In this document: piece after piece, positions 1 through 64,000 of the stretch
Layout of the letters: every line of letters begins with the position of its first letter
How positions within the stretch are numbered: position 1 is the stretch's first letter
Assembly: GCF_003044935.1 (NCBI RefSeq)
Contig: NZ_POXP01000001.1
Location: 806,001-870,000 of the forward strand
Direction: 5' to 3'
Length of the DNA: 64,000 bases
Origin: Neisseria subflava
Lineage (GTDB): Bacteria; Pseudomonadota; Gammaproteobacteria; Burkholderiales; Neisseriaceae
Notes under the pieces: model-generated
The model's input: only the letters and a program-made list of their open reading frames with translations
Database searches by the model: none
Told to the model about the DNA's origin: nothing
Position numbers and translations under genes: made by a program

Positions 1-208
1 CATTAACGGCATTTGCCTCGCTATTAAATAAACCCAGCCTCAATAAACAAAACTCGACCTGCCAGATATATCCCTATTCATTTGTCGCCATTTTCAGACG
101 GCCTTTTGTCAAGACCGGAAAAAACAGGTAAATCCGTTTTTCGATTAGAAATAATATTATTATGATTCATGCCTTCGGCAACACCCCAACCTTTACGAGG
201 AAAAACAA

Positions 209-904
209 ATGAAAAAATATTTTGCAGAATTTTTCGGCACTTTCTGGCTGGTATTCGGCGGTTGCGGCAGCGCAGTTTTGGCAGCAGCCTACCCTGAGCT
301 TGGCATTGGCTTTGCCGGTGTCGCTTTAGCATTCGGTTTGACCGTACTGACCATGGCTTACGCCGTCGGCCACATTTCCGGCGGCCACTTCAACCCTGCC
401 GTTTCCGTCGGCCTTTTCATCGGCGGCCGTTTCAACGGTAAAGACCTGTTGCCTTACATCGTATCCCAAGTTATCGGTGCGATTGCCGCTGCGGGTGTTC
501 TGTATCTGATTGCTTCCGGTAAAACCGGTTTTGATGCTGTTGCCTCCGGCTTTGCCAGCAACGGTTTCGGCGAGCACTCTCCTAACGGTTACGACATGAT
601 GGCTGCTTTGCTGATCGAGTTCGTCCTGACCGCATTCTTCCTGATCATCATCATGGGTTCTACCGACAAACTGGCTCCGGCCGGCTTTGCCCCTATCGCC
701 ATCGGCCTGGGCCTGACCCTGATTCACTTGATCAGCATTCCTGTAACCAATACTTCCGTTAACCCTGCACGTTCTACCGGCGTTGCCTTGTTCCAAGGCG
801 GCTGGGCTGTTGAACAATTGTGGTTGTTCTGGTTGGCTCCTATTGCCGGCGCAGCAGTTGGCGCGGCTATTTACCGCTTCGTTTTGGCTAATGACGACAA
901 ATAA
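209..904 (+). CDS. aqpZ: Aquaporin Z, water channel
   Basis: Inner-membrane water channel of the MIP family, 231 residues, the usual AqpZ length. Both pore motifs are visible: NPA at residues 62-64 and NPAR at 185-188. Residues F42, H173, T182 and R188 fit the narrow aromatic/arginine filter of water-selective AqpZ rather than the wider filter of glycerol facilitators. Six hydrophobic segments can be followed. The start is preceded by ACGAGG at a suitable distance. The gene stands alone and is followed by a strong terminator hairpin. Assignment to AqpZ rather than GlpF rests on the filter residues. Confidence 0.95.
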
Positions 905-972
905 TATTGACGGAATGACATTCCCGGTGTGGCTGATACTCTAAACCGACCGCACCCAAGTTGCCGAGACAC

Positions 973-1009
973 AAACGCACCGCCTGACTCAGACGGTGCG
1001 TTTGTTTTT
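973..1009 (+). terminator. Terminator of aqpZ
   Basis: A 10-bp inverted repeat (AAACGCACCG / CGGTGCGTTT) closes an 11-nt loop and runs into a T tract. It lies about 70 bp after the aqpZ stop and just before the next gene. Confidence 0.85.
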
Positions 1010-1051
1010 GCCATGTTACAATACTTTCTTTTCTCACATTCTCAAACCATC

Positions 1052-1384
1052 ATGCAAACCTTACCTTTTCAAACCGATATCGCTGACAGAATGCTGGTCA
1101 ATACCGAAAACGAAACCATCCATCCCGATGCCGTATTCGTACAAACGCAAAACGGCTATTGGATTGCTTGGCACGACCAACAAGCCGCCTTGCTTGCCCC
1201 CGACACACCACCCGATATTCCCTGCTTTTGGGTAGAAGGCGCAGAAAGCTTGGAAGAGCTGGTAAGCATGGTAGAAAATGGTGAATTTGACGAAGTTGAG
1301 GAATTTGACGGCGATGATGATGCTTGGCAAGAAGCACTAGGATGCGACCATCATCATGAAGGACACTGCGGATGCAGCCATTGA
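1052..1384 (+). CDS. Small acidic protein with His/Cys-rich tail
   Basis: Unrecognised 110-residue protein. The frame is open from 929, but the ATG at 1052 is preferred because the earlier codons run through the aqpZ terminator hairpin. The middle is very acidic (the stretch around VEEFDGDDDAW). The last dozen residues are packed with His and Cys (C-D-HHH-EGHCGCSH), a plausible site for a soft metal such as Zn, Cu or Ni. There is no signal peptide, so it is probably cytoplasmic. Its end overlaps the next gene, a small lipoprotein, by 13 nt, suggesting coupled translation. The metal-binding role is inference from composition only. Confidence 0.7.
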   Translation: MQTLPFQTDIADRMLVNTENETIHPDAVFVQTQNGYWIAWHDQQAALLAPDTPPDIPCFWVEGAESLEELVSMVENGEFDEVEEFDGDDDAWQEALGCDHHHEGHCGCSH

Positions 1385-1656
1385 GATGCACAAAACGCCT
1401 GCTTCCGGTACTTGCCCTTTGTCTGACGCTTAACGGCTGCGTTGTAGGCGCGGCTGTCGATTTGGCTGCCACAACCGTCCTGACTGCCGGGAAATTGGTT
1501 GTCAAAGGAACGGGGGCAGTGATTGATGCCGCCATTCCTGACAGCAAAAAAGACAAGGACAAAGAAAAAGAAAAGAGCAAAGAAAAGAGCAAAGAAAAGC
1601 CAAAATCGGAAGAAATCATCCACAAAGAAGAATCATCCGATGAAGTAACGCAATAA
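1372..1656 (+). CDS. Small lipoprotein with Lys/Glu-rich tail
   Basis: 94-residue predicted lipoprotein. A basic N-terminus and hydrophobic core lead to the lipobox LNGC with the acylated Cys near residue 23. A short Ala/Val-rich segment (about 24-55) follows, then a highly charged tail of Lys, Glu and Asp repeats containing KEKSKEKSKEK. The DNA of the tail holds two perfect tandem 12-bp units (1576-1599), so length may vary between strains. It overlaps the upstream gene by 13 nt and is probably co-transcribed with it. It resembles small neisserial lipoproteins of unknown function. Confidence 0.75.
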   Translation: MQPLRCTKRLLPVLALCLTLNGCVVGAAVDLAATTVLTAGKLVVKGTGAVIDAAIPDSKKDKDKEKEKSKEKSKEKPKSEEIIHKEESSDEVTQ

Positions 1657-1659
1657 TCC

Positions 1660-1706
1660 TTCAGACGGCCTCGGTAAAGCAACCCATCTTACTGAGGCCG
1701 TCTGAA
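1660..1706. terminator. Inverted uptake-sequence pair, bidirectional terminator
   Basis: TTCAGACGGCCTC and GAGGCCGTCTGAA form a long hairpin, with GTAA/TTAC extending the stem inside. It lies between the converging lipoprotein and radC genes and would serve both. Confidence 0.75.
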
Positions 1707-1715
1707 CATTCATCC

Positions 1716-2390
1716 TTACATATAGCCCTGTTCGCGCAAAGAACAGGTTTCTTTTGCCGTTACGATAAAATGGTCTAAGAGCGTAATATCCACCAAACTT
1801 AAAGCCTGTTTCAAACGCTCTGTAAACTGCACATCAGATTCAGACGGCCTTGCCGAACCGCCCGGATGATTGTGCGCCAAAATCAAACTGTCGGCATATT
1901 CATCCAATGCCAATTTGACAATTTCACGAATATAAACCGTGTTTTCCGCCACCGTACCGCGCGACAATTCCCGGACCGCAATCAATTGATTTTGACGGTT
2001 GAGCAGCAACGCAACGCTGACTTCGATTTTTTCATGCCCCAGATGCAGGCGCAGGTAATCCGCAACCGATTTCGGGTTTGACAAAACCATCTGCTCCTGC
2101 AAATCCTCACCCAAAATCCGCCGTCCGATTTCTTTAACCACAGCAAACTGAGTATAGCTCGCCAAACCCATGCCCTTGCAAGCAGAAAGTGTTTTGGCAT
2201 CCGCACTCATCAGCTTTCCCAAGCTGCCGAACTCGCTCAACAAATAACGCGCCAAATCGACCGCGCTCATGCCGCGCGTTCCGACACGCAATAAAATCGC
2301 CAGCAACTCCGCATCACTCAATGCCGCCGCGCCGCGCTCCAACAGCTTCTCACGCGGCCGCTCCCCCTCGGGCCATTCTTTAATGCTCAT
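1716..2390 (-). CDS. radC: RadC family JAB-domain protein
   Basis: 224-residue RadC protein. The N-terminal third holds the helix-hairpin-helix-like UPF0758 region (RPREKLLERGAAALSDAELL). The C-terminal JAB/MPN metalloprotease-like domain has the complete JAMM motif: H173, H175, S183 and D186. Members were first linked to DNA repair, but that role is disputed in E. coli, and the domain architecture suggests a metal-dependent hydrolase. It is a single gene that converges on the lipoprotein gene. An uptake sequence lies in frame inside the gene near the JAMM motif (reads SARPSES). Family assignment is firm; function is uncertain. Confidence 0.93.
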   Translation of the reverse strand: MSIKEWPEGERPREKLLERGAAALSDAELLAILLRVGTRGMSAVDLARYLLSEFGSLGKLMSADAKTLSACKGMGLASYTQFAVVKEIGRRILGEDLQEQMVLSNPKSVADYLRLHLGHEKIEVSVALLLNRQNQLIAVRELSRGTVAENTVYIREIVKLALDEYADSLILAHNHPGGSARPSESDVQFTERLKQALSLVDITLLDHFIVTAKETCSLREQGYM

Positions 2391-2867
2391 GTTTTCCCTT
2401 TTTATTCATATAGCGGATTTAGTTTTTATTTAGAACAAAACCATCTTGCCCGCATAAAACGCAATCCGCACGACTTTATTAAAATTAATGCAATTTGCGT
2501 ATTTTATTCTATCTTTAATTATTTTTTAAGACATTTGAATATAAATTAAATCCCTTTTGTGCAGAAAAACAACGTTACCCATTTTCGCTATCCTGTTCCC
2601 CTGCCTGCCTTTCCTTTCCTATTTGTTTCAAATCAGCCGCTACAAGCATTTTCATATTGCCCCTATGAGGCTTAGGCTAATATAATATTGAGTTTGCCGA
2701 GAGCAAAAGCTGAGGCTTAAACTGCTTTCTATCCACGCTGCCCGTGCGCTTTACAAGAGTTTCAGACGGCCTCCGTCCGACTCCCGCCAGCAATCAAACA
2801 GCTTTTTATCACCCATTCGAAAATCCGTTTTGCCGGTACTCGTCTTTCTTTTTGGAGTATTGCCATT
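2391..2867. other. AT-rich intergenic region before potG
   Basis: A 477-bp region between divergent radC and potG. It contains a very AT-rich block (about 2450-2560), the probable pot promoter at 2657-2686, and one reverse uptake sequence around 2761. No open frame of interest or RNA fold was recognised. Confidence 0.5.
2657..2686 (+). promoter_or_regulatory. Candidate promoter of the potGHI operon
   Basis: TTGCCC and a perfect TATAAT separated by 18 bp. This would leave a leader of about 175 nt before potG. Predicted by eye only. Confidence 0.45.
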
Positions 2868-3992
2868 ATGACCGCAACCACTGCGTCTTCAGCCAAACCT
2901 TATTTGCAAATCCAAGGCTTGGTGAAAAAGTTTGGTGACAATTACGCTGTCGATAACATCGACTTGGACATCTATCAACACGAAATCTTCGCCCTTTTGG
3001 GCAGCTCAGGCAGTGGCAAATCCACACTGCTGCGTATGTTGGCAGGCATGGAAAGCCCCAATCAGGGCAAAATCATTCTCGACGGTCAAGACATTACCAA
3101 GCTTGCCCCGTATGAGCGCCCAATCAACATGATGTTCCAAAGCTATGCCCTGTTCCCGCACATGAGCGTTGAACAAAACATCGCTTTCGGCCTGAAACAA
3201 GACAAAATGCCTAAAGGCGAAATCGACGCCCGCGTCGAAGAAATGTTGCGCCTGGTGCAAATGACCAAATACGCCAAACGCAAGCCGCACCAACTTTCCG
3301 GCGGCCAGCAACAACGTATCGCTTTGGCGCGCAGCCTGGCAAAACGTCCGAAAATCCTGCTGCTTGACGAACCTTTGGGCGCACTCGATAAAAAACTGCG
3401 CCAACAAACCCAACTGGAATTGGTCAACACGCTGGAACAAGTCGGCGTAACCTGCATCATGGTTACCCACGACCAAGAAGAAGCGATGACGATGGCGACC
3501 CGTATCGCCATTATGTCCGACGGCCAATTGCGCCAAGTCGGCACGCCTAGCGACGTGTACGACTATCCTAACAGCCGCTTTACCGCTGAATTTATCGGCG
3601 AAACCAATATTTTTGACGGCGTCGTTATTGACGACCGCGCCGATTTCTCCATCGTCAAATGTGACGGCTTGGAAAACCACGTCCGCATCGACCACGGCCT
3701 TGGCGTTCCGAACGACCATGAAATCTGGATCAGCATCCGCCCAGAAGACATTGATTTGCATAAAGAAAAACCAGAACACTTGGGCGCGCACAACTGGGCC
3801 CAAGGCACGGTTAAAGAAATTGCCTATCTGGGCAGCTTTGCAATTTACCACATCAAACTCGCCAACGGCCGTGTCGTTAAGAGCCAAGTTCCCGCACCTT
3901 ATTGGTATGTGCGCAACATTACGCCGCCGACTTGGGACGAAACCGTCTATATCAGCTGGCCTGAAAACCAACCGACACCTCTGTACAGTTAA
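2868..3992 (+). CDS. potG: Polyamine ABC transporter ATPase PotG
   Basis: Cytoplasmic ATPase of a putrescine/spermidine importer, 374 residues. Walker A GSSGSGKS lies at 45-52, signature LSGGQ at 143-147, Walker B ILLLDEP at 163-169 and the switch His at 201. The TOBE-type C-terminal region follows (about 240-374). The YERPINMMFQSYALFPHM stretch after Walker A is characteristic of the PotG/PotA branch, and the length matches PotG. It is first in an operon with the two permeases (15 nt gap to potH). The binding protein is not encoded here, so it must lie elsewhere. Substrate assignment is by family. Confidence 0.92.
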   Translation: MTATTASSAKPYLQIQGLVKKFGDNYAVDNIDLDIYQHEIFALLGSSGSGKSTLLRMLAGMESPNQGKIILDGQDITKLAPYERPINMMFQSYALFPHMSVEQNIAFGLKQDKMPKGEIDARVEEMLRLVQMTKYAKRKPHQLSGGQQQRIALARSLAKRPKILLLDEPLGALDKKLRQQTQLELVNTLEQVGVTCIMVTHDQEEAMTMATRIAIMSDGQLRQVGTPSDVYDYPNSRFTAEFIGETNIFDGVVIDDRADFSIVKCDGLENHVRIDHGLGVPNDHEIWISIRPEDIDLHKEKPEHLGAHNWAQGTVKEIAYLGSFAIYHIKLANGRVVKSQVPAPYWYVRNITPPTWDETVYISWPENQPTPLYS

Positions 3993-4007
3993 TTTGAGGG
4001 AAATGCA

Positions 4008-4973
4008 ATGGACCTTAAAAAACTGAAAAAGAAACTGTTTCGCCGTCCTGGACAGCGTGCAGTGATTGCCGTGCCGTATATTTGGCTCTTGGTGCTGTTT
4101 CTGATTCCGTTCGCCATCGTATTGAAAATCAGCTTTGCCGAACAAGAAATCGCCATTCCGCCATTTACGCCGTTGACGACGATTGATGAAGACTTAGGCC
4201 GTCTGAACATTGCCATCAGCTATCAGAACTACGCCGACATTTTCCAAAACTTTTGGAATACGCTCAATCCGTTTGGCGACAGTGAAAACAGCAATATCTA
4301 TTTGATGACCTACTGGTCTTCGATTAAGACCGCGCTGACGACGACCATCATCTGCCTGTTAATTGGTTATCCGACCGCTTATGCCATTTCACGCGCCAAT
4401 CCGGCTGCGCGCAACGGCCTGCTGTTGGCAATCATGCTGCCTTTCTGGACCTCTTTCCTGCTGCGTGTTTACGCATGGATGGGCTTATTGGGTCACAACG
4501 GCATCATCAACAATTTCTTAATCAAATATGGAATCATCAGCGAGCCTTTAGACCTGTTCTACAATGCTTTCTCGCTGAATTTGGTGATGGTTTACGCCTA
4601 TCTGCCGTTTATGATTTTGCCGCTGTACACACAACTGGTAAAACTGGACAACCGCCTGCTCGAAGCCGCTTCCGACTTGGGTGCAGGTCCGATCAAATCG
4701 TTCTTTACCATTACCCTGCCTTTATCCAAAACAGGCATCATCGCAGGCTCTATGCTGGTCTTCGTTCCGGCCGTCGGTGAATTTGTGATTCCTGAATTGG
4801 TGGGCGGCTCTGAAAACCTGATGATCGGTAAAGTATTGTGGCAGGCATTCTTCGACCAAAACAACTGGCCGCTGGCTTCTGCCGTCGCCGTCGTCATGGT
4901 TGCCCTGCTGGTTGTACCGATTGCCCTGTTCCAGCACTATGAAAACCGCGAATTGGAAGAAGGAGGCAAATAA
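4008..4973 (+). CDS. potH: Polyamine ABC transporter permease PotH
   Basis: Inner-membrane permease of the polyamine importer, 321 residues with about six membrane segments after a basic N-terminus (MDLKKLKKKLFRRPGQR). The EAA loop that contacts the ATPase is visible as LEAASDLGAGPIKSFFTITLPLS. A periplasmic loop lies between the first and second membrane spans. Length matches E. coli PotH (about 317). A GAGGGAA ribosome site precedes the start. The stop overlaps the potI start by one base (TAATG), showing tight coupling within potGHI. Confidence 0.92.
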   Translation: MDLKKLKKKLFRRPGQRAVIAVPYIWLLVLFLIPFAIVLKISFAEQEIAIPPFTPLTTIDEDLGRLNIAISYQNYADIFQNFWNTLNPFGDSENSNIYLMTYWSSIKTALTTTIICLLIGYPTAYAISRANPAARNGLLLAIMLPFWTSFLLRVYAWMGLLGHNGIINNFLIKYGIISEPLDLFYNAFSLNLVMVYAYLPFMILPLYTQLVKLDNRLLEAASDLGAGPIKSFFTITLPLSKTGIIAGSMLVFVPAVGEFVIPELVGGSENLMIGKVLWQAFFDQNNWPLASAVAVVMVALLVVPIALFQHYENRELEEGGK

Positions 4974-5860
4974 TGCAGAAAACCAAATTATCCTGGTTCT
5001 TGAAACTGATGCTCCTGCTCTCGCTGGCATTCCTCTATATTCCGCTGGTGGTTTTGGTCATCTATTCTTTCAATGAATCCAAACTGGTTACCGTTTGGGG
5101 CGGTTTCTCAACCAAATGGTACGGTGCATTGATGGAAAACGACACCATCTTGGAGGCGGCCTGGCTGTCATTGCGTATCGCCATCGTTTCCTCGCTTGCC
5201 GCCGTAGCACTCGGCACATTGGCTGGTTACGCCATGGCGCGTATTAAGCGCTTCCGCGGCAGCACCCTGTTTGCCGGTATGATTTCCGCGCCTATGGTGA
5301 TGCCTGATGTGATTACCGGTTTGTCCATGCTGTTGCTGATTATTCAGGTACAAATGTTCCTGCAAGGCAGTGAATTGCTGCAATCGCTCTACTTCGATCG
5401 CGGTTTCTTCACCATCTTCCTCGGCCACACCACGCTTTGCATGGCGTACATTACCGTCGTCATCCGCTCGCGCTTGGTGGAATTGGATCAATCCTTGGAA
5501 GAAGCCGCTATGGACTTGGGCGCCCGTCCGCTGAAGATTTTCTTCGTGATTACCCTGCCGCTGATTGCCCCTGCGATTGCTTCCGGCTTCCTCTTGGGCA
5601 TTACCCTGTCTTTGGACGACTTGGTCATTACCTCCTTCCTATCAGGCCCGGGCTCATCGACATTGCCGCAAGTAATTTTCTCCAAAATCAAACTCGGCCT
5701 TGACCCTCAGATGAACGTTTTAGCAACCATCCTGATCGGTATCATCGGTACGCTGGTGATTGTCGTCAACTACTGGATGATGCGTCAGGCAACCAAACGG
5801 GAACGCGAGGCTGCCGAAGCCTACCGCCAAGAAAAATTGGCAGCCGAAAAAGCCGCCTAA
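4973..5860 (+). CDS. potI: Polyamine ABC transporter permease PotI
   Basis: Second permease of the polyamine importer, 295 residues with six predicted membrane spans. The EAA motif reads LEEAAMDLGARPLKIFFVITLPLI. Slightly longer than E. coli PotI because of a charged, Ala-rich cytoplasmic tail (KREREAAEAYRQEK). It starts at the ATG overlapping the potH stop. A hairpin follows the gene, then a pair of uptake sequences, so the operon probably ends here, although the PuuB-like gene follows on the same strand. Confidence 0.92.
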   Translation: MQKTKLSWFLKLMLLLSLAFLYIPLVVLVIYSFNESKLVTVWGGFSTKWYGALMENDTILEAAWLSLRIAIVSSLAAVALGTLAGYAMARIKRFRGSTLFAGMISAPMVMPDVITGLSMLLLIIQVQMFLQGSELLQSLYFDRGFFTIFLGHTTLCMAYITVVIRSRLVELDQSLEEAAMDLGARPLKIFFVITLPLIAPAIASGFLLGITLSLDDLVITSFLSGPGSSTLPQVIFSKIKLGLDPQMNVLATILIGIIGTLVIVVNYWMMRQATKREREAAEAYRQEKLAAEKAA

Positions 5861-5867
5861 TATGCAG

Positions 5868-5904
5868 ACAGGCTGTCCGATAAAGTGTCGGAACAGCCTG
5901 TTTT
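5868..5904 (+). terminator. Terminator of potGHI
   Basis: ACAGGCTG...CAGCCTGT hairpin extended by TCCGA/TCGGA and followed by TTTTA. It lies just after the potI stop. Confidence 0.75.
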
Positions 5905-5923
5905 ATTAACCGCATTTTATCCT

Positions 5924-5966
5924 TTCAGACGGCCTAAACTTAAGCCCATATTCCTGGCCGTCTGAA
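5924..5966. repeat. Inverted uptake-sequence pair
   Basis: TTCAGACGGCC and GGCCGTCTGAA face each other across about 21 nt, between potI and the PuuB-like gene. It may act as a second terminator. Confidence 0.6.
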
Positions 5967-6009
5967 AACCTGTTTTCAATAAAGTGAAAACCAACCTAAA
6001 GCCCAAATC

Positions 6010-7305
6010 ATGATCAATCCCAGCTTCAAAGAATACCTTCCCTCCTACTATGTCAGCACAGCCAATCCCCATCCGTCTTATCCGACGCTTGAAGGCCGTC
6101 TGAAAACTGAAACCTGCGTTATCGGCGGCGGCTTGACCGGTTTATGCACCGCCCTACCGCTTGCCGAAAACGGCCATGAAGTCATCGTACTCGAAGCCGC
6201 ACGTATCGGTTTCGGCGCATCAGGCCGAAGCGGCGGACAAGTCATCAGCGATTTTGCCTGCGGCATGGAAGAGATCGAAAAACAAGTCGGCTTAGAACAG
6301 GCCCAATGGTTCTGGCAGCAATCCCTGCAAGCCGTTGAACTGGTTGACTCGCGCATTCAAAAACACAATATCCAATGCGATTGGCAACGCGGCTACGCGA
6401 CCGTCGCCGTCCGTCCTCAGCATTGGGAAGAATTGCAACAATGGCACAAACACGCACAAAAACATTATGGCGCAAGCCATTACCAGCTTTGGGATAAAGC
6501 CACACTGAAGCAACAACTAGCCAGCGATATGTATCAAGGCGCGCAATTTGATCCTTTATCCGGCCACTTGCACCCGCTCAATTACACCCTAGGCATTGCC
6601 AAAGCGGCAGCCGATGCAGGCGCACAACTTTTTGAGCAGTCCCCGATGACGCGTATCGAGCCATGCGATAACGGTTGGCTGGTTCATACACCCAATGGCA
6701 GCGTTGAATGCAAAAACCTCGTTTATGCCGTCAATACTTATGCCGGTTTACACCCGAAATTCAAAGTATTGGAACAAAAAGCCATTGCCGTCAGCACCTT
6801 TATCATCGCCACCGAGCCTCTGGGCGAGCGTGCCAAAGACCTGATCCGCAACAATATGGCCATCTGCGACAACCGCCACGTCCTCGACTACTACCGCCTC
6901 AGCGCCGACGGCCGCCTGCTCTTCGGCGGCAAAGACAACGAGTTTATCGACGATCCTGACTGCATGACCGAACTCGTCCGCCAAGACATGCTGAAAGTTT
7001 TTCCGCAACTTGCCGATGTCAGAATCGAGCATTCTTGGGGCGGCGAATGCGACATCACGCGCAACCTCGCTCCACATTTCGGCCGCCTCGCCCCTACCGT
7101 TTTCTTTGCACAAGGCTACTCCGGACACGGCATGGCGATTACCGGCATTGCCGGTTTGGCAATTGCCGAAGCCATCATGGGTGATGACGGCCGTCTGAAA
7201 CCTTTCGAACAACTGCGCCACAGCAACATCATCACCCAGCCGTTCCTGCGCAAACTCGGCTCCTACCTCGGTTCCAAATACTACCAGTGGAAAGACAGCC
7301 ACTAA
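6010..7305 (+). CDS. PuuB-like FAD-dependent amine oxidoreductase
   Basis: 431-residue flavoprotein of the DAO family. The N-terminal Rossmann motif is VIGGGLTGLCTA (about 38-49), followed by the LEAARIGFGASGRSGGQV stretch typical of gamma-glutamylputrescine oxidase PuuB/OrdL. In PuuB the enzyme oxidises gamma-glutamylputrescine to an aldehyde with release of ammonia and peroxide. The C-terminal FAD contact reads GYSGHGMAITGIAGLAIAEA. Its place just after potGHI supports a role in use of imported polyamine, but no other puu genes are seen, so the exact substrate is open. Two uptake sequences lie in frame, both reading GRLK. Confidence 0.85.
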   Translation: MINPSFKEYLPSYYVSTANPHPSYPTLEGRLKTETCVIGGGLTGLCTALPLAENGHEVIVLEAARIGFGASGRSGGQVISDFACGMEEIEKQVGLEQAQWFWQQSLQAVELVDSRIQKHNIQCDWQRGYATVAVRPQHWEELQQWHKHAQKHYGASHYQLWDKATLKQQLASDMYQGAQFDPLSGHLHPLNYTLGIAKAAADAGAQLFEQSPMTRIEPCDNGWLVHTPNGSVECKNLVYAVNTYAGLHPKFKVLEQKAIAVSTFIIATEPLGERAKDLIRNNMAICDNRHVLDYYRLSADGRLLFGGKDNEFIDDPDCMTELVRQDMLKVFPQLADVRIEHSWGGECDITRNLAPHFGRLAPTVFFAQGYSGHGMAITGIAGLAIAEAIMGDDGRLKPFEQLRHSNIITQPFLRKLGSYLGSKYYQWKDSH

Positions 7306-7324
7306 ACCCAAACGACAAACATAT

Positions 7325-8364
<1,040 letters not shown>

Positions 8365-8404
8365 ATCTCTAAAACTGCGCCCTATTCTTTGAAACATCAT
8401 CAAC

Positions 8405-8430
8405 AGGCCGTCTGAAATTTCAGACGGCCT
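8405..8430 (+). terminator. trxB terminator, inverted uptake pair
   Basis: AGGCCGTCTGAA and TTCAGACGGCCT back to back with a minimal loop, about 40 bp after the trxB stop. Confidence 0.8.
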
Positions 8431-8534
8431 ATTATCTGTTTGCCACACTGAATTTCATTTTAATGGCAAATTTATATCAAATAAGTACTTTTGCTTTATA
8501 ATGACAACAAATACCCAACAAACAGGGAACAAAC

Positions 8535-9020
8535 ATGAAAAAAACACTAACGACACTTATCCTTTGCGCACTGACTCCTGCCGCCCTGGCTGCCGATACT
8601 TACGGCTACCTGGCCATGTGGCAAAACCCAGCCAACAGCGATGAAGCGCTGCAAATCAAAACCACCAAAGAAAATGCCACCCAACTGGATGCGACAGCCG
8701 AACTCGAAACATTCTGCAAAGGCCAAGATGCCTTAGCCGGCATCGGTGCAGGCCAAGCAACAGGCTGCAAAACGGTTGTCCCTCTGCACAACACCTGTAT
8801 CGCTGTTGCCTATCCTAAAGCCATGGGCAAATTGACTGCTCAAAACGTGGTAGCCATTACCTCCCCACGTTTCAAAACCGTGCATCAAATTGCCTTGAAC
8901 CAATGTATCAAAAAATACGGCTCACAAGGACAATGTGCTTTAGAAACAGTCTATTGCACTTCCGAAACCTACTATCAAGGTACAGTCAAAACCCTTTGGG
9001 AAAAAATCAAATCCATTTAA
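8535..9020 (+). CDS. Exported DUF4189-like protein
   Basis: 161-residue secreted or periplasmic protein. The signal peptide MKKTLTTLILCALTPAALA ends at an ALA-A site after residue 19. The mature part has several Cys residues likely to form disulfides (in TFCKGQ, TGCKTV, NTCIAV, NQCIKK, GQCALE and VYCTSE). The alternating Ala/Cys pattern resembles DUF4189 proteins, whose function is unknown. The start is preceded by CAGGGAAC. It is a single gene, ending at a terminator shared with the converging lipoprotein gene. Confidence 0.75.
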   Translation: MKKTLTTLILCALTPAALAADTYGYLAMWQNPANSDEALQIKTTKENATQLDATAELETFCKGQDALAGIGAGQATGCKTVVPLHNTCIAVAYPKAMGKLTAQNVVAITSPRFKTVHQIALNQCIKKYGSQGQCALETVYCTSETYYQGTVKTLWEKIKSI

Positions 9021-9034
9021 GGCCGTCTGAAAAT

Positions 9035-9082
9035 AAAACCGGCTTGCCCGATATTCTCCATATCACGGCAAGCCGGTTTTTT
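9035..9082. terminator. Bidirectional terminator
   Basis: A 14-bp inverted repeat (AAAACCGGCTTGCC / GGCAAGCCGGTTTT) with A and T tracts on either side, between converging genes. It would end both transcripts. Confidence 0.88.
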
Positions 9083-9092
9083 ATTCTGGCTT

Positions 9093-9533
9093 TTATTTGC
9101 TGTTTTTTTCCAACAATTTGGCCACAACGCCTTCAGCCTGTTTCACCAAATCAGGGTTGGTTCGGAAGTGGTTTTCATCATTTAAAGAGTAGCTGACAGT
9201 AGAAACCGCATACTTCGTGCTTCGCAACACAAATACGCCTTTACGCAAGATTTCGTCATTGCCTTTGGTTTTGTAACGCAGATTATACGGGCAAGAAGAA
9301 TCATACAGTTTGCCACGGTTGTCTGCGGTTACAATCGTGCTGCCAATGCCGCGTTTTGCCAAAGCTTTGGACAAAGCCTTGTCCAAATCATGCGGACGCA
9401 CTTTTGCATTCTGAATGATGCAGACATGTTTGATGCTGGTCAGCTCTTCAGGTTTCAATACTCTTTGTTCCGTAGTAGAACACGCGCCCAGCAACAATAC
9501 GGCTGAAGCCGCTGCTAAAATCATGGTTTTCAT
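9093..9533 (-). CDS. Small lipoprotein of unknown function
   Basis: 146-residue predicted lipoprotein. The hydrophobic leader MKTMILAAASAVLLLGACS has lipobox LGAC with Cys18. The mature part is a small mixed alpha/beta domain; the Ile-Ser-containing KHVCIIQNAKV stretch and a second Cys in SSCPYNLRYK may pair. It resembles the Sbal_3080-type lipoproteins, but this is from memory of the pattern only. The start is preceded by AAGGAAAAC. It is a single gene, upstream of the shared terminator and next to smpB on the same strand. Confidence 0.7.
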   Translation of the reverse strand: MKTMILAAASAVLLLGACSTTEQRVLKPEELTSIKHVCIIQNAKVRPHDLDKALSKALAKRGIGSTIVTADNRGKLYDSSCPYNLRYKTKGNDEILRKGVFVLRSTKYAVSTVSYSLNDENHFRTNPDLVKQAEGVVAKLLEKNSK

Positions 9534-9568
9534 CTGTTTTCCTTTTTAAAATTTTCAAACAATAAATA

Positions 9569-9600
9569 TTCAGACGGCCTTTACAAAAAGGCCGTCTGAA
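9569..9600 (-). terminator. smpB terminator, inverted uptake pair
   Basis: TTCAGACGGCCTTT and AAAGGCCGTCTGAA around a 4-nt loop, just after the smpB stop on the minus strand. Confidence 0.75.
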
Positions 9601-9604
9601 AAAA

Positions 9605-10051
9605 TCAACGTACGTTTTTCATCAAACGTTGTTTCTCACGCTTCCAATCCGCTTCTTTCAGGCTTTGGCGTTTGTCATGCTGTTTCTTACCCTTGGCCAA
9701 ACCGATTTCCACTTTGATTCTACCACGTGTGTAATGCAGGTTTAAGGGCACAATCGTATAACCGGCACGTTCGGTTTTACCGATTAACTTGTTGATTTCC
9801 GATTGTTTCAACAACAACTTACGCGGACGGACAGGGTCGGGTTTGACGTGTGTCGAGGCAGTGGGCAATGCGGTAATGTGGCAGCCCACCAAATAGAATG
9901 CGTCTTTTTTCCAGTAGATATAGCTTTCTTTTAATTGCACGCGTGCAGCGCGGATGGCTTTGACTTCCCATCCCTCCAATACTATACCGGCTTCGATTTG
10001 GTCTTCGATAAAGAAATCGTGAAAGGCTTTTTTATTATTGGCAATACTCAT
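9605..10051 (-). CDS. smpB: SsrA-binding protein SmpB
   Basis: 148-residue RNA-binding protein that carries tmRNA into stalled ribosomes for trans-translation. Family features are clear: the N-terminal [29 protein letters not shown], the central beta-barrel, and the basic C-terminal tail ([26 protein letters not shown]) that enters the decoding centre. Length is normal. The gene is alone, with an uptake-sequence terminator after it. The tmRNA gene ssrA was not found in the window. Confidence 0.97.
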
Positions 10052-10135
10052 TGTGCTGATTCTTTACAAACTTTTCAGACGGCCTATTTTATCAGGCATG
10101 CTTAAAAAATAAAACGGCAAACGGTTTTGAAACGT

Positions 10136-10351
10136 TTATTCGCTTAAAACATGGCGGCGGTAAAAACGGTCGATATCAGCAATCGCTTTTTCATCTTCAG
10201 GGCGCAAATCCAGTTTCAAATCGGCAAGGCGGATTAAGATTTGGTCTTCACGCTCGGCAACGGCGCAGCTGACCTCGCCTTCGCTACGAAAATGACGGAT
10301 AAGCTCGTCTAACTGGTTTAAAGCATTTTGATAAGATGAATTTTGATTCAT
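10136..10351 (-). CDS. Small conserved protein, unknown
   Basis: 71-residue, Leu- and charge-rich protein expected to be mostly helical (QNALNQLDELIRHFRSEGEV, then ILIRLADLKLDLRPEDEKAIADIDRFYRRH). It has no signal peptide, membrane span or recognised motif. It lies after the terminator of the cold-shock gene on the same strand, so it may be transcribed from its own promoter or by read-through. Start chosen as the only ATG; upstream sequence is AT-rich with no strong ribosome site. Confidence 0.55.
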   Translation of the reverse strand: MNQNSSYQNALNQLDELIRHFRSEGEVSCAVAEREDQILIRLADLKLDLRPEDEKAIADIDRFYRRHVLSE

Positions 10352-10373
10352 AATTTTTAACTCGAACGCCCAT

Positions 10374-10398
10374 AAAAAATGGCGGGAAACCCCGCCAT
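10374..10398 (-). terminator. Terminator of the cold-shock gene
   Basis: On the minus strand ATGGCGGG and CCCGCCAT form a stem followed by six T. It lies about 30 bp after the cold-shock stop. Confidence 0.88.
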
Positions 10399-10426
10399 GA
10401 TTTTACGGCTTACGCCGCGCATTTGA

Positions 10427-10630
10427 TTAAGCAGCTTGAATGTTAGCAGCTTGTTTGCCTTTAGGGCCGGTGGTTACGTCGAAAGATACGCGTTGACCTT
10501 CTTTCAGGGTTTTGAAACCATCCATGTTGATCGCTGAGAAGTGAGCGAACAAATCTTCGCCACCTTCATCAGGAGTGATGAAACCAAAACCTTTAGCGTC
10601 GTTAAACCATTTTACGATACCGGTTGCCAT
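10427..10630 (-). CDS. cspA: Cold-shock domain protein
   Basis: 67-residue single-stranded nucleic acid binding protein. RNP1 (KGFGFI) lies at 13-18 and RNP2 (LFAHF) at 27-31 in one five-stranded barrel. The frame is open further upstream, but the start at 10630 is chosen because [11 protein letters not shown] is the family N-terminus and AGGAAG lies just before it. The roughly 250-bp space upstream, shared with the divergent clpS, could hold a long leader as in other csp genes. Several paralogues are usual, so the symbol is generic. Confidence 0.93.
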
Positions 10631-10887
10631 TAGAAACTTCCTATACTTAAAAATTAACAAAATCAGCAAAACAAGGCATACAGCAAACTAAAACGTTCAG
10701 CGTTTCTCCCACGTATCACATACGCGGTCGAGTGCCAACTTCTGCTTAACCGTCTTTTTACATTTGTTAAGACAAAACGTCAAGCTATGTTTTCAAAAAA
10801 GTGGGAAAATAGAAAAAAATTGCCGAAATACAACAGAAAACTGTTTACACTCTAAAACAGGCCGTCTGAAAACTGAAACCTAAGCTT

Positions 10888-11199
10888 ATGAACCATCCGA
10901 ATACCGACCACCAATCCGATACCCTGCTCAGCGATATCAACACACAGCCGCCGAAACGTTACGGCGTATTTTTATTGAACGACGATTACACCACCATGGA
11001 ATTTGTCGTCGAAATCCTGACCGAAGTCTTTATGCTTACACAGGAACAGGCAGTGGCCGTCATGTTGCTGGTGCACCACGAAGGCAAAGGCCTGTGCGGC
11101 ACCTACACGCGCGATATTGCGCAGACCAAGCAACATCAGGTCATGGAACGTGCCAAAGCTGAAGGGCATCCGCTCAAATGTATAGTCGAAGAGGTTTAA
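10888..11199 (+). CDS. clpS: ClpS adaptor protein
   Basis: 103-residue adaptor that hands N-degron substrates to ClpAP. The conserved core is present: YGVFLLNDDYTTMEFVVEIL with the N-degron-binding pocket, then VHHEGKGLCGTYTRDIAQTK. The flexible N-terminal tail (about 30 residues) needed for ClpA control is present. An uptake sequence lies about 25 nt before the start. The stop is 3 nt before clpA, the standard clpS-clpA operon. Confidence 0.96.
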   Translation: MNHPNTDHQSDTLLSDINTQPPKRYGVFLLNDDYTTMEFVVEILTEVFMLTQEQAVAVMLLVHHEGKGLCGTYTRDIAQTKQHQVMERAKAEGHPLKCIVEEV

Positions 11200-11202
11200 A
11201 TC

Positions 11203-13482
11203 ATGCTTTCACCCGAATTGGAACACATCCTGCAACTGCTCTACCGTGAAGCACGCAACGCCCGTTATGAGTTTATCAGCTTGGAACACCTGCTTTTGGT
11301 GTTGATAGAAGAAGATGCGGCTGTGCCGAACGTCTTGAAACTGTGTGGTGCGGATTTGAAAGTCCTGTCCGAGCAGCTTGCGGCCAGCGTTGCAGAAAAT
11401 ACACCGCAAATTCCCGATCATCTTCTGGATACGGTCGAAACCCAGCCGACATTGGGCTTCCAACGCGTCATCCAACGGGCAATGGTGCATACCCAGTCTG
11501 CCGGCAAAGCCGCAGTAGAGCCTTTGGATATTTTGGTTGCCATGATGAGCGAATCTGAAAGCCATGCCGTTTATTTCCTCAAATTGCAATCCATTACACG
11601 CTTTGAAGTCTTGCGTTGCATTGCCCATGGCTCGCCTGATGACGAAGACTGCAATGATTCAGACGGCCTGGGACGCGAGGGCGAAGAAGCGGAACAGAAA
11701 ACCGGCTCTCTTTCCGACTACACCGTCAACCTCAACGCCGAAGTCAAAGCCGGCCGTATCGACCCTTTGATTGGTCGCAAACACGAAATGGAAAGGCTGG
11801 TACAAATCCTGTGCCGCCGCCGCAAAAACAATCCGCTTTTGGTCGGCGAGGCTGGTGTGGGCAAAACCGCGCTGGCGGAAGGCTTAGCACACCAAATCGT
11901 CAACGGCGATATTCCCGACGTGCTGAAAGAAGCCGAAGTATACGCACTGGATATGGGTTCGCTTTTGGCGGGCACGAAATACCGCGGCGACTTTGAAGCA
12001 CGGGTCAAATCCGTCTTGAAACAGCTCGAAAAAATCCCGCACGCCATTTTATTCATCGACGAAATCCACACCATCATCGGCGCGGGCAGCACCAGCGGTG
12101 GCACAATGGATGCGTCTAACCTGCTCAAACCTGCGCTGGCAAAAGGCTCGCTGTGCTGCATCGGTGCGACCACTTATGACGAATACCGTACCATTTTCGA
12201 CAAAGACCACGCCTTAAGCCGCCGTTTCCAAAAAATTGACGTGGTCGAGCCTACCATTTCCGAAACCGTACAAATCCTGCGCGGCTTGAAACCGATGTTT
12301 GAAGATTTCCACCAAGTCCGCTATACGCAAGGCGCACTTGAAGCCGCAGCCGAACTTTCCGCCCGCTACATCAACGAACGTTTCCTGCCCGACAAAGCCA
12401 TCGACGTAATGGATGAAGCAGGCGCGGCGCAACGGATTTTGCCCAAATCCAAACAGAAAAAAGTCATCGGCAAAGCGCAAATCGAAACCGTCATCGCCAA
12501 AGTTGCGCGGATTCCCGAAAAAACCGTGTCGCACGACGACAAACAAGTGTTGCAATTCCTCGGCCGTGATTTGAAAAACATGGTTTACGGTCAGGAAAAC
12601 GCCATTGACGCGCTGGTTGCCGCCGTCAAAATGTCGCGCTCCGGCCTCGCCCTGCCCGACAAACCGATAGGCAGTTTCCTCTTCTCCGGCCCAACCGGCG
12701 TCGGCAAAACCGAAGTCGCCAAACAGCTTGCCTACTCGATGGGCGTACCGCTGCAACGCTTTGATATGTCCGAATACATGGAACGCCATGCCGTATCGCG
12801 CCTCATCGGTGCGCCACCAGGCTACGTCGGTTTCGAACAGGGCGGCCTTTTGACCGAAGCCGTCAACAAACAGCCGCATTGCGTGTTGCTCTTGGACGAA
12901 ATCGAAAAAGCCCACCCCGACATTTTCAACGTCCTCCTGCAAGTCATGGACGCAGGCAAACTGACCGACAACAACGGCAAGAGTGCCGATTTCCGCAACG
13001 TCATCCTGATTATGACCACCAACGCAGGCGCGGAAAGCCTCAGCCGCCCCAGCCTCGGCTTTACCGCCAAGCGCGAACGCGGCGACGAAATGCAGGCGAT
13101 CAACAAACTCTTCACGCCCGAGTTCCGCAACCGCTTGGACGCGATTATCCCGTTTGCACCCTTGTCCGAACCCTTCATCGTAAAAGTTGTGAACAAATTC
13201 CTGCTTCAGCTCGAACACCAGCTCCTCGACAAAAAAGTCGAAGCCGAATTCACGCCGGCATTGCGCAACTATCTGGCGGAAAAAGGTTTCGACCCGCAAA
13301 TGGGCGCACGCCCGATGAACCGCCTGATTCAGGAAAAAATCCGCAAACCGCTCGCCGACGAACTCCTGTTCGGTAAACTCGCCGAAGGTGGCTTCGTGCT
13401 GATAGACTGGGATGCGGCAAAAGAAGAAGCCGTGTTGAAATTCAAGAAAAACAAAGCCAAACCTGAAGCAGCAGCGGTTTGA
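11203..13482 (+). CDS. clpA: ClpA, ATPase of the ClpAP protease
   Basis: 759-residue AAA+ unfoldase that feeds substrates to ClpP. An N-domain (1-140) is followed by a variable acidic linker with an in-frame uptake sequence (reads SDGLG), then the first AAA module with Walker A GEAGVGKT at 215-222. The second module has GPTGVGKT near residue 500 and Walker B VLLLDEIEKAHP. The ClpP-contact loop and a Lys-rich end follow. Length matches ClpA (about 758). It is translated immediately after clpS. The terminator uses an uptake-sequence variant. Confidence 0.96.
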   Translation: MLSPELEHILQLLYREARNARYEFISLEHLLLVLIEEDAAVPNVLKLCGADLKVLSEQLAASVAENTPQIPDHLLDTVETQPTLGFQRVIQRAMVHTQSAGKAAVEPLDILVAMMSESESHAVYFLKLQSITRFEVLRCIAHGSPDDEDCNDSDGLGREGEEAEQKTGSLSDYTVNLNAEVKAGRIDPLIGRKHEMERLVQILCRRRKNNPLLVGEAGVGKTALAEGLAHQIVNGDIPDVLKEAEVYALDMGSLLAGTKYRGDFEARVKSVLKQLEKIPHAILFIDEIHTIIGAGSTSGGTMDASNLLKPALAKGSLCCIGATTYDEYRTIFDKDHALSRRFQKIDVVEPTISETVQILRGLKPMFEDFHQVRYTQGALEAAAELSARYINERFLPDKAIDVMDEAGAAQRILPKSKQKKVIGKAQIETVIAKVARIPEKTVSHDDKQVLQFLGRDLKNMVYGQENAIDALVAAVKMSRSGLALPDKPIGSFLFSGPTGVGKTEVAKQLAYSMGVPLQRFDMSEYMERHAVSRLIGAPPGYVGFEQGGLLTEAVNKQPHCVLLLDEIEKAHPDIFNVLLQVMDAGKLTDNNGKSADFRNVILIMTTNAGAESLSRPSLGFTAKRERGDEMQAINKLFTPEFRNRLDAIIPFAPLSEPFIVKVVNKFLLQLEHQLLDKKVEAEFTPALRNYLAEKGFDPQMGARPMNRLIQEKIRKPLADELLFGKLAEGGFVLIDWDAAKEEAVLKFKKNKAKPEAAAV

Positions 13483-13493
13483 CGGATAAAGGC

Positions 13494-13540
13494 AAAAGGT
13501 CGTCTGAAAACGAAATTTCCGTTTTCAGACGACCTTTTTT
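13494..13540 (+). terminator. clpA terminator with variant uptake sequence
   Basis: A long hairpin of about 18 bp: AAAAGGTCGTCTGAAAACG pairs with CGTTTTCAGACGACCTTTT, followed by T residues. The core here is GTCGTCTGAA, not the usual GCCGTCTGAA; both arms carry the change. Confidence 0.88.
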
Positions 13541-13562
13541 GTAATTAACATCCAATTCTCAT

Positions 13563-13652
13563 CTATTCTTGTTCGCGGGAGCGGCTTAAGCCCAATTCCA
13601 AATCGGCATGGCGCACAGCCAACTGACGTTCAACTAATTCACGGTAGGTCAT
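13563..13652 (-). CDS. Possible 29-residue peptide
   Basis: Very short frame encoding MTYRELVERQLAVRHADLEL plus a charged tail. Its ATG overlaps the TGA of the upstream 72-residue gene (ATGA), which suggests translational coupling and is the main support. It has a predicted amphipathic helix and no known family. It could be chance. Confidence 0.35.
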   Translation of the reverse strand: MTYRELVERQLAVRHADLELGLSRSREQE

Positions 13653-13867
13653 TCTTTGATACCCATTAAATATTTTATCCGTCTGTACAACTTCTTAACC
13701 CACGAAATATTTACAAATGTATAAATCTTTGTTACAACTTCGCCGTCATACTGCGCATTTTCCCGTGCAGCCCGAAATTTTGCCCGGGCTTCTTCAGGGC
13801 CGTCCGCCCAAATGCTCAATGACCAGGACTTGCCGTCAAAGCGGTAAGAAAACATGTACTCATTCAT
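13649..13867 (-). CDS. Small basic protein, unknown
   Basis: 72-residue protein that starts at MNEYMFSYRFDG; the frame is open further upstream but those codons run over the divergent DUF1508 gene. The first half (FDGKSWSLSIWADGPEEARAKFRAARE) looks like a small alpha/beta fold. The second half is basic and hydrophobic (FVNISWVKKLYRRIKYLMGIKE). No family was recognised. Its start lies 13 bp from the divergent DUF1508 start, and its stop overlaps the 29-residue frame. The setting beside an insertion sequence suggests accessory origin. Confidence 0.5.
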   Translation of the reverse strand: MNEYMFSYRFDGKSWSLSIWADGPEEARAKFRAARENAQYDGEVVTKIYTFVNISWVKKLYRRIKYLMGIKE

Positions 13868-13879
13868 AGGAGAAACCTT

Positions 13880-14050
13880 ATGTATTTTGAAATCTATAAA
13901 GACGCAAAAGGCGAATACCGTTGGCATTTGAAAGCAGCCAACCATGAAATCATCGCTCAGGGCCAAGGCTACACCAGCAAGCAAAACTGCCAGCACGCAG
14001 TCGATTTGGTGAAAAGCACTACCGCCGCTACCCCTGTAAAAGAGGTATAA
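13880..14050 (+). CDS. Short DUF1508 (YegP-like) protein
   Basis: 56-residue protein with one DUF1508/YegP repeat: MYFEIYKDAKGEYRWHLKAA, then the family's NHEIIAQGQGYTSKQNCQHAVDLVKS. YegP-type proteins often have two repeats; this has one. Function is unknown. The ribosome site AGGAG lies 7 nt before the start, and a strong terminator follows the stop, so this is a real, independently expressed small gene. It diverges from the 72-residue gene. Confidence 0.8.
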   Translation: MYFEIYKDAKGEYRWHLKAANHEIIAQGQGYTSKQNCQHAVDLVKSTTAATPVKEV

Positions 14051-14066
14051 AATCCGCTTTTACCCT

Positions 14067-14094
14067 AAGCCCGCGCCCTACGCGGGCTTTTTTG
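14067..14094 (+). terminator. Terminator of the DUF1508 gene
   Basis: AAGCCCGCG and CGCGGGCTT form a stem around a 5-nt loop, followed by a T run. Confidence 0.88.
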
Positions 14095-14139
14095 TCAGTC
14101 GCCGAATAGTGGTCATAAATAGCAAAATATCTAATAATT

Positions 14140-15359
14140 TGAGACCTTTGCAAAATTCCCCCAAATCCCCTAAATTCCTTCCAAGACATTTAGGGGATTT
14201 CTCATGAGTACTTTCTTTCAGCAAACCGCACAAGCCATGATTGCCAAACACATCGACCATTTCCCGCTATTGAAGTTGGATCAGGTGATTGATTGGCAGC
14301 CGATCGAACAATACCTGAATCGTCAAAAAACCCGTTACCTCCGAGACCACCGCGGCCGTCCCGCCTATCTCCTGTTGTCCATGTTCAAAGCCGTCCTGCT
14401 CGGACAATGGCACAGCCTCTCCGATCCCGAACTCGAACACAGCCTCATCACCCGCATCGATTTCAACCTGTTTTGCCGTTTTGACGAACTGAGCATCCCC
14501 GATTACAGCACCTTATGCCGCTACCGCAACTGGCTGGCGCAAGATGACACGCTGTCCGAACTGCTGGAACTGATCAACCGCCAACTGACCGAAAAAGGCT
14601 TAAAAGTAGAGAAAGCATCCACCGCCGTCGTTGACGCCACCATTATCCAGACCGCCGGCAGCAAACAGCGCCAGGCCATAGAAGTCGATGAAGAAGGACA
14701 AGTCAGCGGCCAAACCGCACCGAGTAAAGACAGCGATGCCCGTTGGATAAAAAAAAACGGGTTATACAGACTCGGTTACAAACAACATACCCGTACCGAT
14801 GAGGAAGGCTATATCGAGAAACTGCACATTACCCCCGCCAATACCCATGAGTGCAAACACCTGTCGCCTTTATTGGAAGGATTATCCAAAGGTACGACCG
14901 TCTATGCCGACAAAGGCTATGACAGTGAGGAAAACCGGCAACATCTGGAAGAGCATCGACTGCAGGACGGCATTATGCGCAAAGCTCACCGCAAACATCC
15001 GCTGTCGGAAGCGCAAACCAAACGCAACCGATATTTGTCGAAGACCCATTATGTGGTCGAACAAAGTTTCGGTACGCTGCACCGTAAATTCCGCTATGCG
15101 CGGGCAGCCTATTTCGGACTGATTAAAGTGAGTGCACAAAGCTACCTGAAGGCGATGTGTTTGAACCTGTTGAAAGCGGCTAACAGGCTAAGTGCGCCTG
15201 TTGCTGCCTAAAAGGTGGCCGGATACCTGATTAATCAGGTATCCAAGGGGGATTAAGGGGGAATTTGGGTAGAATCAGTGGATATTTGAAACAAAAACAG
15301 CCGAAAATCTTTGTTTGGATCTCGGCTGTCGGGAGGAAAGGAATTTTGCAAAGGTCTCA
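14140..15359 (+). mobile_element. IS5-family insertion sequence, complete
   Basis: A 1.2-kb element bounded by perfect 20-bp terminal inverted repeats, TGAGACCTTTGCAAAATTCC at 14140-14159 and its complement at 15340-15359. It encodes one transposase in an intact frame. No convincing target duplication was seen: flanks are ...AATAATT and GGCCGTCTG.... A decayed copy of its right part lies at 22038-22500. It resembles the IS1106/IS5 group known in Neisseria. Confidence 0.9.
14204..15211 (+). CDS. IS5-family transposase
   Basis: 335-residue DDE transposase. The N-terminal DUF772-type region (LYLRDHRGRPAYLLLSMFKA-like context, residues about 40-130) is followed by the catalytic domain. Likely acidic residues lie in TAVVDATIIQTAGS, VYADKGYDSEEN and THYVVEQSFGTLHRKFRYAR, the last giving the Glu and the Arg/Lys of the IS5 signature. 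The frame is intact and full length, so the element may be active. It starts at the ATG 45 nt inside the left end. The poly-A run at 14751-14757 is a possible frameshift-prone site. Confidence 0.92.
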   Translation: MSTFFQQTAQAMIAKHIDHFPLLKLDQVIDWQPIEQYLNRQKTRYLRDHRGRPAYLLLSMFKAVLLGQWHSLSDPELEHSLITRIDFNLFCRFDELSIPDYSTLCRYRNWLAQDDTLSELLELINRQLTEKGLKVEKASTAVVDATIIQTAGSKQRQAIEVDEEGQVSGQTAPSKDSDARWIKKNGLYRLGYKQHTRTDEEGYIEKLHITPANTHECKHLSPLLEGLSKGTTVYADKGYDSEENRQHLEEHRLQDGIMRKAHRKHPLSEAQTKRNRYLSKTHYVVEQSFGTLHRKFRYARAAYFGLIKVSAQSYLKAMCLNLLKAANRLSAPVAA

Positions 15360-15387
15360 GGCCGTCTGAATTTCAGACGGCCTTTTT
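15359..15387 (+). terminator. Inverted uptake pair at the IS right end
   Basis: AGGCCGTCTGAA and TTCAGACGGCCT, followed by T residues on the plus strand. It touches the last base of the IS right end and lies 20 bp from the tkt stop on the other strand. Confidence 0.7.
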
Positions 15388-15407
15388 ATCTCAATCAAAA
15401 ATCTGAT

Positions 15408-17387
15408 TTACAAAACGGATTTAACAGTGGCAACCACATTGTCTACGGTAAAGCCGAATTCTTTGAACAGCAAGTCAGCAGGTGCAGACTCGCCGAAGCG
15501 GTTGATACCGACCACGGCGCCGTTCAAACCGACGTATTTATACCAACCGTCGGCATGTCCGGCTTCTACGGCTACGCGTGGCAAACCTTCCGGCAGAACG
15601 GCGGCTTTATAGGCGGCGTCTTGGCGGTCGAATACATTGGTAGACGGCATGGAAACGACACGTACGGCGATACCTTGTTCTGCCAATACTTTTTGTGCTT
15701 CCAGAGCCAATTCAACTTCAGAACCGGTAGCAATTACAATAGCTTGCGCATTACCTTGAGCTTCGCTGATTACATAAGCACCGCGTTTGATGTCGTTCAG
15801 TTGTTGCTCATCACGCGCTTGGAATTTCAGGTTTTGACGGCTGAAAATCAGGCTGGACGGATGATCGGCCGCTTTAACGGCTTCAGACCACGCTACCAAA
15901 GATTCAACGGTATCACATGGACGCCATACATCCATATTTGGAATCAGGCGCAGAGTGGCAGTTTGCTCGATAGGTTGGTGGGTCGGACCGTCTTCACCCA
16001 AACCGATGGAATCGTGGGTAAACACAAATACAGGGTTGATTTTCATCAGCGACGCCATACGCAAAGCATTACGCTCGTATTCGCTGAACATCAGGAAAGT
16101 CGCGCCGAATGGTTTAACACCGCCATGCAGGGTAAGGCCGTTCATGATTGCGCCCATGCCGAACTCGCGAACGCCGTAGTGAATATAGTTGCCGCCGTGT
16201 TCGCGGGTAACGGAAACGCTGTTTGACCAGTCAGTCAGGTTGGACGGGGTCAAGTCTGCAGAACCGCCCACCAATTCAGGCAGCTCTTTTGCCAAGATTT
16301 CGATGCTGTTTTGGCTGGCTTTACGGGTGGCGATGGTTTCTGCTTTGGCGCACACTTCTTTCAATGCGGCTTGAACGTAAGCATCGAAGTTTTCAGGCAG
16401 TTTTTTATCCATGCGGCGCACAAATTCTGCGGCTTCGGCAGGATATTTGGCCTGATATTGAGCGAAGAGTTCGTTCCATTCGGCCTCAAGTTTCGCGCCT
16501 TTTTCTTTTGCATCCCATGCAGCATAGATCTCTTGAGGGATTTCAAACGCAGGATAAGCCCAACCCAAATGTTTGCGCGTGGCTTCGATCTCGTCCGCAC
16601 CCAAAGGCGCACCGTGGGTTTTGTGGCTGCCTTCTTTGTTAGCACTGCCTTTGCCGATTAAGGTTTTGCAACAAATCAGGGAAGGTTTGCCGGTTTCGGC
16701 TTTGGCCGCCTCAATGGCCGTCTGAATGGCATCAGTATCATGACCGTTTACATTTGGAATCACATGCCAGCCGTAGCTTTCAAAGCGTTGCGGAATATTT
16801 TCGGTAAACCATCCGTCCACTTTACCGTCGATGGAAATATTGTTGTCATCATATAAAACAATCAGTTTGCCCAAGCCCAAAGTACCGGCAAGCGAACAGG
16901 CTTCATGCGATACGCCCTCCATCATACAACCGTCGCCCATGAAGACGTAAGTGTGGTGGTCAACGATGTTCAAGCCGTCTTTATTGAACTCGGCAGCCAA
17001 GATTTTTTCGGCCAAAGCCATACCCACTGCGTTGGCAATACCTTGTCCCAATGGGCCGGTCGTGGTTTCCACGCCGTCGGTGTAGCCGTATTCCGGATGG
17101 CCGGGGGTTTTGCTGTGCAGTTGGCGGAAATTTTTCAGATCATCAATAGAAACGTTGTAGCCGGTCAGGTGCAACAGGCTGTAAAGAATCATGGAAGCAT
17201 GACCATTGGAGAGGACAAAACGGTCGCGGTTGTAGAATTTCGGGTTAGCCGGATTATGATTGAGGAACTTCGTCCACAACACTTCTGCCATTTCCGCCAT
17301 ACCCATAGGCGCACCCGGGTGGCCTGAGTTGGCTTTTTGTACGGCATCGACTGAGAGGAAACGGATTGCGTTTGCCAGTTGAGACAT
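15408..17387 (-). CDS. tkt: Transketolase
   Basis: 659-residue thiamine-diphosphate enzyme of the pentose phosphate pathway that transfers two-carbon units between sugar phosphates. The thiamine-binding motif [13 protein letters not shown], the N-terminal [18 protein letters not shown] and the pyrimidine-domain [17 protein letters not shown] are all present. The frame is open to 17465, but the start at 17387 is chosen because AAGGAAGG precedes it and [11 protein letters not shown] fits the family. It is a single gene. The IS lies directly behind it. Confidence 0.97.
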
Positions 17388-17831
17388 GGTTTGACCTTCC
17401 TTGGACAAGATTGGAAATATGAAAAAAGGTGTGCCGATTATCGCCTGAATCAGCCGTGCTTTCAAGGATAGCTTTTGATATTCGCTTTGTCAGACGGCCT
17501 GTTTCCACTCGGTTGCCCGAAACGAACAGGATAGATGATATTAACTGTTATTTCGTTTTGAAACAGTGCTTTATATATTTTTATCGTGTAAATAGCAAAT
17601 CACTATAAGTTTGCATACAGGCTGATTCGTAAACCTTTGAATACTGCCCTTTTCAGACGGCCCTACATCAAACGGCCACAAGGAATCCATCGTTAAGACG
17701 AAGTCCCTCTTTTGCTTTGAATAGAGTCAAATGTTATGATTTGTATGCACGCGAAAGGCCGTCTGAAAATATTCACATCAAACTACTACCATGACAACAG
17801 GCTTGTGTGCACTTCATCAAGGAACACTGAA
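17388..17831. other. Divergent regulatory region, tkt and ccoG
   Basis: A 444-bp region with uptake sequences near 17490, 17655 and 17757 and an AT-rich middle. It contains the candidate ccoG promoter and an FNR-like palindrome (see separate entries). No additional gene was seen. Confidence 0.5.
17712..17740 (+). promoter_or_regulatory. Candidate ccoG promoter with FNR-like palindrome
   Basis: TTGCTT and TATGAT are spaced 17 bp apart. An FNR-type half-site pair TTGA-N6-TCAA lies at 17717-17730 within the spacer. The palindrome is centred near -23 relative to the expected start, which suits repression better than class II activation. By-eye prediction. Confidence 0.4.
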
Positions 17832-19316
17832 ATGTCACCAGAAAACCAAGCTGAAAACACCACACCCTCAACAGAAAAAACAGCAAAAGCCACTGCGCCC
17901 AAACCTTCCAAACCCAAATCCAGCGTGATTCAAATCCATCCCGAAGGCGAACGCATCCATCCTAAAAAGGCAGAAGGACGCTTTGCCAAACTGCGTATCG
18001 CCGCCGTATTGGCGACCCAGTTTGTATTTTACGTTATTCCATGGTTCAACTGGAGCGGCCGTCAGGCGGTTTTATTCAATATCCCTGACCGTCATTTCTT
18101 CATTTTCGGACTGTCGCTGGGCATGGGCGATTTGATCTACCTTGCCTTGCTGCTGATGATTTGCGCATTCGGATTGTTTTGGTGGACAACCATTGCCGGT
18201 CGTTTGTGGTGCGGCTATTCATGCCCGCAAACAGTTTACACCGAAATTATGCTGTGGATCGACAACTTGGTCGAAGGCGATAGAAACAAACGCCTGAAAC
18301 TGGAAAAATCGCCTTGGAACTTTACTAAAATTCGCATTAAGGCCACCAAATACCTGCTGATTTTCCTTGTCTGCGCATGGACAGGTATCACTTTTGCAGG
18401 CTGGTTTATCCCGATCCGCCAATTTATTCCCGATTTATTCACCGGAGCAGCAGGCGGCGGCGCAATGTTTGCCGCAGCATTTTACGGATTCATGACTTTC
18501 TTCTTCGCCCACATCATGCGCGAAAAAGTGTGTCTGCATATGTGTCCGTATGCACGTTTCCAAAGTGCAATGTTTGACAAAGACACGCTGATTATTTCTT
18601 ACGATACCGAACGCGGCGAACCGCGCGGCGCACGCAAGAAAACCGCCAACAAAGAAGACAGCGGCTTGGGCGACTGCATCAACTGCACCATGTGCGTGCA
18701 AGTCTGTCCCGTCGGTATCGACATCCGCGACGGTTTGCAATACCAATGTATCGGCTGCGCGGCGTGTATCGATGCCTGCGACGAAATCATGGACAAAATG
18801 GGCTACGAGCGCGGCTTAATCCGTTATACGACCGAAGGCGCGTTGGAACACGAATACCCTGAAAGCGACATCAAAAAACGCTTGAAACGTCCGCGTGTAG
18901 CTGGTTATGGCGCAGTACTCCTGGTGGTCATCATCGCCTTCCTGGTCGGCATTTCCACCCGAAAAATGGTCGAAGTCGATATCCTGAAAGACCGTGGCGT
19001 CATGGTTCGCGAAAACAGCCAAGGCTGGTTGGAAAATGCCTATAACCTGCGCATTATCAACAATAGTGAAAATGAACAACTGATGACTGCAACCGTCAAA
19101 GGCTTTGATGAAATCGCGCTGACCGGCCTGCCTGAAAACGGTATTAAAATTGCGCCGCGGGAAACCGTTACCATCCCGGTACAGGTATCTACCATTCCCG
19201 AATACGCCGACAAAGGCAGCCATCCGATTGAATTTACCTTTATCTATCACGAGACCGGCTCTGCCGACTCCAAACCGACTACTTTAGAAGAAAAAGCAAC
19301 CTTTATCGGAGAATAA
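17832..19316 (+). CDS. ccoG: Cytochrome oxidase accessory protein CcoG
   Basis: 494-residue membrane iron-sulfur protein that helps copper delivery to cbb3-type oxidase. Several membrane spans are followed by two ferredoxin-type clusters, CINCTMCVQVCPVG and CIGCAACIDAC, and a periplasmic Ig-like end. The CGYSCPQT motif in the membrane part is also typical. An upstream frame is open to 17736, but the start at 17832 follows AAGGAACACTGAA and gives the expected length. It forms an operon with fixH three bases later. CcoN/O/P oxidase subunits are not in the window. Confidence 0.94.
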   Translation: MSPENQAENTTPSTEKTAKATAPKPSKPKSSVIQIHPEGERIHPKKAEGRFAKLRIAAVLATQFVFYVIPWFNWSGRQAVLFNIPDRHFFIFGLSLGMGDLIYLALLLMICAFGLFWWTTIAGRLWCGYSCPQTVYTEIMLWIDNLVEGDRNKRLKLEKSPWNFTKIRIKATKYLLIFLVCAWTGITFAGWFIPIRQFIPDLFTGAAGGGAMFAAAFYGFMTFFFAHIMREKVCLHMCPYARFQSAMFDKDTLIISYDTERGEPRGARKKTANKEDSGLGDCINCTMCVQVCPVGIDIRDGLQYQCIGCAACIDACDEIMDKMGYERGLIRYTTEGALEHEYPESDIKKRLKRPRVAGYGAVLLVVIIAFLVGISTRKMVEVDILKDRGVMVRENSQGWLENAYNLRIINNSENEQLMTATVKGFDEIALTGLPENGIKIAPRETVTIPVQVSTIPEYADKGSHPIEFTFIYHETGSADSKPTTLEEKATFIGE

Positions 19317-19319
19317 ACG

Positions 19320-19886
19320 GTGTCCTCACAACCCAAAATCAAACCTTGGTACAAACATATTTGGCCCTGGGTGCTGATGGCCGGCCCCATCTTCGTCGTT
19401 ATCGCCAGCGTTTCCATGTTCTTCGTCGCAAAAGAACACACGACAGACTTGGTGTCTGACGATTACTACAAAGACGGCAAACACATCGAAATCCAACTTC
19501 ACCGCGATGAAGAAGCCGTTAAACGGCAAATTCAGGTGCAGGTCTTAATCAGTCCGGATATGAATGCCGCCAAAGTATTCGTCAGCGGACAATTCGATAC
19601 CAAACAGCCATTAAACCTATTGTTGATGCACCCAACGCGCAAAGCCGATGACCAAACCGTCAAGCTGCGCGCCGTAACAGCCGAACCACAAAACGGCCGC
19701 ATGGAATACGAAGCCGTCTTTAAACCTTTACGCCCAACCAATCATTGGTACTTACGCGTTGAAGATGCCTCAGGCGTATGGCGTGTTGAAAACAAATGGA
19801 TAGTCAGCCAAGGCAATGCAGTCAACCTGACCCCCATGGACAAATTGTTCGACAACGGAAAACAAGCCGCTTCAACAGAACAATAA
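19320..19886 (+). CDS. fixH: FixH family protein
   Basis: 188-residue membrane-anchored protein. One N-terminal membrane span (WVLMAGPIFVVIASVSMFFV) is followed by a periplasmic domain with the family's SDDYYKDGKHIE stretch. FixH/CcoH is needed for assembly of cbb3 oxidase. It starts with GTG three bases after the ccoG stop; no nearby ATG would keep the anchor. The uptake-sequence pair behind it probably ends the operon. Confidence 0.88.
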   Translation: MSSQPKIKPWYKHIWPWVLMAGPIFVVIASVSMFFVAKEHTTDLVSDDYYKDGKHIEIQLHRDEEAVKRQIQVQVLISPDMNAAKVFVSGQFDTKQPLNLLLMHPTRKADDQTVKLRAVTAEPQNGRMEYEAVFKPLRPTNHWYLRVEDASGVWRVENKWIVSQGNAVNLTPMDKLFDNGKQAASTEQ

Positions 19887-19896
19887 ATCCCGACCC

Positions 19897-19924
19897 AGGC
19901 CGTCTGAAACCTTTCAGACGGCCT
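19897..19924 (+). terminator. Terminator of ccoG-fixH, inverted uptake pair
   Basis: AGGCCGTCTGAA and TTCAGACGGCCT around a short loop, 11 bp after the fixH stop. Confidence 0.75.
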
Positions 19925-19959
19925 GAAATCTTCATACCCTCTTATATTCCCTTCCAAAT

Positions 19960-20562
19960 ATGATTTTTTCCGATTGGCGCAGACTTACCGAAAATGAAGT
20001 CCGTATGGCAAAACAAGTTTTTGCGGACAGCATAAACTTCCACCGCATCAAAATATATCGCGGCATTCCACTTATACCCAACGCCAATACCGCCATTGCG
20101 CCCAATGGAAACATATACTTTCCGCGTAAACACTGCCCCGAAGATTTCACTCAAGCCGGGATCGCCTACAAAATCTGGCTGATTCATGAGCTGACACATG
20201 TCTGGCAACACCAGCGCGGTCACAAAGTTTGGCTTTCCGGCCTATTCATCATGCTCAAAGGCGGATACAGAAAACGCAAAGCTTACGCCTACCCCATCCC
20301 CTTACCCCACATCAACCAATTAAATATCGAACAGCAGGCAGACCTTATTGCCCACTATTTCGCAGCTACTTTTCTACCCAAAAACATTTACACCCCGCAA
20401 CAGCCTATTTTTCATACGGCCTTAGCAGATTTTCTTCACAACCCACACGACAAAAATCTATGCCCGAAATACTTGTCGGCAAAAAAACAACACTTCAAAA
20501 AGCAGAGTGAACAAATAAGCTATAATGAACAATCCGACACATCATCCAAAAGATCCCAAACC
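19960..20562 (+). CDS. Metallopeptidase-like protein, in frame with pgsA
   Basis: About 201 codons with no stop before the pgsA start; the full frame runs 19960-21123 (387 residues). The zinc-peptidase motif HELTHVWQH lies near residues 75-83, and the EQQADLIAHYF segment further on fits a third ligand region. The family is like the small putative metallopeptidases once labelled Vgr-related; substrate is unknown. No signal peptide. Either the product is fused to PgsA, or the region between has lost its stop and PgsA is made from its own start. The last 40 residues are low-complexity and hydrophilic, like a linker. Confidence 0.65.
20521..20526 (+). promoter_or_regulatory. Candidate -10 box of pgsA
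   Basis: A perfect TATAAT lies 37 bp before the pgsA ATG and inside the upstream frame. No good -35 hexamer is seen at 16-18 bp. Confidence 0.3.
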
Positions 20563-21123
20563 ATGCCTTGGAACATACCTATTTTACTTACCTGGATGCG
20601 CGTCCTATTAATCCCCGTGTTCACCATCCTATTCTATTTACCGAACACATGGATTCAACCACAAACCGTCAACTGGACAGCCGCTATCATCTTTGCACTT
20701 GCCGCTATTACAGACTGGTTCGACGGCTTTTTGGCACGCCGCTGGAAACAAACTTCCGACTTTGGCGCATTCCTTGACCCTGTTGCCGACAAACTCATGG
20801 TCGCAGTTGCCCTGCTCCTGCTCGTCAGCCTTGGCAGAACATACGCCATCTTCGCCATGATTATTATCGGACGAGAAATTACCATTTCCGCCTTGCGCGA
20901 ATGGATGGCACAAATGGGCAAACGCGGCAGCGTTGCAGTGGCCACTATCGGCAAATTCAAAACTACTGCCCAAATGATCGCCATCTTCCTTTTACTTATC
21001 GGTACGGACAAATATAACGACCCTTTCTATCTCATTGGTAACATATTGATGTTTATAGCATCTGTATTGACCATCTGGTCCATGTGCTACTACCTGAAAA
21101 TGGCATGGAGAGAATTCAAATAA
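20563..21123 (+). CDS. pgsA: Phosphatidylglycerophosphate synthase PgsA
   Basis: 186-residue membrane enzyme joining CDP-diacylglycerol and glycerol 3-phosphate, the first step to phosphatidylglycerol. The CDP-alcohol transferase motif is complete: DWFDGFLARRWKQTSDFG then AFLDPVADK. It has four or more membrane spans. The start MPWNIPILLTWMRV is the usual neisserial N-terminus, although the upstream frame reads straight into it. No strong ribosome site precedes it. The tRNA-Gly, Cys and Leu genes follow, the same order as pgsA-glyW-cysT-leuZ in E. coli. Confidence 0.93.
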   Translation: MPWNIPILLTWMRVLLIPVFTILFYLPNTWIQPQTVNWTAAIIFALAAITDWFDGFLARRWKQTSDFGAFLDPVADKLMVAVALLLLVSLGRTYAIFAMIIIGREITISALREWMAQMGKRGSVAVATIGKFKTTAQMIAIFLLLIGTDKYNDPFYLIGNILMFIASVLTIWSMCYYLKMAWREFK

Positions 21124-21217
21124 AATTTTTAAAAAAATAAAAACAAAACACTTGACGCACACAATTAAATCCATAATAATTGCGTCTTCTTCGATATACG
21201 AAGCAACAAATATCAGA

Positions 21218-21293
21218 GCGGGAATAGCTCAGTTGGTAGAGCGCAACCTTGCCAAGGTTGAGGTCGCGAGTTCGAGACTCGTTTCCCGCTCCA
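21218..21293 (+). tRNA. tRNA-Gly (GCC), copy 1
   Basis: 76 nt with encoded CCA. Acceptor GCGGGAA pairs with TTCCCGC; the anticodon loop reads CTTGCCAA; T loop TTCGAGA. First of four identical copies. Confidence 0.96.
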
Positions 21294-21327
21294 TACTGAT
21301 TACTTGTTGATTGTTCTTTTTCAATAT

Positions 21328-21403
21328 GCGGGAATAGCTCAGTTGGTAGAGCGCAACCTTGCCAAGGTTGAGGTCGCGAGTTCGAGACTCGTTTCCCGCT
21401 CCA
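21328..21403 (+). tRNA. tRNA-Gly (GCC), copy 2
   Basis: Identical to copy 1 over all 76 nt, with a different 34-nt spacer. Confidence 0.96.
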
Positions 21404-21427
21404 GTTTAATTTCAGATGCACTCAAAT

Positions 21428-21503
21428 GCGGGAATAGCTCAGTTGGTAGAGCGCAACCTTGCCAAGGTTGAGGTCGCGAGTTCGAGACTCGTTTCCCGCT
21501 CCA
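21428..21503 (+). tRNA. tRNA-Gly (GCC), copy 3
   Basis: Identical to copies 1 and 2; separated from copy 2 by 24 nt. Confidence 0.96.
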
Positions 21504-21524
21504 TTAAATCATGCATCCGAATAC

Positions 21525-21600
21525 GCGGGAATAGCTCAGTTGGTAGAGCGCAACCTTGCCAAGGTTGAGGTCGCGAGTTCGAGACTCGTTTCCCGCTCCA
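21525..21600 (+). tRNA. tRNA-Gly (GCC), copy 4
   Basis: Identical to the other three copies; 21-nt spacer from copy 3. Same strand and probably one precursor. Confidence 0.96.
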
Positions 21601-21631
21601 GTTTCATACTACAACACTCAAACGTAGTTTT

Positions 21632-21705
21632 GGCGAGATAGCAAAGTGGTTATGCAGCGGATTGCAAATCCGTCTACGCCGGTTCGATTCCGACTCTCGC
21701 CTCCA
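21632..21705 (+). tRNA. tRNA-Cys (GCA)
   Basis: 74 nt with encoded CCA. Acceptor GGCGAGA / TCTCGCC, D loop with GG, anticodon loop ATTGCAAAT, discriminator U. The T stem has one C-A mismatch. Close to the E. coli tRNA-Cys layout. Confidence 0.95.
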
Positions 21706-21715
21706 TCCCTTTCAT

Positions 21716-21793
21716 GGCGGGGTGGCAGAGTGTTTATGCTATAAGGGGTGCAACCCTTATATAGGCCGGTTCAAATCCGCGCCCCCGCCTCCA
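21716..21793 (+). tRNA. Noncanonical tRNA-like gene with GCA anticodon
   Basis: 78 nt starting GGCGGGGTGGC and ending CCCCGCCTCCA, between tRNA-Cys and tRNA-Leu. A perfect 7-bp acceptor stem (GGCGGGG/CCCCGCC), U discriminator and encoded CCA are present. The D stem is only 3 bp and its loop reads AGTGTTTAT, lacking the GG dinucleotide. The anticodon arm can form 8 bp (TATAAGGG/CCCTTATA), leaving a 6-nt loop GTGCAA with U before GCA. The T arm pairs only with a bulged C. The GCA anticodon and U73 are the main cysteine identity elements, so it may be a variant tRNA-Cys. It could also be a degenerating copy. Confidence 0.65.
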
Positions 21794-21814
21794 ATTTCTC
21801 AATTTACTGTCTAC

Positions 21815-21904
21815 GCCCGGGTGGTGAAATAGGTAGACACAACGGACTTAAAATCCGTCGGCCCTAAACCGGCCGTGCCGGTTCGATTCCGGCTCCGGGC
21901 ACCA
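21815..21904 (+). tRNA. tRNA-Leu (UAA)
   Basis: 90 nt with encoded CCA. Acceptor GCCCGGG / CCCGGGC, anticodon loop CTTAAAA giving UAA, and a long variable arm (CGGCCCTAAACCGGCCG) as expected of a class II tRNA. Confidence 0.95.
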
Positions 21905-21952
21905 ATAAATATCTGAATTCATTGAAAAACCTAATATTCCAAATTTCTAATT

Positions 21953-21981
21953 GACAGCTTATTTGTAAGGCTGTCTTTTTT
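21953..21981 (+). terminator. Terminator of the tRNA cluster
   Basis: GACAGC and GCTGTC pair around an AT-rich loop and are followed by TTTTTT. It lies 48 bp after tRNA-Leu. Confidence 0.75.
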
Positions 21982-22037
21982 GTTTGTGCCTTATTTGTGT
22001 CTAACTTGCGCCATTTGTGTCAAATGTGACAAGATCG

Positions 22038-22500
22038 TGCAAAGGTCTCAGGCTATGACAATGAGGAAGACCGGTAGCATCTGGTAATCATCGTTTGCTG
22101 GACGGCATTATGCGCAAAGCCCACCGTAACCGTCCGCTGATGGAAGCGTAAACCAAACGTAACCGACATCTATCGAAGACCCGTTATGTGGTCGAACAAA
22201 GCTTCGGTACGCTGCACCGTAAGTCCCGCTACACTCGGGTAGCCTATTTCGGTCTGATTAAAGTGAGTGCACAAAGCCATCTGAAGGCAATGTGTTTAAA
22301 CCTGTTGAAAGCGGCTAACAGGCTAAGTGCGCCTGTTATTACCTAAAAGGCGGCCCGGATACCTGATTATCGGGTATCCGGGGAGAATAAAGAGGGAGGG
22401 GGGGTTGAGTAGAATCAGTGGATACTTGGAGCGAGAACAGCCGAAAATCTATGTTTGGATTTCGGCTGCTGGAAGGAAAAGGAATTTTGCAAAGGTCTCA
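22038..22500 (+). mobile_element. Remnant of the IS5-family element
   Basis: The right part of the same IS as at 14140. From 22051 to 22500 it aligns with the last third of that element up to the intact right end GGAATTTTGCAAAGGTCTCA. Immediately in front, 22038-22050 reads TGCAAAGGTCTCA, which is itself an IS right end. So an IS end is joined directly to internal IS sequence. The left part is gone. Confidence 0.85.
22051..22346 (+). pseudogene. Transposase fragment
   Basis: C-terminal part of the IS5 transposase. Against the intact copy it has CAA to TAG at the residue of RQHLEEH, a 1-nt deletion soon after, and a second CAA to TAA in the EAQTKRN stretch. Many silent and replacement changes show long decay. 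It cannot make transposase. Confidence 0.85.
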
Positions 22501-22519
22501 TTTTAAAATTTCCCAAAAT

Positions 22520-22559
22520 GATAAGGCCGTCTGAAAATCCTTTTTCAGACGGCCTTATC
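22520..22559 (-). terminator. hldD terminator, inverted uptake pair
   Basis: GATAAGGCCGTCTGAAAA pairs with TTTTCAGACGGCCTTATC, 18 bp after the hldD stop on the minus strand. Confidence 0.78.
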
Positions 22560-22576
22560 ATTCAAATCAGAAGGAC

Positions 22577-23581
22577 TTAAACCAAGTTCTCCAGCATCCA
22601 TTTAACGTAACGGCTGACGCCTTGTTTTACATCCAAAAATTCTTCTTTATACCCGGCTTCGCGCAGCTTGGTAATATCCGCTTGAGTAAAGCTCTGATAT
22701 TTGCCTTTAAGTGCATCGGGGAATGGGATATAGCGAATAAGCTCTTCTTCAACCAACTCTTTCAAACTCATTTCAGGCTTGCCTTCGGCTGTACGGCAGG
22801 CGTTGACGGTGGCAGCGGCAAGTTCGTTAAACTGTTGGCTGCGGCCTGTACCAAGGTTAAAGATACCTGAAAGCTCAGGATGATCGAAGAAGTAAAGGTT
22901 AACCTTGGCAACGTCTTCTACGCTGACAAAGTCGCGTGTTTGCTCGCCGTTACCATAGCCGTCATTAGCGCCAAACAGGTTAACATAGCCATGCTCGCGG
23001 TATTGATGAAAATGGTGGAAGGCGACGGACGCCATTCGGCCTTTGTGTTGCTCCTGTTGTCCGTAAACATTGAAGTAGCGGAAGCCGACAACTTGGGCTG
23101 TCAGACCTTCTTTCATGCGACGACGCAATACTTGGTCAAACAAGAATTTAGAGTAGCCATATACATTGAGTGGTTTTTCCAGTTCGCGCTCTTCGCGGAA
23201 GATTTCACCTTTGCCGTACACGGCGGCACTGGAAGCATAGAGGAACGGAATACGTTCGTCCTGACACCAATCTAAGAGGTCGAGCGTGTACTGATAGTTG
23301 TTGTCCATCATATAAAGGCCGTCATGATTCATGGTGTCGGAACATGCGCCTTGATGGAAAACCGCTTCAATATTGTCGTAAGGCAAAAGATGGCCGCGCA
23401 CTTGGCGGATAAATTCGTGTTTATCAAGATAGTGGGCAATTTCACACTCGACAAGGTTTTTAAATTTTTCACCTTTGCTCAGATTGTCGACGGCAACAAT
23501 GTCGGTAATACCGCGCTGGTTAAGTGCTTTGACGATGTTGCTGCCGATAAAGCCGGCTGCGCCTGTTACGATAATGGTCAT
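22577..23581 (-). CDS. hldD: ADP-L-glycero-D-manno-heptose 6-epimerase
   Basis: 334-residue short-chain epimerase making the heptose donor for the lipooligosaccharide inner core. NADP motif [10 protein letters not shown] at 6-15, catalytic Ser in YASSAAVYG and Tyr-x3-Lys in [10 protein letters not shown]. Length is normal for HldD/RfaD. It lies downstream of hldA on the same strand, with an uptake-sequence-filled spacer between, so it may have its own transcript as well. AAGGAAAC precedes the start. Confidence 0.96.
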
Positions 23582-23721
23582 AATGAGTTTCCTTTATTTT
23601 GATTTTTCAGACGGCCTTGAAGTAATCATGCCGTCTGAAAATAAAAACTTTTCTGTCTGGATTATTTTCCAACTCTATTTTCAGACGGCATTTAGAATTT
23701 TAAGGCCGTCTGAAACAATCA

Positions 23722-24684
23722 TTATTGCTCTTCCAATGCCTTATTCAACTCTGCAAACGAGCAAACCGCCGTACCAAGTTTTGCCACGACAACGCCCGCT
23801 GCCGTATTAGCAAGGTGCATCGCTTCAGGCATGGTATAGCCTGCCGCCAAACCCAAGCCCATTCCGGCAATAACGGTATCGCCCGCACCGGATACATCAT
23901 AGACTTCTTGAGCCCTTGTAGGCTGATAAATCGGCTTGCCCTCATTGAACAGGGTCATACCCTCTTCGCTTCGGGTCAGCAAAATCGCGGTCAAGTCGAG
24001 ATGACGGCGCAGATTTTGGGCTTTTTCGGTCAAATCGTTTTCGTTTTTCCAGCTGCCCACCACTTCTTTCAATTCTGCACGGTTAGGCGTAATCAGCGTA
24101 GCGCCGGCATATTTTTCGTAATCATCGCCTTTCGGGTCGATTAAAACGGGTTTACCGGCCTGTTTCGCCCAATCGATCATATCGGAAATATGCGACAAAC
24201 CGCCCTTGCCGTAATCTGAAAAAATAATGGCATCGTATTCAGGCAACACTTCTCGATATTGATGTTTGATTTGTTCCAATACCTCACGATGAGGCTGCTC
24301 TTCAAAATCAAGTCGGATAAGCTGCTGGTTGCGAGCAACAACTCGCAGTTTGACAGTAGTCGCAATTTGTTTGTCGCGCATCAGATAGGAAGAAACACCG
24401 TCTTGCACCATCAACGCATCCAGTGCATCTGCAGCTTCATCATCGCCAGTTACGGACAACAGCCCTACTTTGCCACCCAATGAGGCGATATTGCGCGCAA
24501 CGTTTGCCGCACCACCCGCGCGTTGGTCGATACGTCCGATTTTCGCCACCGGCACGGGCGCTTCGGGCGAAATACGGGACACGTCGCCAAACCAATAGCG
24601 GTCGAGCATCACATCGCCGACAACCAAGACTTTGGCTTGTGCAAAACGGGATTTGAGAGTTTCTTGTTGGAACTTGGTGGGCAT
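23722..24684 (-). CDS. hldA: Heptose 7-phosphate kinase HldA
   Basis: 320-residue kinase of the PfkB/ribokinase family phosphorylating D-glycero-D-manno-heptose 7-phosphate. N-terminal VVGDVMLDRYWFG, the GGAANVARNIASLG sugar site and the catalytic GAGD motif (YDVSGAGDTVIAGM) are present. The protein ends after the kinase domain, so the adenylyltransferase half found in bifunctional HldE is absent and must be a separate gene. Upstream of hldD, downstream of pyrF. GGAGGCAAT precedes the start. Confidence 0.93.
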   Translation of the reverse strand: MPTKFQQETLKSRFAQAKVLVVGDVMLDRYWFGDVSRISPEAPVPVAKIGRIDQRAGGAANVARNIASLGGKVGLLSVTGDDEAADALDALMVQDGVSSYLMRDKQIATTVKLRVVARNQQLIRLDFEEQPHREVLEQIKHQYREVLPEYDAIIFSDYGKGGLSHISDMIDWAKQAGKPVLIDPKGDDYEKYAGATLITPNRAELKEVVGSWKNENDLTEKAQNLRRHLDLTAILLTRSEEGMTLFNEGKPIYQPTRAQEVYDVSGAGDTVIAGMGLGLAAGYTMPEAMHLANTAAGVVVAKLGTAVCSFAELNKALEEQ

Positions 24685-24739
24685 ATTGCCTCCGTTATGT
24701 TTTTTTCAGACGACCTCAACCTGTAAGGTCGCCTGAAAA

Positions 24740-25480
24740 TCAGTTTGCTTCAAGGTTTACCACGCGGTTCACTTCACGCAATACGGCTACCGGATCGGCA
24801 GCTTTGGTTACCGGGCGGCCCATTACCAAATAGGTTGAACCTGCAGCCAAGGCTTCAGCCGGTGTCATAATACGGCGTTGGTCGTCATTATTGCCGGCAA
24901 CGTCCAAGCGGATGCCCGGTGTTACCAAGACAAAATCCTGTCCCAATTCACGGCGCAATGGTGTGGCTTCTTGAGCGGAACATACCACGCCGTCCAAGCC
25001 TGAACTTTGCGCCAGTTTCGCCAAGCGGATGACTTGTTCTTCAGGGGCAATGTTCAAACCGATTTCTGCCAAGTCACTTTGTTCCATGCTGGTCAACACG
25101 GTTACGCCGATCAAAAGCGGCTTGGTTTGATATCCGGCAACGGCTTCTGCTGCAGCTTCCATCATACGGCGGCCACCGGAGGCGTGCATATCGACCATCC
25201 AAACGCCCATATCGGCGGCAACTTTACAGGCCTGAGCGACTGTATGGGGAATATCGTGGTATTTCAAATCGAGGAAAAGTTTGAAACCTTGATTGATTAA
25301 GCTTTCTGCCAAATTGCGGCCGGTTGCAGTAAACAGCTCTTTGCCGATTTTGATTTGACACAATGTCGGGTCAAGATTACGGACAAATCCAAGCGTATCT
25401 TTTTCGTTGGCAAAATCGAGGGCGACGATGACGGGAGTACGTTGTTGCTGAGTTTGGAAGTCGGAGATCAAGGGATTCAT
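24740..25480 (-). CDS. pyrF: Orotidine 5'-phosphate decarboxylase
   Basis: 246-residue enzyme of the last step of UMP synthesis. The catalytic DLKYHDIPHT motif gives D71, K73 and D76. The phosphate-binding end TPGIRLDVAGNNDDQRR is present. The class I bacterial PyrF length is normal. It sits between adk and hldA on the same strand; uptake-sequence variants (GTCGTCTGAA and GTCGCCTGAA cores) lie between it and hldA. Confidence 0.96.
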   Translation of the reverse strand: MNPLISDFQTQQQRTPVIVALDFANEKDTLGFVRNLDPTLCQIKIGKELFTATGRNLAESLINQGFKLFLDLKYHDIPHTVAQACKVAADMGVWMVDMHASGGRRMMEAAAEAVAGYQTKPLLIGVTVLTSMEQSDLAEIGLNIAPEEQVIRLAKLAQSSGLDGVVCSAQEATPLRRELGQDFVLVTPGIRLDVAGNNDDQRRIMTPAEALAAGSTYLVMGRPVTKAADPVAVLREVNRVVNLEAN

Positions 25481-25536
25481 AAGATGCCTGCGGATAAACG
25501 GTTATAGCTTCGATTTTAACAGCTTTTGTACACAAA

Positions 25537-25568
25537 AGGCCGTCTGAAAGTATTTTTTCAGACGGCCT
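25537..25568 (-). terminator. adk terminator, inverted uptake pair
   Basis: AGGCCGTCTGAA and TTCAGACGGCCT around an 8-nt AT loop, 23 bp after the adk stop. Confidence 0.75.
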
Positions 25569-25590
25569 CATGATTTTACTTTGGCAAAAC

Positions 25591-26274
<684 letters not shown>

Positions 26275-26295
26275 TTAATTCTACACGCCTTGCGT

Positions 26296-26829
26296 TTATC
26301 GTTCAAAACTGCAGACGGCCTGCTCTGCGCCAAAGTGCTGCCACGCATCATCGCGCATTTCGATAAACCAGCTGTCTTCGGGGAAGCGTTCCAATGCGTC
26401 TTTCAACGTGGAAAGTAGGTTTTGGGACAAGGCTTTTGCCAAATATTCTTCCTCGTTGGCTTCTGCCGCTTTGTCCGGCTGTTGCGCCAAACCGAGGGCG
26501 CGTGTCCGATGGCCGTGTGCCAGATAGTTGAGCGCAATCACTTTTTGCGCCCAAAGCTGGGGAATGTCGGGGCTTTCCTGCAACAACACCGATAAAATCG
26601 ATACAGCGACCGCCAACCGTCCGCCGGTCATGCGTAAATCTAAAGACTGGTTGGGCGGCAGGGTGCTGAGCATTTCTGCCATGCGAAACCAAAATTCGCC
26701 GCTGGCCTCGTCGGGCGCGGCCACTTTCAACATTTCGTAGTTGAACTCTTGATCGTCGTCTTTGACCAGCAAAGCGACATCGGCAAGCAGTTTTTGTTCG
26801 TCACGGCTCAAATGGCGTAAATCATTCAT
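26296..26829 (-). CDS. Conserved protein of unknown function
   Basis: 177-residue protein, mainly helical and acidic, with no signal peptide or membrane span. Leu-rich middle (GGRLAVAVSILSVLLQESPDIPQLWAQKVIALNYL) suggests a helical-repeat fold somewhat like a TPR protein. Not recognised. It lies 13 nt downstream of kdsB (with an uptake sequence in the gap) and before adk, so it is probably co-transcribed with kdsB. Confidence 0.65.
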   Translation of the reverse strand: MNDLRHLSRDEQKLLADVALLVKDDDQEFNYEMLKVAAPDEASGEFWFRMAEMLSTLPPNQSLDLRMTGGRLAVAVSILSVLLQESPDIPQLWAQKVIALNYLAHGHRTRALGLAQQPDKAAEANEEEYLAKALSQNLLSTLKDALERFPEDSWFIEMRDDAWQHFGAEQAVCSFER

Positions 26830-26842
26830 GTTTTTTTTCCTT

Positions 26843-27604
26843 TCAGACGGCCTCGAACACAGCCCTTACCCTGTCCAAATCTTCCTGCGTATCCACGCCG
26901 GCAGCAGGCGCTTCTTGGGTGATTTCAACAGCAATCGGATAACCGTGCCACAGGACGCGCAATTGTTCCAGAGATTCAATGGTTTCCAAAGGAGAAACTT
27001 CCATTTCGGAATAGCGTTGCAGGAAACCTGCACGATAGGCATAAATGCCGATGTGGCGCAAAACAGCTGTTTCTGAAGGTAATTCGCGTTTTTCGGCGCG
27101 CATGGCGTCGCGCGGAAAAGGAATCGGGGCGCGGCTGAAATAGATGGCGTTGCGGTTTTTGTCGAGGATGGCTTTGACAACGTTAGGATTCATAAACTCG
27201 TCAAAATCGTGCAATTCGTGGGCGGCCGTCGCCATTTGCACATTGTTTTCAACCAAAACTTCAGCCGTACGGTTGATGAGTTCGGGATCGATTAAAGGCT
27301 CGTCGCCTTGTACGTTCACAACAATCAGATGCTGCGGCAGTTTCAGCGTATTGGCCGCTTCGGCAAGACGCGTTGTACCGCTTTCGTGTTGATTGGAAGT
27401 CATGACCACTTCGACACCATGCGCCTGACAGGCCGTCTGAATATCGGGATGGTCGGTAGCAACGACAACACGCGCGGCCTTGCTTTTCGCCGCCTGTTCG
27501 GCGACACGCACAACCATCGGTTTACCGTGAATATCGGCTAAAGCCTTTCCCGGCAGACGTGAAGAATCCAACCGCGCCGGAATTAATACGACAAATTCGG
27601 TCAT
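26843..27604 (-). CDS. kdsB: CMP-KDO synthetase
   Basis: 253-residue 3-deoxy-manno-octulosonate cytidylyltransferase, activating KDO for the LOS core. The N-terminal [21 protein letters not shown] is the nucleotide-binding loop; [14 protein letters not shown] and the [11 protein letters not shown] segment are family-specific. It overlaps the upstream Trm112 gene by 4 nt (ATGA), indicating coupled translation. An uptake sequence is in frame near the IQTACQ stretch. Confidence 0.96.
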
Positions 27605-27783
27605 GCTTTCAGTTCCTCTTCGCTTAACGGGCGCGCTTCGTTTTCCAACATATAAGGGATGCCGTCACGAATCGGATAAGCCAGCTTCGCCTGACGGCTC
27701 CACAATTCCTGTTTGTCTTGATGGTATTCGAGTTTGCCTTTGGTCACAGGACAAACAAGGATGTCTAAGAATTTTTTTTCCAT
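27601..27783 (-). CDS. Trm112 family protein
   Basis: 60-residue Trm112/YcaR-type protein, [20 protein letters not shown], with the typical [17 protein letters not shown] core. In eukaryotes and archaea Trm112 activates methyltransferases; bacterial members often sit beside lpxK and kdsB, as here. Only one CP motif Cys remains, so zinc binding is unlikely. It overlaps kdsB by 4 nt. Confidence 0.92.
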
Positions 27784-27888
27784 GGGGTTACTTTCGGGTT
27801 TGATGGTTTTAGCGAAACTTGCTGCACTCGTTTTCAGACGGCCTTTTTTGTATCGACAACATCAGCCGCCATTTTATATTTATTCATT

Positions 27889-28455
27889 CTACTTATTTGA
27901 TGCCTTAGGGCAAGCAGGAGCAGGATTTTTCCCACTACACATTATTTGATAAAAATCCTTCTCCAACTTAGGAAGATTTTTTTGGCTGAATCTTTCGGTT
28001 TTTTTATGTATTAATGTCATAACAGGCACTACGGAAGCTTCCATATAACGCGATGTTTTATTTAAAATAGATTGCCCTTCGGGACTACTATAAAAATCAA
28101 TCATAGCATCTACTTCTTTTTGTGTATAAACAGTTTTCATACCGTTCAATGTTATTTGGCGCAACTCTGCATATACTGCAGGCGTTCGAATCTCAGCATA
28201 CATCTGACGCAAATATTTGCTCATCACTGCTTTCAGCTGACGTTGCTTACTCTCTGGAGCATTTGCTAACATTTCTTTTACTTGCGGAAAACTCATGACC
28301 ATTTTTTCAGAATCTTGAAAAACTTGATCAAATATTAAATCTGCCTTCTGTACTTGATATAAACGCTCCAGCGACTCATCGCTCGGTGTAGCGGCAAACG
28401 CATTGGCACACAAGGCCAAAGCAGCAAAAGGCAACAATAAAGTTTTCAATTTCAT
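27889..28455 (-). CDS. Exported DUF2059 protein
   Basis: 188-residue secreted or periplasmic protein with signal peptide MKLKTLLLPFAALALCANAFA cleaved after residue 21. The mature part is helical with the DUF2059 core VYTQKEVDAMIDFYSSPEGQSIL near residues 112-134. Function of the domain is unknown. A ribosome site AAAAAGGAG precedes the start. It sits between lpxK and the Trm112 gene and is AT-richer than its neighbours. Confidence 0.85.
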   Translation of the reverse strand: MKLKTLLLPFAALALCANAFAATPSDESLERLYQVQKADLIFDQVFQDSEKMVMSFPQVKEMLANAPESKQRQLKAVMSKYLRQMYAEIRTPAVYAELRQITLNGMKTVYTQKEVDAMIDFYSSPEGQSILNKTSRYMEASVVPVMTLIHKKTERFSQKNLPKLEKDFYQIMCSGKNPAPACPKASNK

Positions 28456-28581
28456 TTTTTCTCCTTTTTAAGGCTTAGGGGAAATGGCAACAATAGTGAG
28501 CAGCAATTTTTTCAGGTTCATAAATTTCCTTATTATTAAAGGCGAATCACAACAAAGCATCCATTAATTTCAGGAGACCTA

Positions 28582-29595
28582 TTAGGAATCTTCCAGCTGC
28601 TCCAACACGAACGCCGCCAAATTAGGTTCGATTATCGCACAAACAGGCAATACCCATACATGATTCAGATTAAGGCCGTCTGAAAACTTGACCGCATCCT
28701 TTTCCGTAATAATGACCACATCCGCATTGGGCAAGTCCGCTGCTGCGATGTCGGCATGGTCGGGCAAGGCAACGGTTTGATTCAAGGTAATGCCCATATT
28801 CCGCAACGAATCGAAAAAACGCTCCGGCTTGGCAATACCCGCGACGGCGGCGACGGTTTGATTTCCCAAGCCTTCTAAATCCAATTTTTCAGACGGCCTG
28901 TTCAAACAGTAAATCTGCCCTGTTTCAATATGGCTGGCAAACATATTTTCAGACGGCCTGAATGCCGTATCTGCTTGCCCCCCGCTGACGACAACCGCAT
29001 CAACGGAAGCCAACCGAGACAAAGGTTCACGCAAACTGCCGTTGGGCAGTGAATCCAAATCCGTCCGACCAGTATCCGCCGCCGGAAATACAGCAATTTC
29101 CATATCGCGTTGCAAGGCATAATGTTGCAAGCCGTCGTCGGCCACAATCAATTCAAGCTCCGGATGCGCTGCAAGCAATGCCCTGCCTGCTTCTGCACGA
29201 CTGCTGCCTACCGCCGTCGGCGCACCGGTTTGGCGAAACAGCAATAAAGGCTCGTCGCCTGCATCTGCCGTACTACTGGCTGTATTCAATACATGAACTG
29301 CTTTGCTCTTGCGCCCGTAACCTCGGCTGATGATACCGACCTTAACGCCCTTTTCCTGCAAACCCGACACCAACGCGGCGACTATCGGCGTTTTTCCTGT
29401 TCCGCCTGCATGGATATTACCGACCACCACCACTGGCACAGGCAATTTTTCGCTTTTCAGACGGCCTGAAACAAAATCATCGCGCCGTTTCGCCGCAATT
29501 TTGGCAAACAGCCTGGACAATGGTTTTAACAGCAAAGTCAAAAACGGATTGGGGGATTGCCAATGGCGTTCGATAATCTGGTGGAGTTTGGGCAT
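28582..29595 (-). CDS. lpxK: Tetraacyldisaccharide 4'-kinase LpxK
   Basis: 337-residue inner-membrane kinase that phosphorylates the lipid A precursor at the 4' position. Walker A GGTGKTP at 64-70 follows a hydrophobic N-terminus; the [12 protein letters not shown] motif (second P-loop partner) follows. The frame is open to 29667, but [12 protein letters not shown] at 29595 fits the family start. Three uptake sequences lie in frame. The next gene downstream, encoding a DUF2059 protein, starts 127 bp after this stop. Confidence 0.93.
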
Positions 29596-29776
29596 ACGCA
29601 CGGCTTTTGAAGCAAAAATCAAACGATAATATAACACAAGCCTGCCTAGACAAGGCCGTCTGAACATGCGGCTTTGATAATATTAAAACAAAGGGCGCAA
29701 GTTTCATGAAAACGAATACAACGAATCGCTCTAAAACCCTTATAATTCAGCTTTCCAAAATTTTTTCTGTTTCGCA

Positions 29777-31126
29777 ATGTCCGAACTTTTCGCGCCCTCC
29801 TCCATTTCCGTATCCGAGCTCAATGCCCTCGCCAAAGCCTTGCTGGAAGACCATCTCGCAGGCTTGTGGATTGCTGGCGAAGTATCCAACCTGACCCGTG
29901 CCGCCAGCGGACATTATTATTTCTCGCTCAAAGACAGCCGCGCGCAGGTGCGTTGCGCAATGTTTAAGGGTGCAGCCATACGTTTGGCGAAGCCTTTGAA
30001 AGAAGGCGACCATATCGAAGTATCAGGGAAAATCAGTATTTACGAAGCGCGGGGCGAATTTCAGATTACCGTAAACGAAGTACGGCTCAAAGGCTTGGGG
30101 CAGCTTTACGAAGCCTATGAACGATTGAAAGCTCAGTTGCAGGCGGAAGGCGCATTTGCGGCGGAACGCAAAAAACCGTTGCCTACCCACCCGCAATGTA
30201 TCGGCATCGTCACCAGCCTGGCAGCGGCAGCATTGCGCGATGTCGTGACCACCTTAAACCGCCGCGCGCCCGAAATTCCCGTTATTGTTTATCCGACGCC
30301 CGTTCAAGGCACAGGCAGCGAGTTACAAATTGCCCAAACGATTAAAACAGCTTCGCAACGCGCCGAATGTGACGTATTGATTGTCTGTCGTGGCGGCGGC
30401 AGCATTGAAGACTTGTGGGCGTTTAATGAAGAGCCGGTTGTGCGCGCCATCGAAGCCTGCGCAATTCCCGTTGTCAGCGGCGTGGGACACGAAACCGATT
30501 TCACACTCGCCGATTTCGTCGCCGACGTGCGCGCACCCACGCCAACCGGCGCGGCAGAATTGGTCAGCCCCAACCGCCAAGAATCGTTACACCGCCTCGC
30601 CCAAGCGCAAGGCCGTCTGAAAACCGTTTTGGAACAACGCTATTTCGATGCCAGCCAAAAACTCGACTGGCTCGCACGGCAAATCCGTCATCCGCGCCAA
30701 AAACTTGACGAGCAGCGCGCTTCAATCAGCAAGCTGGCGCAAATGCTGTCTTACTCGATGACGCAAAACCTCCGCGCCCACACCGCCCGTTTTGAACGCC
30801 AAACCCAAACTCTGAAACATTGCCGTCCTGATGTTTCCGTTTACAAAAACAATATTGACCGTTTTCAGACGGCCCTGTCGCATTCCTTCCGCCAGCTGCT
30901 TACCTACCGCCGTCAAAGCCTGATAGCCCAAGCTGCATTGCTCGAAGCCGTCTCGCCGCAGCATATCCTGGAACGCGGCTTCTCGGTCGTCAAAAACACT
31001 CGCGGACAAGTCATCCGCAATGCCGATACGTTGAAGCAAGGTCAAAAACTGCACATCACTTTTGCCGACGGCGAAACCGACGTACGCGTGACCAAAGAGC
31101 AGGCGCAGGGCGAGTTGTTTGACTGA
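29777..31126 (+). CDS. xseA: Exodeoxyribonuclease VII large subunit
   Basis: 449-residue large subunit of the single-strand-specific nuclease. An N-terminal OB-fold (GLWIAGEVSNLTRAASGHYYFSLKD) is followed by the catalytic domain with VVTSLAAAALRDVVTT (slightly altered from the usual SxTGAAIRD) and CRGGGSIEDLWAFN. A coiled-coil region spans about 270-380. It is divergent from lpxK. The small subunit XseB is not here. Two uptake sequences lie inside in frame. Confidence 0.94.
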   Translation: MSELFAPSSISVSELNALAKALLEDHLAGLWIAGEVSNLTRAASGHYYFSLKDSRAQVRCAMFKGAAIRLAKPLKEGDHIEVSGKISIYEARGEFQITVNEVRLKGLGQLYEAYERLKAQLQAEGAFAAERKKPLPTHPQCIGIVTSLAAAALRDVVTTLNRRAPEIPVIVYPTPVQGTGSELQIAQTIKTASQRAECDVLIVCRGGGSIEDLWAFNEEPVVRAIEACAIPVVSGVGHETDFTLADFVADVRAPTPTGAAELVSPNRQESLHRLAQAQGRLKTVLEQRYFDASQKLDWLARQIRHPRQKLDEQRASISKLAQMLSYSMTQNLRAHTARFERQTQTLKHCRPDVSVYKNNIDRFQTALSHSFRQLLTYRRQSLIAQAALLEAVSPQHILERGFSVVKNTRGQVIRNADTLKQGQKLHITFADGETDVRVTKEQAQGELFD

Positions 31127-31249
31127 CAAAATAAAGGCCGTCTGAAACTTGATGCGATTGAAGTGAAACTATGTCTGCCTTTTAAAAATCCTTAACCTGC
31201 CAATGCGGTATAATGCCTCATCTGCATACGCAGCATATACGGAAACATT

Positions 31250-32029
31250 ATGGACAACTCACAAAATACAGAAAATCCGACTCCTCCACGCAACTCCATC
31301 CGCAAAAACAGCATTTACCTGCTGCCCAATTCCTTTACCATCGCCGCACTGTTTTGCGCCTTCTTCGCCATTACCCAGTCCATGCACGGACGTTATGAAA
31401 CGGCGGCGATTGCAGTTTTCCTTTCCATGCTGCTCGACGGCATGGACGGACGCGTTGCGCGGCTGACCAACAGCCAAAGCGCGTTCGGCGAACAGCTCGA
31501 CAGCCTTGCCGATATGGTCAGTTTCGGCGTGGCGCCTGCCCTGATTGCCTACAAATGGCAACTTTGGCAGTTTGGCAAAATCGGCTATTCCGTCGCCTTT
31601 ATCTACTGCGCCTGCGCCGCCCTGCGTTTGGCACTGTTCAACACACTTATCGGCAAAGTCGATAAACGTTGGTTTATCGGCGTTCCAAGCCCGACCGCCG
31701 CTGCGTTGATTGTCGGCCTGATTTGGGTCAACCACAGCGTCGAGCGTTTCCCCAACGTGCATTGGTGGGCATTGGGTATCACCCTGTTTGCCGGCATTTC
31801 CATGATTGTGCAGATTCCGTTTTGGAGCTTCAAAGAAATCAATATCCGCCGCCAAGTGCCGTTTATGGGCATGGTGTTGGCCGTATTGATTCTGCTTTTG
31901 ATCAATTGGGAGCCTTCGCTCGTCCTCTTCCTATTTTTCCTCGGTTACAGCCTGTCCGGTTATGTGATGGCAATCATCCGTTGGTTTAAAAAACGCCATA
32001 AAGCACACAAACACGACAAGGCCGTCTGA
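31250..32029 (+). CDS. pssA: Phosphatidylserine synthase
   Basis: 259-residue membrane CDP-alcohol phosphatidyltransferase. The motif DGMDGRVARLTNSQSAFGEQ plus LDSLAD is complete. Several membrane spans follow. It is the type II PssA that leads, with Psd, to phosphatidylethanolamine. The stop codon lies inside an uptake sequence: AAG GCC GTC TGA gives Lys-Ala-Val-stop. The next gene starts one base later, so the two are tightly linked. Confidence 0.92.
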   Translation: MDNSQNTENPTPPRNSIRKNSIYLLPNSFTIAALFCAFFAITQSMHGRYETAAIAVFLSMLLDGMDGRVARLTNSQSAFGEQLDSLADMVSFGVAPALIAYKWQLWQFGKIGYSVAFIYCACAALRLALFNTLIGKVDKRWFIGVPSPTAAALIVGLIWVNHSVERFPNVHWWALGITLFAGISMIVQIPFWSFKEINIRRQVPFMGMVLAVLILLLINWEPSLVLFLFFLGYSLSGYVMAIIRWFKKRHKAHKHDKAV

Positions 32030-32030
32030 A

Positions 32031-32840
32031 ATGTGGTCTTGGGACATCATCTTTGCCCTGCTCGCCGTCGGCAGCGCGGCGGGCTTTATTGCCGGACTAT
32101 TCGGCGTAGGCGGCGGCACGTTGATTGTCCCCGTTGTCTTATGGGCGTTGCAGCTGCAAGGCATAGGCGGCCACCCCTATGCCCAGCATCTTGCCATCGG
32201 CACTTCCTTTGCCGTAATGGTGTTTACCACCTTCTCCAGCATGTATGCCCAGCATAAAAAACACGCCATCGATTGGGCGACCGTCCGCCGAATGACGCCG
32301 GGCATGATACTTGGCGTACTCCTCGGCGCGGTGTCGGCAAAATATATGCCGACGCTGGCTTTGCAGGTTTTCTTCATTGCATTTCTTGCCTTTATCGCAC
32401 TCAAAACCCTACGCGATTCCAAACCCAAACCTTCACGCACCCTGCCTGCCCTCCCCGGCCTGACAGCCGTCGGCACGCTTTTTGGGGCGGCTTCGAGTTG
32501 GGTCGGTATCGGCGGCGGTTCGCTATCCGTTCCATTTCTACTGTATTGCAACTTTCCGGCGCACCGCGCCATTGGCACATCTTCAGGTTTAGCATGGCCG
32601 ATTGCGATTGCCGGCACCATCGGCTATTTTGCCAACGGTTTGCATATTGCCAACCTGCCTGAAGGCACGGTAGGCTTTATCTATCTTCCGGCCGTGGCCA
32701 TATTGAGCGTTGCCACCATCCTCTTTGCTCCGCTCGGCGTAAAAACGGCGCACAAGCTGCCCGCCCGAAAACTCAAAATTGCTTTCGGCATTATGTTGCT
32801 GCTGATTGCCGCCAAGATGGCTTGGAATTTGATACACTAA
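32031..32840 (+). CDS. TauE/SafE family membrane transporter
   Basis: 269-residue membrane protein with about eight hydrophobic spans in two repeats, each with a Gly-rich segment (GLFGVGGGTLIVPVV near 24-38, and SSWVGIGGGSLSVPFLL in the second half). The family exports small organosulfur or sulfite anions, but most members are uncharacterised. It starts one base after the pssA stop. A hairpin of an uptake sequence and near-copy follows it. Confidence 0.87.
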   Translation: MWSWDIIFALLAVGSAAGFIAGLFGVGGGTLIVPVVLWALQLQGIGGHPYAQHLAIGTSFAVMVFTTFSSMYAQHKKHAIDWATVRRMTPGMILGVLLGAVSAKYMPTLALQVFFIAFLAFIALKTLRDSKPKPSRTLPALPGLTAVGTLFGAASSWVGIGGGSLSVPFLLYCNFPAHRAIGTSSGLAWPIAIAGTIGYFANGLHIANLPEGTVGFIYLPAVAILSVATILFAPLGVKTAHKLPARKLKIAFGIMLLLIAAKMAWNLIH

Positions 32841-32853
32841 TCTTTCTTGTGAA

Positions 32854-32888
32854 AAAGGCTGTCTGAAAATCTTTCAGACGGCCTTTTT
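32854..32888. terminator. Terminator of imperfect uptake pair
   Basis: AAAAAGGCTGTCTGAAA pairs with TTTCAGACGGCCTTTTT; one arm carries the variant core GCTGTCTGAA, forming a G-U pair. It lies between converging TauE/SafE genes. Confidence 0.75.
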
Positions 32889-32925
32889 AATGGCAATAAA
32901 ACAAACTAAATAAAACCTTTTTACC

Positions 32926-33606
32926 TTACCCGATTTGCCCCATCGCAAATACGGCCAAGCGCCATATCGCCCATCCTGCCACCAATAATCCGGCGCACAA
33001 ACGAACCATGCGTTTTTGCAGAAAGGTTTTCAACTGCGCTGCAAATATACCCATCGCAAGCAGGTTCGGCAATGTCCCCAATGCAAACGCCAGCATATAC
33101 AGCCCGCCGTGCAAGGCATTGCCGCTGCCCAAAGCATACAAAGACGCGCTGTACACCAAACCGCAAGGCAGCCAACCCCAAAGCACGCCCACGCCGAAAC
33201 AGGCAGGCACCGATTTAATAGGCAGCAATTTGTTCAGCAAAGGATTCAGGCGTTTCCATATCGGTTTGCCGATGCCTTCGATTTTGGTTGCAGCAGTTGA
33301 AATACCGGCAAGATACAGACCGAGCAACAGCAGCAAAACATTGGCGGCAATATACAAACCATTTTGAACCGCGCGCGTATCGTCCAAGGAAATGCCGACC
33401 TGCCCGACCAAGCCGACCAACAGACCAATGACGACATAGCTGCTGATGCGCCCCAAGTTCAACAATACAATCAGCCCGATTCGGTTTAAATGTGGCGGCA
33501 GCTGTAAAGCGAATGCGCTGCTCAATCCGCCGCACATGCCGACACAATGTGTTCCACCAAAAAAGCCGAGCAGAAAAAGAGTAAGAAATGTGATTTCTTG
33601 ATTCAT
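32926..33606 (-). CDS. UreH/TauE-like membrane protein
   Basis: 226-residue membrane protein with six hydrophobic spans. The N-terminal GFFGGTHCVGMCGGLSSAF motif, with Cys and His in a membrane helix, marks the UreH-like branch (DsbD-related), members of which are often found with cbb3 oxidase maturation genes and are suspected of moving copper or reductant. WLPCGLVYSA is the second Cys motif. It is not the same type as the TauE/SafE gene it converges with. Confidence 0.85.
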   Translation of the reverse strand: MNQEITFLTLFLLGFFGGTHCVGMCGGLSSAFALQLPPHLNRIGLIVLLNLGRISSYVVIGLLVGLVGQVGISLDDTRAVQNGLYIAANVLLLLLGLYLAGISTAATKIEGIGKPIWKRLNPLLNKLLPIKSVPACFGVGVLWGWLPCGLVYSASLYALGSGNALHGGLYMLAFALGTLPNLLAMGIFAAQLKTFLQKRMVRLCAGLLVAGWAIWRLAVFAMGQIG

Positions 33607-33634
33607 GGTTTTTAATGATTCAAACGAATGGATG

Positions 33635-33661
33635 AGGCCGTCTGAAACTTTTCAGACGGCC
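33635..33661. repeat. Inverted uptake-sequence pair
   Basis: AGGCCGTCTGAA and TTCAGACGGCC with a short loop, between the yejE stop and the divergent start region of the UreH-like gene. Confidence 0.65.
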
Positions 33662-33716
33662 CTAAGAATACAGGATAAGCTTTTCCGCCCATCCTCTTCA
33701 CACTTTAGAAAAGCAA

Positions 33717-34757
33717 TTAACTGCGTGCGCGTACGTCAAATGCCTGACGCAAACCTTCGCCAATCATGACCAGCAAAAGCAGCATCACCGTCAGCGTAGC
33801 AACGGCAGACAAGCCGATCCACCACGCGTCCAAGTTGTCTTTGCCTTGCGCCAACAACTCGCCCAAACTTGCCTGTGAGGCAGGTACGCCCAAGCCCAAG
33901 AAGTCCAAACTGGTCAGGGCGAGTACCGCACCGGAAATACGGAAAGGCAGGAAGGCCAATACCGGCGTCAAGCTGTTGGGCAGGATGTGGCGCCACATGA
34001 TTTCACGATTGCTCACGCCCATCGCGCGCGCCGCCAAAACATAATCGGTCTGACGGTTTTTCAAAAACTCGGCGCGGACATAGTCGGACAAGCCCATCCA
34101 GCCGAAAAGCGACAGCAACACCAGCAAAATCAACAGCCCCGGATTAAAGAACGAAGACAGGATAATCAAGAGGTACAACTCCGGCATACCGCCCCAAACC
34201 TCGATAAAACGCTGCATCAGAAGGTCGGTTTTACCGCCAAAATAACCCTGTACCGCGCCTGCAACCACGCCGATTACGGTAGTCACCACAGTCAACACCA
34301 AGGCAAACAGCAGCGAATCGCGGAAACCGTAAACCAAGCGCGCCAACAGGTCGCGGCCGCGGTCGTCCGTTCCCAAGATATGCCGTTCGGACGGTTTGGC
34401 CGGATCGGGTGCCGTATCAAAATCGTTCAAGGTATCGGCATCGTAAGGATTGGGCAGGTAAAGGGCAAAATTGCCGTCTGAGGTAATGTTGTGGCGGATA
34501 AGCGGATCCAGATAATCCGCAGGCGTATCGAAATCGCCGCCAAATGTGGTTTCGTTATATTCGTTTACCAAGGGGAAGAAATACTCGCCCTGATAGCGTA
34601 TCCACAAAGGTTTGTCGTTGCTCCACAAAGGAGCAAGCAAAGTGACGACAAACAAAACGGCCAAAATCCGCAAAGCCAACCAACCGCGCTTATGCTGCTT
34701 AAAGGCTTGCCAAGTAGGGTTTGAAGTAGATTTTTTCTTTTTCATGGTTCGAAACAT
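33717..34757 (-). CDS. yejE: Peptide ABC transporter permease YejE
   Basis: 346-residue permease of the Yej oligopeptide importer (microcin C type). A basic N-terminus precedes the first span, then a large periplasmic loop rich in Asp (about 60-125) typical of YejE. The inner-membrane core has five more spans and the EAA loop RAMGVSNREIMWRHILPNSL. The start may instead be the ATG four codons on (34745). Downstream of yejB on the same strand. The ATPase of this system is likely yejF at 51256. Confidence 0.9.
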   Translation of the reverse strand: MFRTMKKKKSTSNPTWQAFKQHKRGWLALRILAVLFVVTLLAPLWSNDKPLWIRYQGEYFFPLVNEYNETTFGGDFDTPADYLDPLIRHNITSDGNFALYLPNPYDADTLNDFDTAPDPAKPSERHILGTDDRGRDLLARLVYGFRDSLLFALVLTVVTTVIGVVAGAVQGYFGGKTDLLMQRFIEVWGGMPELYLLIILSSFFNPGLLILLVLLSLFGWMGLSDYVRAEFLKNRQTDYVLAARAMGVSNREIMWRHILPNSLTPVLAFLPFRISGAVLALTSLDFLGLGVPASQASLGELLAQGKDNLDAWWIGLSAVATLTVMLLLLVMIGEGLRQAFDVRARS

Positions 34758-34793
34758 TCTTTAATAATGGATTGAAGATATTTTCAGACGGCC

Positions 34794-35849
34794 TTATTTC
34801 TGTCCGCCAAAGTGAATGCGCGGATCGACCCATGAATAAGAAATATCCGACACCAATTTAGCCAACAACCCCATCAGCGTGAACACATACAGCGTACCCA
34901 TTACGACAGGATAATCGCGTTTCATCACTGCCTCATAAGACAGCAAACCCAAACCATCCAGCGAGAACAACGTTTCAATCAGCAGGCTTCCGGTAAAGAA
35001 TGCGCCGATAAATGCGGCCGGGAAACCGGTAATCAGAGGAATCATGGCATTGCGGAAAATATGCTTCCACAAAATCTGTTTCTCAGGCAAGCCCTTAGCT
35101 CGCGCGGTATAAACATATTGACGGCGGATTTCTTCAAGGAACACGTTTTTCGTCAATACGGTCATCACCGCCAAGTTGCCTGCCACCGAAGCGGTAATCG
35201 GCAAAGCCATATGCCACAAATAATCTTTGACTTTACCTGCCCAAGAGAGCGTATCAAAATCATCGCCGACCAAGCCACCCTGCGGAAACCAGGCAAAAAA
35301 GCTGCCGCCGCCAAACAACACCAGCAACACCAAGCCCAAGACAAACGGCGGTACGGTATAGCCGACCAAAATGATCATACCCGTAATCGTATCGAAACGG
35401 CTGCCATCCCTGACCGCCTTGGCAATACCCAACGGAATACATATCAAATAAGTCAGGAAAAACGTCCACAAACCCAAACTCATCGATACCGGCATTTTTT
35501 CTTTCACCAATTCAAACACAGTTTGGTGATGGAAAAAGCTCTCGCCCAAATCGAAACGGGCGAATTTCCATACCATATCGGCAAAACGCGTCAAAGGCGG
35601 CTTGTCGAAACCGTATAAAGCATTCAGCGCGGCCAAATCTTCCGCACTGATGCGGTTGCCGTTTTTGGCCAAAGTTCCGGGCATACTGTGTCCCGCCGTT
35701 TCGCCGCCAACCGCGCCCTGCGTCAGCTGCTGAACCATCTGCTCCACCGGGCCGCCGGGAACAAACTGAATCACGGCGAAAGTAATCGCCAAAATCCCCA
35801 ACAGCGTGGGAATCAAAAGGAGCAAACGATGAAAGATATAACGCCACAT
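34794..35849 (-). CDS. yejB: Peptide ABC transporter permease YejB
   Basis: 351-residue permease with an N-terminal span (MWRYIFHRLLLLIPTLLGI), an extracytoplasmic loop with Gln/Gly-rich sequence and five more spans. EAA loop: RAKGLPEKQILWKHIFRNAM. It has the YejB-type length and pairs with yejE 36 nt away. No binding protein gene (yejA) lies beside it. Confidence 0.9.
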   Translation of the reverse strand: MWRYIFHRLLLLIPTLLGILAITFAVIQFVPGGPVEQMVQQLTQGAVGGETAGHSMPGTLAKNGNRISAEDLAALNALYGFDKPPLTRFADMVWKFARFDLGESFFHHQTVFELVKEKMPVSMSLGLWTFFLTYLICIPLGIAKAVRDGSRFDTITGMIILVGYTVPPFVLGLVLLVLFGGGSFFAWFPQGGLVGDDFDTLSWAGKVKDYLWHMALPITASVAGNLAVMTVLTKNVFLEEIRRQYVYTARAKGLPEKQILWKHIFRNAMIPLITGFPAAFIGAFFTGSLLIETLFSLDGLGLLSYEAVMKRDYPVVMGTLYVFTLMGLLAKLVSDISYSWVDPRIHFGGQK

Positions 35850-35879
35850 GGTTAAGTGTTCCTCTATTTTTTTGATTTG

Positions 35880-35912
35880 AAGGCCGTCTGAAACCGCTTG
35901 CTTCAGACGGCG
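35880..35912. repeat. Inverted uptake-sequence pair before yejB
   Basis: AAGGCCGTCTGAA and TTCAGACGGCG, 10-nt loop, between yejB and the GTPase gene. Confidence 0.6.
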
Positions 35913-35948
35913 TTATCGTAACGGATTAATAAGCGTTTGGACGATGAT

Positions 35949-36878
35949 TTACTTCTCCAAAGCCTCCAGCAATTTTTTCTCAATCAAATCCGCGTCAAAG
36001 GATTTGGCAATCAGCTCGAAGCGCGAGTCGCGGCGCCATGAAACCTGATTTGCGCCCCATTGTCCGTCCACCCAGTTGAGCCATACCCAAGTACCGAGCA
36101 CTTGGAACACGCCTTTAGCGCGGACGAGGCCGTCTGTCAATTTAGGCAGGTCGTTGAAGAAATCGGTCAATTTTTCGCCGTCGAAATCGCGCCCGGCAGG
36201 GAAAGTAAAGCCTTGAGACTGGAAACCCATGGTGTTGTCCGGCAGGGCTTTGAGGCGGTAGCGCGATTTTTCGACCACGGGAATATCAAGCCACTGGATG
36301 TCGAGTTGCGCATTTTGGACTTCAACCACTTTGGCTTTGGGCGGGAACAGTTTGGCCGCTTTATCATGAAATTCGGCCAGTTGCTCCGGCGTGCACAAGT
36401 CGGTTTTGCTGGCGACCAATACGTCGCAAATGCCGATTTGGTCTTTATACAAAGCCTGTTGCGCGTAATCGGGATTAATAAACTGGCGCGGATCGACAAC
36501 GGTAAAGACGGCGCCGATTTCCAGCATGCTGTCGAGCGGCTTGGCTTTCAGTTCGTCGATAACGCTGGCGGCGTGTGCCAGGCCGCTGGCTTCAATCATC
36601 AAGCGGTCGGGTTGGGCATCGCGCAGCATTTTTTGTACGGTCGTCCCCATTTGCGCGCCGGCGGTACAGCACAAACAGCCGCCGGCGATTTCTACCACGG
36701 GAATGCCGTTGTCGCTCAAGACGGCGCCGTCAATGCCGATTTCGCCAAATTCGTTGACGATGATGACCCATTTTTCATTCGGGTCTTTTTGCGCCATCAG
36801 ACTTTTGAGTGCGGTGGTTTTGCCTGTTCCGAGAAAGCCTGAAATCAGGTGGACTTTGGTCTTTTTTACTTCTGACAT
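35949..36878 (-). CDS. CobW-type zinc GTPase
   Basis: 309-residue G3E-family GTPase. GTP motif GFLGTGKT at 14-21 and the zinc-binding CxCC (GCLCC) at 67-71 with the Walker B region are present; a CobW C-terminal domain completes it. Members related to ZigA/YciC/ZNG1 supply zinc to client enzymes during shortage. It overlaps the upstream zur by 13 nt, which strongly supports a zinc role and regulation by Zur or with it. Substrate enzyme is unknown. Confidence 0.88.
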   Translation of the reverse strand: MSEVKKTKVHLISGFLGTGKTTALKSLMAQKDPNEKWVIIVNEFGEIGIDGAVLSDNGIPVVEIAGGCLCCTAGAQMGTTVQKMLRDAQPDRLMIEASGLAHAASVIDELKAKPLDSMLEIGAVFTVVDPRQFINPDYAQQALYKDQIGICDVLVASKTDLCTPEQLAEFHDKAAKLFPPKAKVVEVQNAQLDIQWLDIPVVEKSRYRLKALPDNTMGFQSQGFTFPAGRDFDGEKLTDFFNDLPKLTDGLVRAKGVFQVLGTWVWLNWVDGQWGANQVSWRRDSRFELIAKSFDADLIEKKLLEALEK

Positions 36879-37339
36879 TTTTTACAAATTCCTGTTAAAA
36901 CAACATGTTCTTCTTTTAATGAGAAACCGGTTTCAGCCACGCCTGCACGCAAGGCCGCCCATTCTTGGCTCAAGGTCTGCTCATCCGCCGTACCGCATTC
37001 GGTGCAAACCAAAATAAACGCGCTGTGGTGCGCCTCTGTTTCTTCGTGGTCGTGGCAATGGTCGTTGCACTCGTGCTGCGCGTGGCTGCACAAAATATAG
37101 CCGTTGACCGCCGCCACTTTGTGCAAAACTCCCTGTTCCGCCCAAAAATCAAGGGCGCGGTAGGCCGTCGGCGGCGCAACCACACCCTCGCTTTGCTGCT
37201 GCATCTGCGACAGAACGTTGTAGGCTTTAATCACGCCGCTTTGTTTCAAAACAATATCAAGCACTTGCTCACGCAATGCGGTTACCTGCACGCCATCGCG
37301 CTGCGCTTGTTCTAAGATTTTTTGTTTGATTGCGTTCAT
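36866..37339 (-). CDS. zur: Fur family regulator, probably Zur
   Basis: 157-residue Fur-type repressor. The N-terminal winged helix (TALREQVLDIVLKQ...PTAYRALDFWAEQG) is followed by a dimer domain with a His-rich loop (HAQHECNDHCHDHEETEAHH). The structural zinc site uses CTECG and CKKC. The His loop and the linked GTPase favour Zur over Fur. A TATAAT-like element lies about 40-50 bp upstream. It is the first gene of a two-gene unit with the CobW GTPase. Confidence 0.87.
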   Translation of the reverse strand: MNAIKQKILEQAQRDGVQVTALREQVLDIVLKQSGVIKAYNVLSQMQQQSEGVVAPPTAYRALDFWAEQGVLHKVAAVNGYILCSHAQHECNDHCHDHEETEAHHSAFILVCTECGTADEQTLSQEWAALRAGVAETGFSLKEEHVVLTGICKKCQK

Positions 37340-37417
37340 AACTGAAACAGCCTTTCAGACGGCCTTGTTAATAAAAAATTACATTATAGCGTGTTTACTC
37401 AATTTCAGATAACAAAG

Positions 37418-37444
37418 AGGCCGTCTGAAACGTTCAGACGGCCT
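37418..37444 (-). terminator. SDR gene terminator, inverted uptake pair
   Basis: AGGCCGTCTGAA and TTCAGACGGCCT, 3-nt loop, just after the SDR stop on the minus strand. Confidence 0.75.
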
Positions 37445-37452
37445 GATGCCGA

Positions 37453-38277
37453 TTACTTAAACCAAGATTTAATTTTTCCAAACAAAGACATGCTTTGTTT
37501 TTCAAACGTTTCTTCCTTCGCCGGAGCAGGCGCGTCACGGTAAACTTTCATGCCTGCAAAGGTCTGGGCAACCGGCATGATTTCGATGGAATTGACGTTC
37601 ATCCGCGCAGGACGCTGGTAGAGCCATAAAGCGGTATCGGCAATATCTTGCGGCTGGATAAACTCGACATTCTCATAAACCTCGGCCGCACGCTGGTCGT
37701 CGCCTTTGAAACGGACGTTGGAAAACTCGGTATCGCCGCACAGGCCCGGTTCGATATTGGTAATACGGATATTTTTGTCTGCCAATTCGGCGCGCAGATT
37801 CATGCTAAATTGGCGCACAAAAGCCTTGGTCGCGCCATAGACATTACTGCCGGGATAAGCATAACTGCCGGCAATAGAACCCAAATTGATGATGTAGCCC
37901 TGTTTGCGCGCAACCATTTGCGGCAAAATCTGGCGGGTCAGAAAAGTCAGGCCGATGATATTGGTTTGAATCATGGTTTCCCAATCGCCAAAATCGGCTT
38001 TATCGGCAGTATCCAAACCCAAAGCCAAACCTGCATTGTTGATCAGGCAATCGATTTCGGATAAATGCTCGGGCAGGCTGTTCAAAGCGTTTTGAATCGA
38101 CTCAGTGCGAGAAACATCCATTTCCAAAAGGTAAAACTGCTCGCCCAATTCCTCTGCCAACTGCTGCAATTTGTCTTCGCGCCGTGCCGCACCAATGACA
38201 TGATAGCCTGCCGCAACAAAAGTACGGCACATTGCCGCGCCGAATCCTGCCGATGCCCCGGTAATCAAAATTGCCAT
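37453..38277 (-). CDS. Short-chain dehydrogenase (YdfG-like)
   Basis: 274-residue SDR oxidoreductase. NAD(P) motif TGASAGFG at 6-13, catalytic S134, Y147 and K151. The order resembles YdfG, a NADP-dependent 3-hydroxy acid dehydrogenase, but the last 30 residues form an extra charged tail ending in FGKIKSWFK that YdfG lacks. It is a single gene; substrate is unknown. Confidence 0.82.
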   Translation of the reverse strand: MAILITGASAGFGAAMCRTFVAAGYHVIGAARREDKLQQLAEELGEQFYLLEMDVSRTESIQNALNSLPEHLSEIDCLINNAGLALGLDTADKADFGDWETMIQTNIIGLTFLTRQILPQMVARKQGYIINLGSIAGSYAYPGSNVYGATKAFVRQFSMNLRAELADKNIRITNIEPGLCGDTEFSNVRFKGDDQRAAEVYENVEFIQPQDIADTALWLYQRPARMNVNSIEIMPVAQTFAGMKVYRDAPAPAKEETFEKQSMSLFGKIKSWFK

Positions 38278-38409
38278 ATCGTTTCCTTTCTGTACTCGTT
38301 TCAGATTTGGGTTTAAGGTATGATAACGCCTTATCAGACGGCCTGAGAGTTTGGCCAGCTGATTTTAAATTTAACGATAATCATATCATTACAATAGGAC
38401 ACACTCCAT

Positions 38410-38871
38410 ATGAAAACCCGTTTTCTCCCTGTTGCTTTGGCAATAGTGGCGCTTACCCTTTCCGCCTGCAGCGGCAGCGGCGCACCTTCCCAGCCTAAAG
38501 GCCCTATTTCCGAAGACCGCACTGCCGCATTCAAAACCATGATGCCTGAGTTTACCCGCATGGGCAAAATGGTCAAAGACGAAGAGCCTTACGACGTTGA
38601 GAAATTCAAACAAGCTGCAGCCACTTTTGCTGAAAACAGCAAAAAACCGTTCACCCTGTTTGAATCCGACCCTCAAGGCAACGGCCGCGCCCTGCCTGCC
38701 ATCTGGACAGACACAGCCACATTCAAAGCCGAAGAAGAAAAATTCGTCGCTGCGGTTGAGAAACTCAACGCCGCCGCCCAAACCGGCAAGCTCGAAGAAA
38801 TCAAAGCCGCTTACGGCGAAACCGGTGCAACCTGCAAATCCTGCCACGACACATTCCGCGGTCCGGAATAA
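38410..38871 (+). CDS. cycP: Cytochrome c', lipoprotein
   Basis: 153-residue four-helix cytochrome with one haem, CKSCH at 142-146 close to the C-terminus as in cytochrome c'. The N-terminus has lipobox LSAC with Cys20, so it is membrane anchored. Neisserial cytochrome c' of this type helps against nitric oxide. An AT-rich region with poor Shine-Dalgarno (TAGGACACACTCC) precedes the start. It is a single gene, ending at a terminator hairpin. Confidence 0.9.
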   Translation: MKTRFLPVALAIVALTLSACSGSGAPSQPKGPISEDRTAAFKTMMPEFTRMGKMVKDEEPYDVEKFKQAAATFAENSKKPFTLFESDPQGNGRALPAIWTDTATFKAEEEKFVAAVEKLNAAAQTGKLEEIKAAYGETGATCKSCHDTFRGPE

Positions 38872-38884
38872 GGCTCAAAGCAAT

Positions 38885-38920
38885 AAAGGCCGTCTGAAAT
38901 ATCATTTTCAGACGGCCTTT
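38885..38920 (+). terminator. cycP terminator, inverted uptake pair
   Basis: AAAGGCCGTCTGAAA and TTTTCAGACGGCCTTT with T residues after, 14 bp past the cycP stop. Confidence 0.8.
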
Positions 38921-39256
38921 TCTTCAACTGACTTCAAATCTTTCTATATTAACTTTATATTTTGCATTTCATGTTTTTTACCGGTTTCATTTGAAACCAA
39001 CGGCCCAGTTCACATATCGCAATCAAATTTTCTTCTTCCGGCTATTTAAATTCAATTAAATCTCCCTTCTTCTCGACCAACCCAATTCAAATTCAGACCT
39101 GCTTTATCTTTTCAGCCAGACCACTCATATGCGCTTGGATTATCTTCTAAAACAAAATTTTACTTTATTTTTTAACAAATAAAAACCATTATCAAAATAT
39201 TTGTAAAGTTTAATAATATGTTATACAGTAGCAGCTTCGTTTCTGAGGTAACTATC
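38921..39256. other. AT-rich upstream region of tdfH
   Basis: About 340 bp, strongly AT-rich, without uptake sequences. The promoter and Zur operator lie in its last 70 bp. No gene was seen in the rest. Confidence 0.5.
39189..39233 (+). promoter_or_regulatory. tdfH promoter with probable Zur operator
   Basis: TTATCA and AATAAT are 17 bp apart (39189-39217). Overlapping the expected transcription start, TGTTATACAGTAGCA at 39219-39233 agrees at 13 of 15 positions with the published meningococcal Zur consensus TGTTATDNHATAACA. A repressor bound there would block transcription. The site also argues against an ATG at 39218 as the start. Confidence 0.6.
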
Positions 39257-42019
39257 ATGAATCCGAATTTCAAATTAAATCTACTAACATTATCTTTACT
39301 GGCTATAACAAGTATCGCACACGCAGAAGAAGAGGTTTCAACTCAAGAGCTTGATGAAATTCAAGTCAAAGGCAAACACATTGCCAAAGAGAAAAAAGTT
39401 TTTACCGAAGGCCAAGCCAAAAGTTCGCGTGAACGCGTTTATCAATCCAGCGAAAACATCGATACCATCGTTCGGAGCATGCCCGGCGTCTTCACCCAAC
39501 AAGACAAGGGATCGGGGGTATTGGCGGTCAATATTCGTGGCGATAGCGGTTTGGGACGCGTCAATACGATGGTTGACGGCGTAACCCAAACCTTCTATTC
39601 CACTTCTGCCGATGCCGGACGCAGCGGCAGCTCCTCGCAATTCGGTACGGCACTGGATCCCAATTTTATTGCCGGTGTGGATGTAACCAAAGGCAGTTTC
39701 TCGGGTGCCAACGGCATCAATACCTTATCCGGTACAGCCAATTTCCGTACTTTACGGGTAGACGATGTGGTACACGGAAACAATACCTTCGGCCTCTTGA
39801 CCAAAGGATTGACCGGCACAAACAGCACCAAAAGCAACTTTATGGCAACCGGAGCTGTACAAAAATGGCTTGACAGCGGTGCACGCGTTGGTGCGTTATA
39901 TGGTTACAGCCACCGTAATGTCGAGCAAAACTATAAAGTGGGCGGCGGCGGTCAGCGTATCGGCAATTTTGGCGAGGAATATTTGGACCGTAAAAAACAA
40001 GAATATTTTGAGAGCAACCTATTGAAATTCGACCACGAACAAAATCTCTGGGTTCGCGATTTTTCCAAGCGTAACGCAGTCGGTAAAAGCTATTGGGACT
40101 ACCCTTTCTCCAAAAAATATAACGATCCTGAAGTTTTACAAAGAGATTATGTCGATGACTTGGAAAGAAGCTGGAAAGAGAATTTGGCACCGCAATGGGA
40201 TCTGACCCCAATCGACCCGACCAGCCTGCAACAACGCTCAAACAGCCATTTGGTCAAAGTGGAATACGAAAACGACAACAACAAGCTGGATCTTCAGCTT
40301 CGTACCATGAACAACCGTATCGGCAGCCGCAAAGTAGAAAACCGCAACTACCAAGCCAATTACAACTTAAACATTGGCGATTATGTCGATTTAAACGTGT
40401 TGGCCGCCCATAATTTGGGAAAACAAAAATATCCGAAAAACTCACGTTTTTCAGGATGGGGGCTGCTTGATTATTTGGAAACCAAAAACACAGCCAATCT
40501 TTTGGATATCAACAACAGCTTTTCTTTCAAACTTCCCAACAAAACAGATTTAAAAGCCACCGTCGGTTTCAATTTCTTTAAAAACCAATACAGTAAAAAC
40601 CGCTTTCCGGAAGAGCTGAGCCTGTTTTACGACGGCCCTGATCAAGATGCCGGCCTGTACAGCTTTTTAGGCCGCTTCAAAGGCGACAAAGGAATATTTC
40701 CCCAAAAATCAACGATATTGCAACCTTCAGGCCAGCAAAAATTCAATACGTTCTATTTTGATACTTCCTTGAAAAAAGGCATTTATCAATTGAATTACAG
40801 CGCCAATATGGTCAACTACCGCTACAAAGGCGAATATACCGACTACTTCAATACCCAAGAAGACTTTAAAAAAGCATTTGGAGAAGATTCTGAAATTTAT
40901 AAACAGCATTGCACGCCAAGCTGCGACCTTTACGAACCGGTTTATACCAAATCCGGTAAAAAGCATGCGGTAAACCATTCGGTGGCATTAAACATCAATG
41001 TCAACGACTATTTTATGCCGTTTATCAGCTATTCGCGTACGCATAGAATGCCGAATATTCAAGAAATGTATTTTTCACAAATCGGCGACTCGGGCGTCAA
41101 TACAGCCCTCAAGCCGGAACAGGCCAATACTTACCAAATAGGCTTCAATACCTTCAAAAAAGGGATTTTCAAGCCGGACGATGTATTGGGTTTCAAACTG
41201 GTCGCCTATCGCAGCAGGATCAACAACTATATCCACAATGTTTATGGCAAATGGTGGGATTTGGATAAAGCACCCAGCTGGGTAACCAGCACCGGCCTGC
41301 AATACTCTATCCAGCATCGAAACTATGCCAAACCTGTCCATAAAAATGGTTTGGAAGTGGAAATGAACTATGATTTCGGCCGCTTTTTTACAACCCTGTC
41401 TTACGCCTATCAAAAAACCAACCAGCCGACCAACTATAGCGATGCCAGCGAATCGCCCCGCAATTCTTCTAAAGAAGACCAAATCAAACAGGGCTACGGC
41501 TTAAGCAAAATTTCACGCTTACCCCGAGATTATGGCCGATTTGAATTAGGGTCCCGATGGTTAGGCAACAAATTGACCATCGGCGGCATTATGCGCTATT
41601 ACGGCAAAAGTACACGGGCGACGACTGAGGAGGAATTTGTTGACGGGACAACCGGTGCCAATACCTACTCTTCACACCAAATGGGCAGAAGGGTGATCAA
41701 AAAAACAGAAAGCATCAACAGACAGCCGATGATTTTTGATTTCTATGCCAATTATGAACCTAAGAAAAACCTTATCCTTCGTTTCGACATTCAAAATGCG
41801 TTCAATAAACGCTATGTCGATCCTTTGGATGCCGCAAATGATGCCGCAACCCAGCGCTATTTCAGCGTATTTGAAAGAAAAGGCGGTTTAGATGATGAGG
41901 AAGTCGAATGCGATGCCAACGGTTTATGCAATGGCAAATATGGCGGTACGACACGCTCCGTTTTGAACAACTACGCACGAGGCAGGACTTTGCTGTTTAC
42001 CATCAGTTATAAGTTCTAA
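39257..42019 (+). CDS. tdfH: TonB-dependent zinc receptor TdfH
   Basis: 920-residue outer-membrane receptor. Signal peptide [23 protein letters not shown] (cut near residue 23), a plug with [24 protein letters not shown] and a 22-strand barrel ending in YKF. The plug phrases ([24 protein letters not shown]) and barrel phrases ([22 protein letters not shown]) match what I recall of gonococcal TdfH, which takes zinc from host calprotectin. Start at 39257 is chosen over 39218 because of signal peptide placement and the operator. Two Cys pairs in loops could bind metal or brace the barrel. Confidence 0.9.
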
Positions 42020-42160
42020 ACCTATCTATCAGTATCTTAATATTGCACTGATTAAGCGGTAGTCAATATTGTTGCAGTATTTATGGTGTTAGTTTACGGC
42101 ACCAAATATGCCTTGAATTTTTATAGCTCAATTTCAACATTAAATGATTAGGTATCGAAT

Positions 42161-43426
42161 ATGAAAAAAATAACCCTAAAATTCACCGCACTTTTGCTTG
42201 GCTCAGCTTTAGCAAGTAGTGCGTTTGCAACAGAAAATGGTCAAACTTCCTCAAGTTCTGATTATGAATTAGAGAAAGTATTGATTTTCAGCCGACACGG
42301 ATTGCGTTCACCAGTGGAAAAAGATCCGCAAGAAATGGCGAAATATTCCCCGTATGCGTGGGCAAAATGGGATGTGCCATCTGGTTATCTCACGGCAAAA
42401 GGGACAGTGCTAGAAACCTATTTCGGCCAATATTTAGGACAATGGCTTGCGGATAAAGGATTATTAACGACAGATCGTTGTGCATCGGGTGAAGGTATTT
42501 TCGCTTATGCGAATGGAGTGCAACGCACCATTGCAACAGGTCAGGCCATTGTGGCGGGAGCTTTTGCAGGCTGTAATGTTCAACTGCAACATCACGGTGA
42601 AATTGGTTCAGAAAAAGATCCAATTTTTAACACGCAGGCGCACAATCCAAGCCAAGCTTTGATTGAATCTGCAAAAAATAACGTTGATTTAACCGCTTTA
42701 CAGCAAAAATTAGCGCCAAATTATGCGCTATTGAGTGAAATCATCGATTATAAAAATTCACCAAACTGCTTGCAAAAAGGCGAATGTGATTTAGGTGGAA
42801 AAGTCGGTGAATACAGTATCAAAGACGGCAAGTCGGTCAAGATTACTGGTTCTATCAGCACCGGGAAGAAAATTGTCAGTGCATTATTGCTCGCACATTA
42901 TGTGGGTAAGCCTGATTCTGAAATTGCAAACGGTCGTGTGGATAGCCAAGAAAAATGGCGCGCAATTAACGAAATTAAAAACGAATATTACCGCACTTTA
43001 TTTAAAAACAATGAAGCGTTAGCACAAAATGCATCATATCCGTTATTGGCATTTATTCAGCAGCAGCTAAATAGCGAAAATAAAATTAACTTATTGGTTG
43101 GACACGATTCTAATATCGTCGCTCTGCTGGCTGCATTAGGTGTTGAGCCTTATGAATTAGATGGTTCATTGGAAAATATCCCAATCGGTGGCAAGCTGCT
43201 ATTTGAAGTATGGAAGCACAAACCAAGTGGTAAGCTCAAATTTAAGTTGGATTATGTGTATCAATCTACCGAACAGCTGATTAACACCACGCCATTAAGT
43301 TTAGCGACACCACCAAACCAAACAGCTTTAACGCTCAAAGGCTGTGAAAAAGATGAAAAGGGCTTTTGTGATTACGAGCGTTTTCAACAGGTGTTGAGTG
43401 AGGGTATTAAGAACGGTAAGAAATAG
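42161..43426 (+). CDS. Periplasmic histidine acid phosphatase
   Basis: 421-residue exported phosphatase of histidine acid type. Signal peptide is cut near AFA at residue 23. The nucleophile motif RHGLRSP lies at 45-51 and the proton donor motif GHDSNI at 314-319. Likely Cys pairs at 107/138, 203/209 and near the C-terminus are present. It could be a phytase or a glucose-1-phosphatase; substrate cannot be told. The gene is much more AT-rich (TTA Leu, ATT Ile) than its surroundings, has no neisserial uptake sequence, and holds two Haemophilus-type ones at 42185 and 42990. Acquired from Pasteurellaceae is the simplest reading. Confidence 0.88.
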   Translation: MKKITLKFTALLLGSALASSAFATENGQTSSSSDYELEKVLIFSRHGLRSPVEKDPQEMAKYSPYAWAKWDVPSGYLTAKGTVLETYFGQYLGQWLADKGLLTTDRCASGEGIFAYANGVQRTIATGQAIVAGAFAGCNVQLQHHGEIGSEKDPIFNTQAHNPSQALIESAKNNVDLTALQQKLAPNYALLSEIIDYKNSPNCLQKGECDLGGKVGEYSIKDGKSVKITGSISTGKKIVSALLLAHYVGKPDSEIANGRVDSQEKWRAINEIKNEYYRTLFKNNEALAQNASYPLLAFIQQQLNSENKINLLVGHDSNIVALLAALGVEPYELDGSLENIPIGGKLLFEVWKHKPSGKLKFKLDYVYQSTEQLINTTPLSLATPPNQTALTLKGCEKDEKGFCDYERFQQVLSEGIKNGKK

Positions 43427-43492
43427 CATTCATGCAACCCTATGAAAAATACTTAAAAGAGAATTCGCAGAAACTGCGAGTGGATCAAACGG

Positions 43493-43525
43493 AAAAGCCG
43501 GCAAACGTAATGTTTACCGGCTTTT
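43493..43525 (+). terminator. Terminator of the phosphatase gene
   Basis: AAAAGCCGG and CCGGCTTTT around a 15-nt loop, followed by TCTC. It lies about 65 bp after the stop. Confidence 0.75.
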
Positions 43526-43564
43526 CTCAATATATTCTCAAAATTTTCTTCATCTATACACAAC

Positions 43565-43592
43565 AAAAAACCTGCCCTTTCGGGCAGGTTTT
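43565..43592 (-). terminator. Terminator of ackA
   Basis: On the minus strand AACCTGCCCG pairs with CGGGCAGGTT around a short AAA loop, with a T run after it. Confidence 0.85.
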
Positions 43593-43605
43593 CAATAATG
43601 ACGGA

Positions 43606-44802
43606 TTACAGGCCGCTCAGACGGGCAGTATCGTGTGCAATCATCAATTCTTCATTGGTAGGAATCACAACGGCAACAGCTTTGCTGTCGGTAGTGGTAA
43701 TCACACCGGCATTGCCGAAGCGGGCTTTCAGGTTGGCTTTTTGGTCAATGTGCAGACCGAGGAAGCCCAAGTAACCCAATACGCGTTCGCGGATGATGTC
43801 GGAGTTTTCACCGATACCGCCGGTGAAGACCAATGCGTCCAAACCGCCTGCCGCTACTGTCATGCTGCCAATGTATTTAGCCAAGCGGTAGATGAAGATT
43901 TCTAGAGCCAGTTTGGCACCTGCGTGGCCGTTGGCAGCTTCTTCTTCGATGGTACGGCAGTCATTGGACAAACCTGAAATACCGAGCAGACCTGATTTTT
44001 TGTTCAGCATTTCGGTGATTTGGGCGATGGTCATGTTGGCATTTTCAGCCAAGAAGCTGAACACTGCGGGATCGATGTCGCCGCTGCGGGTACCCATTAC
44101 CAAACCTTCCAGCGGGGTCAGGCCCATGCTGGTATCGCGTGATTCGCCGTTGGCGACGGCGGTAATAGATGCGCCGTTACCCAAGTGGGCAATCACCATG
44201 CGCAGGTCTTTTTTGTCTTTGCCGAGGAAACGGGCGGTTTCATCGGAAACGTAGCGGTAGCTGGTACCGTGCGCGCCGTAACGACGCAAGCCGTATTTTT
44301 CATACAGTTCATGTGGAATAGCGTAGGTGTAGGCATGTTCCGGCATGGTTTGGTGGAAGGCGGTGTCGAATACGACAACGTTAGGCAGACCTTTGAAGAT
44401 GCTTTGTGCGGCACGCAGACCCAAGAGGTGCGCAGGGTTGTGCAGGGGAGCGAGCGGGATACATTTTTCGATGCCAGCGATAACTTCGTCGTCAACGAGG
44501 ATGGATTCGCTGTACAGTTCGCCGCCGCTGACGACGCGGTGACCGATGGCGCCGATGCGGCTGTCGAGACCGTGGGCTTTGAGTTCTTCCATCAGGGCTT
44601 CAACTGCGCCGGTGTGGTCAGGCTTGGCAGACAGGTCGACTTTATGTTTTTCGCCGTTGAATTTAAAGGTGATGTAGGCATCAGGCAGATTGAGTTTTTC
44701 TGCCAGGCAGCTCAGCAATACTTCGCCGCTGTCGTTATCCAATACGGCACCTTTGAGAGAAGAGCTGCCGCAGTTCAAAACCAAGATTAATTTTTGTGTC
44801 AT
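43606..44802 (-). CDS. ackA: Acetate kinase
   Basis: 398-residue enzyme of the acetate kinase-phosphotransacetylase pathway. The N-terminal LVLNCGSSSLKGAV is the family signature, then VVFDTAFHQTMPEHAYTYAIPHELYEKYGLRRYGAHGTSY and VFTGGIGENSDIIRE. Length is normal. AAGGAGCATAAA precedes the start. It is a single gene, and the phosphotransacetylase gene is not beside it. An uptake sequence of AT type lies upstream near 44819. Confidence 0.96.
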   Translation of the reverse strand: MTQKLILVLNCGSSSLKGAVLDNDSGEVLLSCLAEKLNLPDAYITFKFNGEKHKVDLSAKPDHTGAVEALMEELKAHGLDSRIGAIGHRVVSGGELYSESILVDDEVIAGIEKCIPLAPLHNPAHLLGLRAAQSIFKGLPNVVVFDTAFHQTMPEHAYTYAIPHELYEKYGLRRYGAHGTSYRYVSDETARFLGKDKKDLRMVIAHLGNGASITAVANGESRDTSMGLTPLEGLVMGTRSGDIDPAVFSFLAENANMTIAQITEMLNKKSGLLGISGLSNDCRTIEEEAANGHAGAKLALEIFIYRLAKYIGSMTVAAGGLDALVFTGGIGENSDIIRERVLGYLGFLGLHIDQKANLKARFGNAGVITTTDSKAVAVVIPTNEELMIAHDTARLSGL

Positions 44803-45037
44803 TTTATGCTCCTTGAGGTTTCAGACGGCATTTTTTGTCGGGGCCTTACTGCTGCTCCGGCTGGGTTGCACCCCTTGTGGGACGTAGTGGGTAGCGGTCT
44901 GAACAGATTAACAAAGTAAACGTCGTATTCTAACAAAAAATGTAATCGGCTGCTTGACTTAATATTTGATGTAAAATGGACGGAATTTTATTTTAGGCCG
45001 TCTGAAAAAATGACGGCGGTTTTGAAGATTTCCCGAT

Positions 45038-45343
45038 ATGCATTATTTCAGTATCCACACTCAAGACGGCGAACACGCCGGATTTTTTATTATGTTGGCA
45101 GATGATGAATCGCAAAATCCGCCGCAAAGCGGACGCTTCGCAATCAAGCTGCAAAGCGAAGACGCAGCCGAAGCAGCGGTATTGTCGCCTTTTGAGCAAA
45201 CCGATATCCCACAATACTGGCGCGTGGTCAAAGACCGTATCGAATTGTTTTTTGACGATAAAAATATCGGTGCGTTGCGCAACGAATACCTGACCATCAG
45301 CGGTAAAACCTTTATCCTGACCGATTTGACCGGAGCGATGTAA
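45038..45343 (+). CDS. Small conserved protein next to ccoS
   Basis: 101-residue protein with no signal peptide. It begins MHYFSIHTQDGEHAGFFIML, then a small mixed fold with SGRFAIKLQSEDAAEAAV. The family seems limited to Neisseriaceae and relatives; no function known to me. The stop overlaps the ccoS start (TAATG), so it is likely translated with ccoS and the MFS gene. A role near the cbb3 oxidase is only a guess from position. Confidence 0.6.
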   Translation: MHYFSIHTQDGEHAGFFIMLADDESQNPPQSGRFAIKLQSEDAAEAAVLSPFEQTDIPQYWRVVKDRIELFFDDKNIGALRNEYLTISGKTFILTDLTGAM

Positions 45344-45531
45344 TGGAAAGTATGTTTATCCTTGTCCCCATCAGCATTATTTTGGCCTTTATCATCGGTT
45401 GGTTTTTCTGGTGGTCGGGTAAAAACGGACAATTTGACGACCTTGAAGGACCTGCGCACCGCATTTTGATGGATGACGACTCCACTGAAAAACTGATCGA
45501 AAAAGACGAAGACAAAGAATCCAAACAATGA
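45343..45531 (+). CDS. ccoS: CcoS, cbb3 oxidase assembly protein
   Basis: 62-residue single-span membrane protein: MESMFILVPISIILAFIIGWFFWW, then the diagnostic GQFDDLEGPAHRILMDDD. CcoS is needed for cofactor insertion into cbb3 oxidase, often beside ccoI. Here the neighbours are a small protein and an MFS transporter, and the ccoG-fixH pair is far away. The end overlaps the next gene by 4 nt (ATGA). Confidence 0.93.
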   Translation: MESMFILVPISIILAFIIGWFFWWSGKNGQFDDLEGPAHRILMDDDSTEKLIEKDEDKESKQ

Positions 45532-46844
45532 GCCTTAAAAAAGACAATCTGAATTTCCACACGACCCGCCGTTTTGCGCCGCTCTTTGGGACGCAGTTTT
45601 TGGGCGCGTTGAACGATAATATGTTCAAAACCGCATTATTCGTGATGATCAGTTTTTACGGTTTGGGTAAAAACGACTTTCTGCCGCCCAGCCAAATGCT
45701 GAATTTGGGCGCAATGCTGTTTATTCTGCCCTACTTCCTGTTTTCCGCACTGTCAGGACAGCTGAGCAACAAATTCGATAAAGCCGTTTTAGCGCGCTGG
45801 ATCAAGCTGTTGGAAATCATCATTATGGCAGTGGCAGCATATGGCTTCTATATTCAATCCGCGCCTTTGCTTTTAATCTGCCTGTTTTGCATGGGTACGC
45901 AATCGACTTTGTTCGGCCCTCTGAAATATGCCATTTTGCCCGATTACCTCAACGACAAAGAGCTGATTATGGGCAACAGCCTGATTGAATCGGGTACGTT
46001 TATCGCCATTTTGCTCGGCCAAATTTTGGGCACCGCAGTCGCAGGTGTTCCGCCGTATATTGTCGGCAGTTTGGTGTTATTGGTCGCCATCGGCGGTACG
46101 ATGACCAGCCTGTTTATGCCGTCTGTACCCGCTAAAATGCCGGACACAAAAATCGAATGGAACATCATCAAAGGCACGAATTCACTGATTCGTGAAGCGG
46201 CGGCCAATCGTCCCGTATTCACGTCCATCATCGGTATTTCATGGTTTTGGTTTATCGGCTCGGTTTATACCACCCAACTACCGACGTTCACGCAAATCCA
46301 TTTGGGCGGCAACGATAATGTGTTCAACCTGATGTTGGCGCTGTTCTCCATCGGTATCGCCATCGGCTCGGTGTTATGCGCCAAACTCAGCCATGAGCGC
46401 CTGATTTTGGGCTTGGTTACCATCGGCACTCTGGGGCTGACGGTCTGTGGATTATTGCTGGTGTGGCTGACCCAAGGCCAACGCTTTACCGAATTAAACG
46501 GCATTATTTGGTTTTTATCGCAAGCCAAGGCGTATCCGATTATGCTCGTGATGTCGGCCATCGGCTTTTTCGGCGGCTTCTTCTCCGTACCGCTCTACAC
46601 TTGGCTGCAAACTGCCAGCAGCGAAACCTTCCGCGCCCATGCTGTTGCCGCCAACAACATCATCAACGGCGTGTTTATGGTGTCGGCTGCCATTTTGAGC
46701 GCGGTTTTGCTGATGTTGTTCGACAGCATCACGCTGCTGTATTTGATTGTTGCCGTAGGTAATATTCCGTTGATTGTTTACCTCATCAAACGGGAACCGA
46801 AATTTATCGGGGATTTGACCGCTTTGTTGAAAATCAGCAAATAA
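45528..46844 (+). CDS. MFS transporter, LplT-like
   Basis: 438-residue membrane transporter with 12 spans. The N-terminal FLGALNDNMFKTALFVM stretch and QSTLFGPLKYAILPDYL are typical of lysophospholipid transporter LplT-type flippases, which return lysophospholipid to the cytoplasmic leaflet for reacylation by Aas. No acyltransferase domain is fused here. It overlaps ccoS by 4 nt (ATGA), so the three small genes form one transcript. Confidence 0.82.
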   Translation: MSLKKDNLNFHTTRRFAPLFGTQFLGALNDNMFKTALFVMISFYGLGKNDFLPPSQMLNLGAMLFILPYFLFSALSGQLSNKFDKAVLARWIKLLEIIIMAVAAYGFYIQSAPLLLICLFCMGTQSTLFGPLKYAILPDYLNDKELIMGNSLIESGTFIAILLGQILGTAVAGVPPYIVGSLVLLVAIGGTMTSLFMPSVPAKMPDTKIEWNIIKGTNSLIREAAANRPVFTSIIGISWFWFIGSVYTTQLPTFTQIHLGGNDNVFNLMLALFSIGIAIGSVLCAKLSHERLILGLVTIGTLGLTVCGLLLVWLTQGQRFTELNGIIWFLSQAKAYPIMLVMSAIGFFGGFFSVPLYTWLQTASSETFRAHAVAANNIINGVFMVSAAILSAVLLMLFDSITLLYLIVAVGNIPLIVYLIKREPKFIGDLTALLKISK

Positions 46845-47166
46845 GGCCGTCTGAAATGTCTCCCCACCATGCACATTTTCACTGTTCAATCGCGTGGACA
46901 GTTTGTGCATAAATCAGATTACTGTCTGATTTAACATTAAAAAACACATCTGCCTAAATTTTAAGCACAACTTTACCGCCAAACAAAATGCACATTTCCC
47001 CTAAATAAGCATGTGCAAAGGCTGTGAATAAGTAAACTTAACAATTGATATTTCAAAGCAAAAATATATTTGATTAATTTTTAGGCAGTTTATTAAAGGC
47101 CGTCTGAAACCTTTTTCAGACGGCCTGAGAGTATAATAACTACCTACCTAATAGTTCCCAAACGAT
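46845..47166. other. Intergenic region before holB
   Basis: 322 bp. It starts with one uptake sequence, then a small hairpin (AAATCAGA / TCTGATTT, 46911-46932) and AT-rich sequence, and ends with an uptake-sequence pair (47097-47126). The hairpin lacks a T tract. Nothing else was seen. Confidence 0.5.
47097..47126 (+). repeat. Inverted uptake-sequence pair before holB
   Basis: AGGCCGTCTGAA and TTCAGACGGCCT with a 6-nt loop. Confidence 0.65.
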
Positions 47167-48147
47167 ATGATTTATCCATGGCATGAAACCCAATGGCAAC
47201 AGCTCGCCGCCCATTGGCAAAACCGACCTAACGCTTGGCTGTTTACCGGCAAAGAAAATACCGGCAAAACCGAGTTTGCCCGCTTTGTCGCGCAGGCATT
47301 GCTGTGCGAATCGCCCAAGTCCGGCCATGAACCCTGCGGCGAGTGCGCTTCGTGCCATTTGTTCAGCCAAAACACGCATCCCGACTTTTACGAACTCACG
47401 CCGGAAATGCCCGAAGGCGAGGCAACGGGACGCAAACTCCTGCAAATCAAAATCGATGCCGTGCGCGATATTGTGGAAAACATTTACCTGACCGCTGTCC
47501 GAGGCGGCCTGCGCGTGGTATTGGTACATCCGGCGGAAAGCATGAATACACAGGCGGCAAACGGTTTGTTGAAAGCTTTGGAAGAACCGCCGCAACACGT
47601 CGTTTTCCTGCTCGTTACCCATGCGCGCGACAAACTCCTGCCCACCATCAAAAGCCGTTGCCGCCAGATGGTGCTGCCCTCGCCTACCCATGAGCAGGCT
47701 GCGGCATACCTGCGTCAACAGGGCGTGGAAAATGCCGAAGCCTTGTTGGCATTCCACAGCGGCGCGCCTTTATTTACACCGACTCCCGAATTGGACGCAT
47801 TGCGTGAAGAGTTGCTGACGCTGTTAGCTGCACCGCGCCTGTTGGCTATACTCGACTACGCCGCCGCGTTCGACAAACAAAAACAACCGCTGGCCGTTTT
47901 CATCGACTGGCTGCAAAAGTGGCTGATGGATGTCGGCTTGGCACAACAAAGCATGACGCCGCTTTATTATCCGCACCATGCCCAAGCCCTGCTTCAGACG
48001 GCCTCTAAAACCGATTCACGCAAGCTGTTTGCCCTATTGGGCCGTCTGAACGCGCTCAACCCTTACGGATACCATACCTTGAGTGTTAAAATGCAGCTTG
48101 AGTATCTGCTTATCGAATATTTAGATTTTTGGCAAAACAAACCCTAA
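47167..48147 (+). CDS. holB: DNA polymerase III delta' subunit
   Basis: 326-residue subunit of the clamp loader. Walker A-like GKENTGKT at 28-35 and the zinc site C47, C57, C60, C63 (CESP...CGECASC) are present. SRCRQMVLPSPT is the arginine-finger region. First of the holB-pilZ-tatD operon common in beta- and gammaproteobacteria. An uptake sequence pair lies in frame near the end (reads LLQTAS and GRLN). Confidence 0.94.
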   Translation: MIYPWHETQWQQLAAHWQNRPNAWLFTGKENTGKTEFARFVAQALLCESPKSGHEPCGECASCHLFSQNTHPDFYELTPEMPEGEATGRKLLQIKIDAVRDIVENIYLTAVRGGLRVVLVHPAESMNTQAANGLLKALEEPPQHVVFLLVTHARDKLLPTIKSRCRQMVLPSPTHEQAAAYLRQQGVENAEALLAFHSGAPLFTPTPELDALREELLTLLAAPRLLAILDYAAAFDKQKQPLAVFIDWLQKWLMDVGLAQQSMTPLYYPHHAQALLQTASKTDSRKLFALLGRLNALNPYGYHTLSVKMQLEYLLIEYLDFWQNKP

Positions 48148-48157
48148 CAGGTAATCA

Positions 48158-48511
48158 ATGATGAATAAAAAAGACATTCCGGCGAAGATGTTGGCTTTGC
48201 AACTCAAAGACCCCAATCTGTTGTACAACTGCTATATGCCGTTTTTAGAACACGGCGGACTGTTCGTACCGACCGATGACGTATTCTCCCTAGGCGAAGA
48301 CATCCTCTTGGCCGTAGAAATCGCCGACTATCCCAAACGTTTCCTGCCAACCAAAGTCGTTTGGATCAATCCGGCGCGCACTTCGGCTCACCGCCCTAAA
48401 GGCGTAGGTCTTGCATTCTCCGAACACGAAAGCTGCCTGCAGGCAAAAAACCTGATCGAAGCCGAGCTTGGCCCGCGCCTGCGCAGCGACCGCACTACTT
48501 TTACCCTGTAA
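48158..48511 (+). CDS. pilZ: PilZ domain protein
   Basis: 117-residue type IV pilus PilZ. This atypical PilZ lacks the RxxxR of cyclic-di-GMP-binding members but has the core LLYNCYMPFLEHGGLFVPTDDVFSLGEDI. Required for pilus biogenesis in related bacteria. It lies 10 nt after holB and 4 nt before tatD. An internal coding reach overlaps no neighbour. The pil machinery proper is not here. Confidence 0.9.
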   Translation: MMNKKDIPAKMLALQLKDPNLLYNCYMPFLEHGGLFVPTDDVFSLGEDILLAVEIADYPKRFLPTKVVWINPARTSAHRPKGVGLAFSEHESCLQAKNLIEAELGPRLRSDRTTFTL

Positions 48512-48515
48512 TACC

Positions 48516-49301
48516 ATGTATTTAATCGACTCACATTGCCATCTCAACTTTGACGGCTTAAAAGACCGCCTACCCGAAGTCTTTGCCAATATGGAAGCGC
48601 AAAGCGTCAAACAGGCGCTTGCCATCAGCGTCAGCAAACAAAGTTTTGCCGAAGTCTTCGACATTGCTCAGGCAAATGACCATATCTACTGCACCATCGG
48701 CATACATCCCGACAGCCAAGAAGCGGAAGAATTTACCATTGCCGAAATGGTAGAAGCGGCCAAACATCCGAAAATCGTCGGTATTGGCGAAACCGGTTTG
48801 GACTATTACTGGTGCAAAGGCGATTTGTCATGGCAACATCAACGCTTTGCCGACCATATCCAAGCCGCCAACGAAAGCGGCCTGCCCGTTATCGTCCACA
48901 CGCGTGATGCAGCCGAAGACACATTGCGGATTTTGAAAGAGTGCCACACCAACTCCGGCGTGATTCACTGCTTCTCTGAAGACGTCGCCTTTGCCAAAGT
49001 CGCTTTGGATTTGGGCATGTATATCTCCTTCTCCGGCATTGTAACGTTTAAAAATGCACCGCTGATACAGGAAGCCGCCAAATACGTCCCTGCCGACAGA
49101 ATCTTGGTAGAAACCGATGCGCCCTTCCTCGCGCCGGTTCCCAAGCGCGGCAAACAAAACGAGCCGTCCTACGTCCGCTATACGGCTGAGTTCTTAGCCA
49201 ATCTGCGCGGCGAGAGCTTGGAAACATTGGCACAAAACACCAGCGACAATTTCTATCGCCTGTTTAAGAAAGTACCCGATGGCCGTCTGAACAACGGTTA
49301 A
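48516..49301 (+). CDS. tatD: TatD family hydrolase
   Basis: 261-residue metal-dependent DNase/hydrolase with TIM barrel. Metal ligands HxH at 7-9 (DSHCHLNF), later GIHP, GETGLDYYW and VETDAPFLAPVP are present. The frame is open to 48468, but the ATG at 48516 gives the family N-terminus MYLIDSHCH. Third gene of the holB operon. The last codons are an uptake sequence, encoding GRLNNG-stop. Confidence 0.94.
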   Translation: MYLIDSHCHLNFDGLKDRLPEVFANMEAQSVKQALAISVSKQSFAEVFDIAQANDHIYCTIGIHPDSQEAEEFTIAEMVEAAKHPKIVGIGETGLDYYWCKGDLSWQHQRFADHIQAANESGLPVIVHTRDAAEDTLRILKECHTNSGVIHCFSEDVAFAKVALDLGMYISFSGIVTFKNAPLIQEAAKYVPADRILVETDAPFLAPVPKRGKQNEPSYVRYTAEFLANLRGESLETLAQNTSDNFYRLFKKVPDGRLNNG

Positions 49302-49620
49302 GCCTAGAGCTTCTATCATCTGCTCTGCCTACCCGTTATCCGGGTTCTGCCTCAAACACGGCAGTAAACTCAAAATGGCTTGAGACAGAAACGCAATTGG
49401 CTTGCGCTATCTTCCGAACGGCAGACTTTTGAAGAATGCGAATATTCTCATCAACACAATAAATAAGTTTAAATTCAAAATATTGCTTTCCTAAGCCCAG
49501 CAAAGCTCAAGGCCGTCTGAAAGTATTTTCAGACGGCCTCTTGCTTATTTTACCGATAGGATGTAAAACCTATCCTTCGAAATAAACGGTTCATCGAAAC
49601 CGTACATCAATCGACACAAT
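49302..49620. other. Intergenic region before the acyl-CoA ligase
   Basis: 319 bp with no recognised gene. The uptake-sequence pair at 49510-49539 is a likely terminator. The rest is AT-rich without clear promoter. Confidence 0.5.
49510..49539. repeat. Inverted uptake-sequence pair
   Basis: AGGCCGTCTGAA and TTCAGACGGCCT with a 6-nt loop in the region after tatD. Confidence 0.65.
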
Positions 49621-51174
49621 ATGGACACAAACTCCGAAATGCACACCCACCCTAATTTTTACGCTATGCTGACTGCAGCCTGCCAAAAAAACGGTAAAGG
49701 CACGGTCATTTTCAACGACAAAGAAAAAATCAGCTATTCCTCCCTCAAACGCGAAGTAGAAACCGTCGCCGCCTATCTGCAACACCAAGGCGTACAATAT
49801 GGCGACAGGGTCGCCCTTGTCGTTTCCAACTCTCCCGAATTTATTGCCGCCTATTTCGCCATTACTTCCATCGGCGCGGTAGCCGTCCCACTCAACGTCT
49901 TTTTGAAAAGCGAAGAATTTTCCTATATCCTCAATGACTGCGGCGCACGCTTTATGTTCGCCTCCGCGCCGTTGGCCAAAGAACTCAAAAACATCAAAAC
50001 CAAAACCAAAGTCAATAAAATCATCTGGATTGGTGAAACCAACGCCGCCAGTGGCGATGACAGCTATTTCGATGCCGCGCGTACATTCCCCGGCAAGCCG
50101 AATCTGAGCCGTCAGCCGTCCGTCAACGATTTGGCGCACATTATCTATACATCCGGCACAACTGGCCACCCAAAAGGCGCATTAATCAGTTACAGCAACC
50201 TGTTTTCCAACCTTTCGGGCATCGAACAAATTTTCCAAATTTCAAGCAAAGACCGCTTCGTCGTCTTCTTGCCCATGTTCCACAGCTTTACGCTGACCGC
50301 CATGGTTTTGCTGCCGATATCTCAAGCTTGCTCGATTATTTTGGTCAAATCCGTCTTCCCGTTCTCCAACGTGTTGAAACAGGTTTTACTCAAACGCGCT
50401 ACCATTTTCCTCGGCGTACCGGCTATTTACACTGCCATGAGCAAAGCCAAAATTCCTTGGTATTTCAGATGGTTCAACCGCGTCCGTCTGTTTATCAGCG
50501 GCGGGGCGCCTTTGGCCGGACAAACCATTGACGACTTCAAAGCCAAATTCCCGCGTGCCAAATTGCTGGAAGGCTACGGCTTGAGCGAATGCTCGCCCGT
50601 AGTTGCCGTCAATACGCCTGAGCGCCAAAAAACCGCCAGCGTCGGCGTCGCCCTGCCCGGTTTGACCGTGAAAGCCGTCGATGACGAATTGATCGAAGTG
50701 CCGCGTGGCGAAGTGGGCGAACTCATCATCAAAGGCGGCTCGGTCATGCAAGGCTACCTCAATATGCCTGATGCCACAGATGAAACCATTGTCAACGGTT
50801 GGCTGAAAACCGGCGACTTCGTCACCATAGACGAAGACGGCTTTATCTTCATCGTTGACCGCAAAAAAGACCTGATTATCTCCAAAGGCCAAAACGTCTA
50901 TCCGCGCGAAATCGAAGAAGCCATCTACAAACTCGAAGCCGTGGAAGCCGCCGCCGTAATCGGCGTGAAAGACCAATACGCCGATGAAGAAATCATTGCC
51001 TTTATCCAACTCAAAGAAGGCATGAAACTGGAAGAAGCCGAAATCCGCAGCCACCTGCGCGGCCTGTTGGCAAACTTTAAAATCCCCAAACAAATCATCT
51101 TCCAAGACGAGCTGCCGCGCAATGCCACCGGCAAAGTGTTAAAACGCAAACTCAAAGAACAGTTTCAAGACTAA
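49621..51174 (+). CDS. Long-chain acyl-CoA ligase-like protein
   Basis: 517-residue AMP-forming ligase. P-loop YTSGTTGHPKG at 176-186, the GYGLSECSP A5 motif, TGDFVTIDEDGFIFIVDRKKDLIISKGQNVYPREIEEAI and the NATGKVLKRKL C-terminal Lys are all present. It resembles FadD-type acyl-CoA synthetases, though the substrate may be a medium-chain fatty acid. The start may be the ATG at 49621 or that at 49639. It is a single gene; no beta-oxidation genes are adjacent. Confidence 0.88.
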   Translation: MDTNSEMHTHPNFYAMLTAACQKNGKGTVIFNDKEKISYSSLKREVETVAAYLQHQGVQYGDRVALVVSNSPEFIAAYFAITSIGAVAVPLNVFLKSEEFSYILNDCGARFMFASAPLAKELKNIKTKTKVNKIIWIGETNAASGDDSYFDAARTFPGKPNLSRQPSVNDLAHIIYTSGTTGHPKGALISYSNLFSNLSGIEQIFQISSKDRFVVFLPMFHSFTLTAMVLLPISQACSIILVKSVFPFSNVLKQVLLKRATIFLGVPAIYTAMSKAKIPWYFRWFNRVRLFISGGAPLAGQTIDDFKAKFPRAKLLEGYGLSECSPVVAVNTPERQKTASVGVALPGLTVKAVDDELIEVPRGEVGELIIKGGSVMQGYLNMPDATDETIVNGWLKTGDFVTIDEDGFIFIVDRKKDLIISKGQNVYPREIEEAIYKLEAVEAAAVIGVKDQYADEEIIAFIQLKEGMKLEEAEIRSHLRGLLANFKIPKQIIFQDELPRNATGKVLKRKLKEQFQD

Positions 51175-51255
51175 ACCGCTGTTTCAGACGGCCCCTTGAT
51201 TCATGCAGGCCGTCTGAAAACCTGTCATCAACAAACTTTTCAGACGGCCACGACC

Positions 51256-52821
51256 ATGACGACACCTATACTCGAAATCGAAAACCTAAACGGCTCCTTT
51301 CCGAGCAAGCAAGTCCTGCACAATATCAACCTGACCTTGCAACCCGGCCGCAAGCTGGCATTGGTCGGCGAGAGCGGCAGCGGCAAAACCGTATTGTCGC
51401 AAGGCATTATGCGCCTCAACCCGATGGTTAGCTTTGAAGGCCGTCTGAAATATTGCGGAACCGATCTGCTGACCCAGTCCGAACGCGCCCTGCAAAAGCT
51501 GCGCGGCTGCGAAATCGGCATGGTGTTTCAAGAACCCATGACCGCCCTCAACCCCGTGATGCGCGTCGGCGAACAAATCGCCGAAGTCCTGACCCTGCAT
51601 TTGGGTTTGGATAAAAAACAGGCATGGGCGCGCGCCATCGAACTCCTAGACGAAACCGGCATCCACCAGCCCGAGCAAAAAGCCCATGCTTATCCGTTCC
51701 AACTTTCCGGCGGCCAACGCCAGCGTGCCATGATTGCCATGGCCGTATCCGCCCAACCCAAGCTCCTGATTGCCGACGAACCGACCACTGCATTAGACGT
51801 TGCCGTTCAAGCCCAAATCCTCGACCTGCTCTCGCGCCTGCAGGAAGACCACGGCATGACCATGCTCTACATTACGCACGACTTAAACCTCGTGCGCCGT
51901 TTTGCCGACGATGTCGCCGTTATGCGTAACGGCCGTATCCTCGAAACCGGCAAAGCCGCCGAAGTCTTCGCCAATCCGCAGCATGAATACACCAAAATGC
52001 TGCTCAATGCCGGCACAACACGCCGCGTCGCCCCCTTGCCTGAAAACCCGGCCACCGTACTCAATGCCGAACACATCGCCTTTTCCGTCAAAGAATCGGA
52101 CGGTTGGTTTAAAAAACGCGACAAAACCATCCTCAACCCCATTTCTTTCGACCTCAAATCCGGCGAAACCTTAGGCATCATCGGCGAAAGCGGCAGCGGC
52201 AAAACCACGCTGGCAAAAGCCGTTATGCACCTTATCGATTCCGAAGGCAGCCTGCACATCAACGGCGAGCCATGGCGACACGAATTACGCCGCGAAATCC
52301 AAATGGTGTTCCAAGACCCGTTCGGCGCATTCAATCCGCGCATGAACGTCTTCGATACCGTTTCCGAAGCCTTACGCGTGCACGAACCTGAAATGCCGCG
52401 CGAAGAAATGCGCCGCCGCGTCGAAGAAGTCCTCAAACAAGTCGGCCTGCCCGAAGACGCACTCGAACGCTATCCGCACGCATTCTCCGGCGGCCAACGC
52501 CAACGCCTCGCCATCGCCCGCGCCATCATTGTCCGCCCGAAAATCCTCGTATTGGACGAACCAACCAGCGCGCTCGATGTCCAATGGCAACAACAAATCC
52601 TTGAATTGCTCAGCGGCCTGCAAAAAGAGTACGGCCTCGCCTTCATCATCATCAGCCACGACCTCGCCGTCATCCGCGCCATTTCCCACCGCGTGATGGT
52701 GTTGAAAGACGGTCAAGTCGTTGAAGAGGGCGAATGCGAAAGCGTGTTTGCCAATCCAAGCAGCGACTACACGCGCCATTTGATTGCCCACTCCGGCCAC
52801 ATGATTCAAGAGGCCGTCTGA
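51256..52821 (+). CDS. yejF: Peptide ABC transporter ATPase YejF
   Basis: 521-residue protein with two ABC ATPase domains in one chain, each with GESGSGKT as Walker A, LSGG or FSGG QRQR signature and Walker B. Each ends with an oligopeptide-type extension. The fused double ATPase is typical of YejF; it should pair with yejBE at 33.7-35.8 kb. The start chosen at 51256 ([13 protein letters not shown]) fits the family. The stop is within an uptake sequence, giving Glu-Ala-Val-stop. Confidence 0.88.
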
Positions 52822-52946
52822 ATCTTTAAGGATTACGATAGGCGCATTTCAAAAAAACTATTACCGAGTGGCGGCACTTGAAATTTTCCCTGTCTGCCAC
52901 TATTCTGAACAACATATTTTTAATCCCGATTCAAAAGGAAACAAAC

Positions 52947-53279
52947 ATGAGCAGCGAATTGATTATCCACGCCAGCGATGCCAGCTTCGAACAAGACGTT
53001 TTGAAATCCGACGTACCTGTATTGTTGGACTTCTGGGCACCATGGTGCGGCCCTTGCAAAATGATCGCCCCAATCTTGGACGACATTGCCTCCGAATTCC
53101 AAGGCCGTCTGAAAGTCGTTAAAATCAACATCGACGACAATGAAGCCACTCCAGCCAAATTCGGCGTTCGCGGCATCCCTACCCTGATGGTGTTCAAAAA
53201 CGGCGAAAACGTTGCCACTAAAGTCGGTGCATTGGCTAAAGGCCAACTGACTGCATTCGTTGAAGCTTCTATCGCTTAA
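52947..53279 (+). CDS. trxA: Thioredoxin
   Basis: 110-residue thioredoxin with WCGPC at 33-37 and the cis-Pro in GIPT. The frame is open to 52878, but the ATG at 52947 follows AAAAGGAAAC and gives the normal length. The partner TrxB is at 7414. An uptake sequence lies in frame encoding QGRLKV (about residues 52-57), after the usual EF region, in an exposed loop. It is a single gene with a good terminator. Confidence 0.96.
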
Positions 53280-53294
53280 GGCTTAAAGCATATA

Positions 53295-53330
53295 AAAAGG
53301 CCGTCTGAAAATTGTTTTCAGACGGCCTTT
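53295..53330 (+). terminator. trxA terminator, inverted uptake pair
   Basis: AAAAAGGCCGTCTGAAAA pairs with TTTTCAGACGGCCTTT, with a T run after, 16 bp past the trxA stop. Shared with the converging DUF2322 gene. Confidence 0.82.
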
Positions 53331-53335
53331 ATTCA

Positions 53336-53653
53336 TTAAGCAGCCAATGGTTTCAAAGTCAGGCTGGCATTTTCAGCCCTCACTTTAAACAGCAAATCAA
53401 TATTCGGATGTTTGCCCGGATTGGCTTCGGCATCGGCAACATGTTCGGCGAACCATGCCAGGCCGCGTTCTGCCGCCGCTGCGTCAAGTTTACCGCCAAA
53501 CTCTTGTGCCAAAGCATGGTAAAGCTTGAGCGAGCCTTGTTTGCCGGGTGCATTGGGAATGTGATGAACCACATTGCCCTCTTTGTCGAGAATATCCAAG
53601 CCGCTCAAATGATCGATGGCAGGCATGGCGGCCAGATTGTCTTGGAAGCTCAT
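53336..53653 (-). CDS. DUF2322 family protein
   Basis: 105-residue protein starting MSFQDNLAAMPAIDHLSGLD, with the family phrases HIPNAPGKQGSLKLYHALAQEFG and FAEHVADAEANPGKHPNID. Function is unknown; no signal or membrane span. A ribosome site AGAAAGGAC precedes the start. It converges on trxA. Confidence 0.85.
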   Translation of the reverse strand: MSFQDNLAAMPAIDHLSGLDILDKEGNVVHHIPNAPGKQGSLKLYHALAQEFGGKLDAAAAERGLAWFAEHVADAEANPGKHPNIDLLFKVRAENASLTLKPLAA

Positions 53654-53695
53654 GATTGTCCTTTCTGATGTGGGTTTTAAAGCAAACCATATAAC

Positions 53696-53740
53696 AAGGC
53701 CGTCTGAAAGTTTAGGTTTGACACTTTTCAGACGGCCTTA
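53696..53740 (-). terminator. upp terminator, inverted uptake pair
   Basis: AAGGCCGTCTGAAAG pairs with TTTTCAGACGGCCTT, 11 bp after the upp stop on the minus strand. Confidence 0.72.
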
Positions 53741-53750
53741 AACATTTCAA

Positions 53751-54377
53751 TTAACGTGTACCGAAAATCTTATCGCCGGCATCGCCCAAACCGGGGATGA
53801 TGTAGCCGTGTTCGTTCAAGTGGCTGTCGAGTGCGGCAGTGTAGATGGTTACATCAGGATGCGCCTCGTTGACGGCTTTCACGCCTTCCGGTGCGGCAAC
53901 CAATACCAATGCTTTGATGTTGCGGCAACCTTTGGCTTTCAAAAGGTCGATGGTGGCAACCATAGAGCCGCCGGTCGCCAACATCGGGTCGATAATCAGC
54001 GCGGGACGTTCGTCCATGCTGTCGACAAATTTTTCAAAATAAGAAACCGGTTTCAAAGTTTCTTCATCGCGCTGCAATCCGACAACGCTGATTTTGGCAG
54101 TCGGAATCAGGTCGAGTACGCCGTCGAGCATACCCAAACCGGCACGCAAAATCGGGACGACGGTCAGCGTTTTGCCTTTGATGCGGTCGCCTTCGATAGA
54201 GCCGCACCAGCCGTCAATAATATATTTTTCAATTTCAAAGTCACGGCTGGCCTCATATGCCATCAGACGTGCCAACTCGGTAGTAAGCGTGCGGAATTTG
54301 TAAGTGCTGCAATCCGCTTCACGCATCAGCGTGAGTTTGTGGCGGACTAAAGGGTGGTTGATAACGGTAACGTTCAT
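53751..54377 (-). CDS. upp: Uracil phosphoribosyltransferase
   Basis: 208-residue salvage enzyme making UMP from uracil and PRPP. The PRPP-binding stretch [34 protein letters not shown] and the C-terminal uracil site ([25 protein letters not shown]) are all present. Length is normal. It is a single gene; an uptake-sequence pair separates it from grxD. Confidence 0.97.
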
Positions 54378-54453
54378 GTTGATTTTCCGAATTGCGTTGA
54401 TGGAGGGGGATTATACTTTTTTTCGCATGGCGCGCAAAGTGCGTATTCATGCG

Positions 54454-54488
54454 AAAGGCCGTCTGAATCAGGGTTTCAGACGGCCTTT
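54454..54488. repeat. Inverted uptake-sequence pair between grxD and upp
   Basis: AAAGGCCGTCTGAA and TTCAGACGGCCTTT, 7-nt loop. Likely ends grxD transcripts on the minus strand. Confidence 0.7.
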
Positions 54489-54524
54489 GTCAACAATTTT
54501 ACATTGCGTGAATATTTAAAATGC

Positions 54525-54836
54525 TTAAGCTTTCAACAATTCTTGCAGCTCGCCGGCTTCGTACATTTCCATCAAAATGTCGGAGCCGCCGACAAATTCG
54601 CCGTTAACGTACAGTTGAGGAATGGTCGGCCAGTCGCTGTATTCTTTAATGCCTTGGCGTACGGCATCGTTTTCCAATACGTTGACGGTTACATAATCGG
54701 TGCAACCTGCCGCATTCAGGATTTGTACGGCACGGGAAGAGAAGCCGCATTGCGGGAATTGCTTTGTGCCTTTCATGAACAATACGACGCGGTGTGTGGT
54801 AACGACTTCTTTGATTTGATCGTGGATAGAGGACAT
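54525..54836 (-). CDS. grxD: Monothiol glutaredoxin GrxD
   Basis: 103-residue Grx4-type monothiol glutaredoxin with CGFS at 30-33, binding an iron-sulfur cluster and passing it to targets, often with Bol[14 protein letters not shown] and the glutathione-contact [19 protein letters not shown] are typical. AAGGAATACACC precedes the start. No bolA gene is adjacent. Confidence 0.96.
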
Positions 54837-54924
54837 GGTGTATTCCTTTTTACTAAATCGGTTGTTCGGGGAAAATCAAATTTCCCGCCATTATACGCAA
54901 ATTGATGAAGTTGAGGGGCGTTTA

Positions 54925-56178
54925 TCAACGTCGGATCTGACCGTTGCCGTTGATGTAGAACTTGGTCGAAGTCAGCGCTTCCAGACCCATCGGGCCGCGG
55001 GCGTGCATCTTTTGGGTGGAAATCCCGATTTCCGCGCCCAATCCGAACACAAAGCCGTCGGTAAACCGAGTGGACGCATTGACATAAACCGCCGCCGCAT
55101 CAATGCTTTCTTGGAAAAACTCGGCATGGGCAATGCTTTGGGTCACAATCGCTTCCGAGTGGTGCGTTGTATGGCCGTTAATCCAATCGACGGCTTCTTC
55201 CACTGATTTCACTATTTTGACCGACATAATATAGTCAAGAAACTCGGTACTATAATCTTCCTCGGTTGCCAAAACAGCATTTTGAAACATACGCAATGCT
55301 TCCTGATCGGCTCTAAATTCAACCGGATGCACTTTGGCAACAGCTTCTTCCAGTTTGGGCAAAAACGCCTCCGCTATCTTTTCGTGGACAACCAAAGACT
55401 CCGCGGCATTACACACGCTCGGACGCTGCGTTTTCGCATTGACGACGATATCGGCCGCCATCTCCAAATCGGCACTGTCATCGACATAAATATGGCAATT
55501 ACCGACTCCGGTTTCAATGACGGGGACTTTCGATTTCTCTTTCACCGTCTGAATCAAGCGCGCGCCGCCGCGCGGAATCAGTACATCAATATAATCGACT
55601 GACTGCATCAATTCCTCGGCAGCGGCATGACTGGTATCTTCGACCAGCTGCACCACATCAGCATCCATTCCCGCTTTTACCAAAGTCTGCCTGATCACGG
55701 CAATCAATGCGGTATTGGAATAAATGGCATCGCGACCGCCGCGCAAAATAATGGCATTGCCGGTTTTAAAGGCCAGAGAAAACGCATCGACCGAAACATT
55801 GGGACGGCTTTCAAAAATCATGGCAACCACGCCCAAAGGCACGCGTTTCTGAACAATCTTCAAACCGTCCAGATTAGTATAGCCGCGGACAACCTGACCA
55901 ATCGGGTCCTGCAAATCGGTAACCTGCCCAACACCTTCCGCAATGCCTTTGATGCGTTCATGATTCAAGCGCAGCCTGTCGAGCATAATGTCCGAAATGC
56001 CGTTTTCTTTTGCAGCGGCCAAATCGCGGGCATTTTCCGCCAAAATCATCTCAGCCTGTTCAACCAAATCCTTTGCAACCTGACGCAGCAGATTGTTTTT
56101 TCCCACGCTTCCCAAGCTGATTAACGTTTTACTGGCTTTTTGGGCATTCTTGCCCAACTGTTCGATATAGCTCATCAA
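54925..56178 (-). CDS. proA: Gamma-glutamyl phosphate reductase
   Basis: 417-residue NADPH-dependent reductase, second step of proline synthesis. The catalytic Cys is in [15 protein letters not shown]; the C-terminal [27 protein letters not shown] is family-typical. Long stretches ([40 protein letters not shown]) match what I recall of streptococcal ProA closely. No perfect neisserial uptake sequence is inside; one 9-of-10 match at about 55547. The start could be the first or second of two Met codons. Next to proB, 6 nt gap. Confidence 0.93.
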
Positions 56179-56184
56179 ACCTCC

Positions 56185-56988
56185 CTATTTCTCTTGTGCA
56201 AACCACGTTCCGATAGGCGCGCCATCTAAAACCTGAAGGATATCGCGCGGATTGGCGCTGTTCATCAACACCATCTGGCCGTGATGTTCAAACATCATCT
56301 GCGCGCTCTTAATCTTACTGAGCATGCCGCCCGTACCAAACTTACTGCCCGATCCGCCGGCAGAAGCAATAATTTCTTCGGTAATATCGGTAACATGGCT
56401 GCGCAGCTTAGCATCGGCGTGAACAGCCGGATTTTTATCAAACAAACCGTTGATATCGGACAACATAATCAGCAAATCGGCTTTAACGATTTTCGCTACA
56501 ACTGCCGACAAACGGTCGTTATCGCCAAACTTGGTCGCATGGTCCATCTCGTCCACGCTGACCGCGTCGTTCTCATTGACAATAGGGATGACGCCGATGG
56601 AAAGCAGGGATTCAAAAGCATTGGTAACGTTTGCCAAACTTTCCGGATATTCGACCACATCACGCGTCAGCAGGATTTGCGATACCGTCATCCGATAATG
56701 GGAAAAAATCTGCGAATAAAGGCTCATCATGGCCACTTGGCCGACGCTGGAAACAGCCTGTTGCTGCGCCATTTCCGCCGGACGTTTTTCCATGTTGAGG
56801 ACATTCAGCCCGAAGCCCATTGCGCCGGAAGACACCAGCACAATTTCTTTGTCCTTACTGACCAAGCTGGAAATGACAAAGGCCAGTTGGTCGATTTTTG
56901 CCAAATTGATTTTACCGTTTAGCAACACCAAAGAACTGGTTCCAATCTTAATGACAATGCGTTTTACTGCTTCAAAATCTCGTTTCAT
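56185..56988 (-). CDS. proB: Glutamate 5-kinase, short form
   Basis: 267-residue kinase, first step of proline synthesis. Starts [35 protein letters not shown] and ends with the amino-acid-kinase domain; the PUA domain of the E. coli-type (about 367 residues) is absent. This 267-residue layout is that of streptococci and related Firmicutes, and phrases such as [26 protein letters not shown] agree with those enzymes. Feedback control by proline may differ. In an operon with proA. Confidence 0.93.
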
Positions 56989-57151
56989 TATTCTCCTCTG
57001 CTTTCTATTTTTATGATTGCATGCGGCATTATTTCAGCCAAACGTATCTACATCATAACTGCGAAGCAATAGAAAATACAGACAAAATTAAAAAGTACCT
57101 CCTTCAAAAGCCATATTTCCAGCTTTTACACGAATCTGTTAACAATAAAAC

Positions 57152-57194
57152 AAAAGGCCGTCTGAAACCCTATTTCAGGTTTCAGACGGCCTTT
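57152..57194 (-). terminator. suhB terminator, inverted uptake pair
   Basis: AAAAGGCCGTCTGAAACC pairs with GGTTTCAGACGGCCTTTT, 62 bp after the suhB stop on the minus strand. It separates suhB from proB. Confidence 0.78.
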
Positions 57195-57256
57195 TACCGA
57201 TTATTGAAACTTTAGCCTGCAAAGATAAATAAATACAGACCGTTCCCTACAAACGC

Positions 57257-58042
57257 TTATTGATGGTCGGAAATAATTTTCAACATTTGCGCCAATACTT
57301 TAGGATTGGCCGCAACGATGTCGCCACTTTCTAACCAGCCTTCATCGCCGGACATATCGGTAACGATACCGCCTGCTTCTTGGACAATCAATGCACCGGC
57401 GGCAATATCCCAAGGTTTGAGGTTGAACTCGAAGAAACCGTCCAAGCGGCCGGCCGCAACGGCACACAAATCCAAAGAAGCCGCGCCTTCACGACGGCCG
57501 CCGGCGGTTTTGGCCAAGAAGTCTTTCAAAATCGCCAGATACTTGTCCATCATGCTTTGATCGACAACAGGGAAGCCGGTACCGATCAGGCAGCGGTTCA
57601 ATTCGATGCGGTTGGAAACGCGGATGCGGCGGTCGTTGAGCAACGCGCCTTTGCCGCGGGAAGCCATATATACGTCGTTGCGCTCAGGTGCGTACACCAA
57701 AGCTTCTTGCAACACGCCTTTGTGCAGGAGTGCCATAGAAATGGCGTATTGGGGATGGCCGTGGAGGAAGTTGGTTGTGCCGTCGAGCGGGTCGATAATC
57801 CATTCGTACTCGGCGGTGGCTTTACCGTGGGAGCCGCCTTCTTCGCAAGTGATTTTGTGATGCGGATAGGCTTCTTTGAGCGCTTCCACCAAAATCATTT
57901 CGGAGCTGCGGTCAACATCGGAAACGAAGTCGTTGAATGCTTTGCTGTCTACTTTGACGGCATCCAGATTGCCGGCGGCGCGAATCATCATTTGCCCTGC
58001 TTTACGGGCGGCTTTGAAAGCGGTATTTAAAAACGGATTCAT
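57257..58042 (-). CDS. suhB: Inositol monophosphatase family protein SuhB
   Basis: 261-residue Mg-dependent phosphatase. Metal motifs are E68 (EEGG), DPLDGTT at 84-90 and the late WDIAAGALIVQEAGG. SuhB also binds RNA polymerase with Nus factors during rRNA transcription in E. coli. Length matches. It is a single gene, divergent from trmJ. Confidence 0.95.
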   Translation of the reverse strand: MNPFLNTAFKAARKAGQMMIRAAGNLDAVKVDSKAFNDFVSDVDRSSEMILVEALKEAYPHHKITCEEGGSHGKATAEYEWIIDPLDGTTNFLHGHPQYAISMALLHKGVLQEALVYAPERNDVYMASRGKGALLNDRRIRVSNRIELNRCLIGTGFPVVDQSMMDKYLAILKDFLAKTAGGRREGAASLDLCAVAAGRLDGFFEFNLKPWDIAAGALIVQEAGGIVTDMSGDEGWLESGDIVAANPKVLAQMLKIISDHQ

Positions 58043-58135
58043 GGTTTTCTTCCTAATTCAGGTAAAATACGCCCTAATGCGCCGAACATGGCACACAAAA
58101 GGCTGTTAATCGTTTCCGATGCTGTTAAAGAACAT

Positions 58136-58166
58136 TTCAGACGGCATGGAAAAAGGCCGTCTGAAA
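58136..58166. repeat. Inverted uptake-sequence pair
   Basis: TTCAGACGGCAT and AAGGCCGTCTGAA in the suhB-trmJ spacer; one arm is of AT type. Confidence 0.6.
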
Positions 58167-58217
58167 ACAAAAAGATGGCGCATTATACCTGATTCCCGTA
58201 CAAACAGAAAATAAAAC

Positions 58218-59033
58218 ATGACTTCCGAAAAACCCGCCCTGCCCGCTTACCTGGACAACATCCGCATCATCCTCACGCGCACCAGCCATCCTTCCAATAT
58301 CGGTTCTGCCGCGCGCGCCATGAAAACGATGGGCCTGCACAAACTGACCATCGTCGCCCCAAATCTGATGGCAACGCCGATGACGGAAAATCCGCCCGTG
58401 TTCGACCCGGAGCGTCCGCAATCGTTTAAATTACCGGAAGAAAGCTTCATCCTCGCTTCCGGCGCGGCAGACGTTTTGGAAAATGCCACCATTGCCGCCT
58501 CTTTGGACGAAGCCCTTGCCGACACCACCATCGCCTGCGCCCTGACCAGTCGACGCCGCGAAATCACCGCGCCGCTGCAAACCCCGCGCGATTTGGTGCC
58601 CGAATTACTGCAGGCCGCCAACCGAGGCGAGAAAGTGGCGCTGGTTTTCGGCAACGAGACTTTCGGCTTGAGCATCGAAGAAGTCCAAGCCTGCAACCGA
58701 CTGATGACCATCAACGGCAATCCCGACTATTTCTCGCTCAACCTTGCCCAAGCCGTGCAGGTCGTGTGCTACGAAATCTTCAGCCAAACCGATTCGCCCA
58801 TGACCCACCTGCAACAGGAAGACCACGCTGCGACCCACGAGCAAATTAAAGGCATGGTTGCCCACATGGCAAGCGTGATGAACGACATCGGCTTTTTCAA
58901 CCGCCGCAACGGCGAGCGCCTGATGCGCCGTATGCAGAGTCTGTTCGGACGCGCCAACACGCAAACCGAAGACATCGATATCCTGCGCGGTTTTTTCAAT
59001 ACCGTCAGCCACCGTATCCATAAAAAAGACTGA
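58218..59033 (+). CDS. trmJ: tRNA 2'-O-methyltransferase TrmJ
   Basis: 271-residue SPOUT methyltransferase that methylates the ribose of nucleotide 32 in tRNA. N-terminal NIRIILTRTSHPSNIGSAARAMKTMG and knot motifs VALVFGNETFGLS and SLNLAQAVQVVCYE are typical. The C-terminal extension has the helices specific to TrmJ. It starts a run of RNA-modification-related genes. Notable that the window also has an odd tRNA with an altered anticodon arm. Confidence 0.93.
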   Translation: MTSEKPALPAYLDNIRIILTRTSHPSNIGSAARAMKTMGLHKLTIVAPNLMATPMTENPPVFDPERPQSFKLPEESFILASGAADVLENATIAASLDEALADTTIACALTSRRREITAPLQTPRDLVPELLQAANRGEKVALVFGNETFGLSIEEVQACNRLMTINGNPDYFSLNLAQAVQVVCYEIFSQTDSPMTHLQQEDHAATHEQIKGMVAHMASVMNDIGFFNRRNGERLMRRMQSLFGRANTQTEDIDILRGFFNTVSHRIHKKD

Positions 59034-59093
59034 TTAAGGCCGTCTGAAAACATTTCCAGCCTTTCAGACGGCATGACTGACATTCGGATAAAC

Positions 59094-59942
59094 ATGAATT
59101 ACGCCCTAGACGCATTATGGTGGAAACTCACCAGCCAACCCGTCCGCGACCTCGCCCCGCTGCTGACTGCGCCGCCTTTGTGGCAAAGCGGCTGCGAATT
59201 GAGCGTGCGCGAACTATTGGGGGAACTCGGTTTCCGTTACCTTTTGGCATTGGACGCCGATCCCGCTCCGCTAACGGATTACCTTGCCCAACGCGCCCCG
59301 TTCGGCCACCGTCTCGGCATTTATGCCGAAGAGCTGCTGGCTTTTTGGTTTGCCAACGCGCCGCATGCCGAACTGCACGCATACAATCTACCCGTTTTTT
59401 CAGACGACCAAACTTTAGGGGCTGCGGATTTTGTCGTTTCCCTCAACCAACAGCCCTACCATATCGAGCTGGCGTGTAAATACTACGGCGGAGACCAAGC
59501 GCAAAACCTGCGCGGCCTCAATCCTAAAGACACGCTGACGGACAAAGCTGCCAAACTGGTGCAGCAATCCCAGCTGCTGCATACGCCGCAAGGAAAAGCG
59601 ACCTTAACCGCACAAGACCTGCCGGAAAATCTGCTTCCTGCTTCCATCGTGCGCGGCATCGGATTTTTTCCACACGGTTTCCATGCTTTTGAGCCGCCGC
59701 TTAACCCATACGGCTGGCGCGGCGTCTATATTCAAGATTGGGCGGAATACGGGTTTGAACGCCAAGAAGCTCGCTATCACCTGCTCGACCGCATGGCCTA
59801 CCTCGCACCTGCGCGTGTCGCCGAAACCGAAACATTGAACGAAACCGAAATCCGCCGTATCGAGCAAGGCTTGATTGCCGTTTTGGAATTACGGCCGGAC
59901 GGCTTTTGGCACGAAATCGAACGCATCATGAAGGCCGTCTGA
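59094..59942 (+). CDS. DUF1853 family protein
   Basis: 282-residue protein beginning MNYALDALWWKLTSQPVRDLAPLL. Shares phrases of DUF1853 (LGIYAEELLAFWFAN...GAADFVVSL...HIELACKYYGG), an uncharacterised nuclease-like family. The frame is open from 59073, but the ATG at 59094 is preferred because the earlier one lies in an uptake sequence. The stop is within an uptake sequence: AAG GCC GTC TGA gives Lys-Ala-Val-stop. It lies between trmJ and the RsmB-like gene. Confidence 0.85.
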   Translation: MNYALDALWWKLTSQPVRDLAPLLTAPPLWQSGCELSVRELLGELGFRYLLALDADPAPLTDYLAQRAPFGHRLGIYAEELLAFWFANAPHAELHAYNLPVFSDDQTLGAADFVVSLNQQPYHIELACKYYGGDQAQNLRGLNPKDTLTDKAAKLVQQSQLLHTPQGKATLTAQDLPENLLPASIVRGIGFFPHGFHAFEPPLNPYGWRGVYIQDWAEYGFERQEARYHLLDRMAYLAPARVAETETLNETEIRRIEQGLIAVLELRPDGFWHEIERIMKAV

Positions 59943-59977
59943 AACCATTTACCAACTTTAAGAGAACCCATTACATT

Positions 59978-61237
59978 ATGAACGCCGCACAACTCGACCA
60001 TACCGCCAAAGTTTTGGCTGAAATGCTGACTTTCAAACAGCCTTCCGATGCCGTCCTCTCCGCCTATTTCCGCGAACACAAAAAACTCGGCCGCCAAGAC
60101 CGTCACGAAATCGCCGAAACCGCCTTTGCCGCGCTGCGACACTATCAAAAAATCAGTACCGCCCTGCGCCGTCCGCATGCGCAGCCGCGCAAAGCCGCTC
60201 TTGCCGCACTGGTTCTCGGCAGAAGCACCAACATCAGCCAAATCAAAGACCTGCTTGATGAAGAAGAAACAGAGTTTCTCGGCAATTTGAAAGCCCGTAA
60301 AACCGAGTTTTCAGACGGCCTGAATACCGCCGCAGAATTGCCGCAATGGCTGGTGGAACAACTGCAACAGCATTGGAGCGAAGAAGAAATCCTCGCCTTC
60401 GGTCGCAGCATCAACCAACCTGCCCCGCTCGACATCCGCGTCAATACTTTGAAAGGCAAACGCGACAAAGTGCTGCCATTGTTGCAAGCCGAAAGTGCCG
60501 ATGCAGAGGCAACGCCTTATTCGCCTTGGGGCATCCGCCTGAAAAACAAAATCGCGCTTAACAAACACGAACTGTTTTTAGACGGCACGCTGGAAGTCCA
60601 AGACGAAGGCAGCCAGCTGCTTGCCTTATTGGTGGGTGCAAAACGCGGCGAAATCATTGTTGATTTCTGTGCCGGTGCCGGCGGTAAAACCTTGGCTATC
60701 GGCGCGCAAATGGCCAATAAAGGTAGAATCTACGCCTTCGATATCGCCGAAAAACGCCTTGCCAACCTCAAACCGCGCATGACCCGTGCCGGACTGACCA
60801 ATATCCACCCCGAACGCATCAGCAGCGAACACGATACCCGTATCGCCCGACTGGCAGGCAAAGCCGACCGTGTGTTGGTGGACGCGCCCTGCTCCGGTTT
60901 GGGTACTTTACGCCGCAATCCCGACCTCAAATACCGCCAATCTGCCGAGACCGTGGCCAACCTTTTGGAACAGCAACACAGCATCCTCGATGCCGCCTCC
61001 AAACTGGTAAAACCGCAAAGCCGCTTGGTGTACGCCACCTGCAGCGTGTTGCCGGAAGAAAACGAGCTGCAAGTCGAACGTTTCCTGTCCGAGCATCCCG
61101 AGTTTGAACTCGTCAACTGCGCCGAACTTCTGCAAAGCCTGAAGGTTGATTTGGATACCGGAAAATACCTGCGCCTCAACTCCGGAGAACACCAAACCGA
61201 CGGCTTCTTTGCCGCTGTATTGCAGCGTAAGGATTAA
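59978..61237 (+). CDS. RsmB/NOP2-type RNA m5C methyltransferase
   Basis: 419-residue SAM-dependent methyltransferase. SAM motif DFCAGAGGKTLAIGAQM (229-245), DAPCSGLGTLRRNPD with C305 and ATCSVLPEEN with C355, the two catalytic Cys. The N-terminal NusB-like region (residues 1-130) is shortened relative to RsmB and has an in-frame uptake sequence (FSDGLN). The target is probably rRNA or tRNA cytosine. The frame is open to 59906, but the ATG at 59978 follows AAGAGAAC and avoids an uptake sequence. Confidence 0.9.
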   Translation: MNAAQLDHTAKVLAEMLTFKQPSDAVLSAYFREHKKLGRQDRHEIAETAFAALRHYQKISTALRRPHAQPRKAALAALVLGRSTNISQIKDLLDEEETEFLGNLKARKTEFSDGLNTAAELPQWLVEQLQQHWSEEEILAFGRSINQPAPLDIRVNTLKGKRDKVLPLLQAESADAEATPYSPWGIRLKNKIALNKHELFLDGTLEVQDEGSQLLALLVGAKRGEIIVDFCAGAGGKTLAIGAQMANKGRIYAFDIAEKRLANLKPRMTRAGLTNIHPERISSEHDTRIARLAGKADRVLVDAPCSGLGTLRRNPDLKYRQSAETVANLLEQQHSILDAASKLVKPQSRLVYATCSVLPEENELQVERFLSEHPEFELVNCAELLQSLKVDLDTGKYLRLNSGEHQTDGFFAAVLQRKD

Positions 61238-61242
61238 GGTTG

Positions 61243-61279
61243 AAAAAGGCCGTCTGAAATCCTTTCAGACGGCCTTTTT
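61243..61279 (+). terminator. Terminator of the RsmB-like gene
   Basis: AAAAAGGCCGTCTGAAA pairs with TTTCAGACGGCCTTTTT, 5 bp after the stop. Confidence 0.82.
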
Positions 61280-61501
61280 GATAGATTTTTTACATTAAAA
61301 TCATTAGATACGATAGTCGCGCTTTGCAATAATATACTTTAAGGCCTGTATCTCGACCTTTCATCAGAATATTGTGAAAAGCTGGAAAAAATGCTTTATG
61401 CTTTGTAAATGTATGTGTTCTCGTTCAAAATTCGCCCGGTCATGCCTCAGGCGATACCCGATACAGACAACGATAATATATAAATTATTTGGTTAAAAAT
61501 C

Positions 61502-62770
61502 ATGTCGCATATTTATTCTTCCCCCACAAAGCCCCGTTTATTGTCATCGGCCGTTGCCGTCGCCTGCTGTCTGTTACCGTTTCAGACGGCCTCTGCATAC
61601 AGCCTGCAAGACATCCTCAGGGACGCTTTAATCAGCGACCCGATTGTGCGTGAAGCCAAAGCCACTCAAGAAGCAGCGCAAAGCACGACCAAAGCCACAC
61701 GTGCGCGCCATTATCCTGTCGTTACCCTGACCGGCACGAAAGTGCTGGCGCAACACAATAAATACAACAGCAACGACATGGATGACGGTATCGGCGTGCG
61801 CGGCAGCGTGAACATCTACTCATGGGGTGCGATTGAAGCCGCCGTCCGCCGCGACCGCAGCCGCGAAGAATACTATCAACACAAATACACCGAAAGCCAA
61901 GAGCAGCTGGGCAGCGATATCGGCCGCCTCTACCTGAGCGCATTGCGTGCAAAAGAAACCCTGATCCTCAACGAACAGACTTTGGCGCGCCACAACAACC
62001 TCTTAAAAGACTTGGACACCATCGTCAAATATGATGCCGGCCGCCGTTCCGAGCTGATTGAAGCGCGCGCTCGCCAACTGCAAGTGGCCAACATCATTGC
62101 CCAACAACGCCGCACCATGGATTTGGCCCTGAGCCGCCTGTCCCGCTATACCTCGCGCCAGCTGACTGCCAACGATTTGGAAGATCCGTTTAAAAACGAC
62201 ACGGCAAAATCCATCAGCGAACGCTTCAACAACCCCAACCGCAACAACAATCCGTCCTATCAGGCGCAATTAGCCGAGCGCGACAGCGTCCGTGCCGATT
62301 TGGACACCTCCAAAGCCGAACGCCTGCCTGCCCTCAATTTGGAAGGCAGTGCGACACGCAACACCAGACAGCTTTATTTAAACGTTGCATGGAATGTGTT
62401 GGATATTGCCGCACGACACAATGTAGAGCGCAATGCCAAATCATTGATTGCCGCAGAAGCCAAGTCCGAACAAATCCTGCGCGACATGAACGAACGCGTT
62501 CAAACATCGGCCATCGATATGCAGGAAAGCGAACAGCGTACCGCGCTGACGGCGCAACACATCGCCGCCCAAAAAGAAGTCATCAAAGTGTACGAATTGC
62601 AGTTTAAAATCGCCCGACGTACGCTGACCGACGTTTTGAGCGCATACAGCGAGTTATCCTCCATCGAGCAGGATTATGTTGCCGCCCGCAACGATTTCCG
62701 CGATGCGGCGCTCGACTATTTAAATACCCAGGCCAAAATCTCCGCTTGGGTCGGTTTGGCACAAAAATAA
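61502..62770 (+). CDS. TolC family outer-membrane channel
   Basis: 422-residue exported channel protein. Signal peptide ends at QTASA-Y near residue 32; it contains an uptake sequence read as FQTA. Two repeats of the OEP fold (long helices, LLKDLDTIVKYDAGRRSELIEARARQLQ near 160-190) are seen. With the type I ATPase 43 nt downstream it forms a type I secretion system, probably for an RTX or giant adhesin substrate. The membrane fusion protein should lie beyond the window. The start could be ATG 61502 only. Confidence 0.88.
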   Translation: MSHIYSSPTKPRLLSSAVAVACCLLPFQTASAYSLQDILRDALISDPIVREAKATQEAAQSTTKATRARHYPVVTLTGTKVLAQHNKYNSNDMDDGIGVRGSVNIYSWGAIEAAVRRDRSREEYYQHKYTESQEQLGSDIGRLYLSALRAKETLILNEQTLARHNNLLKDLDTIVKYDAGRRSELIEARARQLQVANIIAQQRRTMDLALSRLSRYTSRQLTANDLEDPFKNDTAKSISERFNNPNRNNNPSYQAQLAERDSVRADLDTSKAERLPALNLEGSATRNTRQLYLNVAWNVLDIAARHNVERNAKSLIAAEAKSEQILRDMNERVQTSAIDMQESEQRTALTAQHIAAQKEVIKVYELQFKIARRTLTDVLSAYSELSSIEQDYVAARNDFRDAALDYLNTQAKISAWVGLAQK

Positions 62771-62813
62771 AGCCATATCCGCCGGTTAAACCAAAAACAT
62801 TACGCGAAAAAAT

Positions 62814-64000
62814 ATGAAAGCCATCATTGAACACATCGTTTTAGTGACCCGCCTTTTGGGTGCGCCCGTATCCGAAGCCGCTTTGTCCGCCGAAGTCGTA
62901 CGCGACAAAAAGCTCAAGGTCAACTATCACTCACTGGTCGAAGTCCTGCGCAGCCACGGCTTTGAAAACACCTTATCCAAACGCAATCTGGAAGACATCC
63001 CCTCGCTCGCCGTGCCGGTCATGATTATCCTGCACAACGAAGAGGCGGCAGTTATCACCCAAATCGAAGGCTCCGGCCAAGAGCGCAAATACCATATCCG
63101 CCAAGTCGACGGTTTGGAACAGGAACTCAGCCACGAGCAGCTCTCCGGCCTGTATTTGGGCTACTGCTGGTTTATCAAACCCAAAATGGCTACCGATATG
63201 CGCTCGGAGCTGCCTGAATACCATTTGCCCAAAGCATGGTTTTGGAAAGTCATTTGGCGTTTCCGCAGCTACTACTACCAAGTCATCTTGGCCACCATCA
63301 TCATCAACTTCCTTGCGCTCGTCAGCTCCCTGTATGTGATGAACGTGTACGACCGCGTTATTCCCAACCAAGCCTATGAAACCTTGTGGGTATTGAGCAT
63401 CGGCGTGGTCTTGGCGATTTTGTTTGAGTTTGCCGCCAAGATGATTCGCGGTCATTTGACCGATATTGCCGGTAAAAAAGCCGACCTGATCATCAGCTCC
63501 GCCCTGTTCCGCCGAGTGATGGCATTGCGTCTGGCAGACCGTCCTGCTTCTTCCGGTTCATACGCCAGTAATTTGCGCGAATTTGAAGCCGTGCGCGAGT
63601 TCATGACCAGTGCCAGCTTGTTGACCATTGTCGACTTGCCTTTCCTGTTGCTGTTTATCTTCGTAATTTCCATGGTTGGCGGCAAACTGGCACTCGTTCC
63701 CCTGACCATCATTCCGATTGTCGTGATTGTCGGTTTTGTCGTACAACGCCCGCTCTCTCGCCACATCAATGAATCGATGAAAGAAGGTTCGCAACGCTCC
63801 GGCCTTGCCGTTGAAGCCATCGAAGGCATCGAAACCCTGAAAACCAACAACGCCACATCTTGGGCGCAACAACGTTGGGATGAATACACCGCCAAAACTT
63901 CTGCTTCTTCCATCAAAGTCAAGGACACCAGCAACTTCATGGTCAACTTCGCCGTTGCCATGCAGCAGCTCAATACCGTCTTCTTGGTCGTCGTCGGTAC
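62814..64000 (+). CDS. Type I secretion ABC transporter, partial
   Basis: N-terminal 395 residues, cut by the window end, with no stop yet. Starts MKAIIEHIVLVTRLLGAPVS. The first about 150 residues are a C39 peptidase-like domain without evident catalytic Cys (as in LapB/LssB types), followed by a transmembrane ABC export domain with VSSLYVMNVYDRVIPNQAYETLWVLSIGV. The ATPase domain would follow. It starts 43 nt after the TolC gene stop. Substrate is unknown. Confidence 0.88.
   Translation, partial: MKAIIEHIVLVTRLLGAPVSEAALSAEVVRDKKLKVNYHSLVEVLRSHGFENTLSKRNLEDIPSLAVPVMIILHNEEAAVITQIEGSGQERKYHIRQVDGLEQELSHEQLSGLYLGYCWFIKPKMATDMRSELPEYHLPKAWFWKVIWRFRSYYYQVILATIIINFLALVSSLYVMNVYDRVIPNQAYETLWVLSIGVVLAILFEFAAKMIRGHLTDIAGKKADLIISSALFRRVMALRLADRPASSGSYASNLREFEAVREFMTSASLLTIVDLPFLLLFIFVISMVGGKLALVPLTIIPIVVIVGFVVQRPLSRHINESMKEGSQRSGLAVEAIEGIETLKTNNATSWAQQRWDEYTAKTSASSIKVKDTSNFMVNFAVAMQQLNTVFLVVVG

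Follow-up and report, generated by a model that had tools for sequence, protein, structure and literature searches.

Wedged between the tRNA-Cys and tRNA-Leu genes of Neisseria subflava is a 78-nt sequence that resembles a tRNA-Cys in some parts and departs from one in others, and the question it raises is whether it is a relic in decay, a spare cysteine tRNA of unusual appearance, or an RNA with work of its own. The DNA analysed (64,000 nucleotides, hereafter the window) holds a single tRNA cluster, read on the forward strand: four identical tRNA-Gly(GCC) genes (21218-21600) at its start, a normal tRNA-Cys(GCA) (21632-21705), the paralog that served as our yardstick, the odd tRNA-Cys (21716-21793), and tRNA-Leu(UAA) (21815-21904) as its final gene. 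A promoter-like site on the same strand (TTGACG, 17 nt, AATAAT; 21152-21180) lies 37 nt before the first tRNA, and a terminator-like hairpin of the intrinsic type (21953-21975, forward strand) with a T-rich tail reaching 21985 follows tRNA-Leu; matches to both occur at chance frequency (one found against 1.7 expected for the promoter, one against 1.2 for the terminator), and thus it is position alone that supports them. The odd tRNA-Cys is presumably transcribed with its neighbours. The surroundings include one 387-aa frame (19960-21123) in which a CDP-alcohol phosphatidyltransferase domain (pgsA-like) occupies the second half only (residues 204-373), and, directly downstream of the cluster, the remnant of a DDE transposase (22086-22343) with an in-frame stop, after which the remaining piece matches Pfam DDE_Tnp_1_6 and DDE_Tnp_1 above the cut-off. 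An inverted repeat at 22520-22559 contains GCCGTCTGAA, which we take to be the neisserial DNA uptake sequence, and is perhaps a terminator. The spacer between the odd tRNA-Cys and tRNA-Leu is short and AT-rich in the window, and in five other loci (L011, L016, L017, L026 and L100) appears by eye to form a hairpin.

Standard tools pass over this element although it is conserved like a house-keeping tRNA: ARAGORN called six tRNAs in the window and not this one, a search of 2.5 kb with the Rfam tRNA model at E values up to 10 returned no match to it, and the stretch alone scored 20.1 bits against RF00005, below the gathering score of 29. Relatives were found by BLAST with the Cys-Leu stretch, and 32 copies in 31 genomes of the genus went into a covariance model (R1). 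Over 83 Neisseriaceae genomes the R1 scores were bimodal, with 78-110 bits for the odd RNA and 44-58 for normal tRNA-Cys. An earlier note on this DNA would have counted absence from close relatives, or stems broken there, against its reading, and that refutation fails in 63 of the 83 genomes. Of these, 46 have a 78-nt form: 40 belong to the window's genus, Neisseria, which is represented by 46 genomes in all, and the other six are spread over five further genera. The remaining 17 have a 75-nt form (14/14 of g34, one of g29 and two of g30), which is also present in a Snodgrassella gandavensis record (L164) with a score equal to that of the g34 copies. The family in question holds human commensals and pathogens, and includes insect symbionts. 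Tandem copies, differing by one and two bases, occur in two Neisseria genomes (G005 and G075; L031 265-445 and L087 230-412). Normal tRNA-Cys alone was found in nine of the 83 genomes (G014, G032 and G072 of the genus, two of g28 and four of g32), so the odd gene is dispensable; neither gene was found in another 11, even with a wider second look, and those assemblies are therefore uninformative on absence. The absences were placed on a tree of CysRS from 20 genomes, in which support is mostly weak (5 of the 17 inner branches are starred, and the outgroup lies beside g28). Its starred branches force at least three changes to explain the absences, with G032 inside the genus on one such branch, a pattern that fits repeated loss, or possibly exchange by natural transformation.

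Of the 65 copies, 58 (from 56 of the 63 genomes) were read and gave 42 distinct sequences, against which the structure in the window was compared. The earlier note had the 78-nt sequence and its coordinates right, and it correctly described the 7-bp acceptor stem, U73, the encoded CCA, the anticodon stem of 8 bp around a GTGCAA loop, and the single bulged C of the T stem. On the forward strand, the 5' strand of the acceptor stem (21716-21722) pairs with 21783-21789, by standard pairs in 42/42 distinct copies; the D arm (21725-21739) has 3 bp and keeps G18 (21732), with U rather than G at position 19 (21733); the anticodon arm (21740-21761) consists of the 26-44 pair and seven further pairs around a 6-nt loop, with the anticodon GCA at 21750-21752; G48 (21764) is the partner of G15 in an E. 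coli-type Levitt pair (G15.G48 in 41/42 copies); the T arm (21765-21782) has 5 bp, a bulged base at 21780 and a position 56 (21772) that varies among relatives; and the 3' acceptor strand (21783-21793) ends in discriminator U73 (21790, U in 42/42 copies) and CCA (21791-21793). Two of the supposed oddities shrank on comparison with the paralog. The 3-bp D stem is no abnormality, as the normal tRNA-Cys has the same pairs 10-25, 11-24 and 12-23 and an A13.A22 mismatch, and E. coli tRNA-Cys is alike in this respect. The D loop, said to lack GG, has indeed exchanged G19 for U but has kept G18, a single substitution. The 75-nt form carries a 7-nt loop, GTGCAAA, on a standard anticodon arm, to which the 78-nt form adds two pairs while giving up one loop base; the lengthened arm with its 6-nt loop is present in 33 of the 42 distinct copies.

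That the cloverleaf is backed by covariation in the acceptor, anticodon and T stems is clear from the sequences themselves. Tested on 21 distinct genus sequences against 500 shuffles, 98.1% of cells paired (94.3% in shuffles), and both-sided changes affected 7 pairs and 22 cells, compared with 3.0 and 4.8 +/- 1.7 in the shuffles, none of the 500 being as high; of five covariation measures one, the number of further pair types, was not above the shuffles (12 vs 12.2). A control with slid partners, itself biased towards a structure derived from the same sequences, gave at most 61% pairing and at most two both-sided pairs. All seven both-sided pairs lie in the 8-bp anticodon stem (7/8 of its pairs), so that the compensatory changes for which the earlier note had advised looking across Neisseria loci are there, and the closing pair is among them, which supports the 6-nt loop. 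The outermost pair of the arm is G.A in 15/42 distinct copies, which counts against a strict claim of 8 bp, and mismatches further inside number three (two U.U, one A.C), leaving 300 of 318 cells paired. Elsewhere, compensated G-C to A-U changes occur at acceptor pairs 6-67 (one copy) and 7-66 (two copies), and the T-stem pair 51-63 goes from C-G to U-A in step in two of the 42 copies. Compensation is thus seen in every stem but that of the D arm, whose invariance leaves no covariation signal. The extra T-stem base, between 63 and 64, is C in 29 distinct copies, U in nine and A in four, never G, and in one locus (L073) it is able to pair with U50, so that the bulge may shift in that copy. The contacts U8-A14, G18-U55 and U54-A58 are invariant in the 42 copies. 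An extended D stem that appears in some minimum-energy folds was discarded, as by eye it is not kept in the variants.

A tRNA shape may be kept or merely not yet lost, and the spacers provided the measure of which. Segment identities were taken over 37 of the 40 genus loci (L090, L046 and L064 left out), or 666 pairs, of which 561 formed a divergent subset with both spacers less than 60% alike. Over these 561 pairs mean identity was 0.927 for the normal tRNA-Cys, 0.925 for the odd one and 0.920 for tRNA-Leu, while the two spacers stood at 0.396 and 0.393, the level of shuffled sequence (0.40). With tRNA-level identity beside spacers at shuffle level, the odd tRNA-Cys evolves like its functional neighbours: it is a real element, no decaying pseudogene, and the earlier note's proposal of a second cysteine-type tRNA under selection is borne out by this conservation and by the covarying stems. 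A shape preserved as carefully as that of the normal tRNA suggests that the RNA has a separate task, which may lie beyond the usual making of protein.

Among the parts of the molecule that have not changed are those by which a cysteine tRNA is recognised. U73, G2-C71, C3-G70, U33, GCA and A37 are invariant in 42/42 distinct copies, and the bacterial identity set for cysteine, according to PMC9976931, consists of U73, G2-C71, C3-G70 and GCA, while aminoacylation of E. coli tRNA-Cys also depends strongly on G15-G48. A full-length CysRS was matched once per genome in 22/22 genomes; a second CysRS or CysRS* was looked for in the same 22 and set aside, the other matches being partial, below 34 bits and readable as related class I synthetases. 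Given a complete identity set and a single full-length CysRS, charging is likely, and the odd tRNA-Cys is probably a substrate of that one enzyme. The normal tRNA-Cys of 57 loci (18 distinct sequences, 17 of the standard 74-nt length) shares the identity set, the 3-bp D stem and the short variable region, but differs in having G15-C48, G18 G19 and C56 in 17/17 of its 74-nt sequences and no T-stem bulge; the longer arm and 6-nt loop are confined to the 78-nt form. (The normal gene of L006, in genome G029, at 1702-1776, has one extra T in its D loop and is 75 nt.) In the odd RNA, G18 is followed by U19 or A19 and 19-56 is G-C in 0/42 distinct copies, being U19-A56 in 20, U19.C56 in ten (the window's group), A19-U56 in seven, U19.U56 in four and U19.G56 in one. 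With a Watson-Crick A-U or U-A in 27 of the 42, the elbow may be intact; outright loss of the elbow was considered and dropped for this reason, and we claim only that the pair is not G-C.

What, then, might a charged but ill-fitting tRNA do? An off-ribosome role is the best reading of these data. The proposal that we favour, tentatively and at somewhat less than an even chance, is of a dedicated second tRNA-Cys, probably charged by CysRS and poor at translation, that acts as a cysteine donor off the ribosome or as a sensor of charging. Inherited in Neisseriaceae and folding as a tRNA, it would be made from the Gly-Cys-Leu cluster, and its cysteine identity set would very likely bring it to CysRS. 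Two features common to all copies, the T-stem bulge at the site gripped by EF-Tu and the non-G-C elbow, would suit it badly to the ribosome; the 78-nt form has besides an anticodon arm longer by two pairs and a 6-nt loop, which would add to the poor fit; the RNA could then supply a reserved pool of Cys-tRNA to an acceptor reaction, or report on cysteine charging. The bulge and the elbow change are common to both forms and hence independent of the change in the anticodon arm, so the shared oddities point at EF-Tu and the ribosome generally more than at the reading frame. A more specific version is doubtful: that the Cys-tRNA is reserved for a non-ribosomal reaction undescribed in Neisseriaceae, and that in the 78-nt form the anticodon arm, no longer constrained by the ribosome, has drifted until its stem has 8 bp and its loop 6 nt, with the anticodon held only for CysRS. 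Counting against an off-ribosome reading are the invariant U33 and A37, both required for decoding but perhaps not by CysRS, the normal-sized anticodon arm of the 75-nt form, the Watson-Crick 19-56 pair of 27 copies, and the nine genomes that do without the gene. Families known to use aminoacyl-tRNA were sought in 19 genomes, 12 with and seven without the odd gene. ATE_C and LPG_synthase_C were each found in 0/19, with positive controls detected, PEARL C-domain and CDPS likewise in 0/19, with controls silent for both, and FemAB in 1/19, as one 358-aa frame above the cut-off in G005, a genome with two odd-RNA copies. None of the transferase families searched in the 19 genomes tracks the odd tRNA-Cys, which leaves sensing, or an acceptor reaction that would be new, as the best-supported role, if unproven.

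Two other readings are serious rivals. The odd tRNA-Cys may be a tRNA-shaped regulatory RNA and no aminoacyl donor at all: it could act as a decoy that occupies CysRS, RNase P or modification enzymes, or be a structured element within a larger regulatory transcript of the cluster. This we judge rather unlikely. Its predicted fold is more stable than that of the window's normal tRNA-Cys (-33.6 vs -22.5 kcal/mol), sponge activity is known for spacers in other tRNA operons (E. coli 3'ETS-leuZ), and tRNA-Other of Bacillus cereus, as characterised in PMC3399842, is a precedent; but the invariant U73, GCA and CCA and the near-invariant G15.G48 are what charging needs, and a loop of 6-7 nt enclosed by covarying stems leaves little sequence for pairing with a target. 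Altered decoding, which the earlier note had put first and which we weigh here as a specialised reader of UGC/UGU (slow decoding, frameshifting or stress translation), is unlikely. U33, GCA and A37 are what a decoder would keep, as are U54-A58, G18-U55 and U8-A14, and the 7-nt loop of the 75-nt form is of ordinary size; that same loop weakens altered decoding as the first choice, and the decoder would also have to work with a bulge in the region that EF-Tu contacts and, in most distinct copies, a 6-nt loop on a lengthened arm, with no second full-length CysRS in the 22 genomes as a recoding partner. That the gene is simply a redundant tRNA-Cys, normal in function despite its looks, is improbable: the tallied tertiary contacts are kept except 19-56, but the oddities are themselves conserved across the family and set the gene systematically apart from its paralog in the same clusters. 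Slow decay of a pseudogene, which the earlier note had also entertained and for which the low tRNA model score, the nine genomes with the normal gene alone and the broken outer arm pair might speak, is scarcely credible beside both-sided changes in the stems and neighbour-like conservation amid diverged spacers.

Several known tRNAs invite comparison, and the likeness to each, drawn here from passages of the papers cited, is partial. The non-proteinogenic tRNA-Gly species of staphylococci have GG18-19 changed and T-stem pairs needed by EF-Tu weakened, and are thought to escape EF-Tu for cell-wall synthesis (PMC4052509). Like the Staphylococcus aureus species, the odd tRNA-Cys would be an extra isoacceptor with a change in 18-19 GG and a T stem altered at the EF-Tu site; it differs in its amino acid, in keeping G18 where both positions are changed in S. 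aureus, in its T-stem bulge and lengthened anticodon arm, which those passages do not describe for tRNA-Gly, and in that tRNA-Gly has a known user, FemXAB (PMC4052509). Judged by Staphylococcus-type criteria, only G19 is changed, and the T stem, though bulged, is rich in G-C pairs. The selC* tRNA-Cys (PMC7609411) is likewise a minor cysteine tRNA with U73, GCA, a T-stem bulge and a long anticodon stem, but has an 8/4 branch, a long variable arm and an A bulge (51a) on the other strand, and in some groups its own SelB*/CysRS*, whereas the odd tRNA-Cys has a 7/5 branch, a short variable region, a bulge between 63 and 64 on the 3' strand and the single CysRS. The odd RNA was accordingly not assigned to selC*, as the 8-bp acceptor and 4-bp T stems, the 51a bulge and the long variable arm are all absent. 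Bacillus cereus tRNA-Other is a tRNA-like gene with a role outside translation, but lies beside a pathogenicity island and accepts lysine poorly in vitro, whereas the odd tRNA-Cys sits in a house-keeping cluster across the family (PMC3399842).

Full-text literature searches found no description of the odd tRNA-Cys, with supplements lying outside their reach, so that a prior mention is possible; it is absent from the tRNA passages of neisserial papers, and the word Neisseria is absent from the reviews of odd tRNAs, a subject for which Mukai 2017 is reportedly the main paper. Were it charged yet kept off ribosomes, a cysteine-tRNA-dependent step not yet described would be implied, and were it decoding, it would show what a 6-nt anticodon loop is capable of; because nature offers genomes with the 78-nt form, with the 75-nt form and with neither, the question of its role is testable.

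The search was also widened to the order and the class. R1 at an E value of 1e-12 matched 12 of 399 genomes of the order, ten of them Neisseriaceae; of the others, G187 was rejected as an ordinary tRNA-Cys, and the tRNA-Cys of G040 lacks G19 but has no bulge. In the same 399 genomes a pattern designed for G19-less tRNA-Cys had hits in 15: ten Neisseriaceae, G040, G209 (on the contig that holds L109, called tRNA-Cys by ARAGORN), G177 (tRNA-like by eye) and two chance-like places; among 369 genomes of the class it matched the window and one chance-like place only. In a loose scan of named genomes, which sets no bound on the range (80 of 116 stretches listed, R1 run on those 80 and ARAGORN on 21), sporadic G19-less tRNA-Cys without the T-stem bulge appeared in other proteobacteria among the matches listed (L137, L109, L132, L134, L142, L156 and L183). 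No shared neighbour gene emerged in a thin test on 20 chosen frames from five loci of this kind, most of the frames being without a Pfam match. In Cocleimonas flava (L137 408-677) the G19-less gene sits between tRNA-Gly and the normal tRNA-Cys. Within our own loci, L037 (G056:C328) has beside tRNA-Leu, upstream of 271, a tRNA-Cys-like copy whose 5' half is disrupted and which ARAGORN does not call, and the same genome carries an intact Gly-Cys-Leu cluster at L038.
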